This document shows, in pieces, positions 1-58,212 of a stretch of 58,212 nucleotides of DNA. Origin of the DNA: Deltaproteobacteria bacterium. Its GTDB lineage: Bacteria > Desulfobacterota > Binatia > UBA9968. Below the pieces are notes generated by a model. That model searched no databases and was not told where the DNA came from. It saw only the letters and a list, made by a program, of their open reading frames with translations. The position numbers were made by a program, and so were the translations under genes. The number at the start of each line of letters is the position of its first letter. Position 1 is the stretch's first letter. The stretch spans positions 1 through 58,212 of the forward strand of contig SHYW01000017.1 in the NCBI GenBank assembly GCA_009692615.1, in the 5' to 3' direction.

Positions 1-65
1 TCAACCACGGTGATCTCGCTGCGATATACTCGTTGAATTACGTCTAGTCGTTTCTCGTCTTTCAT
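1..65 (-). CDS. Transposase-like protein, N-terminal fragment running off the window
   Basis: From an ATG at 63-65 the minus strand reads MKDEKRLDVIQRVYRSE and continues without a stop to the window edge (21 codons). From memory, this resembles the helix-turn-helix start of ISNCY-type transposases. The gene lies just inside the terminal-repeat motif at 87-134, as expected for the 5' end of an insertion sequence. Only the N-terminus is visible, so the family is tentative. Confidence 0.5.
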   Translation of the reverse strand, partial: MKDEKRLDVIQRVYRSEITVV

Positions 66-86
66 TGTCAGGGTTGTCATCCTTCC

Positions 87-134
87 ACCCTGACATAATT
101 ACGTTGCCGTTAACCCCTGACATAATCACTTTGC
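87..134. mobile_element. Insertion-sequence end (left), tandem TGACATAAT motif
   Basis: The motif CTGACATAAT occurs twice about 28 bp apart, with CGTTGC and GTTAAC between the copies. The same arrangement appears in inverse orientation at 58074-58120 at the other end of the window. Repeated motifs at an end are typical of transposase binding sites in multi-site insertion sequences. The IS body would lie to the left, outside the window. Confidence 0.55.
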
Positions 135-220
135 TACAACAAAGGTTGACAACTTGCGTTGGAGCTGTAAATGATTTCGCAGCAAATCCCATATTCGGGT
201 TGATTACGCTGGAGGAAGTT

Positions 221-1750
221 ATGCTCACCAGAACGAAACATTACTTCGTGATCAGTTTTACCGCAGTCGCCTTTCTCTTAGGCAGCAGCGGCGGCGTCAT
301 GGCGCAAACACGGATTTCGATCGGCGTCACGGAAACCATCGACGCTTATAACCCCTATGGCGACAGCGTTTCGCTCATGTATGGCATCTGGAGCGAGATA
401 ACCGGGCCGTTTTGCACTTACAACTATACGAAGGGTGAATTCGAAGGCCGACTCGCCGAGAAATGGAAAGTGGAAAATCCAACAACATGGGTTTTCTATT
501 TGAACAAGAACTACCAGTTCAACGACGGCTCGCCGGTAACCGCCGACGACGTGGTCCATTCGATCATGACCCGCATCATCAAAGATCCCCAAGCCAAACA
601 AAAAGCCTCCGTTGCCCCTTTTGTCGTCAACGCAGAAGCCACCGACAAGATGACGGTGAAGGTGACCACCAACAAACCCATCGCTCCGCTGCTGGACTTT
701 TTCTGCGACCGCTTAATCGTCACCAGCAAAGCGATGTACGACAAATACGGCCGCGACGTGGCCGATAAAGATCACATGATTGGCGCCGGTCCCTATCGCC
801 TCAAAGAATTGATTCCGGGTCAGCGCTTAGTCTTGGCCAAGAACCCCAATCACCCCGAAGCCAAGAAACATCCCCGAGCGCCGGACGAAGTGGTGTATCG
901 GATCATGCGCGAAACCGAGCAGCGAGTCACCGCTTTGCTCAACGATGAAATACAAATCGGCCAGTTCGTACCGCCCCATCTTCGTGCGCGGGTCGAGAAG
1001 GTGCCGAGTTTGCGCATCGCGCAGACAGACTCGATTGAGATCATGTTTCTCGCCATGCAGCCCAAACCACCCTTCGACAAGAAAGAAGTGCGCCAAGCCG
1101 TCTGCCACGCCATCAATCGCGATCAGATTATCGGAACGTTATTGGAGGGATTCGCGAGCCGGCTCGACGGGCCGCTCGGCCCCGGACAATATGGATACGA
1201 TCCCAATCTAAAACCAAAGCTGAGCTACGATCCGGAAAAAGCGAAAAAGCTCTTGGCCCAGGCCGGATTCGCCGGCGGCATCGACGTCGAACTACAAACG
1301 CCGGTGGGACGCTATACTCTGGATAAGCAACTCAGCGAAGCGATGATACCGATGCTCAACGCGGTTGGCATCCGCGCTAAGCTCTCAACACCCGAGTGGG
1401 CAACGCTCTGGGGCAACGTGCAGAAGGGCACGGTCCCGTTCTACTACATGGGCCGAGGCTCGATCCAAGACCCCAGCCCGGCATTTCATCAATACTTCCA
1501 CACCGGTGAAACACCGCGCATCGGCTATTCCAATCCAAAAGTTGACGAACTTCTCGATAAGGAACAACAGGAGTTCGATCCCAAAAAACGGCGGCAGTAT
1601 TTGTCGCAAGCGATGAGCATCATCACTGAAGACGCCCCAGCCTGTTTCATGTGGCGGCATAAGTTGCTGTGGGGCTTGAACCGCAGAGTCGACTACAACC
1701 CGTTACCCGATTCGCGCGTGTATGCAATCGACATAGCGGTAAAGAAGTAG
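221..1750 (+). CDS. ABC transporter substrate-binding protein, family 5 (peptide/nickel type)
   Basis: Periplasmic binding protein of the DppA/OppA class, 509 residues, which is a normal length. The ATG at 221 is chosen because GGAGGA lies at 211-216 and a signal peptide follows at once (LLGSSGGVMA then Q). The SBP_bac_5 body is recognisable from the FYLNKNYQFNDGSPVTADDV region near residue 95 and from YDPEKAKKLLAQAGF near residue 335. It is the first gene of an operon with a hydrolase (1876) and two permeases (2832, 3793). The substrate cannot be read from the sequence; DppA-like proteins bind peptides, metals, opines or sugars. An upstream in-frame ATG at 65 would put the signal peptide inside the protein and overlap the IS end, so it was rejected. 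Confidence 0.9.
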   Translation: MLTRTKHYFVISFTAVAFLLGSSGGVMAQTRISIGVTETIDAYNPYGDSVSLMYGIWSEITGPFCTYNYTKGEFEGRLAEKWKVENPTTWVFYLNKNYQFNDGSPVTADDVVHSIMTRIIKDPQAKQKASVAPFVVNAEATDKMTVKVTTNKPIAPLLDFFCDRLIVTSKAMYDKYGRDVADKDHMIGAGPYRLKELIPGQRLVLAKNPNHPEAKKHPRAPDEVVYRIMRETEQRVTALLNDEIQIGQFVPPHLRARVEKVPSLRIAQTDSIEIMFLAMQPKPPFDKKEVRQAVCHAINRDQIIGTLLEGFASRLDGPLGPGQYGYDPNLKPKLSYDPEKAKKLLAQAGFAGGIDVELQTPVGRYTLDKQLSEAMIPMLNAVGIRAKLSTPEWATLWGNVQKGTVPFYYMGRGSIQDPSPAFHQYFHTGETPRIGYSNPKVDELLDKEQQEFDPKKRRQYLSQAMSIITEDAPACFMWRHKLLWGLNRRVDYNPLPDSRVYAIDIAVKK

Positions 1751-1757
1751 GGGCACT

Positions 1758-1800
1758 CTCCCTTCCCTCTCCCAGAGTCTCCCTGAGGGCGAGGGTTGAG
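1758..1800. repeat. Intergenic word repeat (CTCTCCC/GAGGGCGAGGG)
   Basis: A short C/T-rich run containing CTCCCTTCCCTCTCCC is followed by CCCTGAGGGCGAGGG, giving weak self-complementarity. It lies directly after the stop of the binding protein and before the hydrolase. It belongs to the general class of 3'-end word repeats seen across the window. Confidence 0.4.
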
Positions 1801-1875
1801 AAACGTTGTACTAAGGGCGCGAATAATTTTTTAGTTTCAATCTGTAATTTGCAATTCCGAGCATCGTGAGGACCT

Positions 1876-2751
1876 ATGAACGGTGAAAAATTCATTGATG
1901 TTGACGGTATCCGCACGCGTTACTTCGATGCCGGCAGCGGGCCGGTTATCGTGCTGTTCCACGGCGGCCATTTCGGCTCCCATGACGCCGCCGATTGCGC
2001 CGAGGACTGGAGCTTGAACTTCGTCGAGTTGTCAAAATGGTTCCGCGTCATCGCCGTCGACAGAATCGGCCAGGGTTTCACGGACAATCCGAAGCGCGAC
2101 GAAGATTATACCTACGCAGCCGTCACCGACCACGCGTATCGGTTTATCAAGGCATTGGGGCTGAAAGAGGTTCATCCGGTGGGGCATTCCCGTGGCGCAT
2201 ACTTGGTCGCCCGGCTGACCCTAGAACATCCCGAGCTCTTCAAAACTTGTATCCTGGTGGACACCAACACGTTGGCGCCAGGAATCAGTAAAAACGAAAC
2301 GGTCATGGCCAATCCGCCGCAACCGCGCCTGAGCCGCGAAAGTCAGCGCTGGATCTTGCAGAAATATTCCTACGGCCATGAGCATATCACCGAGGAATGG
2401 CTCGACGTGATGATGCGCGTGGCGGCTACCGCGAAGTATCAGGACGCGGTAAAAAAAATGGAAGATGTCGGCCTGCGCACGACCCGCTTCCTGCCGCATT
2501 TGGCGCGGCAGAAAGACGAGACGCTAGGCATCATTCGAGACCGCGGCCTCGGCAAACCGACCTTGTTGGCCTGGTCCTATCAGGATCCGACCGCGACCAT
2601 CGACCAGGGCTACGCGTTATTTGACTTAATTACCCGCAACACACCCGACTCGCGCATGTACATTTACAACCGCAGTGGCCATTTTTCCTACCGCGAGCAT
2701 CCGGCGGAGTTTAACGAGATGCTGCGCAGCTTCATCCAGCGCGTGGTCTAG
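1876..2751 (+). CDS. Alpha/beta-fold hydrolase
   Basis: Cytoplasmic hydrolase of 291 residues with no signal peptide. The oxyanion-hole segment LFHGGHFGSHDAADC is at about residues 28-42. The nucleophile elbow is GHSRGAYL near residue 104 (Ser nucleophile). The catalytic His lies in NRSGHFSYREHP near the C-terminus. The closest general class is MhpC-like C-C or ester hydrolases. The gene sits inside a peptide-type ABC operon between binding protein and permeases, so it may process the imported compound; that is inference. The ATG at 1876 is the first in frame and follows GTGAGGACC. Confidence 0.88.
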   Translation: MNGEKFIDVDGIRTRYFDAGSGPVIVLFHGGHFGSHDAADCAEDWSLNFVELSKWFRVIAVDRIGQGFTDNPKRDEDYTYAAVTDHAYRFIKALGLKEVHPVGHSRGAYLVARLTLEHPELFKTCILVDTNTLAPGISKNETVMANPPQPRLSRESQRWILQKYSYGHEHITEEWLDVMMRVAATAKYQDAVKKMEDVGLRTTRFLPHLARQKDETLGIIRDRGLGKPTLLAWSYQDPTATIDQGYALFDLITRNTPDSRMYIYNRSGHFSYREHPAEFNEMLRSFIQRVV

Positions 2752-2831
2752 TGAAAACGTTGCATCCACACCGATCGATGTCGCGGCTTGAAGTAGCCGG
2801 GCGACCGTGAACTTTTGGACCTTGCACCATC

Positions 2832-3833
2832 ATGATCAGCTATCTCCTGCGCCGCCTCGCCGGCACCATCCCCGTTCTTCTGCTGATCAGCCTACTGGTC
2901 TTCTTACTAATCCACGCCGCCCCCGGCGATCCGACTCTGATGTTGCTCGGTGAAGAAACCAACGCCGCCGAGGTTGCCAGAGCCAAAGAACGCTGGGGAC
3001 TCGACCAGCCTCTCTATGTGCAGTACTGGAAGTTTTTGCGGTCGGCCGCCGGCGGCGACTTCGGCAAATCGTTCAAATACGCCGAGCCGGTTTTAAATGT
3101 CATCAAGACACGCCTACCGGCGACCATCGAGTTGGCATTTTTCGCGATCGTCATTGCCACCCTGCTCGCCATTCCGCTCGGCGTCTGGGCCGGCGCGCGG
3201 CCCAACTCTTGGATCGACAACCTCGGCACCACCTTCGGCCTGTTCGGCATCAGCATGCCGAGCTTCTGGCTGGCGATCATGCTGATCCTGTTGCTCGCCG
3301 GCGTGTTGAATATTCTGCCGACCTCCGGGCGCAGCACCTACGGCATCGCCGGGCCGGAGCAGAGCGGCTTTTACATTTTCGACAGCGTCATGCAAAAAAA
3401 TTGGCCGGCGGTGTGGGACGCGCTGACACACTTGCTTCTCCCGGCGCTGGCGTTGGGTGTGAACATGCTGGGCATTCTCATGCGCGTGACGCGTTCTTCC
3501 ATCCTTGAAGTGATGAACGAAGATTTCATCCGCACCGCGCGGGCCAAGGGACTGCGCGAGAACCATGTCGTCTGGCGCCACGTCAGCAGCAACGCGCTGA
3601 TCCCGGTGATCACCGTCGTCGGCCTTGAACTGGGCACGCTGCTCAGCGGCTCGATCATCGTCGAAACGGTTTTCGCCTGGCCCGGCGGCGGCAGTTTACT
3701 GATCACGGCGCTAAACGCGCGCGACTATCCCTTGGTAACGGGGCTGGTGATGACCTACACGCTGGCGTTTGTAATGATTAATTTAATCATCGATGGACTC
3801 TATGCAGTCGTTGACCCTCGAATCCGCTACTGA
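2832..3833 (+). CDS. ABC transporter permease, DppB/OppB family
   Basis: Inner-membrane permease of 333 residues, a typical length. It starts with the characteristic MISYLLRRLAGTIPVLLLIS segment. The EAA cytoplasmic loop with RTARAKGLRENHVVWRHV is near residue 235. Six hydrophobic segments are visible. Its 3' end overlaps the start of the DppC-like gene by 41 bp, implying translational coupling. It pairs with the 3793 gene to form the channel for the 221 binding protein. ATPase genes (DppD/F type) are absent from the operon. Confidence 0.92.
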   Translation: MISYLLRRLAGTIPVLLLISLLVFLLIHAAPGDPTLMLLGEETNAAEVARAKERWGLDQPLYVQYWKFLRSAAGGDFGKSFKYAEPVLNVIKTRLPATIELAFFAIVIATLLAIPLGVWAGARPNSWIDNLGTTFGLFGISMPSFWLAIMLILLLAGVLNILPTSGRSTYGIAGPEQSGFYIFDSVMQKNWPAVWDALTHLLLPALALGVNMLGILMRVTRSSILEVMNEDFIRTARAKGLRENHVVWRHVSSNALIPVITVVGLELGTLLSGSIIVETVFAWPGGGSLLITALNARDYPLVTGLVMTYTLAFVMINLIIDGLYAVVDPRIRY

Positions 3834-4695
3834 AAAATCCGCTGCTCTGGCGAAGCGGATGCCGCGGCTCCACGTCAAAGCGTTCACCGGCGGCGTGATC
3901 GTCATCGCCTTCATCCTGATCGGCATCTTCGGCCCGCTCGTCGCGCCCCACGATCCCAACAGGCAAGAGCTCACGGCGATGATGAAAGCGCCCCAAGGCG
4001 TCGGCGCGTCAAACGTTCTCGGCACCGACAATTTAGGCCGCGATATTTTTAGCCGGGTGATTCACGGCGCGCGGGTATCGCTGTTGATCGCCTTCGCCGT
4101 GGTCTTCGTCTCTGGATTTATCGGCGTTAGTCTCGGCGCGATCTCCGGTTATTTTGGCGGCAAGGTCGATTTTTTGATTCAGAAACTGGTCGAAGTCGTC
4201 TGGGCCTTTCCACCTCTGCTGCTCGGCATCACGATCATGGCGTTTCTCGGCCAAGGATTATTTAATTTAATTCTCGCGCTGGTCGCCCAGCGTTGGATTC
4301 CCTACTGCCGCGTCGTGCGCGGTCAGACATTGTCACTGCGCAGCCGCGATTTTGTCACCGCGGCGCGGTCCCTCGGCTCGGGACATTTGACGATCATCCT
4401 GCGCCATATCATCCCCAACTTGATTCAAACCTCGCTGGTGATCGGCACTTTCGCCATGGCATCGTCGATCATCGCCGAGGCGAGTTTGAGCTTTCTCGGC
4501 GTCGGCGTGCCGCCGGCAATTCCCACCTGGGGCACCATGCTCGCCGACGCGCGCATCTACATCAGCACCGCCTGGTGGCTGCCGCTCTTTCCGGGCGCGT
4601 GTATCTTCATCACCGTGCTCGGCATCAACCTGCTCGGCGACGGCCTGCGCGATCTGCTCGATCCGCGGCTCAAGCGGACGGGGAGCGGAATATGA
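3793..4695 (+). CDS. ABC transporter permease, DppC/OppC family
   Basis: Inner-membrane permease of 300 residues. It has the N-terminal OppC-type segment, the GTDNLGRDIFSRVIHGARVS signature near residue 76 and the EAA-loop segment FVTAARSLGSGHLTIILRHI near residue 188. The ATG at 3793 lies within the end of the DppB-like gene; a second ATG at 3802 is also possible. The family normally needs two ATPases, which must be encoded elsewhere. The inverted repeat at 4701-4767 follows the stop codon almost directly and probably terminates the operon. Confidence 0.92.
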   Translation: MDSMQSLTLESATEKSAALAKRMPRLHVKAFTGGVIVIAFILIGIFGPLVAPHDPNRQELTAMMKAPQGVGASNVLGTDNLGRDIFSRVIHGARVSLLIAFAVVFVSGFIGVSLGAISGYFGGKVDFLIQKLVEVVWAFPPLLLGITIMAFLGQGLFNLILALVAQRWIPYCRVVRGQTLSLRSRDFVTAARSLGSGHLTIILRHIIPNLIQTSLVIGTFAMASSIIAEASLSFLGVGVPPAIPTWGTMLADARIYISTAWWLPLFPGACIFITVLGINLLGDGLRDLLDPRLKRTGSGI

Positions 4696-4700
4696 AATAC

Positions 4701-4767
4701 ATGGAGTGATGGAGTATTGGAGTGTTGGGTTTTCGCACCCATCACTCCAGTACTCCATCACTCCAAT
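4701..4767. repeat. TGGAGT-word inverted repeat, copy 1
   Basis: The left arm repeats the word TGGAGT about every 9 nt. After a short TTTTCG turn, the right arm repeats ACTCCA at the same spacing. The arms are about 30 nt and would form a long hairpin with several slipped registers. It lies between the DppC-like gene and pyruvate kinase. Related copies are at 52384-52469 and 54801-54880. Confidence 0.8.
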
Positions 4768-4828
4768 TCTCCCTCTACTACAATTCCCGTTCGTTGATTC
4801 TCCCATCGACTCGTGTAGATTAATTGGG

Positions 4829-6232
4829 ATGCGCCGCACAAAAATCGTTTGCACCATTGGCCCCGCCAGTTCTTCCGACAAGATGCTCGAAAGTTTGATC
4901 CGCGCCGGCATGAACGTCGCGCGCCTAAACTTCAGCCATGGCGATTACGCTTCGCACCGCCGGGTGATTCGCAAGATTCGCCAGCTCGAACGGAAACTCG
5001 ACATGCCGGTGGCGATCCTGCAAGATTTGCCCGGCCCGAAAATTCGTATCGGCGAGGTGGCCGGCGACCGTGTGCGTTTGCAAACCCGCCATCCGTTCAC
5101 GCTGACCAGCCGAAAGATTCTCGGCTCCGAATTGGCGGTCTCGGTCAGTTTTCCCGGTCTTAGCAAGGCGGTGAAAAAAGGCGATCCGATTCTGCTTGGC
5201 GACGGCGAGATCGAATTGGTAGCGGTCAAAGTCAGCCCCCACGAAGTCAAATGCCGCATCGTCGTCGGCGGCATTCTGGGCTCGCACAAGGGCATTCATT
5301 TTCCGCGCAGCTCGCTCAACGTTCGTGCCCTCACCCATGAAGACAAGAAAGATCTCGCCTTCGGCATCGCCAACAAGGTCGATATGATCGCGCTATCCTT
5401 CGTGCGCAACAGCCAAGACATCCTCTACGCCCGGCGCGAAATGAAAAAGCAAGGCGCCAATATCCCGATCATCGCCAAAATCGAAAAGCACGAAGCCCTC
5501 GACGAACTGGCGGGCATCCTCAAAAACGTCGACGGCATCATGGTCGCGCGCGGCGACTTGGGATTGGAAATCGCCCAGCAAAGAATTCCCGCAATGCAGA
5601 AGATGATGATCCGCGAAGCCAATCACCTTGGCAAGCCGGTCATCACCGCCACGCAAATGCTGCGCTCCATGGTGTGGAACCCGCGCCCGACCCGCGCCGA
5701 AGTCGCCGACATCGCCAACGCGATCTTGGACGGCACCGACGCGCTGATGCTGTCCGAAGAAACCGCCGCCGGTGAGTATCCGTTGGAAGCGGTGAAGATC
5801 ATGGCCCAGGTCGCCGAAGAAACCGAAATGCTGCTCGATCCGCGCGAACGGTTCAGCGGCCTGCCGAAAACTATTCCCGAAGCGATCAGCTTCAGCGCCA
5901 TCTCATTGGCGCGCGATCTTGAGGTAAAAGCTTTTCTCATTCCCACCACGTCCGGGAACACCGCGCGGCTAATCGCACGCTACCGGCCGCGCCAGCCGAT
6001 CATCGCCGTCAGCCCCGATCCGCAGACGGTAAAAATGCTCTGCCTAGTTTGGGGAGTTTATCCGAAGCCTACCCGCGGCTTCAAAAACACCGACGAGATG
6101 GTCCAAGTGCTCCAACAAAGCGCCGTCGAATCCGGCTTGGTCAAGCGCGGCGATCTAGTCGCCATCACCGCCGGCCTGCCGCTGCATCAATCCGGCACCA
6201 CCAACATGATCACCGCCAAGGTGATCGAATAA
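4829..6232 (+). CDS. pyk: Pyruvate kinase
   Basis: Cytoplasmic glycolytic enzyme converting phosphoenolpyruvate and ADP to pyruvate and ATP; 467 residues from this ATG. The start is placed at MRRTKIVCTIGPASS because the family begins there and the preceding 123 in-frame bases consist of the 4701 inverted repeat. Visible motifs are RLNFSHGDY (about 32), LQDLPGPKIRIG (about 66), the substrate/Mg segment VDGIMVARGDLGLEI (about 235), and KPVITATQML with TDALMLSEETAAGEYP (about 270-315). The C-terminal allosteric-type domain is complete. It appears monocistronic. Confidence 0.96.
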   Translation: MRRTKIVCTIGPASSSDKMLESLIRAGMNVARLNFSHGDYASHRRVIRKIRQLERKLDMPVAILQDLPGPKIRIGEVAGDRVRLQTRHPFTLTSRKILGSELAVSVSFPGLSKAVKKGDPILLGDGEIELVAVKVSPHEVKCRIVVGGILGSHKGIHFPRSSLNVRALTHEDKKDLAFGIANKVDMIALSFVRNSQDILYARREMKKQGANIPIIAKIEKHEALDELAGILKNVDGIMVARGDLGLEIAQQRIPAMQKMMIREANHLGKPVITATQMLRSMVWNPRPTRAEVADIANAILDGTDALMLSEETAAGEYPLEAVKIMAQVAEETEMLLDPRERFSGLPKTIPEAISFSAISLARDLEVKAFLIPTTSGNTARLIARYRPRQPIIAVSPDPQTVKMLCLVWGVYPKPTRGFKNTDEMVQVLQQSAVESGLVKRGDLVAITAGLPLHQSGTTNMITAKVIE

Positions 6233-6289
6233 GACTTCGCGATCCCGTGCCCAGCGCGGCATAGCCGCAACCAAAAAAGAAAGAAAGTA

Positions 6290-6366
6290 TTCACCACGAA
6301 GGACACGAAGAGCACGAAGGTCGGATAATCAATTATCCAAAACCTTCGTGCTCTTCGTGGTGAGAT
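6290..6366. repeat. CACGAAG-word inverted repeat between convergent genes
   Basis: The left arm is built from CACGAAGGACACGAAGAG-type words. The right arm is CCTTCGTGCTCTTCGTGGTG. The arms are about 25 nt and are separated by an inner GGATAATCAATTATCC palindrome. It lies between the 3' ends of pyruvate kinase and the haloperoxidase-like gene and could act as a two-way terminator. Confidence 0.75.
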
Positions 6367-6406
6367 TTCTTCTTGGTCGAAGTAAATTGAATGCGATTCG
6401 CCAGCG

Positions 6407-7930
6407 CTAATGATGACGCGCCGGCTGGAAAACATTTTTCAGCACGTAGTTCGCCACCCGCCGTCCCTGGGCGATGCCTTCGGTCTTGTCAAAGGACCAG
6501 TGGATGCCGAGATAGATGCGGCTTTGGCCGTTCTCTTCTTCCGCTTCGGACAGTGAATTGAAGGTCCGCGCTTTCAACGGACGGACGTTACCGTCGCTGT
6601 CTTTGGTCAGACCGTTGAATTCATCCGAGACAAAAGTAAACGGAATGTTATCGGTGCGGTAAAAGCCGCGCAGCACTTGAAACAGCGCGCCGCCAAAACC
6701 GGCATGGCCGGACGGATAGGCGGGAAACGGCGGCGTGAAGTCGGGTCCGCTCAAATTACTCGCCGGTGCGCCGAGCGGTAAAAAATTCACGTCGCCCATC
6801 GTCATGGCATTGCCGTCGCCCAGGCCCGTCGGACCGCTGCCGACATCGGATTCGCGAATGCCGGTGATCGGGCGCCAGAATTGATAAAAATATTTCGCAT
6901 CCCACACGGCGATGCCGGCGTCCGCCATCGCCACGTTGACCAACGCCAACAGGCGCGCCATCTCGATAAAGTTGGAATGCATTTGTTCGGCGATATGCAC
7001 GGTGATCTGATTGTAGAGCCGCGGCGGCGCGCACAGACTCGGCGTGCCGTCGTAGGCCCAGAATGTGCCAATTTCAGTTTGCTCCGCGGTGCGCTCGGTC
7101 GGTGTCGTGATGCCGTCGCCGCCTAAGCGTTTGGCGTCTTCGTAGGCGTTTGCGTAAGCCTCACTGTCGAGAGCCGGCGGCGCCGGCGCGCGGAATTGAT
7201 CGGCGGAGGACAGAACAAACGGCGTCACTTGGTTCCAGTAAGCGCCGAGCGCCAAGCGAATCTTGCTAATCGGATCTTGGCGCCATTTTCCCGGCAAGTC
7301 GCTGGTGATGAAATCGACGTTGACTTCGGGCTCTTCGTGATCCGAACCGTCCGCCGCGCGCATGGTAAGAATCGCCGCGGCCGCGCGATGACCGAGATTG
7401 ATGCCTTTGGATTTCGCTTTTGAGTTGGGAATTTTCGCGAGATCGGCGGCCAGCTCCGCCGCAAAGCGCGGAACTTGCGATGGATAGAGCACGCTCAAAG
7501 TATCGTGTGCCGCCTGGGCCATGGCCGCTTGAATTGAACTCTCGCCAGGCTCGCGCGGCAATCCAGTGTAGCTCTGGTAGCCGCCGACAATCGCATTGAC
7601 CGCGTCGAAAATTGCGAAATGCACGATCGCCATCGCCCGGCTGGAGCGCGTTGGACCGAGCTGCTCGCCGAACACTCGCGATTCATTGACCGCTACCGGC
7701 GTGTGATCCAATCCCGCGGCATTGATCGCAAATTCATTCCAATGACGCAAGCGGCCCATGGGACTGGTGCCAAACTGCTTGCGCTGTGCCGCGGCATTGG
7801 CCGCGGGCGCGCGGTAACGCTTGCCCCATGCCTTGCCAAAGCGATCTTCCGCGCTCGCAGCGACTCCTGCAAGGGAAACTAATAGGAGTAGCGATCCAAG
7901 AAGGGATCGATAAAGTGGTTGTCTATGCAT
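6407..7930 (-). CDS. Secreted vanadium-dependent haloperoxidase / PAP2-superfamily protein
   Basis: 507 residues with an N-terminal signal peptide (LLGSLLLLVSLAGVAASA), hence exported. All three parts of the vanadate/phosphate pocket signature are present: K-x6-RP as KYFYQFWRP (about residue 345), PSGH as YPSGHAGFG (about 406) and SR-x5-H-x3-D as SRIYLGIHWSFD (about 473). In known members these residues bind vanadate and the PSGH histidine is catalytic. Whether this one oxidises halides or is an acid phosphatase cannot be told from motifs. The ATG at 7928-7930 is preferred over an upstream one because GGAGCC sits just before it and the signal peptide follows directly. Confidence 0.88.
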   Translation of the reverse strand: MHRQPLYRSLLGSLLLLVSLAGVAASAEDRFGKAWGKRYRAPAANAAAQRKQFGTSPMGRLRHWNEFAINAAGLDHTPVAVNESRVFGEQLGPTRSSRAMAIVHFAIFDAVNAIVGGYQSYTGLPREPGESSIQAAMAQAAHDTLSVLYPSQVPRFAAELAADLAKIPNSKAKSKGINLGHRAAAAILTMRAADGSDHEEPEVNVDFITSDLPGKWRQDPISKIRLALGAYWNQVTPFVLSSADQFRAPAPPALDSEAYANAYEDAKRLGGDGITTPTERTAEQTEIGTFWAYDGTPSLCAPPRLYNQITVHIAEQMHSNFIEMARLLALVNVAMADAGIAVWDAKYFYQFWRPITGIRESDVGSGPTGLGDGNAMTMGDVNFLPLGAPASNLSGPDFTPPFPAYPSGHAGFGGALFQVLRGFYRTDNIPFTFVSDEFNGLTKDSDGNVRPLKARTFNSLSEAEEENGQSRIYLGIHWSFDKTEGIAQGRRVANYVLKNVFQPARHH

Positions 7931-8330
7931 GATGGCTCCTTCCGGCATAGCTCAAATAGCAATTGCCAAACCATCGGAGCTTGCAGCTATTTTTCCCTTG
8001 TCAGGGAAGTTTACTTGAACTTGCCAAGCCGGAAATGTTGGCGGCTACAGCAAATTCGTCCAACTGTGGAGCAGCGCTCGTCGATGATGACAGGCGATGT
8101 ATAAGAATCGCCAAGCAACGGCAAGCCCCCTCCTCTTTCCTACCCCGCGCCTCGGGGCAGGACGAAAGATGGGGGCTCTGTGAACTCTGTGCTCTCTGTG
8201 GTGAAATATCTTCACCAACGTAGTGTCGCGAATTTCACACTCGCACACTGACATGCCGAGCTGAATTTCCGCCTTGCAACCCCAACGAGATTAGGGCTAG
8301 ATAAGGCACATATTCCGACGGAGGTGATCC
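7931..8330. other. Non-coding divergent region with CTCTGTG word repeat
   Basis: This 400-bp gap separates the divergently read haloperoxidase-like gene and the bicupin gene, so it should hold both promoters. At 8165-8216 the word CTCTGTG is repeated three times, ending in GTGGTGAA and then TTCACC, like the repeat at 27745-27785. I see no convincing ORF, RNA gene or clear sigma70 promoter. Confidence 0.5.
8320..8330 (+). promoter_or_regulatory. Very strong Shine-Dalgarno, GGAGGTGATCC
   Basis: GGAGGTGATC is an almost complete complement of the 16S rRNA 3' end and lies directly before the ATG at 8331. It fixes the start of the bicupin gene and suggests high translation. Confidence 0.75.
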
Positions 8331-9344
8331 ATGTCCGAAGCGCTCACAGCATTTGAAAAAGAACTCGAAAGCAAAAGTTTTAAAGGCTACTGGCAAAATG
8401 TTCAGGGCGACGCGTCGCGCGAACCGGTGGCTTCCTTCGATGCCTGCTTGTGGAAAGGCAAAGATCTTTTCGCCGCCATGGAGAAGGCCGGCGATGTCGT
8501 CGGCCTCGATGTTTCCTTTCGCCGAGTGATTCAGATGTGGAATCCGTCATTGAAGAACGGTACCACGCGGACGTTGGTTTTGAACTTGCAGATGCTCAAG
8601 CCCGGTGAAAACGCGCTGTCGCACCGTCACATGGCCGGCGCCATTCGCTTCATCGTCAAAGGCCGCGGCACGAGATTAATCGTCGAAGGCGAATCTTTTG
8701 AAATCGGCGAGGGTGATTTCGTCACCACGCCGAGCTGGACCTGGCACGATCATGAAAACCACGGCGAGAATATGATGTGGCTCGACGGCCTCGACGCGCC
8801 GCTGGTGCGCTTGCTCGAGACCGACTTTCACGAACCCGATCCGCGCAAGAAACAAACCGTCACCCGACCCGATGGCTACACGCTGGCCACCACCGGCCCG
8901 TTACGCCCAGCCTGGACTAAATCGAATGCCATCCAACCGCCGGCGTTTTGCTACAAATGGGCCGATACCGAAAGCGCTTTGAATAAAGTCGGCGAGCAGC
9001 CCGGCGACCCGTTCAACGGTATCGTGCTCGATTATTCCAATCCATTGAATGGCGGCCCAACCCTGCCGACCATGAACTGCCAGATCCACATGCTGCGTAC
9101 CGGCGAAAAAACCAAAAGCCACCGCCACACCAGTTCGGACATCTATCATGTGTGGCGCGGCAGCGGCGTCAGCTACGTCGGCGATAAAAAGTTTGAATGG
9201 GAACAGGGCGACTCCTTCGTCGTGCCGCTATGGCAAAATCATCGCCACGAGAACACGTCGAAAGATCCAGCGATATTTTTCGTCATGACCGACAAGCCCT
9301 TGATGGACGCCATCGGCCACTACCGCGAAGAAGCCCAGGCGTAA
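8331..9344 (+). CDS. Bicupin protein, gentisate 1,2-dioxygenase-like
   Basis: 337 residues with two cupin barrels. In the N-terminal cupin, HRHMAGAIRFIVKGRG (about residues 101-116) and TWHDHENH (about 142) supply His ligands. The C-terminal cupin repeats the pattern with SHRHTSSDIYHVWRG (about 263) and QNHRHEN. Gentisate and 1-hydroxy-2-naphthoate dioxygenases have this layout and open aromatic rings with Fe(II) and O2. The exact substrate is not determined. It is followed by a PqqC-like gene and a binding protein on the same strand, suggesting a small catabolic operon. Confidence 0.85.
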   Translation: MSEALTAFEKELESKSFKGYWQNVQGDASREPVASFDACLWKGKDLFAAMEKAGDVVGLDVSFRRVIQMWNPSLKNGTTRTLVLNLQMLKPGENALSHRHMAGAIRFIVKGRGTRLIVEGESFEIGEGDFVTTPSWTWHDHENHGENMMWLDGLDAPLVRLLETDFHEPDPRKKQTVTRPDGYTLATTGPLRPAWTKSNAIQPPAFCYKWADTESALNKVGEQPGDPFNGIVLDYSNPLNGGPTLPTMNCQIHMLRTGEKTKSHRHTSSDIYHVWRGSGVSYVGDKKFEWEQGDSFVVPLWQNHRHENTSKDPAIFFVMTDKPLMDAIGHYREEAQA

Positions 9345-9357
9345 ATTAATTATTGTA

Positions 9358-9408
9358 GGGGCGCAGCATCAGCCCAGGCTGATCCGTCCTTCGGCGGATG
9401 CTGCGCCC
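9358..9408. repeat. Hairpin between bicupin and PqqC-like genes
   Basis: GGGCGCAGCATC at 9359-9370 pairs with GATGCTGCGCCC at 9397-9408. The loop contains the smaller complementary pair GCTGATCCG/CGG. It has no T-run, so it looks like an intercistronic processing or dispersed-repeat hairpin rather than a terminator. Confidence 0.6.
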
Positions 9409-9428
9409 GTTTCGCGTAAGGAGCCATC

Positions 9429-10175
9429 ATGTTCAGCCTGGCGGCAAAACTAAATCCCGACGAATTCATCAAAACCTTTTTCGAAGCCAACCGCCAAGAT
9501 CATCAGCGCCCGCCCCATCCTTGGGAAGAAATTTTTCGCAACGGCAAGTGCGCCAAAGAGCAGCTCCAAGGTTGGGGCAAAGAGCGCTACTACTTCACCA
9601 AACAAGTGCCGATCAAAGAATACTCGATTCTCTTCAACTGCCCGCACACCGAGGTGCGCCGCATGTGGTTGCCCAAAGCGATCGAAGAAGAAGGCGAAGA
9701 TCTGATCGGCAAATCCGGCAAGGCCCATCCCGAATATTGGCTCGATGTCTGCGTCGGCATGGGCATGGATCGCGAGTGGGTCAGGAATTCGGAACCGCTC
9801 TACGGCGTCAAGTTCGCCGTCGATAGTTTCGCCAACGCCGCGTTTAAAACTTCCTGGCTGTTGGGCGTTGCGGTCTCTGAAGGCGACGACACCGCCAAGG
9901 CGATGTCCCGCGACCTCGACGTGTTCCGCAAACATTACAAATGGGTGCCCGACGACGCCCTGACGTTCTACAAGCTCCACGCCGAAGTCGACCAGGAACA
10001 TGGTTTGCTGCGCAAAGAGATTCTCAAAAAATACGCCGACACCAAAGAGCTGCAAGAAGCCTGCATCAACGCCCAGCTGATGAAAAACAGCATGCGCTGG
10101 GTGATGGCCGACTGCATCTACATGAACTACGTCGTCCAAGGCATGAAGTGCGAAGCCACCAGCGCCGCGGCGTAG
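9429..10175 (+). CDS. PqqC/TenA-like (haem-oxygenase-fold) protein
   Basis: 248 residues, cytoplasmic, all-helical by composition. The sequence resembles the PqqC/TenA superfamily, with RPPHPWEEIFRNG near the N-terminus, a GKERYYFTKQVPIKEYSI segment and the HAEVDQEHG metal/cofactor-type motif near residue 184. Such proteins include PQQ synthase, thiaminase II and newer diiron oxidases. No other pqq or thi gene is nearby, so PQQ synthesis is unlikely to be its job. AAGGAGCC precedes the ATG. It is co-directional with the bicupin gene 84 bp upstream. Confidence 0.75.
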   Translation: MFSLAAKLNPDEFIKTFFEANRQDHQRPPHPWEEIFRNGKCAKEQLQGWGKERYYFTKQVPIKEYSILFNCPHTEVRRMWLPKAIEEEGEDLIGKSGKAHPEYWLDVCVGMGMDREWVRNSEPLYGVKFAVDSFANAAFKTSWLLGVAVSEGDDTAKAMSRDLDVFRKHYKWVPDDALTFYKLHAEVDQEHGLLRKEILKKYADTKELQEACINAQLMKNSMRWVMADCIYMNYVVQGMKCEATSAAA

Positions 10176-10204
10176 GCAGCAATAACTCCAACTTCGAAAG
10201 TGAC

Positions 10205-10260
10205 ATCTCCTTTATCTAATTCCTTCCCCCTCGACGGGGGAAGGTTAGGATGGGGGTGCT
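10205..10260. repeat. CCCTCGACGGGGGAAGG intergenic repeat
   Basis: TTCCCCCTCGACGGGGGAA forms a short perfect hairpin, followed by GGTTAGGATGGGGG. I recall this word pattern as common between genes of many proteobacterial genomes. It separates the PqqC-like gene from the binding-protein gene. Confidence 0.55.
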
Positions 10261-10292
10261 TCCGAAAACGCCGCTCAAACTTGGAGACCCGC

Positions 10293-11234
10293 ATGATCGC
10301 TCGCATCCTTGCCGTCGCGCTATCGATCCTTTCTCACGCCTCTCTTTCCGCCGCCGCCGCCGTGCGCATCGCCTACAGTTCGATCAGCGCCGCGATGCTG
10401 CCGCTGTTTGTCGCCAAGGATAAACGTTTATTCGAAAAATACGGCGTCGATGTCGAGGTCACTTACATCCGCGGCGTCGCCATCGAAGCCCTGATCGCAG
10501 GCGAAGTACATTTCGTGCGCGCCTCGCCGCCGGCCGTGGTTCGCTCGACTCTGCGCGGCGCCGACCTCGCCGTCATCGCCAACACCATCAACGTGCCGGT
10601 CTTCTCGCTGATGACCCGCGCCGACTTGCGCCGGCCCGAAGATTTGAAAGGCAAAAAGATCGGCGTCACCAATCTCGGCGACTCGCCCGATCTAGTCTTG
10701 AGCATGATTCTCGACAAGTTTGGCTTGCAGCGCGGCAGCGATGTCACGGTACTGGCGATTCGCGGCGGCATGCCCGACATGATTCTCGCCTTGAGCAAAG
10801 GCTTCGTCGACGGCGGCATGATCTCCGCGCCGAGCAATCTGCGCGGCATCAAGCAGGGACTGCGTGAGTTGATCGACTCCGCCGACCTCGGCGTGCCCTA
10901 TCTCAACTCGCCCATGAGCACCCGGCGCGGCTATATCAAGAGTAATCGCGACATCGTGCTGCGCGTTTTGCGCGGTTATTACCAAGGCGTGCAAGAAACC
11001 CACAACGACCGCGACGGCGCCATGAAAATTTTGGCGAGATACACCCGCGTCGACGAACCAGAAATCCTCGCCGAATCCTACCGCATCTACGGCCAAAAGT
11101 TTTTGCAGAAATCGATCAACGTCGATTTGGAAGGCGTTCGGCAACTATTGAAGACTTTGGGCAAAGAAGCCGCCGGAGCCGCAAGCGACATCGAGCAGCC
11201 GCCCGTGGAAAGGTTCGATGATCTCGACGATTAG
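10293..11234 (+). CDS. NMT1/THI5-like ABC substrate-binding protein with replaced C-terminus
   Basis: 313 residues. The ATG at 10293 follows TTGGAGACC and opens a signal peptide ([15 protein letters not shown]). The body is typical of the NMT1/SsuA-like family: [19 protein letters not shown] near 46, [20 protein letters not shown] near 118, and [20 protein letters not shown] near 265. Family members here continue about 35 residues beyond the [10 protein letters not shown] position (compare the protein at 30398). In this one, from about position 11155, the sequence is the antisense of a truncated hsdM. The last 25 or so residues are therefore foreign and the real C-terminus is missing. No ABC permease or ATPase is adjacent. 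Confidence 0.8.
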
Positions 11235-11807
11235 GCGAACGATGCTGCTCGGCGTAAAAAACTCACCGCCCTTCTGCCCTTCCGTACGGGCGAACTCGCC
11301 GAGGAAGTATTCGTAGATGCGACCGAAGGCGTCGTATTCGAGACTGGCGGGAATCTCGGAAACTTTCTTCAGCAACTCCTTGAGCAGCGTGCTGTTAAAA
11401 ATCTGATAGGTACGCGACAGCACGCCGGCGAGCTGCGGATTATGCTTCTCGATGTCGGCCATCGCGTCGTTGATCGCCTGGCCAATGTTGCCGCCTTCCG
11501 GCAATGCGAGCAGATGTTCAAAGCGCGCGTTCGGAGTGAGATAAATTACGCCTTCAGCATGATAAGCAGCGGGTTCGTCGATGCGCGAAGAACCTCGGCG
11601 CCCGGTCGCGCTCGCTTTCTCCAACTCGCTACGACGTTTAGCGAAACGAGCTTCGGCAAAGCGAAGAAAAATCAGACCGAGAACCGGCGTCGAATATTGC
11701 GCGGCGGTCAGCCCAGAATTGGCGCGCAACTGATCCGCCGCCGCCCACAGGCGCGTCTCTAAGGTATTGGTAGCGGTGTCTTTCTCAGACGGTGCGATCC
11801 ATTGCAT
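11145..11807 (-). pseudogene. hsdM: Type I restriction-modification methylase subunit, 3'-truncated
   Basis: 220 codons against roughly 500 for intact HsdM. The N-terminal helical domain ([34 protein letters not shown]) and the start of the methylase domain ([17 protein letters not shown]) are intact. The gene then stops just after SAM motif I ([13 protein letters not shown]). The NPPY catalytic motif and everything downstream are absent. No hsdS or hsdR is present. Its 3' end overlaps the convergent binding-protein gene by 90 bp, so both genes were cut at one rearrangement junction, or the contig is chimeric there. Confidence 0.85.
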
Positions 11808-11888
11808 AGAGAGTCACGGGCTGAGCGGATATTACGCGATGGTACGGATCACTGACAAGAGCGGCAATTGGTGAAAGGAATAAAGAAA

Positions 11889-11909
11889 GGGCGGGTTTAA
11901 AACCCGCCC
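11889..11909 (-). terminator. Perfect GGGCGGGTTT hairpin downstream of etfA
   Basis: GGGCGGGTTT, one A, then AAACCCGCCC form a perfect 10-bp stem. On the minus strand it is followed by TTTCTTTATT. It lies about 90 bp after the etfA stop. The same stem is a common dispersed intergenic repeat, so function as terminator is likely but not certain. Confidence 0.6.
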
Positions 11910-11994
11910 CTACCAATCCGAATTATTTTTTGCACCCTCTGCGTTCCGATCGCCCTGAGCACGGTCGAAGGGTGCGGCTAATCGATTTCCGAAG

Positions 11995-12963
11995 TTACGC
12001 GCCCTTGCGCTTCTTCAGCTCTTCAATCAACTGCGGCACGACTTTGAAGAGGTCGCCGACGATGCCGAAGTCGGAGTATTCGAAGATCGGTGCGTCGGGA
12101 TCTTTGTTGATGGTGATGATGTATTTCGAAGTCTTCATGCCGGAGAGATGTTGCACGGCGCCGGAAATTCCGATGGCGAAATAAATATCCGGCTTGACGG
12201 TTTTCCCGGTCTGGCCGATCTGCATCGAGTAGGGCACCCAGCCAGCGTCCACCGCGGCGCGGCTAGCGCCGACGGCGGCACCGAGTACGTCGGCGAGATC
12301 CTTGAGCAAGCTGAACTGATCCTCGCCTTTGAGTCCGCGTCCGCCGGAGACGACGATCTTCGCGCCTTCGAGAGAAGGACCTTCGCGCTTGACGATCACC
12401 CGTTCCTTCATGTGGACTTTGCGCAGGTTGTCGCCCACTGCCGCCGGAACTTCTTCTACCGCCAAGGGTTGTTCCGTCAATTTCGGCTCGAAGGATTTCG
12501 GCCGCACGACTAACAGCTTCGTGCCCTGATTGAGCAATGTACTAGTGTTCTCGTAGCTCGCGCCAAGGGCGGGAATGGTCGCCACCACGCTACCGTCTTT
12601 CAATTCGAAATCGCCCACGTCGGTGATCGCGCCGCAATCGAGACGCGCGCTTAAATTAGCCACTAAATCGCGCCCGGCGTAACTCGAAGCGAACAGCATC
12701 ACCGCCGGATTATGCTTTTGGATTAAACCGGCGACGGTTTCCGCCGCCGGCAAAGTTAAATAGTCTTTGTAAACCGCGTCGGCACTGCGATAGATTTTGC
12801 TGGCGCCATGATTGGCAAGCGTCTGTGCCGCGTCGTCCGGCGCCGGACCGAGCAAAATCGCTTCGGCTTTGCCGACCTCCGCCGCCTTCGTCAACATCTC
12901 CAAGCTGGTGGTGGTGATCCGATCGTCGATAACTTCCGCGTATACCCAGATTGTGTCCGCCAC
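11995..12963 (-). CDS. etfA: Electron transfer flavoprotein, alpha subunit
   Basis: 322 residues. The C-terminal FAD-binding domain is clear: SGGRGLKGEDQFSLL near 208, GASRAAVDAGWVP near 235, QIGQTGKTVKPDIYFAIGIS near 252 and INKDPDAPIFEYSDFGIVGD near 288. EtfAB accepts electrons from acyl-CoA dehydrogenases and passes them to the quinone pool. Start and etfB stop are directly adjacent, so the two form one operon with etfB first. Confidence 0.96.
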   Translation of the reverse strand: MADTIWVYAEVIDDRITTTSLEMLTKAAEVGKAEAILLGPAPDDAAQTLANHGASKIYRSADAVYKDYLTLPAAETVAGLIQKHNPAVMLFASSYAGRDLVANLSARLDCGAITDVGDFELKDGSVVATIPALGASYENTSTLLNQGTKLLVVRPKSFEPKLTEQPLAVEEVPAAVGDNLRKVHMKERVIVKREGPSLEGAKIVVSGGRGLKGEDQFSLLKDLADVLGAAVGASRAAVDAGWVPYSMQIGQTGKTVKPDIYFAIGISGAVQHLSGMKTSKYIITINKDPDAPIFEYSDFGIVGDLFKVVPQLIEELKKRKGA

Positions 12964-13743
12964 TTAAATCACCTTGATTTCAGCAAGAAAGTCCGCGATC
13001 TGCTTGCCGCCTTCCCCTTCGTCGACCACCGCTTTGCCGGCTTGCCGTTTGGGCGGCCGGCCAATGGTAAGCACTTTTTCCCGCGCGCCCTTTTCGCCAA
13101 CTTGATCCGGCGACAGGCCCAAATCCGCCGCGGTAAAAACTTTGATCTCTTTTTTCTTCGCCGACATGATGCCCTTGAGTTGCGGATAGCGCGGTTCGTT
13201 GATGCCGCTGCTGCACGCGACCAAGGCCGGTAAGTTCGACTCGACCAGATCAAAACCGGTTTCGCTTTGCCGTTTGATCGTGATCTTGGCGCCGTCGACG
13301 GCAATTTCCTTGGCGAAGCTCAGCGGCGCCAGGCCGAGCAACTGGGCGATCTGCCCATGCACGATGCCGGAATAGCTGTCGCTGCTTTCGGTGGCGCAGA
13401 TGACTAAATCGTATTCGAGCTTTTTGATCGCCGCGGCGAGCAGTTTCGCCGTGCCGAGGGTATCGGAACCCGCCACCGCATCGTCGAGAATATGCACCGC
13501 CGAGGTCACGCCCATGGCCAGCGCATTACGGATACCGATGGTCGCGTCGCTGGTACCCATGGTCACCAATACCACGGCGCCGCCGTGCTTTTCCGTCAAG
13601 CGCAAACCTTCTTCCACCGCGCTCGCCGCCGCCGGATCCAATTCATGGGTCACACCCTTGCGCTGCATGCGCTTGGTGTTGGGATCGATCGCGATGATCA
13701 CGGTGCTGGCGGGAATAACTTTACCGCATACGACGACGTTCAA
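12964..13743 (-). CDS. etfB: Electron transfer flavoprotein, beta subunit
   Basis: 259 residues, normal length. The N-terminal MNVVVCGKVIPAS and internal ITNA-type segments (VTMGTSDATIGIRNALAMGV, ICATESSDSYSGIVHGQIAQ) are typical of the AMP-binding beta subunit. Conserved EtfB segments SGINEPRYPQLKGIMSAKKK near residue 178 fit the fold. GGGAGAG precedes the ATG. It is transcribed with etfA and lies behind the PaaA/C-like gene, separated by a hairpin at 13791-13813. Confidence 0.95.
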   Translation of the reverse strand: MNVVVCGKVIPASTVIIAIDPNTKRMQRKGVTHELDPAAASAVEEGLRLTEKHGGAVVLVTMGTSDATIGIRNALAMGVTSAVHILDDAVAGSDTLGTAKLLAAAIKKLEYDLVICATESSDSYSGIVHGQIAQLLGLAPLSFAKEIAVDGAKITIKRQSETGFDLVESNLPALVACSSGINEPRYPQLKGIMSAKKKEIKVFTAADLGLSPDQVGEKGAREKVLTIGRPPKRQAGKAVVDEGEGGKQIADFLAEIKVI

Positions 13744-13790
13744 TGTTTAGCTCTCCCGTGAATGAATTTGCCTGTGTTAAATACGACAAA

Positions 13791-13813
13791 GGCGCCCTTG
13801 GGATCAAGGCGCC
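13791..13813 (-). terminator. GGCGCC hairpin upstream of etfB
   Basis: On the minus strand GGCGCCTT, a six-base loop and AAGGGCGCC are followed by TTTGTCG. It sits between the 63-residue gene and etfB, so it could end the oxygenase transcript or reduce read-through into etfBA. Confidence 0.6.
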
Positions 13814-13861
13814 TCTGCTCGCGTAACCTATTTCGATCGGCTAAAAATGCTGACTAACAGC

Positions 13862-14053
13862 TCAGGCGAGCCACTGCTTGACGTCGCCTTCGATGACCAC
13901 ATCGAGGATTTCCTTGCAGTCGGCGATTGCCTGATCGACGATTTTCGTATCGTCCTTCAAATGCGGGATGCCGGCGCCCACGGCTTTCTTCAAGCCTTGA
14001 ATGAATTCCTTGAACTGCTGATCCAGTGCCTCGGTATTCGGTGCTGCTTCCAT
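13862..14053 (-). CDS. Small conserved-looking protein (63 aa)
   Basis: Acidic, helical 63-residue protein (MEAAPNTEALDQQFKEFIQG ... VVIEGDVKQWLA) with no signal or membrane segment. AGGAGATTG precedes the ATG at good spacing. It starts 13 bp after the stop of the PaaA/C-like oxygenase gene, so the two are almost certainly co-transcribed. I do not recognise the family. The tight pairing suggests an accessory or partner of the oxygenase subunit. Confidence 0.7.
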   Translation of the reverse strand: MEAAPNTEALDQQFKEFIQGLKKAVGAGIPHLKDDTKIVDQAIADCKEILDVVIEGDVKQWLA

Positions 14054-14066
14054 TTATATCAATCTC

Positions 14067-14789
14067 CTAAGTGTAAAGCCGGCCCTTGTTGGGATCGGGG
14101 AGCGTCAGGCCCATCTTTAAGATCAACGCGTCGATTTCGTCTTTGTACTGCTGGCGGGCGACGGCATTTGGGCGGCGTTTGAGGCCCCAGTGCATGAAAC
14201 GTTCGGAACGGTACGACTTGCTGTTGCCAAACATATCGAGGCCTTTAACGTACCAGTAGTCCACCGCTTTTTGTACGCGTTCTTTAAACTCGCCGCCTTT
14301 GGCGGCGAAATCGGCGGAGGCGTTGGTGCCGAAATCGAGATGGCCTTCTTCTTCGCGGATGATGTCCGGGTCTTCGACCACACGGGCCAGCGGCGCATAG
14401 CTGCAGTCAAGAAATTCTTCAAGCTGGAAACGGCCGACGCGGTCGATCAAGAAACCGAAGACCGCGTAGTCTTCCCAAGTCTTGATCTCGCCACGGAACG
14501 CTTCAACATAGCGTTCTTGATTGGGACGGCTAAGGGTATAGGAAACGTCGACGCCGACATCGCCGGCGAGGCGGGCCATTTTTCTGAAGTGATCCATCTC
14601 TTCTGCCGCCGTGCGGGCAACGATCAACTGATCTAACTTGGTCGGTGCCGTCGGTAAAATATGCTTGACATAAAGATTCGGGCCGCCAATCTCGCAATCC
14701 GCTTGGATCGCCAGCACGCGCCGAATCAAATCCTGATATTCTGGATCCTGTTTTTCAAAATCCTTAACTTCGACCTTGTCGGTAAACAT
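14067..14789 (-). CDS. PaaA/PaaC-like ferritin-like oxygenase subunit
   Basis: 240 residues from the ATG at 14787-14789, which follows GGAGGGC. The helical diiron-type motifs are visible: RTAAEEMDHFRKMARLAG (about 57-74), LIDRVGRFQLEEFLDCSYAP (about 110-130) and REEEGHLDFG (about 143), i.e. the paired E-x-x-H pattern of ring-1,2-phenylacetyl-CoA epoxidase and BoxB-like proteins. The other Paa subunits and the reductase are absent. Its neighbour is EtfBA, which could relate to electron supply, but that is inference. Confidence 0.8.
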   Translation of the reverse strand: MFTDKVEVKDFEKQDPEYQDLIRRVLAIQADCEIGGPNLYVKHILPTAPTKLDQLIVARTAAEEMDHFRKMARLAGDVGVDVSYTLSRPNQERYVEAFRGEIKTWEDYAVFGFLIDRVGRFQLEEFLDCSYAPLARVVEDPDIIREEEGHLDFGTNASADFAAKGGEFKERVQKAVDYWYVKGLDMFGNSKSYRSERFMHWGLKRRPNAVARQQYKDEIDALILKMGLTLPDPNKGRLYT

Positions 14790-14934
14790 CGATGCCCTCC
14801 TGTTTGATCGCCAATTACGCGTCGGTAATAGTGATTTTCTTAACAAAACCTCCCGGATAAATCAACCGCAGCGCCATCCCGCGGCTTTACTGATTGGCCG
14901 CTTTTCAATACAGTTGCGGACATCGGAGCGATCC

Positions 14935-16281
14935 ATGGCACTGGCAGAAAACTTCACACTACTCACCGATCTTTATCAACTCACCATGGGTCAGGCGTAC
15001 TTTCGCGAAGGGCGGCTCGGGCGAGCGACCTTTAGTCTGTTCATTCGCTCTTACCCGCTCAACCGCGGCTATTTCGTCTCAGCCGGACTCAAGGACGTAA
15101 TCGACTACCTGCAAGCTTTGTCATTCGATGCCGAAGCCCTCGACTACTTGGCCGCGCAGAAATTTTTCAGCGCGGAATATTTGCATTATCTGAGCAGCTT
15201 GAAATTCACCGGCGATCTGTGGGCGATACCCGAAGGGCGGATTTTTTTCGCTGACGAACCGATCGTTGAAATCACCGCGCCGATCGTCGAAGCGCAGTTG
15301 GTCGAGACCTTCGTTATCAATCAAATGCACCTGCAAACTTTGATCGCGACCAAAGCGGCGCGCTGCGTCCACGCCGCCGCCCGCCGGCCGCTGGCCGACT
15401 TCGCACTGCGCCGCGCCCACGGCAGCGACGCCGGCATGAAAGTCGCGCGCGCGAGTTTTCTCGCCGGCTTCGCCGGTACCAGCAACGTGCGCGCCGGCCA
15501 GCAATATGGGATTCCGCTGGTCGGCACCATGGCGCATTCCTTTATCATGAGCTTCGAACACGAGGTCGATGCCTTTCGTTCCTACGTCGCGGCGTTTCCC
15601 AACAACGCGGTGCTGCTGATCGACACTTACGACAGCGCCGTCGGCGCGCAGAATGCAGTGATCGTCGCCAAAGAGATGGCCAGCCGCGGCGAGAAATTGA
15701 TCGGCGTGCGCATCGACAGCGGCGATCTCGCTGAACAAGCGCGCATCGTGCGGAAAATTTTTGACGCAGCGAATCTGCCGGAAGTAAAAATAATCGGTAG
15801 CGGCGGCCTGGATGAATATGACTTGGCCGAGCTGAGCGCCGCCGATACGCCCTTCGACAGCTACGGCGTCGGCACCAAAATGGGCACCTCGGCCGACGCG
15901 CCATGGAGCGACATGTCGTACAAATTGGTGGCCTACGAAGAGCGGGCGACGCTAAAACTCAGCACCGGCAAAGCGTCCTGGCCTGGGCCAAAGCAAATCT
16001 ATCGTTCACGCGAGGGCGCAAATAAATTCGCCGGCGATGTCATTGGCACAAGGGATGAAGAGTTATCGGCGGAAAAGTTATTGCAAGAATTTGTGCGTGG
16101 CGGCGAGCCGGTCAACAATTATCCATCGTTGGCGGAAAGTCGAAAGCTTTTTGCCGAGGAATTCGCCGCGCTGCCGGAAAGTGTGAAAGCGCTACGTAAT
16201 CCGGCGCGCTATCCCGTTACCTTCAGTGAGAAGTTGAATGAACTACGCGAACGCACCACGCGCGAAGTAAGCGATAACTAA
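14935..16281 (+). CDS. pncB: Nicotinate phosphoribosyltransferase
   Basis: 448 residues. It makes nicotinate mononucleotide from nicotinate and PRPP in NAD salvage. Recognised from NFTLLTDLYQLTMGQAY at the N-terminus, FAGTSNVRAGQQYG near 180, GTMAHSFIMSFEHEVDAF near 197 (conserved His), and VGTKMGTSADAPW near 307. The ATG at 14935 has GGAG eight bases upstream and matches the family N-terminus; the upstream extension to 14776 does not. The stop overlaps the convergent fabH stop by 4 bp. Confidence 0.95.
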   Translation: MALAENFTLLTDLYQLTMGQAYFREGRLGRATFSLFIRSYPLNRGYFVSAGLKDVIDYLQALSFDAEALDYLAAQKFFSAEYLHYLSSLKFTGDLWAIPEGRIFFADEPIVEITAPIVEAQLVETFVINQMHLQTLIATKAARCVHAAARRPLADFALRRAHGSDAGMKVARASFLAGFAGTSNVRAGQQYGIPLVGTMAHSFIMSFEHEVDAFRSYVAAFPNNAVLLIDTYDSAVGAQNAVIVAKEMASRGEKLIGVRIDSGDLAEQARIVRKIFDAANLPEVKIIGSGGLDEYDLAELSAADTPFDSYGVGTKMGTSADAPWSDMSYKLVAYEERATLKLSTGKASWPGPKQIYRSREGANKFAGDVIGTRDEELSAEKLLQEFVRGGEPVNNYPSLAESRKLFAEEFAALPESVKALRNPARYPVTFSEKLNELRERTTREVSDN

Positions 16282-17270
16282 AACTTCACCACCGCCGCGC
16301 CCCAGGCGAAGCCGGCGCCGAAGGCGTTTAACAACACGATATCGCCGGCTTTGATGCGCCCTTGGCGGCGCGCTTCATCGAGGGCCACCGGAATCGACGC
16401 CGCCGAAGTGTTGCCGTACTTTTCTAGATTGACCATGACTTTTTCCATCGGCACGCCCAACCGTTCGGCCAAGGCGACGATGATTCTTTTGTTGGCTTGA
16501 TGGGGCACGACCAGCGAGACTTGCTCGATGGCAACGCCGGCCTCGGCTAAAGCTTGACGGCTGATCTCTTCCATGGAGCGCACGGCGATTTTGAAAACCT
16601 CTTTGCCGTTCATCGAGATCGTGTGCTCGTTGGCCTGCACGGTTTGCAGACTCGCCGGCTTGAGCGACCCGCCCGCCGGCACGTAAAGCGTCTTGGCGTA
16701 AGAACCGTCCGTGCGCAGTTTCGTGCTGAGAATACCGGAACCGTTCTCCGACGCGCCCAGCACCACCGCGCCGGCGCCGTCGCCGAACAAGATGCAGGTG
16801 CCGCGGTCTTCCCAGTTGAGAAAACGGCTGAGCGTGTCGGCGCCGACGATCAAAGCATGGTTGGCCTTGCCGCTGCGCACGAACAAATCGCCCACCGCCA
16901 AGGCGTTGAGAAATCCCGCGCAGGCGGCGCCGACGTCGAAAGAAAAAGCGTTGCGCGCGCCGAGCAAGTCTTCGAGCACGCAGGCCGAACTCGGCATCGG
17001 ATAATCCGCCGACACCGTACCCATGATGATCGCGTCGATGTCTTTAGGCTCCAGACCAGCATCTTCGATGGCGCGTTTAGCGGCGTGAAACGCCATCTCG
17101 GCGTTGCCCTTGCCGGCTTCGAGCACGCGCCGCTCTTTGATGCCGGTGCGCACGGTGATCCACTCGTCGCTAGTTTCAACCATTTTTCCCAAGTCATGGT
17201 TGGTGACGATTTTCGCCGGCAGCTCCGAGCCGGTGCCGAGAATGACACTGCGGCGTTGTGCTCCGCTCAT
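16278..17270 (-). CDS. fabH: Beta-ketoacyl-ACP synthase III
   Basis: 330 residues; condenses an acyl-CoA primer with malonyl-ACP to start fatty-acid synthesis. The catalytic triad is complete: Cys in [12 protein letters not shown] (about 115), His in [11 protein letters not shown] (about 255) and Asn in [10 protein letters not shown] (about 285). The start overlaps the fabF stop by 4 bp, giving tight coupling in the order fabF-fabH. No acpP, fabD or fabG is adjacent, so this is a partial cluster. Confidence 0.95.
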
Positions 17271-18529
17271 TCAGCCCTCCGGAAAATCACGCAAGCATTG
17301 GTGCCGCCGAAGCCGAAGGAATTGGACAACGCGACTTTGATCGCCGCCTGGCGCGCGTGATTGGGAACATAATCGAGATCGCACACCGGGTCGGGGTTTT
17401 CGTAATTGATCGTCGGCGGCAACATGCCGTGATGCAGCGCCAAAGCGGAATAAACGCCTTCGACGGCGCCCGCCGCGCCGAGTAAATGACCGGTCATCGA
17501 TTTGGTCGAACTCACCGCCAACTTGGCCGCCGCCTCGCCGAACACCGTCTTGATCGCGGTGGTCTCGTTGGCATCGTTGTAAGCGGTCGAAGTGCCATGA
17601 GCGTTGATGTAATCGACATCGCTGGGCGCCAGGCCGGCGTCTTTGAGCGCCAAGCGCATGCAGCGCGCCGCACCCTCGCCTTCCGGCGCCGGCGCGGTCA
17701 TGTGATGAGCGTCGCCGTTGGCGCCGTAACCGATCACCTCGGCGTAAATCTTCGCGCCGCGCGCAAGCGCATGCTCGCGCTCTTCGAGAATTAAAATTCC
17801 CGAGCCCTCGCCGATGACGAAACCATCGCGCTCATTATCGAAGGGCCGGCTAGCGCGCTCGGGCTCGTCGTTGCGCGTCGACAGCGCTTTCATGGCGGCG
17901 AATCCACCGACGCCGAGCGGCGTGATCGCCGCTTCCGCGCCGCCGGCGATCACCGCGTCCTGCAAACCGTAACGAATCATGCGGTAGGACTCGCCGATCG
18001 CGTGGGTTCCCGACGCGCAGGCCGAGGTCGGCGTAAAGTTGACGCCCTTGGCGCCGTAGCGAATCGCCACATGGCCGGGCACGAGATTGGAAATCACTTT
18101 GGGAATGAAGAACGGCGAAATTTTCCGCGGCCCACCGGCCATCAAAGCTTCTTTGGTGACTTCGAGGGTGTCGAGACCGTTCATGCCGACGCCGATGATG
18201 ACGCCGACGTTCTCGGCGAACTCGCCTTCGATCTTGAGGCCGCTGTCATCCATCGCTTGGACGGTGGCGCCCAAGGCGAACTGAATGAAGCGATCCATTT
18301 TTTTGATCTCTTTGGTCTCGATGTAATCTTCCGCGTTGAAGTCGGCGACTTCGCCGGCGATGCGCGAGGCGAACGCCTCGGCGGCGAAATGGGTAATTTT
18401 TCGGATGCCCGAGCGGCCGGCCATCAAAGCCTGCCAATTTTTCTCGACGCCCGTACCTAATGGCGTAACCAGCCCGACGCCGGTCACCACCACTCTGCGT
18501 GGTTCAGTTGTGCTCACGTTCGTAACCAA
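17267..18529 (-). CDS. fabF: Beta-ketoacyl-ACP synthase II
   Basis: 420 residues; elongating condensing enzyme of fatty-acid synthesis. The Cys-His-His triad is visible in [12 protein letters not shown] (about 170), [12 protein letters not shown] (about 310) and [15 protein letters not shown] (about 345). The N-terminal [20 protein letters not shown] is typical. First gene of the fabF-fabH pair. Confidence 0.96.
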
Positions 18530-18577
18530 TCTGTAATGAATTTTGTCGTTTAAAGATAAATGAGAGTTCTTGGACCG

Positions 18578-19621
18578 TCAATAGGACTGCAAGTTATTAT
18601 ATTGCTCATGGGTTTGACGAATGCGGCGCAGCAGCGGCTCAATGCGGCTGTCGGCCAATTTCAAATGTCCAGGCGCAGCCGGCGACGGCTCTGACATCGC
18701 ACCCAACACCGCCGCCACGGAATTTTTTAGCGCTCCCAAGTCGTAACCGCCTTCGAGCAAAAATGCGATGCGCCCGCCGGCGAGTTTTTGCGCCAGCGCC
18801 ACCAACCGCTCGGCCATCGCCGCGAAACCTTCTTCGCTAACGCCCATGCCGCCGAGGGGATCGTCGCGATGCGGATCGAAGCCGGCGGAAACCAAGATCC
18901 AATCCGGCGCGAAGCGCTCCACGGCGGGCGCGACGATGTCTTGAAACACCTGTAAATATTCTCGATCGGCGCAGCCGGCGGGAAGCGGAATGTTAATGGT
19001 GAAGCCTGCGCCTGCGCCCACGCCAACTTCATTCACCGCGCCGCTGCCGGGATAATAAGGATACTGATGGGTGGAAAGAAACAGCACCGACGGATCGCTG
19101 TAAAAAGCGTCCTGAGTGCCGTTGCCATGATGCACGTCCCAATCGACGATCATGACGCGCTTGGCGCCGTGGGTTCGGCGCAAATATTCGGCGCCGATCG
19201 CCATGGTGTTGAACAGACAAAAACCCATCGCCCGCTGACGCAGCGCGTGATGGCCCGGCGGCCGGACGAGGGCGAAACCGTTTTGCGCTTCCTTTGCGGC
19301 GATGGCATCGAGCAAACCCAAAAAGCCGCCCACCGCCAACAGCGCAACGCCGAAGGAATCGCGGCAGGTAATCGTATCGCCGTCGAGAGCGTAATGGTTG
19401 TGTTGCGCGGTGGCTTCGATCAGCCGGACAAAGTCGGCGCCGTGGGTCGCTTCGATGTCGGCGCGCCGCGCCGGATTGGGCGTCAGCAACTGAAATTTCG
19501 CCGGTTCCAATTCCGCCGCCAAATCGAGCAGCACTTTGACCCGCTCCGGCCGTTCGGGATGACCATCCCCCGGTTGGTGTTTGAGATATTCCCGATCGAC
19601 AACAACGGCAGTTTTTGCCAT
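18578..19621 (-). CDS. Histone-deacetylase-family (AcuC-like) deacetylase
   Basis: 347 residues of the class II HDAC/acetylpolyamine amidohydrolase fold. Active-site features: RPPGHHALRQRAMGFC (His pair, about 133), WDVHHGNGTQDAFY (Asp and His zinc ligands, about 170), SAGFDPHRDDPLGGM (third Asp ligand, about 250) and the LLEGGYDLGAL loop (about 290). Substrates of bacterial members include acetyl-lysine proteins and acetylated polyamines. An arginine decarboxylase nearby (21089) makes a polyamine link conceivable, but it is not co-transcribed. Confidence 0.92.
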   Translation of the reverse strand: MAKTAVVVDREYLKHQPGDGHPERPERVKVLLDLAAELEPAKFQLLTPNPARRADIEATHGADFVRLIEATAQHNHYALDGDTITCRDSFGVALLAVGGFLGLLDAIAAKEAQNGFALVRPPGHHALRQRAMGFCLFNTMAIGAEYLRRTHGAKRVMIVDWDVHHGNGTQDAFYSDPSVLFLSTHQYPYYPGSGAVNEVGVGAGAGFTINIPLPAGCADREYLQVFQDIVAPAVERFAPDWILVSAGFDPHRDDPLGGMGVSEEGFAAMAERLVALAQKLAGGRIAFLLEGGYDLGALKNSVAAVLGAMSEPSPAAPGHLKLADSRIEPLLRRIRQTHEQYNNLQSY

Positions 19622-19706
19622 GCGTCGAGCCTAACACCTACGCGCCAACCCTGCAAAGCGCCAAGCCAAACTTGCGAAGGCGGATGAAATCGCTTAGGTT
19701 AATTTT

Positions 19707-20027
19707 ATGTTTGGTATCGGCATGTCGGAATTGATTTTGATCTTGGGCCTAGCACTGATCGTGCTCGGACCGAAGAAGCTGCCGGAGCTCGCCAAGACTT
19801 TGGGCAAAGGTCTGGCGGAATTTCGCCGTGCCACCGATGATCTCAAAGATGAATTTCGCAAGATCGAGCATGAAGTCGAAGACCCGGCCACCGCCGCCAT
19901 GCTCAGCGACGACCCGTCGTTGGATCCGGCGAATGCGGCCAATCCTACGACTCCAACCAACCCGCCAGAAAAGCCGGTGGAAGTTGCCGCCGTCGATCCA
20001 GCGCTCCAAAACCCAGAAAAAAAGTGA
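19707..20027 (+). CDS. tatB: Sec-independent translocase, TatA/TatB family
   Basis: 106 residues. One N-terminal transmembrane helix (MFGIGMSELILILGLALIVL) is followed by the GPKKLPELAKTLGKGLAEFR amphipathic helix and a long Pro-rich acidic tail. The FGIGMSEL start and acidic coiled segment favour TatB over TatA, though bifunctional forms exist. The stop overlaps the tatC GTG start (GTGA), so the pair is translationally coupled. At least one protein in this window, the binding protein at 54886, has a twin-arginine signal. Confidence 0.85.
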   Translation: MFGIGMSELILILGLALIVLGPKKLPELAKTLGKGLAEFRRATDDLKDEFRKIEHEVEDPATAAMLSDDPSLDPANAANPTTPTNPPEKPVEVAAVDPALQNPEKK

Positions 20028-20797
20028 CCAGCGATCCAGCAAGCGGGCAAGCGGGCGATGTCCAGATGCCCTTCACCTCGCATCTGGCCGAGCTGCGCAA
20101 CCGTCTGGTCAAGAGCACCGTCGCCGTCGGCGCGGCGTTTTTTGTCTGCTACGCCTACGTCGACAACCTATTCGCGATCCTAGCCGCGCCGCTGCGGCGG
20201 ATTCAAGTTCAAGGGTTGATGTTGATCGGCACCGCGGTCACCGAAGCGTTTTTCACCAAAATGAAAATCGCTTTCATCGCCGCACTGATCGTCACCTCAC
20301 CGGTCTTGCTCTGGCAGCTCTGGCAATTCGTCGCCCCCGGACTCTACGAACATGAAAAACGCCACAGCCGGAGCTTCGTGATCGTCGGCTCGCTGTTCTT
20401 TTTCAGCGGCGCGGCGTTTTGCTACCAGATCGTCATTCAACAGAGTTTGGGCTTCCTACTGCACCGCTACGAAGCGATCCACATCCAGCCGATGCTGCAA
20501 GTGGGCGACTACCTGTCTCTCGTGTCGCGAATGGTACTCGCCTTCGGCGTCATGTTCGAACTGCCGGTGTTGGCGTTCTTTCTCGCCCGGGTCGGACTGA
20601 TCGACCACCGGTTTTTAATTCGCCACGTCCGCTACGCGGTCATCCTCATCGCCCTGCTCGCGGCAATCTTGACGCCGCCGGATTTAATTTCACAAATACT
20701 TTTTATCATACCGCTGAGCCTGCTCTACTTGCTCAGCATCGCCGTGGCCTACGCCGCGCGCTTTCAGATGAACCGGCGCCAACGCGCCGCGGAATAA
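20024..20797 (+). CDS. tatC: Twin-arginine translocase subunit TatC
   Basis: 257 residues with six hydrophobic segments. The conserved N-terminal FTSHLAELRNRLVKS, the LWQLWQFVAPGLYEHEKRH loop (about 90) and FELPVLAFFLARVGLI (about 180) are diagnostic. GTG start at 20024 overlaps the tatB stop. Receptor for folded proteins with RR signals in the inner membrane. Confidence 0.95.
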   Translation: MTSDPASGQAGDVQMPFTSHLAELRNRLVKSTVAVGAAFFVCYAYVDNLFAILAAPLRRIQVQGLMLIGTAVTEAFFTKMKIAFIAALIVTSPVLLWQLWQFVAPGLYEHEKRHSRSFVIVGSLFFFSGAAFCYQIVIQQSLGFLLHRYEAIHIQPMLQVGDYLSLVSRMVLAFGVMFELPVLAFFLARVGLIDHRFLIRHVRYAVILIALLAAILTPPDLISQILFIIPLSLLYLLSIAVAYAARFQMNRRQRAAE

Positions 20798-20824
20798 TTC
20801 CGAATTCAACAATCAAGTATCACC

Positions 20825-20999
20825 GGCAAGGGGCAAGCCCGGAGCAGTGAAGCCACCGAGCCGTGAATTGACAAAGCCCAATTTCAAGCGAAGCGCGAAA
20901 TGATCGACTCACTACAGAACCAGCAGCTTGCACCATCGTTCATGGAGCGCTTAGAGGCAGAGCCCCATTGGCTTCACTGCGCAGGGCTTGCCCCTTGCC
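20825..20999. repeat. Long-armed inverted repeat, MITE-like
   Basis: A 31-bp arm at 20825-20855 (GGCAAGGGGCAAGCCC then CAGTGAAGCCA) recurs inverted at 20969-20999 with about 27 of 31 positions matching. The 113-bp interior codes for nothing I can recognise. It lies between tatC and the arginine decarboxylase gene, which converge here. Confidence 0.7.
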
Positions 21000-21032
21000 G
21001 CACAGCGCACTTTCAATTGTAGAATCCGGAGC

Positions 21033-21067
21033 AAAAAAAAGCCGGCCCCTTTCGCACAGGACCGGCT
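21033..21067 (-). terminator. Intrinsic terminator of the arginine decarboxylase gene
   Basis: On the minus strand AGCCGGTCC, a short loop and GGGGCCGGCT are followed directly by an unbroken run of eight T. It lies 22 bp past the stop of the gene at 21089. Confidence 0.85.
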
Positions 21068-21088
21068 CGATTTAAAATTTAATCGCGC

Positions 21089-21640
21089 TTAATTATCGTC
21101 GTTGATAAAAGCGCAGGCGGCGAACACCGTGGTCCATAGACCGTCCTTGTTGCCGATGGCGGATTGGGTGATGTTGGAGGTGCGAACGATTTTTTCGGAC
21201 ATTTTGAAAAGCTGCTCGCGCTCGTCCCACGCGGTGTCGGGATTGAACTCGATGCCCAAGGTCGTCGCCAACATGCTGGCGGCGAGATCTTCGGCGTAAT
21301 CGCCGGCTTTCTCGTCGGTCTCGCCGAAGGAATGGTGCTCGGAGAGATAACCGTACTGGCTTTCGTCGGAGGGAATCGCCACGCCCACCGACGCGGCGAC
21401 CAAGCGGTTGGGCTCGTTGGTGCTCTCGCGGTCATAGACGCTGAAGACCACTTCGCCGGGACGGAGAAGTTTAGTGCCCTCTTCCTTTGACAGCCGCTTG
21501 CAATAAGGTGGAAAGATGCTCGACACCAACACTAAGTTGCAATAAGCCAGTCCCGCTTGCCGCAACGCCAACTCGAAGGACGCCAACTTTTCCTTGTGGA
21601 TGCCGACACCTTTGGTAAAAAAACATTTCTTCGGAATCAT
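21089..21640 (-). CDS. Pyruvoyl-dependent arginine decarboxylase
   Basis: 183 residues. The [12 protein letters not shown] segment near residue 40 holds the Ser-Ser self-cleavage site that creates the pyruvoyl cofactor in PvlArgDC enzymes. The region following ([20 protein letters not shown] near 82) and the [16 protein letters not shown] helix fit the family. It converts arginine to agmatine without PLP, feeding polyamine synthesis. This enzyme type is uncommon in bacteria compared with SpeA. It appears monocistronic with its own terminator. Confidence 0.88.
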
Positions 21641-21712
21641 GGTTCGATGCTATAACATTAATGAAGAGAACTGACAACAAATTCCCGGCAAAATTAAATC
21701 GCCGCGGGCAAA

Positions 21713-22216
21713 TTATTCGACGATCACCAACACCGTGCCGCCCTCCACCGTGTCGCCGGCTTTGACTTTGATCTCTTTAATCTCGCCGGCGATCGGGCTA
21801 TGCACTTCGTTTTCCATCTTCATCGCTTCGACGATCACCAACCCCTGGCCCTTTTCCACTTGATCGCCTTCACCGACCAGCACGGCGATAACTTTGCCGG
21901 GCATGGGCACCGAGACTTTCTGCCGGCCTTGCAGCTGCGACGCGGCCTGGCTGCCGCCGACTCGCAAACGGCGCTCGTCGACTAAATTGATGTGATAACT
22001 GCGGCCGTCGACCAAGACGCGATACTCGTCGTCGGTGTTATCGACTTCGATTTCGAAGGAGCGGTTGTCGACGATCAGCGAATAGTTGGTGCGGCCGGTC
22101 TTTTTACCGTCGACGAGAAATTCATTGCCGTCCACCGAGACCCGATAAACCGACTTGCCGGTCTCCTCGATCTCGACGGAATAACTTTGCTCGCCCAGTT
22201 TGCCGATGAATGCCAT
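21713..22216 (-). CDS. Biotin carboxyl carrier protein of acyl-CoA carboxylase
   Basis: 167 residues. The C-terminal biotinyl domain has the classic VEAMKMENEV motif with Lys at about 133, within a lipoyl-type fold (VPMPGKVIAVLVGEGD to AGDTVEGGTVLVIVE). The N-terminal half has the beta-rich docking segment seen in propionyl/acetyl-CoA carboxylase carriers. It is 47 bp downstream of the biotin carboxylase gene in the order carboxyltransferase, biotin carboxylase, carrier. Confidence 0.93.
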   Translation of the reverse strand: MAFIGKLGEQSYSVEIEETGKSVYRVSVDGNEFLVDGKKTGRTNYSLIVDNRSFEIEVDNTDDEYRVLVDGRSYHINLVDERRLRVGGSQAASQLQGRQKVSVPMPGKVIAVLVGEGDQVEKGQGLVIVEAMKMENEVHSPIAGEIKEIKVKAGDTVEGGTVLVIVE

Positions 22217-22263
22217 AAGTAAATTAGCCGACTTGTTGTCGCACGCCCACGAACACGATCACG

Positions 22264-23799
22264 TTACGATCGCCCCCACCCGCCGCGCGACGCGTTGCGG
22301 CGCAAGCCGCTGCGCTTACCTTGCTCACGCCACTTCGACGGTTCCGCGGCGCCCTTGGCGAGCAAGCCCAAAGTCCGCTCATGTTCGCCATGCAGCGCGG
22401 CGATGGCGGCTGAAGCCAAGGCGATCTCTTTGTGCGGCAGCACTTCTTCGTTGGCCGAGCCGTGGTACTCTTCGTCGATGAAGCCGGTGTTGATGTTGCC
22501 CGACATGAAGCGCGGATGGCGCAGTATCCATTGATGAAACGAAATATTGGTTTTGATGCCGCGCACCTGATACTCGCGCAGCGCCCGGCGCATGCGCAGG
22601 ATCGCTTCGATGCGGTTCTCGCCCCAGGCGATCAGTTTGGCGATCATCGGATCGTAATAGATCGACACCTCGGCGCCTTCGTAAACCCCGTTGTCGTTGC
22701 GCAAGCCTAAACCTTCCGGCAAACGCAGCCCTTCGATTTTGCCCGGACAGGGCATGAAGTCGCGCTCAGGATCTTCAGCGTAAATCCGGCACTCGATGGC
22801 ATGGCCGGTTTGGGTGATATGGCGCTGGCGCCACGGCAAGTAACCGCCGGCGGCCACTTCGATCTGGGCTTTGACCAAATCGATGCCGACCACCCGCTCG
22901 GTGACCGCGTGCTCGACCTGCAAGCGCGTGTTCATTTCGAGAAAATAAAAATTTTGCTCTTGGTCGAGGAGAAACTCCAGCGTTCCAGCCCCGACGTAAC
23001 CCACCGCGCGCGCACCCTGGATGGCGATGCGCCCCAAGCGCCGGCGCGTGCGGTCTTCCAATCCCGGCGCCGGCGACTCTTCGATGACTTTCTGATGGCG
23101 CCGCTGGATCGAACACTCGCGATCGTAAAGATGGATCACCCGGCCGTACTTGTCGGCGAGAATCTGCATCTCGACATGGCGCGGCTTTTCAATAAATTTT
23201 TCGACGTACAAACGGGCGTCGCCAAACGACGACGACGCTTCGGAGCCGACCGCGCGATAGGCGGACGACAGTTCGCGGCGCGAGCGCACCAAACGCAACC
23301 CCTTGCCGCCGCCGCCGGCCACCGCTTTGAGCATGCACGGATAACCGATCGACTCCATGGTTTCTAAAACTTCTTGCTCGGAAGTGAGAATGCCGTCCGA
23401 ACCGGGCACCACCGGCACGCCGGCGGCTTTCATGATCTGGCGCGCTTTTACTTTATCGCCCATTTTGTCGATGACGTCGGGCGGCGGCCCAATGAAGACG
23501 ATGCCTTCGTCTTTGCAGCGCTGGGCGAAGGCCGCGTTCTCGGCGAGAAATCCGTAGCCCGGATGGACCGCTTCGGCGCCGCTTTTTTTGCACACGTCGA
23601 TGATCCGGTCGATGACCAGATAACTCTGCGCCGACGGCGCCGGCCCGATGGGATAGGCGTAGTCGCAATATTTGACATGCAGCGATTCGCGGTCCGCTTC
23701 GGAATAAACCGCCACGGTCTCGATGTCGAGCTCCCGGCATGCGCGCGCGATGCGCACGGCGATCTCACTGCGGTTGGCGATCAGGATGCGTTTAAACAT
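22264..23799 (-). CDS. Biotin carboxylase subunit of acyl-CoA carboxylase
   Basis: 511 residues. ATP-grasp enzyme that carboxylates biotin. Start placed at MFKRILIANRSEIAVRIARA, the family N-terminus. Visible: HPGYGFLAENAAFAQRC (about 75), AGGGGKGLRLVRS (about 163), the EMNTRLQVEHAVTE active-site segment (about 287) and the C-terminal YDPMIAKLIAWGENR (about 390). The last 40 or so residues extend past the usual end and are Arg/Ser-rich. It belongs to the carboxylase operon. The AccC of acetyl-CoA carboxylase is the alternative name, but the PccB-type partner argues for propionyl-type. Confidence 0.93.
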   Translation of the reverse strand: MFKRILIANRSEIAVRIARACRELDIETVAVYSEADRESLHVKYCDYAYPIGPAPSAQSYLVIDRIIDVCKKSGAEAVHPGYGFLAENAAFAQRCKDEGIVFIGPPPDVIDKMGDKVKARQIMKAAGVPVVPGSDGILTSEQEVLETMESIGYPCMLKAVAGGGGKGLRLVRSRRELSSAYRAVGSEASSSFGDARLYVEKFIEKPRHVEMQILADKYGRVIHLYDRECSIQRRHQKVIEESPAPGLEDRTRRRLGRIAIQGARAVGYVGAGTLEFLLDQEQNFYFLEMNTRLQVEHAVTERVVGIDLVKAQIEVAAGGYLPWRQRHITQTGHAIECRIYAEDPERDFMPCPGKIEGLRLPEGLGLRNDNGVYEGAEVSIYYDPMIAKLIAWGENRIEAILRMRRALREYQVRGIKTNISFHQWILRHPRFMSGNINTGFIDEEYHGSANEEVLPHKEIALASAAIAALHGEHERTLGLLAKGAAEPSKWREQGKRSGLRRNASRGGWGRS

Positions 23800-23807
23800 T
23801 GGGGATG

Positions 23808-23895
23808 GCAGCAGGCAATAGCCAATAGGCAACAGTAAAACCGCAACCGTCGGATGAATTCCGACTATTGCCTAATGCCTGGTGCCTATTGCCTT
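23808..23895. repeat. TGCCTATTGCC-word inverted repeat
   Basis: The left arm (GGCAATAGCCAATAGGCAAC) and right arm (TATTGCCTAATGCC, then TGCCTATTGCC) are imperfect complements built from a GGCAATA word. It fills the gap between the carboxyltransferase stop and the biotin carboxylase start within one operon. Confidence 0.65.
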
Positions 23896-23897
23896 CT

Positions 23898-25448
23898 TCA
23901 GAGTGGAATATTCCCATGCTTCTTGGGTGGATTATAATCTTGCTTGTTCTTCAACATTTCCAAGGCGCGGATCAAAGTCGGGCGCGTCTCTTCGGGATAA
24001 ATGATCGCATCGATATAACCCGACTCCGCCGCCTTGAACGGGTTGGCAAAGGTTTCGCGATAGTTGTTGACCATTTCGTCGCGCGCCTTGGCCGGATCGG
24101 CGGCTTTTTGAATCGCGTCGCGAAAGACGATGTTAATCGCGCCCTCCGGACCCATGACCGCGATCTCAGCGGTGGGATAGGCCAGGTTGACGTCGCCGCG
24201 CAAATGTTTGCTCGCCATCACGATGTAGCCGCCGCCGTAGGCCTTGCGCGTAACGATGGTCACTTTCGGCACCGTCGCTTCGGCGTAGGCGTAAAGCAGC
24301 TTGGCGCCGTGACGGATGATGCCGTGATATTCCTGCTCGGTGCCGGGAAGAAAACCCGGCACGTCGACAAACGTGACGATGGGAATGTTGAAGCAGTCGC
24401 AGAAGCGAATGAAGCGCGCCGCTTTCACCGACGCATTGATGTCCAAACAGCCCGCCAAATTGGCCGGCTGATTGGCGACGATGCCGACGCTCCGGCCGCC
24501 AAGATGGGCGAAGCCGATCAGAATGTTGAGGGCAAATGCATGCTGCACTTCGTAGAAGTAACCTTCATCGACCACCGCGCTGATCAGTTCCTTCATGTCG
24601 TAGGGCCGATGCGGATTGTCGGGAATCAAATCTTTCAAATGCTTATCGCGCCGCAGGGGATCGTCGCTGGTCGGGCGAAACGGCGGATCTTCTTGGTTGT
24701 TGCTCGGCAGGAAGCCGATCAATTCGCGAATCATCAGCAAACATTCTTTTTCCGTGTTGGCGATGAAGTGCGCCACGCCGCTCTTGCCCGCGTGGGTTTC
24801 CGCGCCGCCTAGCGCTTCTTTGGTCACGTCTTCATGGGTCACGGTCTTGATCACTTCCGGACCGGTGATGAACATGTAGCTGTTGGTCTTGATCATGAAG
24901 ATGAAATCGGTGATCGCCGGCGAATAAACGGCGCCGCCGGCGCAGGGCCCCATGATCGCGGTGATTTGCGGCACCACGCCCGACGCCATCACGTTGCGCT
25001 GAAAAATATCGCCGTAGCCCGACAAACTGTCGACGCCCTCTTGAATGCGCGCGCCGCCCGAATCGTTGATGCCGATGACCGGCGCGCCGGCCTTCATCGC
25101 CATGTCGAGCACTTTACAAATTTTATCCGCGACGACGCGGCTCAAGCTGCCGCCGAACACGGTGAAGTCTTGGGAGTAAACGTAAACCAAACGGCCGTCG
25201 ATGGCGCCGAAACCGGTCACCACCGCGTCGCCGATAAATTTTTGTTTGTCGAGACCGAAGTCGGTGCTGTGATGGGTGCGCAAACGGTCGATCTCGACGA
25301 AACTGCCGCTGTCGAGCAAAATGTCGAGCCGCTCGCGGGCCAAAAGTTTTCCCTGCTCATGTTGCTTGCGGGCGCGTTCCGCGCCGCCGCCCGCTTCGGC
25401 TTTCTGATTGAGTTCGCTGAGTTTGTCGAGATTGTTGGTCGTGGTCAT
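23898..25448 (-). CDS. Acyl-CoA carboxylase carboxyltransferase subunit (PccB-like)
   Basis: 516 residues with both crotonase-like halves. Diagnostic segments: GGARIQEGVDSLSGYGDIF (about 120), ITAIMGPCAGGAVYSPAITD (about 150), VDVPGFLPGTEQEYHGIIRH (about 363) and TRKAYGGGYIVMASKHL (about 400). It transfers CO2 from biotin to propionyl-, acetyl- or methylcrotonyl-CoA; length and motifs fit the propionyl/methylmalonyl type best. First gene of the operon, with AAGGA before the ATG. Confidence 0.94.
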   Translation of the reverse strand: MTTTNNLDKLSELNQKAEAGGGAERARKQHEQGKLLARERLDILLDSGSFVEIDRLRTHHSTDFGLDKQKFIGDAVVTGFGAIDGRLVYVYSQDFTVFGGSLSRVVADKICKVLDMAMKAGAPVIGINDSGGARIQEGVDSLSGYGDIFQRNVMASGVVPQITAIMGPCAGGAVYSPAITDFIFMIKTNSYMFITGPEVIKTVTHEDVTKEALGGAETHAGKSGVAHFIANTEKECLLMIRELIGFLPSNNQEDPPFRPTSDDPLRRDKHLKDLIPDNPHRPYDMKELISAVVDEGYFYEVQHAFALNILIGFAHLGGRSVGIVANQPANLAGCLDINASVKAARFIRFCDCFNIPIVTFVDVPGFLPGTEQEYHGIIRHGAKLLYAYAEATVPKVTIVTRKAYGGGYIVMASKHLRGDVNLAYPTAEIAVMGPEGAINIVFRDAIQKAADPAKARDEMVNNYRETFANPFKAAESGYIDAIIYPEETRPTLIRALEMLKNKQDYNPPKKHGNIPL

Positions 25449-25638
25449 GAAGAGAATTTCCTTAGCGGCGAAATCGCCGCCATTCCGTGAGCGAGTGTGG
25501 CGATCATAACAAAAGTCGCTAGTGTGTCAACCGAATCCGCTGCTTTTACAGCGCAGAAATCGCCTTGCAGTTCGCCAGTGGAATTGTTAGCGTGAAAATT
25601 CTTCAGAGCAAAAATCTAATTTTCTCCAAGGGCCAGCG

Positions 25639-26829
25639 ATGTTTGAAATCAAAGCAAGCAAACAAACGATGACTAAGCCAGCCGCGGCGCCGAAACTCGA
25701 TCTCAAACCGACCCAAGCGATCTTGCTCTACGCCGCCAGCGAAGGCGACGCCAACATGCTCTACGCCGCCGGCTTTTTCGTGCCCGATCCGTTTATTTTT
25801 TTCCAGCACAAGAAAATCAAACATATCGTCATGAGCGACTTGGAGATCGACCGCGCCAAGAAACAGGCCAAGGCCGATCGCGTGCTGTCGCTGTCGCTCT
25901 ATCAACGCAAACTGCGCAAGCTCGGCAAAGCGCCGGGCATTATCGAAATACTGGATCTGCTGTTTCGCGAACGCGGCATCCGCGCGCTGATCGTGCCGGC
26001 GAACTTTTCGGTGCTGATCGCCGATCAGTTGCGCGCCAAAGGCTTTAGCGTGCAAGTGAAACGCGATCCGTTCTGGCCCAATCGCGAAACTAAGAATAAT
26101 CTGGAAGTAAAGCAGATCACCGAATCGTTGCGCATCGCCAAGCTCGGCCTCGAAGCCGGCATCCGCATGCTCAAGCGCACGACCACCAAAAAAGACGGAT
26201 ATCTCTATCTCAACGGCACGCGCTTGACATCGGAGATGCTCAAGACCGCGGTCAACACGACGATCATGGCCCAGGGCTGGCTGCCGAGCCACACGATTAT
26301 TTCATCTGGCAATCAGTGCGTCGATCCGCACAACGAAGGCAGCGGACCGGTGAAAGCCAACACGTCGATCATCTTCGACATCTTTCCGCGCTCGCAGCAC
26401 AATGGTTATTTCGGCGACCTGAGCCGCACGTTGGTGCGCGGCAGGGCTTCGGAAAAGTTGAAAGCGATTTACGCCACCGTCCAAGCCGGACAAGAAATCG
26501 GCTACCGGCAAATCCGCGACGGCGTCAATGGCAAGGACGTGCATCAAAATATATTAGACATGTTCGCCGCCCGCGGCTTTCCGACGGGTAGAATCAACGG
26601 CCGCATGCAAGGCTTCTTTCACGGCACCGGCCATGGTCTGGGCTTGGACATCCACGAGCCGCCGCGCATCGCGCCCATCGACGCGATCTTAAAAACCGGC
26701 CACGTCGTCACCGTCGAACCTGGGCTTTACTATATCGGCGTGGGCGGCGTGCGACTCGAAGACGTGGTCGTGGTGACCGCCAAAGGCAATCGCAACCTAA
26801 CCAACTGCCCGCAGTTTCTCGAAATCTAA
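25639..26829 (+). CDS. M24-family metallopeptidase (Xaa-Pro peptidase-like)
   Basis: 396 residues with a creatinase-type N-domain and a pita-bread C-domain. All five metal ligands can be seen: Asp in SIIFDIFPRS (about 250), Asp in GDLSRTLVRG (about 263), His in FHGTGHGLGLDIHE (about 335), Glu in HVVTVEPGLYY (about 360) and Glu in VRLEDVVVVT (about 375). The family cleaves N-terminal residues before proline, but creatinase-like members exist. No signal peptide. It is read away from the carboxylase operon and stands alone. Confidence 0.9.
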   Translation: MFEIKASKQTMTKPAAAPKLDLKPTQAILLYAASEGDANMLYAAGFFVPDPFIFFQHKKIKHIVMSDLEIDRAKKQAKADRVLSLSLYQRKLRKLGKAPGIIEILDLLFRERGIRALIVPANFSVLIADQLRAKGFSVQVKRDPFWPNRETKNNLEVKQITESLRIAKLGLEAGIRMLKRTTTKKDGYLYLNGTRLTSEMLKTAVNTTIMAQGWLPSHTIISSGNQCVDPHNEGSGPVKANTSIIFDIFPRSQHNGYFGDLSRTLVRGRASEKLKAIYATVQAGQEIGYRQIRDGVNGKDVHQNILDMFAARGFPTGRINGRMQGFFHGTGHGLGLDIHEPPRIAPIDAILKTGHVVTVEPGLYYIGVGGVRLEDVVVVTAKGNRNLTNCPQFLEI

Positions 26830-26841
26830 GTCGTTCTCGCA

Positions 26842-26965
26842 GGGTGCTGAAAAACATGGAGCATGCTTCGACGAACTCGGCATGAACGGATTTACTTCAA
26901 TCATTACGAAACCAATCTCCGTTCGTCCTGAGCCTGTCGAAGGACTCCGAAAGAGTTTTTCAGGA
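26842..26965. repeat. CGTCCTGAGC-CTGTCGAAGGACT dispersed inverted repeat
   Basis: GTGCTGAAAAAC and GCATGCTTCGACGAACTCGG on the left are matched by CGTCCTGAGCCTGTCGAAGG and GAGTTTTTCAGGAACC on the right, giving a long imperfect hairpin. Related halves occur at 33966-34035 and 11950-11975. I recall this word from many environmental genomes. It directly precedes the HEAT-repeat gene start. Confidence 0.65.
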
Positions 26966-26975
26966 ACCTGCTAGA

Positions 26976-27728
26976 ATGGAACCCGATCGCCTCGCCGCGC
27001 TCATCGCCGACTTAGATCATCCCGACAAACCAACCCTGCGCGCCGCGGTCGACGAACTGATTGTTCTCGCCGCCAATTCAGAAGCAGTGAGAGCAATTCT
27101 CGACCAGCGACTCAGCGAACCCGATCATAGAAATTACTGGCCGGTGGCTTACGTCTTAGGACATTTGCCGAAACCGTCCGGCGTCGCAATTCGCACATTG
27201 CTGCAAACCTTAGATCATCCCGAGCCCGACATCCGCTGGGCGAACTCCTTACTATTGGTGAAAATCGCCAAGCGTGAAGGGTCGGTTTTTAGTTTGCTAA
27301 TCGACCTGTGCCGCAACGGCACGGCCAATCAACGAAGAATGGCGGTCTACTGCTTGCGCGATTTGGAATTGAATGACGCCGCCAGTCTGCAAGCCATCGT
27401 CGACTTGCTGTCCGACACCGACGCGACGGTCCGCGTCGCCGCAACAACCAGTTTAAAAACTCGTCGTGATGAGAACAAACGCGTGCGCCAGGCGTTGCTC
27501 GATAGTTATTTGAACGATGAAGATATAAAAGTCCGCAACGCCGCCGCCGTGACGCTGGCGAGTTTCGGCGCGCCGTCGGAAGATTTTTTGCGCGCTTTGA
27601 ATGAAGCGGCAAAAAGCAACGATAACCAAGCTAGAAAAGCGGCTACCGTCGCTCTCGGTTTATTAGAAAAATGGGGAATCGGAAGTGTCACCGCGGAGCC
27701 GCTGAGGACGCCGAGTAAAGAATCTTAG
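26976..27728 (+). CDS. HEAT-repeat protein
   Basis: 250 residues of tandem alpha-helical repeats, e.g. LQTLDHPEPDIRWANSLLL (about 72), IVDLLSDTDATVRVAATTSL (about 140) and LNDEDIKVRNAAAVTLASFG (about 178). The repeat spacing is about 35 residues. Such proteins are scaffolds or lyase/regulatory partners. No partner gene is adjacent. The last 14 or so residues (TAEPLRTPSKES) are encoded by one arm of the CTCTGTG/CGGAG word repeat, so the C-terminus has been shaped by repeat insertion. Confidence 0.8.
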   Translation: MEPDRLAALIADLDHPDKPTLRAAVDELIVLAANSEAVRAILDQRLSEPDHRNYWPVAYVLGHLPKPSGVAIRTLLQTLDHPEPDIRWANSLLLVKIAKREGSVFSLLIDLCRNGTANQRRMAVYCLRDLELNDAASLQAIVDLLSDTDATVRVAATTSLKTRRDENKRVRQALLDSYLNDEDIKVRNAAAVTLASFGAPSEDFLRALNEAAKSNDNQARKAATVALGLLEKWGIGSVTAEPLRTPSKES

Positions 27729-27785
27729 ATCACGAAATACTCCGAACTCTGTGATCTCCGTGCCTCCGTGGTGAATACTCTTTTC
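27690..27785. repeat. CGGAG/CTCTGTG-word inverted repeat at the HEAT gene end
   Basis: The left arm (CACCGCGGAGCCGCTGAGG, then CGCCGAG) lies inside the HEAT gene. The right arm (CTCTGTGATCTCCGTGCC, then CCGTGGTGAA) lies after its stop. Together they can fold as a long imperfect hairpin. A half-copy is at 8165-8216. Confidence 0.65.
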
Positions 27786-27803
27786 CGACAACCCACACTA
27801 CCC

Positions 27804-27857
27804 AAAAAAAAGAAGGCCCGCTTCAATCGGAAGCTTGCGCGACCGTTGAAGCGGGCC
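27804..27857 (-). terminator. Strong intrinsic terminator of the small RNA
   Basis: On the minus strand GGCCCGCTTCAA at 27857-27846 pairs perfectly with TTGAAGCGGGCC at 27826-27815. An inner CGG/CCG closes the loop, and TTC followed by eight T comes next. No gene lies downstream on this strand before the convergent HEAT gene, so the transcript simply ends here. Confidence 0.9.
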
Positions 27858-27924
27858 CACTAGGTGGTCTGAGGGGGTTTACCAGGCTCTAGGCCGGAAC
27901 CCCATCAAGAAGTCCGCCTAGAGC

Positions 27925-27969
27925 CTAAGTCTCAGCCACCTCACAGTCAGTACATAAATAATCAATCAT
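27925..27969 (-). CDS. Mini-ORF, 14 residues (MIDYLCTDCEVAET)
   Basis: ATG at 27967-27969 with AGGAGG at 27980-27985, a 10-nt spacing that is close to optimal, and a TAG stop at 27925-27927. The peptide is acidic and has a C-T-D-C pair. It lies entirely within the structured small RNA; its last codons form one side of the outer helix and its stop lies in the inner helix. It may be a regulatory leader-type peptide or a real micropeptide. No downstream gene exists for it to attenuate. Confidence 0.5.
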   Translation of the reverse strand: MIDYLCTDCEVAET

Positions 27970-28001
27970 GTCTGGACCACCTCCTTTCCCTGCTGGATAC
28001 T

Positions 28002-28031
28002 ACTTTACGAAAAGTGGTGCAGAGCTGTCAA
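28002..28031 (-). promoter_or_regulatory. Sigma70-type promoter of the small RNA
   Basis: On the minus strand a perfect TTGACA (28026-28031) is followed after 18 nt by TAAAGT (28002-28007). An A/T-rich stretch (TTTATTTTTTAACCAATTAT region) lies upstream as a possible UP element. The start of transcription would be near 27995, just before the AGGAGG of the mini-ORF. Confidence 0.7.
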
Positions 28032-28170
28032 CAAAATAATTGGTTAAAAAATAAATTGCGATTCAGATTCATACTGCGAGAAGTCACTACGGGAGTTCTT
28101 TGAACATACGGTCAAATCGATTGAGTTGAATGAACACACGACATGCGGCTCCGCGAAAACTATCGGGTTG

Positions 28171-28542
28171 TTAAAGGGCTCTACGTCTCCCCGACCTTAA
28201 GGTCATTAAACCGTCAACGAAGACAGGAAGTATTAGATACCAAAGCGGTGCTATAATCCCGTGAACAACCATAGGAACAATAAAACTGTGAAAATCATTT
28301 AACGGAGATGGCAGCCCAACAAAAATTCTCCAATCGGGAAAGAGGTGGCCCGCAAATAGCACCAACAGAGAAAAGGGGAAATCAAATGGTAATAAACAAA
28401 TCCATACCAATTGCCACTGCGCATCCCTGTGACTTGTACCGACACCAATAATGATCCACCAAGAAATTATGAGGTGAACGATGAACAGCACCCGACCTAA
28501 TTTACGAGATCCGACGGTTGCTGCAGCGAAAATTTCTTTCAT
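28171..28542 (-). CDS. Small hydrophobic membrane protein (unknown)
   Basis: 123 residues with about three hydrophobic segments (LGRVLFIVHLIISWWIIIGV near 17, LLPFDFPFSLLVLFAGHLF near 50, VHGIIAPLWYLILPVF near 93) and a basic C-terminus (RSGRRRAL). Codon choice is more A/T-rich than in neighbours, as is the surrounding DNA from about 28000 to 28620. The Shine-Dalgarno is weak (GTGAGAA). It lies upstream of the small-RNA unit on the same strand. No family recognised; likely acquired. Confidence 0.55.
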   Translation of the reverse strand: MKEIFAAATVGSRKLGRVLFIVHLIISWWIIIGVGTSHRDAQWQLVWICLLPFDFPFSLLVLFAGHLFPDWRIFVGLPSPLNDFHSFIVPMVVHGIIAPLWYLILPVFVDGLMTLRSGRRRAL

Positions 28543-28652
28543 TTCTCACACTAATAAGCGAATGAAAGGAGAGACACAAGAATTCAAACAACCTCTCAGG
28601 TTCTACCCGCATTGCTAGAGTCTAGCATTGATTGGCTTGCAGCCCTAAAAAC

Positions 28653-29618
28653 TCACCCCCGCCACTCATAAACCAAACTCGCGTAATCGGTAACGTAGCT
28701 GCCACCCTGCTTCGCGCCGCGCGGGAAGCTCGCGGCATCGGGCAAATCTTTACCGCAATAGATTTCAAATAAATTGCCGCTGGGGTCGCGAAAGTACATC
28801 AGACCTTTCTTGCCATCGCGGGTCCACGGGCCGGGCGTGACCACGCCGTTGGTCTTCAACCAGTCGATCATCGGCAAGAAGTTTTCGGCGTCGGCATAGA
28901 AAGCATAGTGCGGATACTCGGCATCGCGGCCGGTCGGCACGCCGCTGCGGGTCGACAGGCCGACGATCGCGCCGGCGACGCGGACTTCGGTGAACGTCGC
29001 GGGATCACTGGTCGCAAGCGGCTCGCCGCCCATCACTTCGATGAAAAACTTCTTGCTCTGGGCGATGTCGCGGCACGGCACGCTCAGATGCGCGAGGCTT
29101 TCAATGCGCGGCCGCTGTGAGTTGTCAGCGGGCACGCCGCCCTGCCAAACGTGATTGAGCCCGGCGAAGGGAATCGGTTGCCCGCCCTGACGCGGGCCCA
29201 AAGCTAATCCTTTGATGCCGTCGTATCCCTCCTCGCAATAAAACTCGATAAGATTTCCCGACGGGTCGCGGAAATAAAGTAACGCGGTGCGGAAATTGCG
29301 CGTCCAACCATGGATCGGCACGCCGCACGCGGTCAGCCAACTTTGCGCCAGCTCGAAATTTTTGTCGACGACGTTGAATCCGTAGTGCGGATACTCGGCT
29401 TCGCGCTCGGTCCAGCCGCTCGGCTGCTCCGACATGCCGACGATGATGTCGGCGATCTTCACTTCCGAGAAGCCGGTGACGTCATGAACCAACTCGCCGC
29501 CCAAAACTTCGATGTAAAATCGCTTCGACTCTTCGAGATCGCGGCAAGCCAAACTGATGTGATGCAGGAATGCGAAGCGCGGCCTTTGGGTTTTTTCGGC
29601 GATCGATGGATTCGCCAT
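28653..29618 (-). CDS. Two-domain VOC-superfamily protein (glyoxalase/extradiol dioxygenase fold)
   Basis: 321 residues with two homologous VOC units. Unit 1 runs from LHHISLACRDLEESKRFYIE (about 18) to YFRDPSGNLIEFYCEEG (about 120). Unit 2 runs from LAHLSVPCRDIAQSKKFFIE (about 183) to YFRDPSGNLFEIYCGK (about 287). Each has the His near its first strand and the Glu near its end that normally bind metal. The function could be dioxygenase, isomerase or glyoxalase. It is co-directional with the maleate-isomerase-like gene and a binding protein, suggesting a catabolic operon. Confidence 0.85.
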   Translation of the reverse strand: MANPSIAEKTQRPRFAFLHHISLACRDLEESKRFYIEVLGGELVHDVTGFSEVKIADIIVGMSEQPSGWTEREAEYPHYGFNVVDKNFELAQSWLTACGVPIHGWTRNFRTALLYFRDPSGNLIEFYCEEGYDGIKGLALGPRQGGQPIPFAGLNHVWQGGVPADNSQRPRIESLAHLSVPCRDIAQSKKFFIEVMGGEPLATSDPATFTEVRVAGAIVGLSTRSGVPTGRDAEYPHYAFYADAENFLPMIDWLKTNGVVTPGPWTRDGKKGLMYFRDPSGNLFEIYCGKDLPDAASFPRGAKQGGSYVTDYASLVYEWRG

Positions 29619-29661
29619 TTTTAGCCTCCCTGTTTCAGCGTGCTGACATCGTGCGCACCCT

Positions 29662-30381
29662 TCACGGCAATTCTTCGAGCAACCGGCCGAGCCCTTTGAT
29701 CGGTTCGCGGACGGCGAGAAACTTAAGCGTGGCCCAAATATCGGCCGGCACGTTGGTCAGCACGGTGGTGTTTAAGTCGCGTTCCAGTGGCGCGATCGCC
29801 TTCAAACAATCCCAGCCGGCGCCGAGCAAGTACAAACACTCGGCGCCGCCGGATTTTTGAAATAATTTCTTCGCCTCGGCGTAAATCACTTCGACGGGAA
29901 CTTTGCCGACGTCGCCAAACGGCACGTTGATCCCTTTCATCGCCTTGACCGGAAAGCCGGCTTGCTCGAAAAACTCGGCGAACTTCGGATTGAGATCGTC
30001 TTGAAGGTAGGTCAGGCCGACAAGGCTTCGTGCGCCAAGCGCTGTCAACGCATCGAGCTGAATCATCGTCGCGCTCTTGACCGCGACGCCATGTTTCTCT
30101 TGCAGCTTGCGCGAGTTTTCGCGGTCAAACTCTGGGCCGAGCAACATGAACGGCGGTGCGCCTTGGAGCAAAACCAAATCGACTTTGAGCGCGGCGAGCT
30201 CGCCAACGCGCTGATCGGCAATCGCCAAGGCATCTTGAAATTCCTGCTCCGTGCCGCCGCGAATGCCGACGTAACGCGGCACCGCGCAGACGCCGTCGGG
30301 CAGCAAGCGAATGAAAGCTTCCAATGGACCGGGTCTAAAAGTAGGTTTGACTAAACCAACAGTTCCGCGCCAGCCGTACAT
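29662..30381 (-). CDS. Asp/Glu-racemase-superfamily protein (maleate isomerase / arylmalonate decarboxylase-like)
   Basis: 239 residues. Two-lobed fold with VGLVKPTFRPGP at the N-terminus, VDLVLLQGAPPFML (about 70), LTALGARSLVGLTYLQDDLN (about 110) and LYLLGAGWDCLKAIAPLERD (about 190). In maleate isomerases and arylmalonate decarboxylase a catalytic Cys follows the fourth strand. Here the equivalent position reads LLQGAPPF without Cys, while GWDC keeps one in the second lobe. So it may resemble decarboxylases with one Cys, or have another activity. Co-transcribed with the binding protein at 30398. Confidence 0.75.
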   Translation of the reverse strand: MYGWRGTVGLVKPTFRPGPLEAFIRLLPDGVCAVPRYVGIRGGTEQEFQDALAIADQRVGELAALKVDLVLLQGAPPFMLLGPEFDRENSRKLQEKHGVAVKSATMIQLDALTALGARSLVGLTYLQDDLNPKFAEFFEQAGFPVKAMKGINVPFGDVGKVPVEVIYAEAKKLFQKSGGAECLYLLGAGWDCLKAIAPLERDLNTTVLTNVPADIWATLKFLAVREPIKGLGRLLEELP

Positions 30382-30397
30382 CGGTCACCTCGGAGAA

Positions 30398-31378
30398 TTA
30401 TTCGCCATAAAGTTTTTTGATGAAGCCGCTCTGGTCTAGATCTTTCAAATAACTAACATCGATAAAATGTTCCGGCGCCATACTTTTCGCCTTCGGCGTG
30501 CGCAAACCGATCTCGTCGAGGACGAGTTGAATGCCTTTTATCGTCGGATAGGGAACCCGCGGCATGACTTTCACCGCGTAGTGCTGGTAGGTTTCTTCCA
30601 GCGCTTCCTGATCCGCGATACGCGAATATTTGCCGATCACTTTCATGGCGAAGTTTTTGTCGGTCTTGAAGCGATGAAGCGCTTCCACATAAGCGCGCAG
30701 GTAGCGGCGCACGGTGTCCGGTGCTTCGCGCATGTAAGTCCGAGACGTAACGACGCCGGCGCCTTGGTAATCGATGCCGATGTTGCTCAGGTCGGCGAGC
30801 AGGTTGTAACCAAACTTCAGAGCTTGCAGATGCAAAGGCGATGACAGCATGCCGCCATCGACGCCGTGGGAAGCCATGCCGGCGAGGATCTCCGGTGAAC
30901 CGCCCATTTGGATCATCGCCACGTCGCGATCCGGTTGCAGCCCCCACTGTCCCAGCACGTAGCGCAGGAGAAAATCGTCCGAAGTGCCGAAGCGCGTGAT
31001 GCCGATCTTCTTTCCCTTTAAATCTTCGCGCCGCTTGATCTCCGGCTTGACCATGATTTTCTGACCAGGTTTGTGATTGGGACCGGCAAGCATCACCAGA
31101 TCGGCGCCGGCGAGATTGGCCTGAATCACCGCGGGAATCGCGATCTCGGAAATCGGAATGTCTTTCGCCAACATCGCCTGCACCACGCGCGAACTGCCGG
31201 CGATGTAAATCAGTTCGACATCGAGCCCCTGTTTGTCAAATAGCTTGGCCTCTTTGGCGACCCAAATCACCGCAATCGAACCGACGGTGGTCGGATACGC
31301 GACTTTGAGTCGAATCTGGCCGATCACCACCGACGGCCAAAGTAAAACCGAAACCACCAACAGCAAAAAGGTTTTCAT
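30398..31378 (-). CDS. NMT1/THI5-like ABC substrate-binding protein
   Basis: 326 residues with signal peptide (MKTFLLLVVSVLLWPSVVIG). Body: LFDKQGLDVELIYIAGSSRV (about 47), LKGKKIGITRFGTSDDFLLR (about 120) and GLRTPKAKSMAPEHFIDVSY near the C-terminus. Complete at the C-terminus, so it is a reference for the truncated paralogue at 10293. No ABC permease or ATPase is nearby. It leads a cluster with the isomerase-like and VOC genes and probably binds a small aromatic or carboxylic compound (inference). Confidence 0.85.
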   Translation of the reverse strand: MKTFLLLVVSVLLWPSVVIGQIRLKVAYPTTVGSIAVIWVAKEAKLFDKQGLDVELIYIAGSSRVVQAMLAKDIPISEIAIPAVIQANLAGADLVMLAGPNHKPGQKIMVKPEIKRREDLKGKKIGITRFGTSDDFLLRYVLGQWGLQPDRDVAMIQMGGSPEILAGMASHGVDGGMLSSPLHLQALKFGYNLLADLSNIGIDYQGAGVVTSRTYMREAPDTVRRYLRAYVEALHRFKTDKNFAMKVIGKYSRIADQEALEETYQHYAVKVMPRVPYPTIKGIQLVLDEIGLRTPKAKSMAPEHFIDVSYLKDLDQSGFIKKLYGE

Positions 31379-31384
31379 TTCATC

Positions 31385-31418
31385 AACTCAAAACTAAACA
31401 CTAACAACTAAAAACTAT
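31385..31418. repeat. CTAAACACTAAC-word repeat (single arm)
   Basis: AAAACTAAACACTAACAACT is one arm of the same word family that forms a full hairpin at 50181-50250. It lies between the stop of the ornithine-cyclodeaminase-like gene and the binding-protein start. Confidence 0.5.
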
Positions 31419-31420
31419 TT

Positions 31421-32497
31421 TCACGGATGCACATCCTCAAGAAACCAATCCGTCGGAATCTCCCGCCCCACTCGCGCCTCGCGCGCCCGCGCCAAAACTT
31501 CGCTGCCGACCGCGGCGAACTGCAAGCCCAAACCAACGTTGTTGCAGAAGCAACTGATCGCATCGTCTTTGGTTCGCCCCGGATGTTTGCCGTTGACCAA
31601 TTGAGAAATTGTCGGCAAGTCCCAGATCGCCGTGTCCTCGCGCGTGAGCGGATGATGCCAGCCCTCGGCGATGTCCGGGATCGACTGGGGATCGACGCCG
31701 ATAACGATCTGAAACGGCTTGGCTTCGTGCCAGTGAATGATCAATGGATCGGATCTCTTATAAGTCAGCGCGTCGAGCTCGCACGGCTTGACGCACGACA
31801 CATGCATGCCCGGCTGCAAAAGTTCGCCGGGAAAGAGCGCGGAGATCGAATTGGTCGTGCAGATCACCATGTCGGCGTCCTTAATCGCCTCCGCCGCGCT
31901 GCCCGCTTCGAGCAAATCCAACGAAACCTTGCCGCGCCACTCTTCGACGAACTTGCGCCGCGACTCCGGCGTCGGGCTGAAAACTTTGACGGTTTTCAAA
32001 TCGCGGACCATCGACAGGGCGACCAGATGCGCGCTCGCCTGCCAGCCCGAGCCGAGTAACGCCATCGTGCGAGAATTCTTCCGCGCCAGATAGCGCGCCG
32101 CGATCGCGCTGGCGCCGGCGACGCGCAGTTTCTGCACATAGCCGTCGGGAAAAATCGCCAGCGGCTCGCCGGTCTCCGTGCTAAACAGCATGATCAACCC
32201 GACGTACCGGTCGCCGCCCGCCACCGGCAATTTATCTTTGCGCACGCCGCCGGCTTTCTCGTACCATTTCACCACGCTGGAGTTGAGCCGCAGCGCGGCG
32301 ATGCCGCGATTGGGCAACACCCCGCTCATGGTTTTGTACTCGTAAAACTCATTGGGTTTGGTCGGACTAAAAACATCGTAGCGCGGCACCGTGGCGGCCA
32401 TGCCGTTGCCGAGATCGCGGTAAGCTTCTTCGAGCACGTCGAGGCACGCGCCGACTGGGAGAATCTTTTCGATGTCTTCGTTGGATAGAATCAGCAT
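31421..32497 (-). CDS. Ornithine cyclodeaminase/mu-crystallin family protein
   Basis: 358 residues, NAD(P)-dependent. The Rossmann motif is in MALLGSGWQASAHLVALSMV (about 145). The preceding LRVAGASAIAARYLARKNS and the VICTTNSISALFPGELLQPG segment (about 215) are typical. Members include ornithine cyclodeaminase, ketimine reductases and alanine dehydrogenases; the substrate is undetermined. A second member with a matching C-terminus (TEWFLQDI versus TDWFLEDV) is at 50251. Last-listed on the minus-strand catabolic cluster, it lies directly upstream of the binding protein. Confidence 0.85.
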   Translation of the reverse strand: MLILSNEDIEKILPVGACLDVLEEAYRDLGNGMAATVPRYDVFSPTKPNEFYEYKTMSGVLPNRGIAALRLNSSVVKWYEKAGGVRKDKLPVAGGDRYVGLIMLFSTETGEPLAIFPDGYVQKLRVAGASAIAARYLARKNSRTMALLGSGWQASAHLVALSMVRDLKTVKVFSPTPESRRKFVEEWRGKVSLDLLEAGSAAEAIKDADMVICTTNSISALFPGELLQPGMHVSCVKPCELDALTYKRSDPLIIHWHEAKPFQIVIGVDPQSIPDIAEGWHHPLTREDTAIWDLPTISQLVNGKHPGRTKDDAISCFCNNVGLGLQFAAVGSEVLARAREARVGREIPTDWFLEDVHP

Positions 32498-32603
32498 TAT
32501 CTAACTCCCAAAAGCAGTGAACAACGATTTGCTCAGCCACATTTATGGCCGTCATGTGGCATTTGCAAGGTCCCTAACGTAAGAGTGGATAACTATCGAT
32601 TCC

Positions 32604-33938
32604 ATGTATTCCTCTCCGAGCACTAACGACGCCATTGAAACGCCGCGTTTCTTCTACGGCTGGTACATAGTCGCCGTCGGCATTCTGGTCAACATCGCCG
32701 GCACCTTTGCTTTTTCCAGCACGCTGAGCATATTTCTCAAGCCGATTACCGAAGAGCTTGGCGTCACGCGCGGCACGTTTTCACTGATTCGTACTTTCGA
32801 GATCGGCATCGCCGCGTTGATCGTGCCGCTGTTGGGTCCGTGGATCGATCGTCATGGCGGGCGCGGCGTGCTCGTCCTCGGCGTACTGATGGAAGGCGCG
32901 GGATTGCTGCTTTCCAGTTTGGTGCAAAGCTTTTGGCAGTTCGCGTTGGTGCGCTGTTCGCTGGTGATCGCCGGCGAAGCGCTGTTGGGCTCGCTAGTCA
33001 TCAACGTCACCATCGCCCAATGGTTCGTGCGCAAGCGCGGCCGCGCCATGGGCATCGCCAATCTCGGCACCGGCGTTGCCAAGCTGAGCATCCCGATCGC
33101 CGCCGCCTCCTTGTTCGTGCTCGTCGGCTGGCGCCACACCTGGGCGATCTTCGGCGTCGTCGCGCCGCTTTTAGTGGTCGCGCCGGCGCTCATCTGGGTG
33201 CGCCGCAAGCCGGAAGACATGGGGCTGCGCCCCGATGGCGAATCACCCACTCAGTCGGCAAACGAATCCACCGCGCAGAAATCGGCAACCGCACAGCGGG
33301 ATGCAATCGACGGAGCGACGTGGACCCGCGCCCAAGCGCTTCGCCTGCCGACGTTTTGGGTTTTAGTCGTGACCTTCGGCATCGCCAGCGTCGGCATCGC
33401 CGGTTTGAACTTGCACATCTTCTCCTACATCACCGACATCGGCTACAGCCCGCTTGTCGCCGCATCGTTCATGAGCACCATCGCCTTGACCCAACTGGGC
33501 TCGACGCTAGTGTGGGGGATGCTCGCCGACAAGTTCGACATCCGAAAAGTTTCCTGCGTGCAATTTGTAATTCAAGGCGTGGGACTGATCACCGCGATCA
33601 CCAGCGCGCACATTCAACTTACCTACCTGGGATTTTTTCTCTACGGCACCGGCCTGGCGGGAAGTTTCGTACTGCGCGAGGTAATCTGGGCCAACTTTTT
33701 CGGGCGGAACTCGCTGGGCACCGTGCGCGGCCTGTCGTTGTTATTCTCCCACCTATTCGCCGCCAGCGGCGCGCCCTTTTTCGGCTTTCTTCATGACCGC
33801 ACCGGCAATTACAATCTCTCGTTCTCGATCTTTTCCTGTGCGTTATTCACTTCGGCGTTTTTGGTTTTACTAGCGAAGCGGCCGCAACTACCCAACAACA
33901 CGAAACCCGAATCTCGAAACGAAGCTAGTGGACTGTAA
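32604..33938 (+). CDS. MFS transporter
   Basis: 444 residues with 12 hydrophobic segments. MFS motif A-like loop LLGPWIDRHGGRGVLVLG is at about 78-95, and the matching loop in the second half is WGMLADKFDIRKVS (about 305). The general look is of the oxalate/formate or monocarboxylate type. The N-terminal FFYGWYIVAVGILVNIAGTF is typical of that branch. Divergent from the ornithine-cyclodeaminase-like gene, with about 100 bp between them. Confidence 0.88.
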   Translation: MYSSPSTNDAIETPRFFYGWYIVAVGILVNIAGTFAFSSTLSIFLKPITEELGVTRGTFSLIRTFEIGIAALIVPLLGPWIDRHGGRGVLVLGVLMEGAGLLLSSLVQSFWQFALVRCSLVIAGEALLGSLVINVTIAQWFVRKRGRAMGIANLGTGVAKLSIPIAAASLFVLVGWRHTWAIFGVVAPLLVVAPALIWVRRKPEDMGLRPDGESPTQSANESTAQKSATAQRDAIDGATWTRAQALRLPTFWVLVVTFGIASVGIAGLNLHIFSYITDIGYSPLVAASFMSTIALTQLGSTLVWGMLADKFDIRKVSCVQFVIQGVGLITAITSAHIQLTYLGFFLYGTGLAGSFVLREVIWANFFGRNSLGTVRGLSLLFSHLFAASGAPFFGFLHDRTGNYNLSFSIFSCALFTSAFLVLLAKRPQLPNNTKPESRNEASGL

Positions 33939-33965
33939 CACCAGTTTAGCGATCGAATATTCGGA

Positions 33966-34035
33966 ACCCTTCGACTTAGCTCAGGGCGAACGGTCTTAGG
34001 AATTCCGTTCGTGGTGAGCTTGTCGAACCATGAAC
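33966..34035. repeat. TTCGAC-CTCAGGGCGAACGG inverted repeat between convergent genes
   Basis: CCCTTCGACTTAGCTCAGGG and CGAACGG on the left are matched by CCGTTCGTGGTGAGCTTGTC and GAACC on the right. Same family as 26842-26965. It lies between the MFS gene and the convergent gene at 34065. Confidence 0.65.
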
Positions 34036-34064
34036 GGGTAACGCGATTCAAGTGTTACACGCCA

Positions 34065-35012
34065 CTAGTCGATCGCCACGAACAATTCTTCCGGCGTCAG
34101 CCGCCGCTTGGTCAATCCCTGCTCGTGGCTGTACAAAGCAAAGCGTTCGATGTTTTTGCGGTTCGCTTCAAGTCCATTCTTCCACGGATCGAAGCTGCAT
34201 AACTGATTCTGCCGCTCTAACTCGCCCCTGCCCCACATCACCATCGACCAGTTGGGATCGACCCACCGCTGGGTGGCACGCGCGCGGGCCTGTTCGAAGA
34301 TATCGAAAAGCGCGCGCGGCAGCGATGGATTTTCTTGCGCCAGCTCTTTTTTGTACGCCAGCACGTGCATGATCGGGAAATAACCTTCTTCGCGCAAATA
34401 GCGCTCTTCTTCCGCCTGCGGATCGGCGAACAAGCGGGCGAGGTTTTTGTTGCCGTCGCGGAAAGGTTTCGGTAGCCGCGACACGAACATCGCTTGAATC
34501 TTGCCGTCGACAAACTCTTGCTCGATCTCGGCCATACCGGCGCGGGTTTCGATTTTTAAATCAGCGGGCAATGCGACGTCGACGACTTCCTTGCCCGGCG
34601 TGACCCAAGTCACCGACGAACGATCGACGCCGTAGAAATGGGTCAGATCGCCTTTGGCGCGCACGCCCAAAGTATTTTGATAACCGCTCAAACCGATGCG
34701 CTTGCCGGTTAAATCGCGCGGCATGGCGATACCGCAGTTGACGTTCTTATACATCTGCGACTGGCTAAACAGCCGGCGCGGAAAGATCGGCACCGCGTGC
34801 ACCGGCATGCCTTGATCGATGGCGATGCAGTAGGACGAGAACGATAGCTCCGCCGCGTCGAATTCGAAATGCTGGAGAAAGCGCTCATGGCGCCCCTGCT
34901 GCGGGTCGCACTCGATGTATTCGATGTCGACATCCGGGTGCTGGATGCACCCTTCGAGCAGCGGCGCGTGACGATCGTAGGAACCGAGGGCCAAAGTGAT
35001 TTTTAATTTCAT
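34065..35012 (-). CDS. 4,5-dihydroxyphthalate decarboxylase-like / substrate-binding-fold protein
   Basis: 315 residues, no signal peptide. ALGSYDRHAPLLEG at the start, the FDAAELSFSSYCIAIDQG segment (about 50) and GLSGYQNTLGVRAKGDLTHF (about 115) match the family annotated as 4,5-dihydroxyphthalate decarboxylase, which has the NMT1 periplasmic-binding fold. Without a signal it is presumably cytoplasmic and enzymatic. Divergent from another NMT1-like gene at 35083, with only 70 bp between the starts. Confidence 0.78.
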   Translation of the reverse strand: MKLKITLALGSYDRHAPLLEGCIQHPDVDIEYIECDPQQGRHERFLQHFEFDAAELSFSSYCIAIDQGMPVHAVPIFPRRLFSQSQMYKNVNCGIAMPRDLTGKRIGLSGYQNTLGVRAKGDLTHFYGVDRSSVTWVTPGKEVVDVALPADLKIETRAGMAEIEQEFVDGKIQAMFVSRLPKPFRDGNKNLARLFADPQAEEERYLREEGYFPIMHVLAYKKELAQENPSLPRALFDIFEQARARATQRWVDPNWSMVMWGRGELERQNQLCSFDPWKNGLEANRKNIERFALYSHEQGLTKRRLTPEELFVAID

Positions 35013-35082
35013 AGTCCGAAGAGTTATCTAATGTGGCCGAGCGCGTCAACCGCATGCTTGTAAGGATGGTAACGATTCGTTT

Positions 35083-36024
35083 ATGTTGCCAAGCATGATG
35101 CCACGAGCCCTTCAATTAATACTCCTGCTGCTTTTCGCCCTACCGGTCGCAGCGCAATCGAACAAGATCCACATCTCCGCCCCGTCAAAATCGCTGTCGT
35201 GGTTTCCCATTCATCTGACCCGCGAAAAAGGTTTTTACCGAGCCGAAGGACTCGACATAGACTATGTGATCATGAAACCGCAGATCGCCATGCAGGCATT
35301 GATCGCCGGCGATGTCGGCTACACCACGGCGCTGGGATCGACCATCCGCGCGGCGTTTCGTGGCGTGCCGCTGCGCGTGGTCATGACCATCGCCGACAAG
35401 CCGCTGTTCGCGCTGATCAGCCGGCCGGGAATAACTTCCGTGGATGAATTGAAAGGCAAGCTGCTCGGCATCTCGTCCTTCGGCGCTAGCACCGACACCT
35501 ATGCCCGCGCGCTCTTACGGCGATTTAAATTAATTCCCAACCAAGACGTGAAGATCATCGCGCTCGGCGGCGGCATGAACCGCATCGCCGCCATGGAAGC
35601 CGGCGCCATCGACGCCGCACTAATTGAAGCGCCCTACAATGTCATGTTGGAGCGCAAGGGCTTTCGCAAGATTCTCTTTGTCGGCGACTTGATTCCGTCG
35701 CCCTTGGCGGGACTGGGCACGAGACTGGAAAAAATTCAAAAGCAGCCGGACGAAATACAACGACTGGTGCGCGCCACGCTGCACGGCATTCAGTACGCCA
35801 AGAGCAACAAGCAGGAGACCATCCGCGCGATCATGAAATGGACCGATCTCGATCAAGCTTTAGCGGAAGGCAGTTATGAGATGGCGGTGTCGAGCTGGTC
35901 GAGCAGCGGCGCGGCGAGCGCCCAAGGATTGCAGATCGCCATGGAGGAAATCCGCGCCGAGTTCAAACTCGACGCCGCTCCAGACGCGGGCAAAGCTTTC
36001 GATTGGAGTTTCGTGCAGAAGTAA
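35083..36024 (+). CDS. NMT1/THI5-like ABC substrate-binding protein
   Basis: 313 residues with signal peptide (ALQLILLLLFALPVAAQS). Typical body: IHLTREKGFYRAEGLDIDYV (about 42), LKGKLLGISSFGASTDTYAR (about 120) and ALGGGMNRIAAMEAGAIDAA (about 162). The start is at 35083 or the ATGs at 35095/35098; none has a strong Shine-Dalgarno. It has no ABC partner genes nearby. Confidence 0.85.
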   Translation: MLPSMMPRALQLILLLLFALPVAAQSNKIHISAPSKSLSWFPIHLTREKGFYRAEGLDIDYVIMKPQIAMQALIAGDVGYTTALGSTIRAAFRGVPLRVVMTIADKPLFALISRPGITSVDELKGKLLGISSFGASTDTYARALLRRFKLIPNQDVKIIALGGGMNRIAAMEAGAIDAALIEAPYNVMLERKGFRKILFVGDLIPSPLAGLGTRLEKIQKQPDEIQRLVRATLHGIQYAKSNKQETIRAIMKWTDLDQALAEGSYEMAVSSWSSSGAASAQGLQIAMEEIRAEFKLDAAPDAGKAFDWSFVQK

Positions 36025-36029
36025 TCGGC

Positions 36030-36623
36030 TTACGACTCGATCTTTTTCATCCGTTGTAGCAGCTCTTTGATCGAGGTTTTAGCGATCACGCGCTCGAACT
36101 GGGCGCGGTAATTTTTGACGATGCTGATCTGATCGATCACCATGTCGTAAACTCGCCACTGGCCGTCGCTGACCAGCAGATGATAATCGATGGGCAGCTC
36201 TTCGCCGTTGCCGCTGACGACTTTGGTCTCGACGTTGGCGAACTTATCGTCGCCGGTCTCGCCCTTGAACTCGATTTTCTCATCCCCCGATGCGCGCACC
36301 GTGCGGCCATAGGCATAAAGCAAGCGGTTGGTGTAAGCTTCGACAAATTCCGTTTGCTCGGGCTGCGCCAGCAGGTTCCAATGCTTGCCCAGCGAGCGCT
36401 TGGTCATCTCGGAAAAATCGAAGCGGCCGTAGATCAGTTTGAGCGCCTTTTGCGGCAGTCCGGTGGCCTGCAATTCCTCGACTGAAGTATTGACCAAGAT
36501 CGCAACGAACTCATCGATGGTCCGCTTCAACTGCGCCGTAGCCTCACCGGCGCGCGCGCTGGCAGGCATCGTTAAAACAATCAAAACCGCTGAAACCTTT
36601 GTTAAGTTCCTAATAAGCTTCAT
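36030..36623 (-). CDS. MlaC-like periplasmic phospholipid-binding protein
   Basis: 197 residues with signal peptide (KVSAVLIVLTMPASARA). The MlaC/Ttg2D pattern is visible: FDFSEMTKRSLGKHWNLLAQ (about 67), FVEAYTNRLLYAYGRTV (about 92) and YDMVIDQISIVKNYRAQFER (about 160). In the Mla system it shuttles phospholipids between outer-membrane MlaA and the MlaFEDB complex, none of which is in the window. Convergent with the binding protein at 35083, 5 bp apart. Confidence 0.88.
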   Translation of the reverse strand: MKLIRNLTKVSAVLIVLTMPASARAGEATAQLKRTIDEFVAILVNTSVEELQATGLPQKALKLIYGRFDFSEMTKRSLGKHWNLLAQPEQTEFVEAYTNRLLYAYGRTVRASGDEKIEFKGETGDDKFANVETKVVSGNGEELPIDYHLLVSDGQWRVYDMVIDQISIVKNYRAQFERVIAKTSIKELLQRMKKIES

Positions 36624-36792
36624 TCAATCTCCGGGGGATTTCTAGATAGTTGAAACTTTAGCTTTTTACTTCGACGGTTGCAGATTGCCATCGCTACAAC
36701 GCGCATCCTACGAACCAGAAATGGCATCTCAAACGCTTGAGACCCGCGTCACATTTCCTTACTATGCCGGTGCGTTGGAAGGAACTAGCTCA

Positions 36793-37239
36793 ATGTATTA
36801 CTTCGCTTATGGCTCGAACTTGGATTGGTCGCAAATGCAGCGGCGCTGCCCGTCGTCGCGTTTCGTCTGCGCTGCCCGTTTGGCCGGCTATCAATTCGGC
36901 ATCACGCGCCATTCTCGCTTGCGCGATTGCGGCACCGCCAATGTTTTCCCGGCGCCCGGCAAAGAGGTGTGGGGTGCGGTCTACGATGTCAGCGACGCCG
37001 ATTTGATCGTCATGGATAGCTTTGAAGATGGCTACCGGCGCGAGATTCTGTCCGTCGAGCCCAGCGGCGGGAAGCAACCAGCGATCGACGTTCTGGTCTA
37101 CGTCGCGGCAGTCGAAACCCAAGTGCCGCTGCCCAATGCCGAATACAAGAGGCTGATTCTTCAAGGCGCTCGACATTGGCAGCTACCGGCGAATTATATC
37201 GAGATGCTCGAAGCCATCGACGCCGCCCGCGAACCATAG
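36793..37239 (+). CDS. Gamma-glutamylcyclotransferase-family protein
   Basis: 148 residues from the ATG at 36793, which follows GGAAGGA and matches the family start MYYFAYGSNLDW. The YGSN substrate loop is at about 5-8. The candidate catalytic Glu is in VMDSFEDGYRREIL (about 78). The fold converts gamma-glutamyl compounds to 5-oxoproline. An upstream in-frame extension to 36685 lacks family similarity. Confidence 0.85.
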   Translation: MYYFAYGSNLDWSQMQRRCPSSRFVCAARLAGYQFGITRHSRLRDCGTANVFPAPGKEVWGAVYDVSDADLIVMDSFEDGYRREILSVEPSGGKQPAIDVLVYVAAVETQVPLPNAEYKRLILQGARHWQLPANYIEMLEAIDAAREP

Positions 37240-37333
37240 TCGCGCGGGCTAATTCCGCGCCAACGGTAAAACGAAAAACCGCGCTCTCATCAATAGATTT
37301 ACGCCGCCCTATTCGTTAGTATTCACCCACCTC

Positions 37334-40300
37334 ATGGCGCCCGATATGAAACAGATGCAGGGCCGAGCGTTGACGCTGGCGCGCCATCCGCGCACACGCA
37401 AGCTCGGGCTCTGGGCCGTGGCAATCTTTGTCGGCCTGGGAATTCTTCTCGGCCTCGTCGCGCCGCCGCTTCTGCGCGGCAAGATCGCCGCCGAGCTCGG
37501 CAAAAAACTCCACCGCGAAGTTTCCATCGAACAGATTAAGCTCAATCCCTACGCCTTGACGGTCGCCGTGCGCGGCTTTGTCATGAAGGCGCGCCAAGGA
37601 ACTGCCACCGAACTCTCCTTCGACGAGCTGTTCGTCAACTTGGACATGCGCTCGCTGTTTCGTTTCGCGCCGGTGATCGAAGAGCTGAAGCTGACCAAAC
37701 CTTACGTCAGCATCGTGCGCGGCGACGACCGCAAATATAATTTTCAGGATGTGATCGACGAATTCATGTCCGGACCGTCCGGGCCGACGCCGCGTTTTGC
37801 CCTGAACAATATCGAGATCCTCGACGGCAAGATCGACTTCGACGACCGACTGGAACAAACCAAGCATACCATCGCCGCGCTCAAGGTCGGCATCCCGTTT
37901 ATTTCCAGCTTGCCTTCCTACGCCGCGATCAAGGTCAAGCCGGAACTGTCGGCGATCGTCAACGGCGCGCCGTTCCATCTCGCCGGCGACACCACCACGC
38001 CGTTCAAAGACAGCCTGGAAAGCACCCTCGGCATCGACATCGACATCGACATCGACATCGACATCGACAAGTTGGAGATCGCCAAGTATCTGGAATATTC
38101 ACCGGTGGCGCTCAACTTCAAAATGGCTTCCGGCCAACTCAACGGCAAGATCACCGCCGCATTCAAGACTGCGAAAAACCAGCCCTCGGTGTTGGCGCTG
38201 GCCGGCAATTTGGCGGTGAATGCGCTCGACATGCAGCAGAGCGGCGCAGCGTTGCTCAAGTTCGCCAACTTCGGAGTCATTATCGACTCCTTCGAAGTGT
38301 TCGCCAACAAAGCCAAGGTGAAATCGGTCAAAGCCCAGGGACTCGAAGTCAACGTCCGCCGTGATCGCAAAGGTGAAATCAACTTGGCCAACTTGGTGGC
38401 TAAACCTGCCAATTCCACGCTAGTCGAGCCTAAAAAAGACGACGGCAAACCTTTCGCCTACCATATCGACGAGATCGCCGTCGATGCCGCGACGGTTTGG
38501 TTGACGGACGATCAGCCGCAACGGCAGTACAAAACCAAGCTCAACAATCTCACCATCAAAGTCGCCGGCCTGAACAACGAAGCCGACAAGAAAGCCAACG
38601 TCGAGATTGGATTTGAATCGGCATTGAAAGAGAAGTTCTCGCACACCGGCACGCTGCAACTCACGCCGCTCATCGCCGAAGGGAAAATAAACATCGAAGC
38701 GCTCCGCCCCGCCGCTCTAGCGCCCTACTATCAAGATGCACTGGCCGCGGAAATCACAGACGGCCTGCTCGATCTAGGGACCGACTATCATTTCGCGGAC
38801 AAGCCGGATCAGCCCGACATCGCGCTGGCGAATTTAAACGCAACGTTGCGCAACTTTCGCCTGGAACTGGCCGGACAACCGGAACCGCTCTGGCGCATCA
38901 GTTCTCTCGCGCTGCGCGACGGCGCCATCGACGTCGGCAAAAAGTCTCTGCTCATCGGCGCGCTCCAGGCCAAAGACGGCGCGGGCTATATCCAGCGGGA
39001 AGCCGACGGCACGCTCAATCTCACGCGCATCGCCAAGAGCGAAACGACACCAGCTCCGACGACGGCCGCGCCGGCAAAAAAAGACGATGCGCCGTGGCAG
39101 ATCGACATGAAGCAGATCGTCCTCGACGGTTTCAAAGTCGGCTTCGACGACCGCGCCACGCCGGCGCCGGTGCGCACCAACTTGAGCGAAATCGCCTTGC
39201 GGCTTGAAAACTTTTCCAACGGCAAAAATCGTCCAGGCAAACTGACGCTGCGCACCCGGCTTAACAACAAAGGCGCGCTCCGCCTGGCTGGGCCCATGAT
39301 GACCAATCCGCTGAACGCCAAGCTTGTCGTTGAAGCGGAAGATTTAGAAATCTTGCCGTTCCAGCCCTACCTCGACAGCCAAGTCAATTTTCTTTTGACC
39401 GGCGGCCGCATCGGCACCAAGGGCAATCTCAGCTTCGACGCCGCCGACAGCGGTCCGGCCAAGGTCAATTATTCTGGCGCCGTGCAGATCGCCGACTTCG
39501 GCATGGTCGAAAAAACTACGGCCCTGGATATTCTCAAATGGAAATCGCTAGCCCTCGAACAAATGCAATTCGCATTGGAACCGTTTCAGTTGCGCATCGG
39601 CGAAATTAATTTAGCGGAATTCTATTCGCGCTTGATCGTCGGCGCCGACGGCAAGTTCAACTTGCAAAAGCTCGCGGTCGAAAAAGAAGCTAGCAAAGAG
39701 GCCGGCGCCGCTGTGGCCAGCGAGAAAACCCCGCCGGCTACAGCGCCAAGTGACAAAGCGATCAGCATCGGCAAGATCAATCTCGCCGGCGGCAAGATCA
39801 ACTTCAGCGATTTTTTCATCAAACCCAATTACTCGGCCAACTTGACCGGCGTCCAGGGTGCGGTTTCTGAATTGAAACCGGAAGCGCCCGGCGATCTGGA
39901 AATCCACGCGAGACTCGACAACGCCGCGCCGGTGAAAATCAAAGGCAAGCTCAATCCGCTTTCCAAAGAACTGTTTCTCGATTTGGTCGCCGACGCCAAG
40001 GAGATCGAACTCAGTCCGATGACGCCTTACTCCGGCCGCTACGTCGGCTACGGCATCGAAAAAGGCAAGCTGTCGTTCAACGTCAAATACAAACTCGACA
40101 ACCGCAAGCTCAACGCCGAGAACAAAATCATTCTTAACCAGCTCACCTTCGGCGACAAGATCGACAGCCCCGACGCGACCAAACTGCCGGTGCTCCTCGC
40201 CGTAGCGTTGCTCAAAGACCGCAACGGCGTCATCGACATCGACCTGCCGATTACCGGCTCGCTTGACGACCCGCAATTCAGCGTCGGCGGCATCGTCTGG

Positions 40301-40957
40301 CGGATTATTATCAACGTCATCACCAAAGCGATCACCGCGCCCTTCTCTCTGCTTGCCGCGGCCTTCGGCGGCGGCAGCGGCGGCGACGAACTGAGCTACA
40401 TCGAGTTCGACAACGGCCGGGCGAATTTGAATCCGGCGGCGCAAGCCAAAATCGCCACGCTGGCGAAGGCCCTCAACAATCGCCCGGCATTGAATCTCGA
40501 ACTTAGCGGCCGGGTCGACCCGTCCAGCGATCTCGACGGTCTCAAGCGCGCCAGTATCGAGCGCAAGGTCAAAGCCCAGAAGTTGAAAGATATAGTCCGC
40601 CGCGGCGAGAGCGCGAAATCCGTGGATGAAGTCCAAGTCGCCGCCAACGAGTACGGCCAATATTTGAAAGCCGCCTACGGCGAAGAGAGTTTCGCCAAAC
40701 CGCGCAACTTCATCGGCCTCGCCCAAGATATACCCGTGCCGGAGATGGAAAAACTGATGCTGCAAAACGCCAAGGCCGGCGACGAAGAAATGCGTCAACT
40801 CGCCAGCCAGCGCGCCCAAGCGGTGCGCGACGCGCTGTTGGCGACCAATCAGGTAAACGCCGAGCGTTTATTCATCGTCGCCGCCAAGCCGCTCAGCGCC
40901 GACGAAGCGTCCCAAGCCAAGGGCAAACCCAACCGCGTCGACTTCTCGATGAAGTAG
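37334..40957 (+). CDS. DUF748/AsmA-like giant envelope protein
   Basis: 1207 residues. One N-terminal membrane anchor (LGLWAVAIFVGLGILLGLVA, about 31-50) is followed by a long repeated beta-rich region of the DUF748/AsmA type (KLTKPYVSIVRGDDRKYNFQ near 118). These proteins span the periplasm and are linked to lipid transport or envelope integrity. The C-terminal 180 residues (YIEFDNGRANLNPAAQAKIA near 1022) resemble an OmpA-like domain. At about residues 234-244 a pure Asp-Ile run is encoded by a hexanucleotide microsatellite (38033-38069). It could start at 37334 or 37346. Confidence 0.85.
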   Translation: MAPDMKQMQGRALTLARHPRTRKLGLWAVAIFVGLGILLGLVAPPLLRGKIAAELGKKLHREVSIEQIKLNPYALTVAVRGFVMKARQGTATELSFDELFVNLDMRSLFRFAPVIEELKLTKPYVSIVRGDDRKYNFQDVIDEFMSGPSGPTPRFALNNIEILDGKIDFDDRLEQTKHTIAALKVGIPFISSLPSYAAIKVKPELSAIVNGAPFHLAGDTTTPFKDSLESTLGIDIDIDIDIDIDKLEIAKYLEYSPVALNFKMASGQLNGKITAAFKTAKNQPSVLALAGNLAVNALDMQQSGAALLKFANFGVIIDSFEVFANKAKVKSVKAQGLEVNVRRDRKGEINLANLVAKPANSTLVEPKKDDGKPFAYHIDEIAVDAATVWLTDDQPQRQYKTKLNNLTIKVAGLNNEADKKANVEIGFESALKEKFSHTGTLQLTPLIAEGKINIEALRPAALAPYYQDALAAEITDGLLDLGTDYHFADKPDQPDIALANLNATLRNFRLELAGQPEPLWRISSLALRDGAIDVGKKSLLIGALQAKDGAGYIQREADGTLNLTRIAKSETTPAPTTAAPAKKDDAPWQIDMKQIVLDGFKVGFDDRATPAPVRTNLSEIALRLENFSNGKNRPGKLTLRTRLNNKGALRLAGPMMTNPLNAKLVVEAEDLEILPFQPYLDSQVNFLLTGGRIGTKGNLSFDAADSGPAKVNYSGAVQIADFGMVEKTTALDILKWKSLALEQMQFALEPFQLRIGEINLAEFYSRLIVGADGKFNLQKLAVEKEASKEAGAAVASEKTPPATAPSDKAISIGKINLAGGKINFSDFFIKPNYSANLTGVQGAVSELKPEAPGDLEIHARLDNAAPVKIKGKLNPLSKELFLDLVADAKEIELSPMTPYSGRYVGYGIEKGKLSFNVKYKLDNRKLNAENKIILNQLTFGDKIDSPDATKLPVLLAVALLKDRNGVIDIDLPITGSLDDPQFSVGGIVWRIIINVITKAITAPFSLLAAAFGGGSGGDELSYIEFDNGRANLNPAAQAKIATLAKALNNRPALNLELSGRVDPSSDLDGLKRASIERKVKAQKLKDIVRRGESAKSVDEVQVAANEYGQYLKAAYGEESFAKPRNFIGLAQDIPVPEMEKLMLQNAKAGDEEMRQLASQRAQAVRDALLATNQVNAERLFIVAAKPLSADEASQAKGKPNRVDFSMK
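38033..38069 (+). repeat. In-frame hexanucleotide microsatellite (ATCGAC)n
   Basis: ATCGAC is repeated about six times without interruption inside the DUF748 gene, coding for alternating Ile and Asp. The unit is a multiple of three, so slippage changes the length of a spacer but not the frame. Confidence 0.9.
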
Positions 40958-41059
40958 GCGGATCGCCGCGGTGCATGGGCGGAAAAAGCTCGCGCCGGCG
41001 GGTAAGTTGTGAAGGCCTCCCTTCTGTTATAGAGTTCGCTACGATTCAGGAGGCTCTAA

Positions 41060-41305
41060 ATGACCCAGGTAAGAAAGACCGCCAACCCCAAAGTAACCAT
41101 CATCGCCAGCAAGGGCGCCAACCAAGCGATCAATTATTTATTGGAAGACCGGGACGAATTGGAATGGCTGGTGGCCATCGGCCGCAATAAGAATGGCGAT
41201 ATTTTCTTTTACGACACCGGCGGCGATATCATCCAAGACTTGGGCGCCATCGAATACGTCAAAGAAAGAATCGTCCGCGACTATTTCGGCGAACCCGACG
41301 AATAA
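41060..41305 (+). CDS. Small conserved-looking protein (81 aa)
   Basis: 81 residues, soluble, mixed alpha/beta (MTQVRKTANPKVTIIASKG ... VRDYFGEPDE). CAGGAGG lies 8 bp before the ATG, a strong Shine-Dalgarno. It contains a DTGGDIIQDLGAIEYVKER segment. No family recognised. It lies about 100 bp after the DUF748 gene and may be independent. Confidence 0.7.
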   Translation: MTQVRKTANPKVTIIASKGANQAINYLLEDRDELEWLVAIGRNKNGDIFFYDTGGDIIQDLGAIEYVKERIVRDYFGEPDE

Positions 41306-41327
41306 CACGCAGCAGTGCAAAGTTTGG

Positions 41328-41362
41328 GGTTGCCCCTTACCCTTCACCCCTTACCCCTAACT
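41328..41362. repeat. CCCTTACCCC-word repeat
   Basis: CCCCTTACCCTTCACCCC and CTTACCCC are repeats of one word at 9-nt spacing. It lies between the 41060 gene and the convergent UbiD gene. The same word is at 46380-46412. Confidence 0.6.
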
Positions 41363-42792
41363 CAATCCCCAGGAATCTTCGGCTTGATCCGCAGCGGCGG
41401 CGATCCCGCCGGCAAAAAATCTTCCAAGTGAACGGTCTCCCAGCCCACCGGTCGGAGCCGCTCGAACTCGTTGCGCCGCTTGGCGTCGCATTCCGGCGGC
41501 TTGGTCGCGTCGATGATCATCTTGCCGCCGACCCGGTGCCAGCCCGGCGCGCCGGGCTGACCGAACTCGGGACAGGACGGGTCCATCGCATGAATCTTGG
41601 CGCCGGGAATCGTCACGATATCTTCCGCCGGATTGACCCGCGTGTTGATCGACCAGAGCACCTCGGCGTAGTTGAATATATCGACGTCGACGTCCACCGC
41701 GATGGCGATCTTGGGATGTTGATACTCGCTCGACAGCACCGACATCAAGACGTTCTTCGCCTCGCCGTAGTAACGCGGCTTCATCTGCACCACCACGCCG
41801 AAGATTCCCGGCATGACTAAAACGTTTCGCACGTCGGCCAAGCCGCCGACGCTCCGCGCGCGGCGCAAAATTTGCGCCGACATGGGCACTTTGTGATAGA
41901 CGCAGCCTTCGACTTCGGTGCCGTTCTGGACGTTTTTGAAGATCGCGTCATTTCTCATCGTGATCGCTTTGATGTTGACGATGGGATTTTGTCCTGCGCC
42001 GGTGAGATAGTAATCCTGAAATTCGCTGAACGGTCCTTCCGGCTCGCGGATTTTCGGCGGGATTTCCCCCTCAAGCACGATCTCCGCCCAAGCCGGCACT
42101 TCTAAGTCGACGGTGCGGCATTTCACCAACTCGACATCTTCTTGCAAGAGCGCCGAAGCGATCTCCAATTCATCGACGCCATATTGGGTCGTCGTCGCGG
42201 CGGCGAAGTAATACATCGGATGATGGCCGATCATGATCGCCACTGGCATCGGCTTATCCTGCGCTTCGTACATTTGATAATTGGCCCAAGCGTGGCGCGG
42301 ATAGAGCAGAATACCGGTCTTCTTCGGTCCCTTCATCTGCAGGCGATGAAAACTCAAATTGCGCTGGCCGGTCTCGGGATTTTTCGTGATCATCAAACCC
42401 GAACCGATAAACGGCCCGCCGTCGCGAATACCGGCTTGATGAATCGGCATTTTAGTAATATCGACATCGTCGCCGAGCAAAACTTTTTGTTGCACCGGCC
42501 CGGTCTCGACCAGCCGAGTTTTGCCGAGCTTCTCCGTGCGCCGGACAAATTCCGGAATCATCTGATCGCGCTCGACACCGAAGGCCACCGGCGCCAATGC
42601 GACATCGCCCGGCGCCTGCCCCAAACAGCGCCAACCGGGATAGCCCGGCAGATTTTCAAACAGTAACCCGCGATCGCGCGCTTGCCACAGCAGCGCGCCC
42701 ATCTGCGTGCGCGGGTCCACCGGTTTGATAATGCGCGCCAACAGCCCGGCTTTTTCCAGTTGATCGATCCACGTGCGCATGTCTTGGGGCAT
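41362..42792 (-). CDS. UbiD-family prenylated-FMN-dependent decarboxylase
   Basis: 476 residues. UbiD hallmarks: FIGSGLMITKNPETGQRNLS (about 127), FHRLQMKGPKKTG (about 147), HHPMYYFAAATTTQYGVDEL (about 188) and the catalytic IREPEGPFSEFQDYY (Glu pair, about 244). The family reversibly decarboxylates aromatic or alpha,beta-unsaturated acids with prFMN made by UbiX, which is not in the window. Substrate unknown; gene context (dioxygenase-type genes, MFS transporter divergent) suggests aromatic acid turnover. GGAGAAG precedes the ATG. Confidence 0.92.
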   Translation of the reverse strand: MPQDMRTWIDQLEKAGLLARIIKPVDPRTQMGALLWQARDRGLLFENLPGYPGWRCLGQAPGDVALAPVAFGVERDQMIPEFVRRTEKLGKTRLVETGPVQQKVLLGDDVDITKMPIHQAGIRDGGPFIGSGLMITKNPETGQRNLSFHRLQMKGPKKTGILLYPRHAWANYQMYEAQDKPMPVAIMIGHHPMYYFAAATTTQYGVDELEIASALLQEDVELVKCRTVDLEVPAWAEIVLEGEIPPKIREPEGPFSEFQDYYLTGAGQNPIVNIKAITMRNDAIFKNVQNGTEVEGCVYHKVPMSAQILRRARSVGGLADVRNVLVMPGIFGVVVQMKPRYYGEAKNVLMSVLSSEYQHPKIAIAVDVDVDIFNYAEVLWSINTRVNPAEDIVTIPGAKIHAMDPSCPEFGQPGAPGWHRVGGKMIIDATKPPECDAKRRNEFERLRPVGWETVHLEDFLPAGSPPLRIKPKIPGD

Positions 42793-42810
42793 AACTCTTC
42801 TCCTTATGCG

Positions 42811-42856
42811 ATGTGCAAATTGCGCACATCCATATCACGGCGGCAATTTGCGCACC
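42811..42856. promoter_or_regulatory. Possible operator: ATGTGCAAATTGCGCACAT plus half-site
   Basis: An imperfect palindrome at 42811-42829 lies 19 bp before the UbiD ATG (on its upstream side), and the half-site AATTTGCGCAC recurs at about 42844-42854. The spacing and position suit a regulator site for the UbiD gene or the divergent MFS gene. No regulator gene is adjacent. Confidence 0.3.
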
Positions 42857-42880
42857 ACTCGGAAACCGACCGTTCTGAAC

Positions 42881-42970
42881 ATCCCCCTTTGAAAAAAGGG
42901 GACCGAGGGGGATTTGTTTCGCGCGCAAAAGAAAATCCTCCCTTCCCCCCTTTTTCAAAGGGGGGCAAGA
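42881..42970. repeat. CCCCCTTTGAAAAAAGGGG inverted repeat
   Basis: CCCCCTTTGAAAAAAGGGG is itself a hairpin, and the reverse-oriented partner TCCCCCCTTTTTCAAAGGGG follows 55 bp later; together they form a larger inverted pair with GAGGGGGAT/ATCCTCCC outside. I recall the word from many environmental genomes. It lies in the divergent region between UbiD and MFS genes. Confidence 0.7.
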
Positions 42971-43062
42971 CAGACCCATCAATGATTGGAGTTGTTCATT
43001 GAGCATATGAGTCACGACGCCAAACTCTAGACAAGCTCCGCCGCTTGAACTACGGTTCGCCC

Positions 43063-44283
43063 ATGCACTCCATCGCGGCCATCTTCGGATTGGAAAAACT
43101 CGCACCGGAAAAAGCCCGCGCCCTCGCCATCGTTTACGCCGCGAGCATCTCTTTGATGATGGGCGTCAATTTCATTCAGCCGGCGCTGCCGGCACTGAGC
43201 GAACCGTTTCAGGTCAGCGACGCGCAATTGTCTTGGATCATGACCGTGTTCACCGCGCCGGCCATCGTGCTCTCGCCGATCTTCGGTTTCATCGCCGATC
43301 TGTACGGCCGGCGCCTGCTGCTCGGCGTGGGGTTAATTTTATTCGGCCTGTTTGGCACGGCCATGGCGTTCGCGCCCAGCTTCGCTTGGCTACTGACATT
43401 TAGAACTCTGCAAGGCGTGGCGTTTAGCGCGGTGATCCCGCTGACCATCGTGCTGATTGGCGATCTATTGGAGGGCGACAAGGAAATCAGCGGCCAGGGA
43501 CTCAAAGTGTTTCTCGACCGCATCGGCTATTTCGTCTTTCCGCCGCTCGGCGGTTTGCTCGCCGCCATCGCCTGGTTCTGGCCCTTTATCTTTTACTTGC
43601 TAACGATTCCGGTAGGACTGGCGGCGCTGTTTTGGATGCCGGAAACCAAAGGCAAGCACAAAGAGCCGGCGGCCAATTATCTCGGCGACATCCTGCGCCT
43701 CGCCCGCCACCCGCGCTTGGTCATCGCCTTTGCCGCGGGCTTTCTGCGCTTTTTTCTCGACTATGGCTTTCTCACTTACTTTCCACTTTTTCTCGTCCGC
43801 ACCCACGGGATTTCGACGGCGACGGCGGGACTGCTCTACCCATTTTTTGCCGTCGGCGCCATGGCGACTTCAAGCCAAGCGGGAAGAATCGCCGCGGGGC
43901 GCGACAAAGCGAATATTTTATTTTATGCCTTTGTCGTCAGCGGCGGCGCGGTGCTGGCCGTGCCGTTTATTGGCAATGTCTGGCTGGTCGGCGGCGCGCT
44001 GTTTTTCTACGGCCTGGCCAACGGCGTGATCTCGCCCATGCAAAAAAGTTTGCTGACCCAAAATGCGCCGGCGGAGCTGCGCGGCGGCATCGTGTCTCTC
44101 GACCGTCTGATTCAGCAGGTCTCGAAAACTACTTCAACATCCATCGTCGGCCTGATGCTAGTAACCGCCGAGTTGCCAACAATCTTTTGGCTGCTAGGAA
44201 TTCTCTCCTTCATCAGCGTAGCCCTAATGGCCTGCCTACTACCGCGCGGCGCCAGCGTAACAATTCTGAAATCTGAAATGTGA
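43063..44283 (+). CDS. MFS transporter
   Basis: 406 residues from the ATG at 43063; a TTG at 43045 is in frame but lacks a Shine-Dalgarno. Twelve hydrophobic segments. Motif A is clear in GFIADLYGRRLLLGVG (about 73). Second half begins near LRLARHPRLVIAFAAGFLRF (about 215). It looks like a drug/proton or organic-acid exporter. Divergent from the UbiD gene. Confidence 0.88.
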   Translation: MHSIAAIFGLEKLAPEKARALAIVYAASISLMMGVNFIQPALPALSEPFQVSDAQLSWIMTVFTAPAIVLSPIFGFIADLYGRRLLLGVGLILFGLFGTAMAFAPSFAWLLTFRTLQGVAFSAVIPLTIVLIGDLLEGDKEISGQGLKVFLDRIGYFVFPPLGGLLAAIAWFWPFIFYLLTIPVGLAALFWMPETKGKHKEPAANYLGDILRLARHPRLVIAFAAGFLRFFLDYGFLTYFPLFLVRTHGISTATAGLLYPFFAVGAMATSSQAGRIAAGRDKANILFYAFVVSGGAVLAVPFIGNVWLVGGALFFYGLANGVISPMQKSLLTQNAPAELRGGIVSLDRLIQQVSKTTSTSIVGLMLVTAELPTIFWLLGILSFISVALMACLLPRGASVTILKSEM

Positions 44284-44321
44284 AATCTGAAATTCCGAGC
44301 GCAGCGAGGATGGAGCGAGGA

Positions 44322-45428
44322 TCAGCCCAGATGCTTCTTGAAGCGTAGCGCGCTGAGCACCATGAAGAATATACCGAAGCCGGCGAGCACCAAAGCTTCA
44401 TCCCACAACGCCGCGATTCCCGCGCCGCGCAAAATGATGCCGCGGAGAATTTCCAAAAAGTAAGTCGCCGGAATCAGCAAGCTCAAAAGATAAATAATCA
44501 GCGGCATGGAATCGCGCGGAAACAAGAAACCGGAAAGCAGAATCGACAGCAGCATGGTCATCAGCGAAAGCTGCAGCGCCTCGCCCTGATTCTTGGCAAA
44601 GGTCGAAATCAGGATGCCGATGCCCAACGCCGGAATCAAAAACAAGAACGAAAGAAACAGCAGCAACGGAATCGAGCCGCTCACCGGCACTTTGAATAGA
44701 AAGACCATCACCAACAACACCAGCACGGTCTGGCCAAATCCGATCACGGTGTAGGGAAGCAGCTTGCCGACGATCAAGCCGCCCTTGGACACCGGCGTGA
44801 CCAGCAGTTGTTCTAACGTGCCGCGCTCGCGCTCGCGCACGATCGCGAAGGCGGTGAGAAACACCGTGACCAATTGCAAGATGATACCGATCAATCCGGG
44901 CACGAAAAAATTAGCGCTGCGCAAATTGGGATTGAACAGCAGCCTGGGCCGGATGTCGACTTTGAAATCCGCCGGCGAGATGTTTTCGATCGCCAACGAC
45001 TTCAAGAAGCCCAACTGCTGGCTCGAGTTGAGCGCCTGAAGCGCCGTCGTCGAGTCGGAACCGTCGATGAGCACCTGCACCTGGGCTTGACGTCCATTGA
45101 CCAGCGCCGCGGCATAATCCGCGGCGATCTTGATGCCGATCTTAGCTTGGCCGCTGACGATGGCGTCATTCAGTTCGCGATCGGAATCCACTTCCTTGAT
45201 GATTTTAAAATAACGGGTGTTTTCGAATTCTTTGAGCAGTTGACGGCTCTCGGCGCCGCGATTGAGATCGAAAACCACCGTAGGAACATGCTTGACGTCG
45301 GTGTCGATGGCGTAGCCGAACAGCAACAGCTCGACCAGCGGGATGGCGAAAATAAAGCGCGTCGCCGGATCGCACTTGATGTGAATGATTTCTTTTTTAA
45401 GAATCGCCCACAGGCCGCGAAACATCAT
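44322..45428 (-). CDS. ABC-2-type exporter permease (YhhJ/YbhS-like)
   Basis: 368 residues. N-terminal membrane segment, large extracytoplasmic domain (about 45-175) and five C-terminal membrane segments, with FVPGLIGIILQLVTVFLTAF (about 175) and REREGTLEQLLVTPVSKGG (about 200) typical of ABC-2 permeases. Start overlaps the ATPase stop (ATGATG). Third gene of an operon encoding membrane-fusion protein, ATPase and permease, in the order seen for YbhGFSR/YhiI-type systems. This gene itself has no interruption, unlike the other two. Confidence 0.9.
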   Translation of the reverse strand: MMFRGLWAILKKEIIHIKCDPATRFIFAIPLVELLLFGYAIDTDVKHVPTVVFDLNRGAESRQLLKEFENTRYFKIIKEVDSDRELNDAIVSGQAKIGIKIAADYAAALVNGRQAQVQVLIDGSDSTTALQALNSSQQLGFLKSLAIENISPADFKVDIRPRLLFNPNLRSANFFVPGLIGIILQLVTVFLTAFAIVRERERGTLEQLLVTPVSKGGLIVGKLLPYTVIGFGQTVLVLLVMVFLFKVPVSGSIPLLLFLSFLFLIPALGIGILISTFAKNQGEALQLSLMTMLLSILLSGFLFPRDSMPLIIYLLSLLIPATYFLEILRGIILRGAGIAALWDEALVLAGFGIFFMVLSALRFKKHLG

Positions 45429-46378
45429 CGTCCTTTCGCCGGGCCGCGCTGGATTCTAGTGAGCGTGACGAAAACATCCTCCAAGGATGGCGGCACGGCG
45501 CGGCAGCGAACGTTGGCGACGCCGCGCTGGAGAAAATATTTTTCCAGCGCCGCGGCGTCGGTGCCGCGACGCGCCAGGGCATGCACCGCCTCGCCGAAGA
45601 TGGTCGCATCGACGATATCCGCATGGCCGCGCAGCTCGGGCAGCAATGCCGTCGCGTCGTCGCTGCTAATTTCGAACCAGCCAGAACCGTCCGGCGTAAT
45701 CTCGGGCAAGCGCTTCAAATCCTGCGGCCGGCCCAGGGCGATCAGTTTCGCCAGATAAATATAAGCGACTCGCGAGCAGCGCTCCGCCTCGTCCATGTAA
45801 TGGGTCGTGACAAACAGCGTGGTGCCTTCAGCGGCAAGACGAAAGAGTAAATCCCAAATCTCCCGGCGCGCCACCGGATCGATGCCGGCGGTGGGCTCGT
45901 CGAGAAAAACGATCTTGGGACTGTGCAAGAGCGAGCAAGCCAGCGCCAAGCGCTGCTTGTAGCCGCCGGAAAGCGTCGCCGCGAGCTGCTCCTGGCGATC
46001 TTCCAAACCGGCGAGTTCGACCACCGTGCGCCGACGCAGCGCCATGTCGGCGCGGGACAATCCGTAGATCGCGCCGTAAAAGTCGAGATTCTCCGCCACC
46101 GTCAGGTCTTCGTAAAGACTAAAGCGCTGCGACATATAACCGATGCGCTTTTTAATTTCTTCCGATTGTTTGACGATATCGAAGCCAGCCAGTTCGGCGC
46201 GCCCGGAACTCGGCTGCAACAATCCGCAGAGCATGCGAATCACCGTCGACTTCCCCTACCCATTGGGCCCGAGAAAACCAAAAATCTCCCCCGCGTCGAT
46301 TTCGAAGCTGACGTTATCGACGGCCGTGAGGGCGCCAAATTTTTTGCCCAGCCCGTCAGCTTTGATGACAGCGCTCAA
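45425..46378 (-). pseudogene. ABC-2 exporter ATPase with in-frame TAG in Walker A
   Basis: Full reading is 317 codons from a TTG at 46376-46378 (GAGGAGAGG just upstream) to 45425. The N-terminal part reads [20 protein letters not shown], then GFLGPNG, then TAG at 46256-46258, then GKSTVIRMLCGLLQ. The stop thus replaces the Ala/Ser/Cys of the Walker A G-P-N-G-x-G-K-S-T. Everything after is intact: LSGGYKQRLALACSLL, the IVFLDEPTAGIDPVARREIW Walker B/D-loop and THYMDEAERCS. An internal ATG at 46243 could only make an ATPase without Walker A. A point mutation from TCG or a sequencing error is simplest; suppression of TAG is the alternative. Confidence 0.85.
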
Positions 46379-46379
46379 C

Positions 46380-46412
46380 CTCTCCTCACTCCTTACCCCT
46401 AACCCCTTACCG
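46380..46412. repeat. CTTACCCCTAACCCC-word repeat
   Basis: CTCCTTACCCCTAACCCC plus CTTACC repeats the same word as 41328-41362. It fills the gap between ATPase start and membrane-fusion protein stop. Confidence 0.55.
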
Positions 46413-47540
46413 TATTTGAATCGTCACATCCGCGCTCATCCCCGGCCTGAGCACATGATCGGGATCGTCGAGCACCACTTCGGTCTGAAACACTTGTAGC
46501 GCACGCTCTTCCTGGGTTTGCACGTTGCGTGGGGTAAACTCGCCTTGACGATGCACGCGGCGCACCACGCCGGCGAAGTTCTTGCCAGGAAACGAGTCGA
46601 CACGCACGGCGACTTTCAGTCCCGGTTGGACAAAACCCAAGCGCGCTTCGGGAAGATAGGCGCGCACCCATAAACTACCGGTGCACAGCAAAGTCGCCAC
46701 CGGTTTGCCGGCGCCGACCAGATCGCCCGGTTCGAGATCGAGGGTTTCGACCAGCGCGTCCACCGGCGCTTTGATCACGGTCTCTTCCAATTGTGTTTGC
46801 ATGACATCGACCCGTGCCCGCGCCGCTTCCATGGCCGACTTGGTCTGGGCGATTTCCTCTTTGCGAAAGCCGCTGCGAATCTGGCGCCGCTTGGCATCCG
46901 CCTCGGCCAAGCGCTGGCGCGCCCGCTCCACTTCTTCCTTGCGCGTGCCGGCGAGCAGCAGATCGTAACGTTCCCGCGCCGCTTTGGTTTTCTGCGCCGC
47001 TTCGTCCGCTTTCGCTAGGGCGTCGTCGTATTCCTGTTTAGCGATGAGTTCGCGCTTCGCCAGTCCTTCCATCCGCTGCGAGAATTTTCCGGCGTTTTCC
47101 GCCTGGGCCTTGGCGGCTTGCCACTCGGCGGCGCTCTGCGCGATTTCTTCCTAGCGCGGCCCGGAAATCAATTGATCCAATTCAGCTTGGGCTTGCTTCG
47201 CCGCCGCCTCGGCTTGTTCGATCTCTTCCGAGCGCGATCCGGCGGTCATCAGAGCGTACTTCGCCTGGGCTTGGCGCAACTCAGCTTGCGCCTGAGCCAA
47301 CGCCGCGTTCATCTCGTTGGGCTCCAACAGTACCAGGCTCTCGCCGCCTTTGACGGTTTGCCCTTCTTTGGCGACCACCTTCAACACCCGGCCGCCGATT
47401 TTCGAGCCGACATGAATGTCGTCCGCCTCGATGACGCCGGAGATGACGATAGCCGAGGCTGTGCCGTTGAAATGCCAAACGCCGTAGGCGACGGCGCTGA
47501 CGACGACCACCACGAATGTGTAGAGATAAAATCTTTTCAT
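46407..47540 (-). pseudogene. HlyD-family membrane-fusion protein with in-frame TAG
   Basis: 377 codons in one frame, interrupted only by TAG at 47151-47153. N-terminal anchor YLYTFVVVVVSAVAYGVW, then the barrel/lipoyl segment VGSKIGGRVLKVVAKEGQTV (about 46) and three coiled-coil repeats of the form GSRSEEIEQAEA, GPR-stop-EEIAQSAAE and GTRKEEVERARQR. By comparison the stop replaces a Ser or Lys. The C-terminal beta-barrel (VDALVETLDLEPGDLVGAGK, VRAYLPEARLGFVQPGLKVA) is complete. First gene of the exporter operon. Two TAGs in neighbouring genes point to decay of the whole operon, shared sequencing errors or TAG read-through. Confidence 0.85.
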
Positions 47541-47562
47541 GCCGCGAAGCGCGCCTGGCGGT

Positions 47563-48435
47563 TTAGAAAGCTTTGTATTCCTTATCTTCCCGGCTTTCAG
47601 TTTCCAGTTGAATGGTCGTGTGCTCGATATTGAAACGTTCTTTCATAGCGTCCTCGATGCCGTTCAACACCTGATGAAAGTCGCCGCCATTTTCGACCAC
47701 CGCGTGGGCGCTCAGCGTGTAGATGTCGGATGTCACCGCCCAAACGTGCAAATCGTGCACCTTGGCGACGCCGTCCACCGACTCGATGGTGCGGCGCACG
47801 TCTGCCAGCTCGATGCCTTTGGGCACGGTCTGCATCAACACGTTCACCGAATCCTTGACCAAGCTCCAGGAGGAAAACAGAATCAGCGCGCCGATAAACA
47901 CGCTGATCAACGGATCGGCGAGATACCAGCCGGTGGTCAGCATGACCACGCCGGCGGCGATGGCGCCCACCGAGCCGATCGCATCGCTCACCACGTGCAA
48001 GAATGCGCCGCGCATATTCAAATTATGGTGGTGGCCGGAGTGCAGAATCGCCGCCGCGGCAAGATTGACCGCCAAGCCCAAGACCGCGACGACGATCATG
48101 CCGAAGCTTTCGACATGCGGCGGCGCGGAAATTCGGTTGTAGGCCGCCGCGAAAATCACGCCGACGATGAACCACAGGGTCAAGCCATTGAACAAGGCGG
48201 CGAGAATTTCGACGCGGTGAAAACCGAAGGTGCTGTGATGGGTCGCCGGCCGCTTGGCCATGCGAAAGGCGAACAAGCTCAAAGCCAAAGCGCCGACATC
48301 GGAAAGCATATGGCCGGCGTCGGACAACAACGCCAGACTGTTGGTCATGAAGCCGGCGATCAGCTCGGCGAAAAAATATACCGCGCTGATGATCAAAGCC
48401 CATTTGAGCCGTTGGGTTTCGGAGTGTCGTGCCAT
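47563..48435 (-). CDS. Cation diffusion facilitator (CzcD-like) metal exporter
   Basis: 290 residues from the ATG at 48433-48435; the longer upstream reading runs through a word repeat and was rejected. Six membrane segments. The metal site is visible in LALLSDAGHMLSDVGALALS (about 40, HxxxD) and HVVSDAIGSVGAIA (about 142, HxxxD). The C-terminal cytoplasmic domain VHDLHVWAVTSDIYTLSAHA is present. Exports Zn/Co/Cd in exchange for protons. It follows 22 bp upstream on the same strand of the exporter operon. Confidence 0.93.
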   Translation of the reverse strand: MARHSETQRLKWALIISAVYFFAELIAGFMTNSLALLSDAGHMLSDVGALALSLFAFRMAKRPATHHSTFGFHRVEILAALFNGLTLWFIVGVIFAAAYNRISAPPHVESFGMIVVAVLGLAVNLAAAAILHSGHHHNLNMRGAFLHVVSDAIGSVGAIAAGVVMLTTGWYLADPLISVFIGALILFSSWSLVKDSVNVLMQTVPKGIELADVRRTIESVDGVAKVHDLHVWAVTSDIYTLSAHAVVENGGDFHQVLNGIEDAMKERFNIEHTTIQLETESREDKEYKAF

Positions 48436-48499
48436 AGTCGTTAGCGTCTCGACTAAGTTACTCTGAGTAAGAAAGCCGCTCAAGAGGCGCGCGACAATT

Positions 48500-48605
48500 G
48501 ACAACAGTTCGGAATCTCTCGCGCCAAGAACGCCAAGGTCGCGAAGAACAGAAAGACATAATTCCGAACTTGGCGCCTTGGCGCCTTTGCGGGAGGAACG
48601 TCCGA
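48500..48605. repeat. GCGCCAAG-word inverted repeat
   Basis: The left arm CTCGCGCCAAGAACGCCAAG and right arm CTTGGCGCCTTGGCGCC are imperfect complements, flanked outside by GGAAT/ATTCC words. It separates the CDF gene from the mltA stop. Confidence 0.7.
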
Positions 48606-48645
48606 ATCCGAACAGCTCTGACCTACGAAACCCACTCAAGCAGCG

Positions 48646-49788
48646 CTAATTCTTCGCCTCAGGCTTGAGCAGGAGAAAATACAATCGCCCCGGCCGATTC
48701 ATATAACCTGCCAAGGCGCCGGCTTGATCGCCGCTGCCGAAATAAATATCGGCGCGCTGCAAGCCGCGGATCGCCCCGCCGGTGTCTTGATTGAGCGCCC
48801 AGCGCGTTACCGGCCGCCAGCCCGCTAGTTCGCCGGCAGGGCCGATGATGGGAATCGAAGTCTGCATCAGCGCCAACGCGCCCTTGGGAAATAGCCGGGA
48901 GTCGAGCGCGATACTGCGCGCCGCCGTCAACGTAACTTCGAGACTGCCGAGAGGTCCATTGTCGACGGCGCGAAAAAACACATAGCTTTCATTGTAAGCG
49001 AAAATGTTATCGCGCTCATCTGGGTGGTCGGCCAAATAACGGCGCAGCCGCTGCATCGACATTTCTTCTTTAGGAATTTTACCGTCGTCGATGAGCAGCC
49101 GGCCGATGCTGCGATAGGGCCGGCCGTTTTGCCCGGCGTAGCCGACGCTCAATCGGCCGCCGTCGGGCAGACTGATAATTCCCGAGCCTTGAATATGGAG
49201 AAAAAAAACCTCGACGGGATCTTTGGCCCAAGCGATTTCCAAACCGCGCCCTTTGAGCGCGCCGCTTTCGTCGATCTCTCGGCGCGAATAGAATGATGCC
49301 GGCGCAGCGCCGTTACCGTTTTGCCCCGCCGCGAGTTCAGCGGGCATGCCATAAATTGGATTGCGATATTCGTCGCTCGGCGTCAGACTGCCGGCAATCA
49401 CCGGCTGATAGTAACCCGTGAACAAGACATCGCGGGAATCGGCGCTGGCGCTCGACGCCACTAGCTCGAAGCGCGCGTCAAGCTCAAGGGCGATACAAGC
49501 AGGACAATTGCCAGAGCCCAACAGCCGCTCGAAGGCCGTCAGGGAGTCGGCAATTTCCGCCGCGGTGAATCGGCGCGGCTGCTCGCCAACCACGCGGTCC
49601 GGCGGCAGCTTGCGGAAATAAGCCAAGCTCTGGCCGATCGCCGCGCGCAACGATGCGACATCGAGGTCGTCGGTGACGAAACTCGATGGCGCCGGCGGCT
49701 TGGCGGTAAACAACGGCGCACAGCTAGAAAGAAAAAATAGAATAAAGAGCAAACGGCAATTTGCCCGAGACTTGAACGCGAGAAACAT
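48646..49788 (-). CDS. mltA: Membrane-bound lytic murein transglycosylase A
   Basis: 380 residues from ATG 49786-49788. It is a lipoprotein: LLFILFFLSSC gives a lipobox Cys near residue 21. The MltA beta domain (FTGYYQPVIAGSLTPSDEYR, about 120) and the C-terminal 3D domain with QDTGGAIRGLQRADIYFGSG (about 342, catalytic Asp region) are clear. It cleaves peptidoglycan to 1,6-anhydromuropeptides at the outer membrane. A TTG 18 bp upstream is possible but has no Shine-Dalgarno. Divergent from the zincin gene, 20 bp between starts. Confidence 0.93.
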   Translation of the reverse strand: MFLAFKSRANCRLLFILFFLSSCAPLFTAKPPAPSSFVTDDLDVASLRAAIGQSLAYFRKLPPDRVVGEQPRRFTAAEIADSLTAFERLLGSGNCPACIALELDARFELVASSASADSRDVLFTGYYQPVIAGSLTPSDEYRNPIYGMPAELAAGQNGNGAAPASFYSRREIDESGALKGRGLEIAWAKDPVEVFFLHIQGSGIISLPDGGRLSVGYAGQNGRPYRSIGRLLIDDGKIPKEEMSMQRLRRYLADHPDERDNIFAYNESYVFFRAVDNGPLGSLEVTLTAARSIALDSRLFPKGALALMQTSIPIIGPAGELAGWRPVTRWALNQDTGGAIRGLQRADIYFGSGDQAGALAGYMNRPGRLYFLLLKPEAKN

Positions 49789-49808
49789 TTGGGTGAGAGT
49801 TAGCAACT

Positions 49809-50177
49809 GTGAATCATCGCGAGATCAGAGCCGAAGTCGCGCGCGTGATGGAATCCTTACCGCGCCAGTTTCGCGCCCAACTGCAAAATCTTGAAATCGT
49901 CGTTGAAGAATGGCCGTCCGATCAATTGTTACGCTCCGAAGGTCTCGACCCAGACCAAGACACGCTCTACGGCCTCTATGAAGGTGTGCCGCTACCCGAA
50001 CGCTCGCTGCTCGACCCGCCCATGCTCCCGGATAAGATCACCATATTCGCCGGCCCGTTGTTGGAAGACTTCCCCGACGCCGAGGATCTGCGCGAAGAAA
50101 TCCGCCTCACGGTGATCCACGAAATCGCCCACTACTTCGGCATGGACGACGACGAGATCGAGGATTTGGGATACTAA
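49809..50177 (+). CDS. Small zincin-like metallopeptidase
   Basis: 122 residues with GTG start. The zinc motif HExxHxxG is present in TVIHEIAHYFGMDDDEIEDL (about 100-119), with the third ligand Glu at the expected position. The N-terminal half with YEGVPLPERSLLDPPMLPDK (about 57) is typical of the Zincin_1 family. Function unknown in the family. The promoter region must overlap that of mltA. Confidence 0.9.
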   Translation: MNHREIRAEVARVMESLPRQFRAQLQNLEIVVEEWPSDQLLRSEGLDPDQDTLYGLYEGVPLPERSLLDPPMLPDKITIFAGPLLEDFPDAEDLREEIRLTVIHEIAHYFGMDDDEIEDLGY

Positions 50178-50180
50178 TCC

Positions 50181-50250
50181 TAGTTTTTAGTTCTTAGTTT
50201 TGACTCTTGAGTCCCAAACTAAACACTAAAAACTCAACACTCAAAACTGC
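50181..50250. repeat. AGTTTTTAGT/CTAAAAACT-word inverted repeat
   Basis: TAGTTTTTAGTTCTTAGTTT, then ACTCTTGAGT, then AAACTAAACACTAAAAACT and CAACACTCAAAACT. The arms are complementary with slipped registers. Between convergent genes (zincin and ornithine-cyclodeaminase-like). Confidence 0.75.
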
Positions 50251-51339
50251 CTAGTCTCTGATATCCTGCAAAAACCACTCGGTCGGCAACACGCGTCCCA
50301 CTTTAGCCGCCTTGGCCAGCTCGACCACTTTGCCGGCACAGGCGGCGAATTGGAGTCCCTGGGTGCCGGCATTGATAAAGAACGTCACCTGCTTGTCATT
50401 AACGCGTCCGGGAACTTTTCCTGAGCGCACATCCATGAAGTACTTGAAGTAGTCGCCTTTGTAATTATCCACCGTGGGATTGGGAATGCGCGCGCGCTCT
50501 TCGGGTTGACCGGCGATGTAGCCAACGTTGCCGTGCAAGCGCACCATGCCCTCGTCCATCGCTTCAATGGTGTTTTTGCCGAGCTTCACCGAGAGATCGC
50601 ATTGCTTAATCACTTTGGGGCCGACCTCGCAGGCGCGCACGCAGGTGATATGCGCGCCCGGCTTCAACCATTCCGGGTTGTCGAAAACAATTTGCGTGGC
50701 ATCGGTGCAGGTCGCGACGATGTCCGACTCGCGCACGACTTTTTCCGGGGCATCGACGGCGACCACTTCAATGTCGAGCTTGCCGGTCATTTCTTGAGCG
50801 AAGCGCTCGCGGTTGGCTTTGGTCGGGCTGTAGACTTTAACTTTTTTCAATTTGCGCACTTCGTAAAACGCTTCCAAATAGCTCCGCGCCATGCCGCCGG
50901 AACCGAAGATGCCGACATCGCAGGCGTCCTCGCGCGATAAATATTTAACACCCAAACCAGCGCAGCCGCCGACGCGCATATGCTGGAGCAAGCCGTCGTT
51001 GATCATCGCCAGCGGCTCGCCGTTGCGCACGCTGAAGACCATCACCAAGCCGCACCAAGTGCCTGGCTCCACACAATACTTTTCTTCAGTCTCGCCATTG
51101 GGCCAGTAAACTACATCGGATTTCATGCGGATCGCGAACACGCCGATCTTGCGGCTCGCCCCTTCCATGGTGCCCCAGCGGTAGTAGCCATCGGGCCGCT
51201 CGCAGGGCATCCACAGATCTAAACGCGGCCGATACACCGCGTCGCCAATCATCAGATCGTCGTAACCGTCTTCCAACGCGGCGAGACAATCTTTCATCGA
51301 GAAAAGTTTTTCGACTTCTTGGTTGTTGATCAGTAACAT
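50251..51339 (-). CDS. Ornithine cyclodeaminase/mu-crystallin family protein (second copy)
   Basis: 362 residues. Rossmann motif in VGIFGSGGMARSYLEAFYEV (about 143), and the VATCTDATQIVFDNPEWLKP segment (about 210). It aligns along its length with the protein at 31421 but is clearly diverged, so it is an ancient paralogue. GGAGGGCTCC precedes the ATG. Divergent from an FAH-family gene, so a shared promoter region of about 130 bp lies between them. Confidence 0.86.
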   Translation of the reverse strand: MLLINNQEVEKLFSMKDCLAALEDGYDDLMIGDAVYRPRLDLWMPCERPDGYYRWGTMEGASRKIGVFAIRMKSDVVYWPNGETEEKYCVEPGTWCGLVMVFSVRNGEPLAMINDGLLQHMRVGGCAGLGVKYLSREDACDVGIFGSGGMARSYLEAFYEVRKLKKVKVYSPTKANRERFAQEMTGKLDIEVVAVDAPEKVVRESDIVATCTDATQIVFDNPEWLKPGAHITCVRACEVGPKVIKQCDLSVKLGKNTIEAMDEGMVRLHGNVGYIAGQPEERARIPNPTVDNYKGDYFKYFMDVRSGKVPGRVNDKQVTFFINAGTQGLQFAACAGKVVELAKAAKVGRVLPTEWFLQDIRD

Positions 51340-51468
51340 GGAGCCCTCCTACCCACGGCTTACAATAATTATATGCTTTTGCAAAGCCAAGGCCGCCGCA
51401 ATTGATTTGACATTATTCCCCGGTTGTTAGAATGATAGGCGCAATTTCGCACAGGGAGGGAGCAGACT

Positions 51469-52380
51469 TTGAAAATTTTGCGATTCAACGACGACCGCAT
51501 CGGCGTCATCAAAGACGGCAACATGGTGGTGGACGTGAGCGACACCATTAGCGCGCGCAAGGCCAAGGGACCGCAGCGCGTGATGGAAGAAATCATCGAG
51601 GGCTGGCGCAAATACAAAAAGCGCTTCGACAAAATCTTGGCCGAGCAGAGCGGCGTGCCGCTCGACACGGTCCAATTAAAAAGCCCCTTCGCCCGTCCCG
51701 GCAAATTTCTCGCTGCGTTCAGCAACTACATCGACCGGCCGGAACGCACCGCGGACAATTTTCCCAACGAGTATTTTTATAAATCTCCCGACCTGGTCGG
51801 CCCCGGCGAGTCCGTCAATCTCCGTGACATTCCAGCATGCGTGGTTTACCAGCCCGAAGCGGAGTTCGCCTTTATCATGGGCAAGACCGCCGAGAACGTG
51901 CCGGAGAACAAAGCTTTGGATTACGTCTTCGGTTACGTGCCGATCTTCGACATCTCGACCCGCGGCTTACTCCGGCGCACTCAATTCGTCGGCAAAGGCC
52001 AAGGCTCGCACGGCTGCTGCGGCCCGTGGATCATCACCAAGGATGAAATCCCCGATCCCCATAACGTGGTAGTGAAATCTTGGACCAACGGCGAACCGCG
52101 GCAGAACTACAACACCAAAGCGATGGCGCACAAGTTGCCCAATCAAATCGCCTGGCTAAGCAAATTTCTCACCCTCAGCCCAGGCGACATCGTCGCCACC
52201 GGAACTTTTCACGAAGGTCTCATGCCGGTGAATCCCGGCGACGTGATCGAAATCGAATTTGAAAACATGGGCCGCGCCAAGTTCAACGTCAAAGGTAACA
52301 CGCCGCGCAAAGACGTACCGTGGCTGCCCGGCAAGAACCAGCCGACACCGCCTCCCGGCGGCGGCATGCACGTGGTCTAG
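51469..52380 (+). CDS. Fumarylacetoacetate hydrolase-family protein
   Basis: 303 residues with TTG start; GGGAGGG lies 9 bp upstream. C-terminal FAH fold: VVYQPEAEFAFIMGKTAENV (Glu metal ligands, about 125), YVPIFDISTRGLL (about 160), the GPWIITKDEIPDPHN lid region (about 185) and LSPGDIVATGTFHEGLMPVN (about 240). The family cleaves C-C bonds in, or isomerises, aromatic breakdown products. Substrate not determined; lies near other catabolic genes. Confidence 0.9.
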   Translation: MKILRFNDDRIGVIKDGNMVVDVSDTISARKAKGPQRVMEEIIEGWRKYKKRFDKILAEQSGVPLDTVQLKSPFARPGKFLAAFSNYIDRPERTADNFPNEYFYKSPDLVGPGESVNLRDIPACVVYQPEAEFAFIMGKTAENVPENKALDYVFGYVPIFDISTRGLLRRTQFVGKGQGSHGCCGPWIITKDEIPDPHNVVVKSWTNGEPRQNYNTKAMAHKLPNQIAWLSKFLTLSPGDIVATGTFHEGLMPVNPGDVIEIEFENMGRAKFNVKGNTPRKDVPWLPGKNQPTPPPGGGMHVV

Positions 52381-52383
52381 AAG

Positions 52384-52469
52384 AATGGAGTGTTGGAGTA
52401 TTGGAATAATGGAGTGTTGGGTTCTCCGAAAACCCATTACTCCAACACTCCACTACTCCATCACTCCAG
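52384..52469. repeat. TGGAGT-word inverted repeat, copy 2
   Basis: The left arm repeats TGGAGT/TGGAAT four times, the turn is TTCTCCGAAAA, and the right arm repeats ACTCCA. It lies between convergent FAH and permease genes and includes the permease stop codon and last codons. Same family as 4701-4767 and 54801-54880. Confidence 0.85.
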
Positions 52470-53234
52470 TTCCCTTCCTCGCATCATCCCCCGCTGCCAC
52501 GGCAGCAATAAGCGAATTAACCAATTGAACAGCTGATTGAGCGCGTAACCGAGCAGCGCCAGCGCCAACATGCCGGCGTACATTTGCGCCACTCGGAAGC
52601 GGCGCTGGGCGTCGAGCACGAAATAGCCGATGCCGTCGGTGCTGCCAACCATCTCCGAGATCACCACCAGAATCAGCATGATCGGCAAGCTGACGCGCAG
52701 ACCGGTTATGATCTGCGGCGAACAGGCCGGCAATATCACTTGCCAGATAATTTTTCGCCGAGAAAGTCCAAACGTCCGCGCGGTATTGAGCAAAACTCCA
52801 TCGAGATGGCGCACGCCGTCAAGCGTGTTGAGCAGAATCGGCCAGGCGCAGGAGAAAAAGATCACGAAGATTTTCATCTCGTCGCCCAAGCCGAAAAACA
52901 GCAGCGCGACGGGGATCATCACCGGCGGCGGCACCGGGCGGAGCATCTCGACGATCACGGCGAATAAACGATAGACCGTCGGCGCCAAACCCATGAAAAT
53001 TCCCAAGGGAATAAACACCGCGGCGGCGAGGAAATAACCGGCGGCGGCGCGCTTCATGCTGACGAGAATTTGTTGCGGAATTTGTCCTGAGAGAGTCAAT
53101 TCGGAAAAAATTCCGAGAATCTTACCGAGCGGCGGCACGATCAGCGGATTGAGCCATTCCAACTGCGCGGCCCCTTCCCAAAGCGCAAACAGGCCCAAGA
53201 GAAATAACCAGCCATGCCATTTTGCCGAACGCAT
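52461..53234 (-). CDS. ABC transporter permease, SsuC/TauC type (second permease)
   Basis: 257 residues from ATG 53232-53234, which lies one base after the stop of the preceding permease gene. Membrane segments throughout; the EAA loop is RTFGLSRRKIIWQVILPACS (about 140). Imports sulfonates, nitrate, taurine or similar with the ATPase at 54012 and the binding protein at 54886. Operons with two such permeases form heterodimeric channels. The final codons lie in the 52384 repeat. Confidence 0.88.
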   Translation of the reverse strand: MRSAKWHGWLFLLGLFALWEGAAQLEWLNPLIVPPLGKILGIFSELTLSGQIPQQILVSMKRAAAGYFLAAAVFIPLGIFMGLAPTVYRLFAVIVEMLRPVPPPVMIPVALLFFGLGDEMKIFVIFFSCAWPILLNTLDGVRHLDGVLLNTARTFGLSRRKIIWQVILPACSPQIITGLRVSLPIMLILVVISEMVGSTDGIGYFVLDAQRRFRVAQMYAGMLALALLGYALNQLFNWLIRLLLPWQRGMMRGRELE

Positions 53235-53235
53235 T

Positions 53236-54015
53236 CTAAGTCGACTCCCGCGTGCGCATGCCGTGGCGCCAGCGCAGCGCCCGCGCTTCCCCGAGCAGGA
53301 ACAGCCGATTGAGCAGATAACCGAGCAGCGCGACCAACACGATGCCGCCATACATGTTGGCGCTGTTCATCGCCCGCTCTTCATCGAGTATGAAAAAACC
53401 CAAGCCCTTGCTGCCGGCGATCATCTCCGCGGTGGTGACCAAAATCAGCGCGATCGATAAGCCGATGCGCAAACCGGTGACGATGTAGGGCGCCGCGCCA
53501 GGCAAAATAATTTGCCGCAGAATTTGCCGGCGCTTGAGGCCGAAAGTTCGGCCGGTGTCGATCAACGTCGGCTCGACCCGGCGCACGCCGTCGATGGTGT
53601 TGATCAAGATCGGCCACAGCGTGGCGTAAACCGTCACCGCGACAATCATCGCATCGCCGATACCGAGCAACAAGATCGCCACCGGAATGATCGCCACCGA
53701 CGGCATGGGCCGCAGGAACTCGATGACCGTCTCAAACAACCCGTGCAAAAATTTTATATAACCGAGAACCACACCGAGCGTCACGGCGAGCGCCGCCGAA
53801 AGCAAATAGCCTTCGAGAAATCGGCCGACAGTCACACCGAGATGCCGCGCCACCGGTCCGGCGCTCAAAGCCTGGCCGAGAGCGGAAAAAATTTGACTGA
53901 CCGGCGGAAAATAAAGTTGCAGCTTGGGCGTGCTGCGCGCAGCCAATTCCCACAACAGCAATAACGCCGCGAAGGCGAGCCAGCCCAGCCAATTGAATTT
54001 CCGCCAAGCGATCAT
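53236..54015 (-). CDS. ABC transporter permease, SsuC/TauC type (first permease)
   Basis: 259 residues from ATG 54013-54015, which overlaps the ATPase stop (ATGA). Starts [20 protein letters not shown]. The EAA loop is [20 protein letters not shown] (about 145). It is paralogous to the next permease. The longer in-frame reading upstream lies inside the ATPase gene and was rejected. Confidence 0.9.
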
Positions 54016-54788
54016 AGTGACGCTGCGTTGCCAATCTGGCGATAAATCTCGTTGCGCAGTTCCATGAAGCGCGCTTGGGCGCGAGTCGTCACTTGATCGC
54101 GCGGGCGAGTAAAATCGATTTTCAATTCCTGGACGATCTCCGACGGCCGCCGGCTCAGCACCCAGATGCGATCGGAGAGGTAAATCGCCTCTTCGATGTC
54201 GTGAGTAATAAACAGTATCGTGGTTTTCAACTCCGCCCAGATTCTTAGCAGCGTGTCTTCCAGCTCCAAACGTGTCAGGGCATCGAGCGAACCGAACGGT
54301 TCGTCCATCAGCAGGACTTCGGGACGGTAAGCCAATGCGCGGGCAATGGCGACGCGCTGCTGCATGCCTCCGGAAAGTTCCCAAGGATAGTGTTTTTCAA
54401 AACCCTTGAGTCCTACTAGGTCGATCAAAGTGCGCGCTTTCTTTTCGGCATCAGGAGAACGATCGCCGCGGGCATCCAAACCGAAGCGCACGTTGCCGAG
54501 CACCGAGCGCCAAGCGAACAGCGACTTGTTGTATTCCTGAAACACTAAAACCAAATTCGCCGGCGGCCCGCTGACTTCTTTGCCGTTGACGATCACGCGG
54601 CCGGAGCTCGGCACGAGCAATCCAGCGATGGTCATCAACAGGGTTGTCTTGCCGCAACCGGAGGGTCCGACGAAAGAAACAAACTCGCCGGCTTCGACTT
54701 GGCAAGTGATGTTGCCGATGGCGACGGTCGTCTCGCCGCCGGCTTGGCGATAACTCTTAGAAAGATTTTGGATATCGAGAATGGACAC
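54012..54788 (-). CDS. ABC transporter ATP-binding protein, SsuB/TauB type
   Basis: 258 residues. Walker [19 protein letters not shown] (about 40), Q-loop [12 protein letters not shown], signature [20 protein letters not shown] (about 140), Walker [18 protein letters not shown] and switch His in [16 protein letters not shown] (about 195) are all intact. It powers the importer formed by the two permeases downstream and the binding protein upstream. A TGGAGT-word hairpin sits between it and the binding-protein gene. Confidence 0.94.
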
Positions 54789-54800
54789 GGGCGGGTGGAA

Positions 54801-54880
54801 GAATGGAGTGATGGAATATTGGAGTATTGGGCTTGTCCGAACCCATTACTCCATCATTCCATTACTCCAACACTCCAATT
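54801..54880. repeat. TGGAGT-word inverted repeat, copy 3
   Basis: TGGAGTGATGGAATATTGG-type words, then GCTTGTCCGA, then ATTACTCCATCATTCC and CACTCCAAT. Between binding protein and ATPase genes in one operon, where it may cause attenuation and so higher binding-protein levels. Confidence 0.85.
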
Positions 54881-54885
54881 ATTTT

Positions 54886-55854
54886 TCAGGATTTCCTCGC
54901 CAGATCGCTGACCACGTCTTTGGCTTTGAGCGGACGGGAAATCATTTTGTACTTGTAGGTCAGATCCATCGTCACTTGGACATCTTTCTCGGTGATGCCT
55001 TTTTCAAAATAGGGCAAGCCGATCTTGCCGGCGAAATCAGGATTGAGCCCAGCCCACTTGATCATCGCGCCACGGCCGCCCTCTTTGTCGGCGTGAATCG
55101 CGTCGACGCCTTTGTTGATAGCGCGCACAAATGCCTGACTGACTTCTTTGTTTTTCTGAATCCATTTTTCCGAGGCGAACCAGCTGGCGACCAAAAATCT
55201 CGGCAGCACATCGCCCCAGGGATTCGACAGCACTCTGGTCTCCGGCCGGCGCGCGGCAACCGCGGCGAAGGGCTCATGCACGCTGATGGCGTCGACTTTG
55301 CCGGCGATCAAAGCCGGCTCCATCTGCGGAAAAGGAATCTCTACGAACTTTATTTTGCTCGATGTCCCGCCGTTCTTGTCGACCCAAGCGAGCGCCATCA
55401 GATGTACGATGTTGTTGAGCGTGTTGACCGCCACGGTTTTGCCTTCGAGATCTTTCGCGCTCTTGATCGGCGAATCCTTGCCGACCACGATGGCGTGGGT
55501 TTCATTGGCACCGCGCACGTTGGTCGCGCCGCCGGCGATCAGTTTAAAATCGAACCCTTCCACGTGCGCCTGATAAAGCGAAATTACGTTGGTCCAGCCG
55601 AACTGCAAATCGCCCGAGGTCACGCCCTGAACGATCACCGCGCCGCCGGCCATGGGCACGGTTTCCAGCTCGATCCCCTCGGCCTTGAAGAAACCTTTTT
55701 CCATCGCCATGAACATCGCCGCGTTATCGACGATTTTCATGTAGCCGAGCTTGCCCTTCGATTGCGCTTGCGCCCAACTGACTTCGCGCGTGAGCGATAA
55801 ACCGGCGACGCCGACAGTCACCTTGGTGAGAAAAGTACGCCGCGAGATTTTCAT
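54886..55854 (-). CDS. ABC substrate-binding protein (NMT1/SsuA-like) with twin-arginine signal
   Basis: 322 residues. The N-terminus MKISRRTFLTKVTVGVAGLS has an SRRTFLTK twin-arginine motif and ends AQA, so export by Tat is likely. Body: MEKGFFKAEGIELETVPMAG (about 52), GGATNVRGANETHAIVVGKD (about 108) and VAVNTLNNIVHLMALAWVDK (about 138). It heads the importer operon and is the only binding protein in the window with full partners besides the peptide-type one, which lacks ATPases. GGAGGAG precedes the ATG. Confidence 0.92.
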   Translation of the reverse strand: MKISRRTFLTKVTVGVAGLSLTREVSWAQAQSKGKLGYMKIVDNAAMFMAMEKGFFKAEGIELETVPMAGGAVIVQGVTSGDLQFGWTNVISLYQAHVEGFDFKLIAGGATNVRGANETHAIVVGKDSPIKSAKDLEGKTVAVNTLNNIVHLMALAWVDKNGGTSSKIKFVEIPFPQMEPALIAGKVDAISVHEPFAAVAARRPETRVLSNPWGDVLPRFLVASWFASEKWIQKNKEVSQAFVRAINKGVDAIHADKEGGRGAMIKWAGLNPDFAGKIGLPYFEKGITEKDVQVTMDLTYKYKMISRPLKAKDVVSDLARKS

Positions 55855-55961
55855 AGTTCTCCTCCGATGCGTGAATCATGCAGTGAAAATAAATTTGCGC
55901 CAACGCTAGCGGCTTCGCGCTGAGTCGTCAAGGGCAATTTTAATGCGATGGAAAATTCGCA

Positions 55962-56047
55962 TTACTCCGGCGGCCAGCCGACCACACTGATCTGCCGGCC
56001 GGTCTCGCTGCCGGCGCCGCGGTAGGAATAGAAATCCTCCGCAGCAT
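55962..56047 (-). pseudogene. Second, diverged 3' end of pgeF
   Basis: The last 28 codons of a PgeF-like gene (AEDFYSYRGAGSETGRQISV, then GWPPE and TAA) lie here without the rest of the gene. They match the C-terminus of the intact gene at 57213 (AEDFYSYRGAGGETGRQIGV, then GWLPA) with several substitutions. The identity ends abruptly near 56047. It is a remnant of a displaced or duplicated gene and, with 57213, brackets the cassette at 56191-57050. Confidence 0.85.
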
Positions 56048-56190
56048 CGGCAAGCTAGGCGAAGTGCCAGAGGGGCGGTCTCTGTCTCTAACTCTATCTC
56101 GACCTCTCACCCGTTCTTCCGGGCGCCGTTTATTTTTGTCGGGGAAGGAAAGTGAAGTTTGTTTTGTAGAGTTGTGACGTTCGCGACTGG
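56048..56190. other. Non-coding DNA between the pgeF remnant and the cassette
   Basis: Contains GTCTCTGTCTCTAACTCT and further CTCTATCTC-type words, another low-complexity word repeat, then a G/T-rich stretch. No ORF or RNA gene seen. Confidence 0.4.
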
Positions 56191-56547
56191 TTAGGGGCTA
56201 GACGCGCTGCGCGGCCTTGCTTTGTTCGCACTCACTAGTCGTTGGTTGACAATCCGCCAAAAAGTGACCACGGCCTTGGGTTTGGCATCAAAGAAATCCT
56301 GAAAAAATCCCACGGAATTGAGCGGCTGCGGGTAGGCGTAAGACTCCCCCTCTTCGCCCTTTTCGGTGACCCAGTCGTGAGGCTTAGACGAGTCGATAAT
56401 CTGAAAGAGGCGCGAAGGATAGAGATACGGACGGCCTTGATCGTTCAAAATACGGTAATCGTCGGCCTCGATTCCGATCACGACATACGATAGACCTGCG
56501 GTGAGATCCGGATATCGTGCGTTTTTACGTCGGAGCTTAACAATCAT
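56191..56547 (-). CDS. Hypothetical protein (118 aa) of a toxin-antitoxin-like cassette
   Basis: 118 residues, soluble. MIVKLRRKNARYPDLTAG at the start, GIEADDYRILNDQGRPYLYP (about 26) and FFQDFFDAKPKAVVTFWRIV (about 81). I recall similar proteins as widespread hypotheticals; the function is unknown to me. The ATG overlaps the stop of the gene at 56544 (ATGA), so they are coupled. GGAGA precedes it. Confidence 0.7.
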   Translation of the reverse strand: MIVKLRRKNARYPDLTAGLSYVVIGIEADDYRILNDQGRPYLYPSRLFQIIDSSKPHDWVTEKGEEGESYAYPQPLNSVGFFQDFFDAKPKAVVTFWRIVNQRLVSANKARPRSASSP

Positions 56548-56816
56548 CGAGAGCGTATCTCCTTTCGTTTCACTTCCACTCGGCCAATGCCAGGATGTTC
56601 ATACCAGTGATATTCGAACTGATGAACGCCCAACCCAAAGCGAGGACTGCTCTTCTTGACCCAGGTCGACGCTTTGCCACCATAAGTCTCGACCAGGCGT
56701 CGAACATCACGAATGCGTCGGCCTTTGGCAATGACCCGTGACTGGGCAAGAAACCGAGACGTTAGTTGAGCAATGGTATGTGCCCTTTCTCGATCGCCAA
56801 GGTTGCTCTCGGCGAT
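56544..56816 (-). pseudogene. Basic protein missing its start codon (5'-truncated)
   Basis: 90 codons open from just after the antitoxin stop (56817-56819) to TGA at 56544-56546, with no ATG, GTG or TTG in the first two thirds. The body is RVIAKGRRIRDVRRLVETYG, then KASTWVKKSSPRFGLGVHQF and EYHWYEHPGIGRVEVKRKEI, very basic. Coupling to the next gene shows that this frame was real. In another frame, an ATG overlapping the antitoxin end gives MADVNRREQPW, resembling the start of MazF/PemK toxins. So a deletion seems to have joined a toxin start to this gene body. Confidence 0.65.
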
Positions 56817-57050
56817 TTACGTCGGCCATGTTTGCAATTTTAGCACGGGAGCAAATTCGTCGCGGGCAACGGGGTGGCGTGCATACCCTTCGCGGTGACG
56901 GCGAACTTTTTCCACCGCCGCCCGCCGTTTGAGCCAAAGCTCAAGAGCTTCGCTAACCACCTCGGAACGATCTTTGTGGGCGGACTTGCTAGCGACCTCG
57001 ACAGCGCGCAGGAGCCGCTGATCGAGACGGAGTGAAACAGTCTTTGTCAT
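56817..57050 (-). CDS. Ribbon-helix-helix antitoxin-like protein
   Basis: 77 residues from ATG 57048-57050. KTVSLRLDQRLLRAVEVASK and SEVVSEALELWLKRR (about 28) form the RHH DNA-binding fold. The C-terminus EGYARHPVARDEFAPVLKLQ and TWPT resembles antitoxins paired with MazF/PemK toxins. Its end overlaps an ATG (at about 56829-56831) as such operons do, but the toxin appears lost. Likely autoregulatory DNA binder. Confidence 0.75.
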   Translation of the reverse strand: MTKTVSLRLDQRLLRAVEVASKSAHKDRSEVVSEALELWLKRRAAVEKVRRHREGYARHPVARDEFAPVLKLQTWPT

Positions 57051-57212
57051 GACGGAGATGATACGAACGACAATTGAGGTTGTCAACGACAAGAAATAGC
57101 GGCTCGCGCATGGAAAGCAACAACGACCGACTCTACGGCAAATAACCTAAGCGCCCTGAACAGGGTCAACGGCGCGAGGAATTTCTACCACCACGATCAA
57201 GGAGAATGCGAA

Positions 57213-57986
57213 CTACGCCGGCAGCCAGCCAACCACGCCGATCTGCCGGCCGGTCTCGCCGCCGGCGCCGCGGTAGGAATAAAAATCCTCGGCGGCGCAG
57301 CGTGTGCATGGGCCGACTTGAAACAGTTGCTTGCCCGGCACGCCGGCTTCGCGCAGAATATCGCGATTGAGCCGGCTTAGGTTGATATGCGGTTTGCCAT
57401 CCTTGACGGCGATGCTCGGAGTCGTCAGCGATCCCCATTTTTTCATCAGCGGCTGGGCGACATCGTCGTTGACTTCATAACAGCACACGCCGATGGATGG
57501 ACCGAGGGCTACTTCCAACTCGCTCGCATCGACGTTATGTCGATCCTGGAATAGGCGCACGGCCTTCTCGGCGATCCCGGCGAGCGTGCCGCGCCAACCG
57601 GCGTGCACCGCGGCGACCAACTTTTGCTTGGGCGCGATGAATAAAATCGGTACGCAGTCGGCGGTCAGCACACCCAAGTAAACGCCATTCTCGGCGGTCA
57701 CCATGCCGTCGGCTTCGCCGGCCTCTTTCATTTTCTTGTCGGTGATCTCAAGAATGTTGTCGCCATGAACTTGCTGCATGGTGACGACCTTGCCGTCGTG
57801 AATGCCCACCGCCAGCTTCATATCGCAGACATTTTGGCTGACGATTTTATTGTCGTCGCCGACGCGGTAAGAGACGTTGAGACCGGCGTAGCGGCCGACG
57901 CTTTTGCCGCCGCGCCGGCCCATGAAGCCGTGCAGCAGCCCCGGATAGTTCTGCCATTGGGGAACTTCTAGTCGATTCATTTCCAT
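57213..57986 (-). CDS. pgeF: Laccase-domain protein / peptidoglycan editing factor
   Basis: 257 residues. Copper/zinc-type motif residues: QQVHGDNILEITDK (about 48, His), VLTADCVPILFIAPKQKLVA (about 107, Cys) and AAVHAGWRGTLAGIAEKAV (about 127, His). PCTRCAAEDFYSYRGAGGET is the C-terminal signature. PgeF (YfiH) proteins hydrolyse wrongly built UDP-MurNAc-Ser and show purine-nucleoside phosphorylase-type activity. The C-terminal 28 codons exist in a second, diverged copy at 55962-56047. Start may be 57986 or the second ATG at 57980. Confidence 0.93.
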   Translation of the reverse strand: MEMNRLEVPQWQNYPGLLHGFMGRRGGKSVGRYAGLNVSYRVGDDNKIVSQNVCDMKLAVGIHDGKVVTMQQVHGDNILEITDKKMKEAGEADGMVTAENGVYLGVLTADCVPILFIAPKQKLVAAVHAGWRGTLAGIAEKAVRLFQDRHNVDASELEVALGPSIGVCCYEVNDDVAQPLMKKWGSLTTPSIAVKDGKPHINLSRLNRDILREAGVPGKQLFQVGPCTRCAAEDFYSYRGAGGETGRQIGVVGWLPA

Positions 57987-58073
57987 GGCGCTGAATTATG
58001 CTGAGTTCGGCGCCGCCGTGCAAGAGTTGTGAATAGCAAAATTGTCGATCAACGGGATCGGTTGATCTGTCGT

Positions 58074-58120
58074 GGCAACGTCAATATGTCATGTTAACAG
58101 CAACGCGATTATGTCAGGGT
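58074..58120. mobile_element. Insertion-sequence end (right), inverted copy of 87-134
   Basis: The minus strand reads ACCCTGACATAATCGCGTTG, then CTGTTAACATGACATATTG and CGTTGCC, matching the left-end motif at most positions. The DNA to the right (58121-58212) would be inside the element. On the minus strand it has a frame (THTLGLYRTNSNKVGFRYGQ) ending at a TGA within the motif, possibly the transposase C-terminus, but I cannot confirm that. Confidence 0.5.
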
Positions 58121-58212
58121 AGTGCGTTGGGTTGAGGTCGTAAGTTAGAAACCTGGCCATAGCGGAACCCCACCTTGTTGGAGTTGGTTCGATATAGGCC
58201 AAGTGTGTGCGT

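Follow-up and report, generated by a model that had tools for sequence, protein, structure and literature searches.

The window analysed here is a stretch of 58,212 nucleotides, on whose minus strand a small RNA gene is predicted between positions 28031 and 27804. The promoter TTGACA-18-TAAAGT, the AGGAGG, the 14-codon ORF and the terminator that an earlier note had reported at this place were all found on that strand; the observation itself is confirmed, and the interpretation given to it is supported in part. The elements of the locus are the following:

28002..28031, minus strand: promoter TTGACA-18-TAAAGT (motif scan, 1 found against 0.2 expected in shuffles)
27804..27994, minus strand: predicted whole RNA, about 190 nt (RF02471 match at model positions 1-184; fold z -8.1)
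27974..27989, minus strand: extended Shine-Dalgarno GGAAAGGAGGTGGTCC / GGAAAGGAGGUGGUCC, 16 nt (16 contiguous pairs with the 16S 3' tail, 11 without G-U)
27925..27969, minus strand: mini-ORF MIDYLCTDCEVAET, 14 codons (ATG at 27969; UAG stop at 27927-27925)
27937..27942, minus strand: GAGGUG, an SD-like element additional to the first, with its distance to the stop codon fixed at nine bases
27931..27940, minus strand: P1 5' strand GGUGGCUGAG, within the ORF (covariation; same helix in other clades)
27863..27873, minus strand: P1 3' strand CUCAG-A-CCACC (covariation; same helix in other clades)
27916..27925, minus strand: P2 5' strand, its first base being the last of the stop codon (covariation in the group of the window)
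27885..27894, minus strand: P2 3' strand (covariation in the group of the window)
27898..27903, minus strand: pseudoknot 5' strand GGGGUU, in the loop of P2 (covariation in the group of the window)
27874..27879, minus strand: pseudoknot 3' strand AACCCC (covariation in the group of the window)
27862..27869, minus strand: GACCACCU, 8-bp pairing with the SD in place of P1 (folding; clade-specific alternative)
27804..27858, minus strand: terminator hairpin and U tract (sequence reading and folding)
26976-27728: gene for a HEAT-repeat protein, convergent with the RNA and ending at 27728

The RNA is predicted to start near 27994 with AGCAGGGAAAGGAGGUGGUCCAGAC-AUG, followed by the ORF, a structured segment, the terminator stem and a U tract that reaches about 27804. 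The AGGAGG Shine-Dalgarno (SD) is part of a 16-nt complement of the 16S rRNA tail, an element beyond those listed in the earlier note. Promoter-like elements similar to that of the window were seen by eye upstream of many homologues. The terminator stem is long and G+C-rich (27858-27846 pairs with 27826-27814 and is followed by U, minus strand); a consensus terminator scan restricted to loops of 3-8 bases, with 0 found against 0.5 expected, missed it because its loop is larger. The folding energy of the RNA was -96.3 kcal/mol compared to -63.05 kcal/mol for dinucleotide shuffles, and none of the 200 shuffles was as low. A single copy is present in its own genome. Downstream on the minus strand only mechanical ORFs were found, antisense to the convergent HEAT-repeat gene, in agreement with the claim that no gene follows. 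The description as a stand-alone structured RNA also held, with homologues across clades, a folding energy far below that of the shuffles and covarying helices, and the homologues together with the covariation rule out chance or artefact as its source.

The comparison of the window with Rfam at the gathering score gave no match. In permissive mode RF02471 (Ms_IGR-5) was matched with 27.8 bits (E 1.4e-4) over all 184/184 model positions, that is, at full length and with the consensus structure of the family, including a helix (P1) that covaries in three clades. The curated Rfam cut-off of RF02471 is 45 bits and, because 27.8 bits lie below it, the window RNA has to be considered a divergent homologue and not a formal member; judged from these sequence comparisons, the homology is almost certain. 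The cut-off was passed by G019 (49.1) and G007 (47.5), both in the taxonomic family of the window, and with the window RNA as query blastn gave E values of 1.3e-17 for G019 and 8.9e-23 for G007. At the gathering score, 8 of the 18 homologue loci scanned were assigned to RF02471 (Actinobacteria, Zixibacteria, Tectomicrobia, Methylomirabilota). The RF02471 search of 39 genomes, own included, revealed matches in 28, of which 25 are at blastn loci and 3 are without a blastn match; two matches in these 39 genomes exceeded the cut-off, both in the taxonomic family of the window, and 14 control genomes gave 0 matches.

The window RNA shares with Ms_IGR-5 the order of elements (extended SD, UGUGAGGUG, stop-codon region, CAGnCACC, terminator) and the occurrence as one copy in nearly all genomes having the RNA. 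It differs in its score below the cut-off and in the one bulge of its P1; moreover, the pseudoknot has been counted in the clade of the window only, and the Rfam name limits the family to Actinobacteria, outside which the window lies. A relative in Rfam was one of the outcomes that the earlier note had set against its own reading, and the RNA is not new as a family. Homologues outside the contig, whose absence had been named in the same way, were found by blastn, by a sequence pattern and by covariance models.

Within the parts of the open-access PMC literature covered by the search, no function is given for RF02471 or Ms_IGR-5 and no ORF is described in Ms_IGR-5; the original Ms_IGR-5 paper (Li 2013) may have such a description of the ORF. 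Among the matches listed for the peptide strings of the family in open-access PMC, none was a related paper by its title. As far as the available parts of the sources go, RNA-seq backs an Ms_IGR-5 transcript in S. lividans, S. avermitilis and M. smegmatis (PMC8079986, PMC8780764, PMC10454040), and Ms_IGR-5 has been catalogued as an sRNA (PMC8780764, PMC10454040). A Ribo-seq study (PMC4974804) reports that MS_IGR-5 homologues carry significant ribosomal reads in both M. abscessus and M. smegmatis; it cautions that non-coding RNAs get footprinted too and, in the passages available, does not state that MS_IGR-5 passes its fragment-length test.

Of 97 genomes searched by blastn with the window RNA, 29 had a match, its own genome among them (genus 5/5, family 17/25, further genomes of the order 10/10, and two weak matches at class level). 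A sequence pattern built from AAAGGAGGTGRTC and TGYGAGGTG, the two least variable pieces, was found in at least 119 stretches in named genomes; viral contigs gave 0 matches to it, and a phage origin has been rejected on this basis. The 149 pattern loci among the matches listed were reduced to 134 by removing 15 duplicates and to 127 by dropping seven without the stop geometry described below (L043, L055, L066, L082, L088, L128, L131), of which L066 sits at a CC2171-like match and is therefore not a chance match. The taxa among the matches listed, with these seven loci not counted in, are Actinobacteria, Binatota, 'Deltaproteobacteria' MAGs, Rokubacteria, Methylomirabilota, Zixibacteria, Acidobacteria, Myxococcales, Tectomicrobia, Eisenbacteria, Nitrospirota, a Planctomycetota MAG and an FCB-group MAG. 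Homologues thus span genomes of about ten phylum names, some of which may be incorrect since MAG labels can be wrong.

A covariance model (R1) was searched in 20 genomes of diverse loci, 17 of which had matches at E ≤1.6e-7, 2 weak ones and 1 none, with a second, weak match in one genome. Larger scans, whose tallies are lower bounds because stricter filters were applied, gave at least 74 of 198 genomes in the phylum of L031 (Nocardiopsis), with one match each, at least 6 of 118 in the wider phylum of the window (own included, three of them weak) and at least 1 of 200, weak, in the phylum of L066 (Pelagibacterium). With the last two counts, the RNA is therefore no universal ribosome factor. Its genomic neighbours differ between clades, and cis-regulation was discarded for this reason. 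From these scans a set of 32 covariance-model loci was assembled, comprising 29 of the 30 loci fetched from the 74 matches in the L031 phylum (the query locus was left out), 2 from the wider-phylum scan of the window and 1 from the RF02471 search; three of them have no GAGGTG anchor, which leaves 29 anchored loci for stop counts.

Two loci deserve separate mention. In L064 (Saccharopolyspora rosea) the mini-ORF stop is directly followed by a transposase-like frame, presumably IS630-like, and the 3' half of the RNA seems cut off; given this natural disruption by a transposase gene, the RNA is probably dispensable in that strain. The copy in L145, on a contig labelled as a Bifidobacterium breve MAG, resembles those of Mycobacterium, and the contig is perhaps mis-binned.

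The mini-ORFs of the family have 11-19 codons. Among the matches listed, 126 of the 127 pattern loci have a stop codon nine bases (three codons) after GAGGTG (TAG in 106, TGA in 13 and TAA in 7), the sole exception being a truncated contig, and 126 of the 127 likewise have a start codon in frame close to the SD, compared to 6 and 38 for the two remaining frames. Between the SD and GAGGTG there is 1 in-frame stop, versus 68 and 107 in the other frames. The start and frame counts are fairer than the stop count, because the 7 loci were dropped precisely for a missing +9 stop; before this removal, starts were found in 129 of 134 loci against 7 and 40 in the other frames (among the matches listed). 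In the covariance-model loci, where TGY was not demanded, the +9 stop was present in 29/29 anchored loci and the start in 25/29, compared to 0 and 6. The claim of a conserved ORF was therefore borne out, with frame, start and stop kept across homologues. In L059, L179, L180, L182 and L187 there is no ATG, GTG or TTG at the expected start and ATT, ACG, CTG or ATC would be needed; a non-standard start behind so strong an SD might be possible in these loci.

The mini-ORFs have in common GAGGUG, the spacing between it and the stop codon, and the reading frame; the amino acids vary. The residue before E-V in the 32 covariance-model loci is R in 14, C in 12, V in 3, and L, Y and E in one each. CxxCEV occurs in 23 of 126 family peptides among the matches listed, 17 of these 23 being from the window's own group, and the second Cys of CxxC is replaced in 20 of the 32 covariance-model loci. 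The two Cys are thus not conserved, and the metal or redox function that had been suggested from the Cys-x-x-Cys pair was rejected. No amino-acid conservation beyond the constraint on the RNA was found, the shared part being E-V and the stop, and E-V is conserved because GAGGUG dictates both codons. The mini-ORF is real, conserved and translated-looking and, on the best reading, its translation would matter more than the peptide.

The 16S 3' end is GGAUCACCUCCUUUCU in two 16S genes from genomes in the phylum of L031. This tail was used because that of the window's own genome assembly was not found by pattern, so the pairing in this organism rests on the 16S 3' tail, which is near-universal. 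In most of the genomes examined (G000, G028, G033 and others), near-complete ones included, the pattern search did not find a 16S 3' end, which is perhaps masked, missing or different in them. In one run, with G-U allowed, 14-16 contiguous pairs with the tail were obtained in 127/127 pattern loci among the matches listed, 13 bases of this run being fixed by the search pattern; in a control with the 77 window ORFs of at least 150 aa, spurious ORFs included and the best of several starts taken, runs were of 4-7 pairs in 72, of 8 or 9 in 4 and of 11 in one. Since the pattern fixes 13 pairing bases, the covariance-model set is the fairer test, and its 32 loci show 56 differences from the perfect 16S complement, of which 50 keep pairing (22 of them at one position, R in the pattern) and 6 break it. 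When the 18 distinct 16-mers of this set are considered, 30 differences keep the pairing and 6 break it. AAAGGAGGTGRTC has one occurrence in the 5.05 Mb assembly of the window genome, and the 5' region of the window RNA matches the 16S tail GGAUCACCUCCUUUCU almost in full.

Helix P1 joins the last codons of the ORF with the downstream CAGnCACC and, in the clade of the window, encloses P2 and the pseudoknot; helix P0, between the 3' end of the SD and GGAC, was tested in Actinobacteria only. In 38 Actinobacteria, aligned in blocks anchored on motifs with CACC in the anchor and the other five P1 pairs outside it, 93.2% of the P0 and P1 cells are paired and 49 cells are changed on both sides. None of 500 shuffles reached the pairing, the double-changed cells or the covariation score and slid versions gave at most 47.9%; on weaker measures, 18/500 shuffles were as high in double-change pairs and 68/500 in further pair types. 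These rows derive from 45 loci among the first 80 listed (those of L111-L149 and L064 were not used), after removal of L049 and L080, in which no motif was located, L109, whose motif was misplaced, and four identical ones. In the group of the window, the 17 loci aligned, which leave out L014 and the nine loci from taxonomic family f3 that have a different P2 region, have 94.7% of P1, P2 and pseudoknot cells paired and 10 pairs with double changes (0/500 shuffles), with slid versions at 59.3% or less and further pair types reached by 27/500 shuffles. The pseudoknot, helix 3 of this group, has 94.0% of its cells paired and double changes in 4 of its 7 pairs. In 17 Rokubacteria/Binatia-type loci (21 minus L035 and L076, where the motif was not found, and two identical ones), P1 was paired in 88.9% of cells with 0/500 shuffles as high, one slid version reaching 77.3% and other measures being reached by 33/500 and 130/500 shuffles. 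Related sequences can beat shuffles without structure, a reserve that the slid controls answer in part.

The check for compensatory changes in two nested helices, proposed in the earlier note, was therefore positive for P1 in three clades and for P2 in the group of the window, and the covarying pseudoknot is an addition to that description. In Rokubacteria/Binatia-type loci (e.g. L058, L115, L116) a second GGUGG-like arm was seen by eye upstream of CCCAGGCACCACC, with which a local hairpin could form in rivalry to P1.

The two competing folds that had been postulated can both be drawn in the window, CUCAG-A-CCACC with the end of the ORF and GACCACCU with the SD, and the predicted minimum-energy fold sequesters the SD; the first pairing alone is family-wide. 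In 38 Actinobacteria the SD pairing has 82.7% of cells paired versus 82.2% in shuffles (134/500 as high), with double changes at one of seven pairs. At this pair (columns 11-64) 7 cells are double-changed (0/500 shuffles) and 14/38 rows are unpaired; the covariation score was reached by 5/500 shuffles, and columns 13-62 are unpaired in 32/38 rows. In the group of the window, two of the eight pairs are unpaired in 14/17 and 10/16 rows, and shuffles are uninformative because the SD strand is invariant there. A family-wide SD-sequestration switch was discarded with these data, as the pairing is at shuffle level in Actinobacteria and pairs are broken in the window's group. Long SD-complementary segments do occur in some clades: 8 bp in 6 of 125 pattern loci versus 1.6 expected (among the matches listed, the 127 loci minus L050, a truncated contig, and L064, with the insertion), 10-12 bp in 4 of 32 covariance-model loci versus 0.2, and 8-9 bp in 4 of 30 CC2171-like loci versus 1.2. 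The six 8-bp loci are L001-L003 (the window and near kin) and three actinobacteria, and the alternative fold may therefore matter in some clades, that of the window included. Of the claimed pair of folds, the ORF-end helix stood, and the SD pairing is clade-specific with little covariation. In L185, L191, L192 and L194, from the phylum of L031, a 10-12 nt anti-SD copy lies behind the ORF (e.g. GGACCACCTCCT) and complements their own SD fully.

RF02471, listed as an sRNA of Actinobacteria, thus extends to genomes with about ten phylum names, and its relatives combine a conserved translated-looking mini-ORF with an almost complete complement of the 16S tail. Few stand-alone single-copy RNAs are retained across phyla, and those that are usually serve a core machine; this complement points to the ribosome as the machine served. 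What emerges is a known family in a far wider guise, whose homology is firm and for which we infer a ribosome-centred mechanism. Engagement of the ribosome by these RNAs is probable on the conserved elements described. The unusually long SD duplex would capture a 30S subunit, which would then translate the mini-ORF. At the stop codon, GAGGUG would be separated from the P-site codon by 6 nt, which the usual SD spacing rule treats as normal, and with this spacing when the stop is in the A site a terminating ribosome could re-anchor and linger; the long element before the start and GAGGUG before the stop would thus offer two anchors to the anti-SD. The mini-ORF would be a throw-away one whose hard-wired stop places the ribosome on the second SD. 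A ribosome parked at the stop would block P1, P2 and the pseudoknot, which could form if few ribosomes are available or if they recycle quickly, and the RNA would in this way hold or count ribosomal subunits, with the peptide being incidental. The whole chain, from an RF02471 homologue through a mini-mRNA of about 190 nt with the ribosome as target to a parking site or decoy, is put forward tentatively as a real possibility, and the parking or decoy output would be its least certain step. It is doubtful that RF02471 and its relatives are, more broadly, a class of ribosome-regulating RNAs, not described in the sources covered, that captures 30S subunits through essentially the whole single-stranded 16S tail and stores or senses them as 6S RNA does with RNA polymerase.

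Other functions have been considered for the same elements. CAGnCACC is anti-SD-like and, in a trans-acting antisense sRNA, it could, once P1 opens, pair with the SDs of the mRNAs that are regulated, and the ORF would merely protect the RNA or gate P1 by translation. CACC hardly varies while the other P1 pairs covary (in Actinobacteria, with CACC-like letters in the anchor), and Ms_IGR-5 has been catalogued as an sRNA; however, this invariance is explained equally well by the GGUG partner, the segment is short and the conserved frame and stop would be unnecessary, and both forms of this role appear unlikely. Sensing of a ligand by a P1/P2/pseudoknot aptamer, with translation of the mini-ORF as read-out or shut off by the fold, would be consistent with the covarying pseudoknot, with the unpaired joins around GA and AAUnCC, which are conserved, with the predicted minimum-energy fold of the window RNA, in which the SD is hidden, and with SD-complementary segments of 10-12 nt in 4/32 covariance-model loci versus 0.2 expected. 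A downstream gene to control is absent, however, P2 has neither a constant length nor a constant sequence from phylum to phylum, and the SD pairing shows little covariation, and an aptamer is considered quite improbable.

The in-frame open ORF with its start in 126/127 loci (among the matches listed) would suit a micropeptide gene, whose peptide itself acts, perhaps via Cys, but only E-V and the stop are common to the peptides, E-V being set by GAGGUG, and the residue before it varies; we regard this function as very doubtful. The suggestion of a dual-function sRNA, a sensor or a micropeptide therefore stands as far as a structured RNA with a conserved ORF is concerned, and fails in the conserved peptide and the metal or redox role. 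Attenuators combine a short ORF with mutually exclusive pairings, as is seen here, and in leader-peptide attenuators and uORF-controlled mRNAs the translation of the short ORF selects the RNA fold. These systems resemble the window RNA in that translation would decide the fold and in the extended SD pairing, of which an S. aureus uORF is an example in the part of the source available (PMC13009471). The window RNA differs in being stand-alone: the terminator follows immediately, no regulated sense gene was found downstream, where the gene of the window is convergent, and neighbours differ between clades, which leaves a role as attenuator or leader for a gene behind it close to refuted.

If the ribosome-centred proposal is right, the nearest functional parallels would be 6S RNA and tmRNA, machinery-bound RNAs that are also stand-alone, single-copy and structured and have a core machine as target; the proposed partner of the window RNA would differ, being the 30S subunit via the 16S tail. 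No match of the window to 6S RNA or tmRNA was obtained in Rfam at the thresholds used.

A closer likeness in sequence was found in CC2171 (RF01867), an sRNA of Caulobacter whose consensus starts with GAAAGGAGGUGAUCC, the same 16S-tail complement as in the window RNA. The window scored 22.8 bits against RF01867, which does not reach its cut-off of 75. The RF01867 search in the phylum of L066 gave matches in 31 of 200 genomes, 7 of them above the cut-off, and no paper on CC2171 of Caulobacter was found in open-access PMC. A ribosome profiling study of Caulobacter reports, in the part available, that ncRNA regions are untranslated but that two earlier predicted ncRNAs are translated (PMC4117421). 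A 16S-tail complement with a short ORF at the 5' end, a criterion established here and not by Rfam, is common to the window RNA and CC2171. Most of the 30 CC2171-like loci (L212-L241) begin with GAAAGGAGGTGATCC, a short ORF stands behind the complement in 30/30 and the start codon lies seven bases after GGAGG in 29/30. Their ORFs differ from that of the window in having 14-27 codons and other peptides (MSHCHQ..., MSSDFVFQ..., MSRKVLE...), and no GAGGUG-9-stop rule was seen in these loci by eye. On the reading of RF02471 as a ribosome-regulating class, the CC2171 RNAs found in Alphaproteobacteria would represent either another branch of it or a case of convergence. The four CC2171-like loci with an anti-SD-like segment, of 8-9 nt, are L212, L228, L236 and L240.
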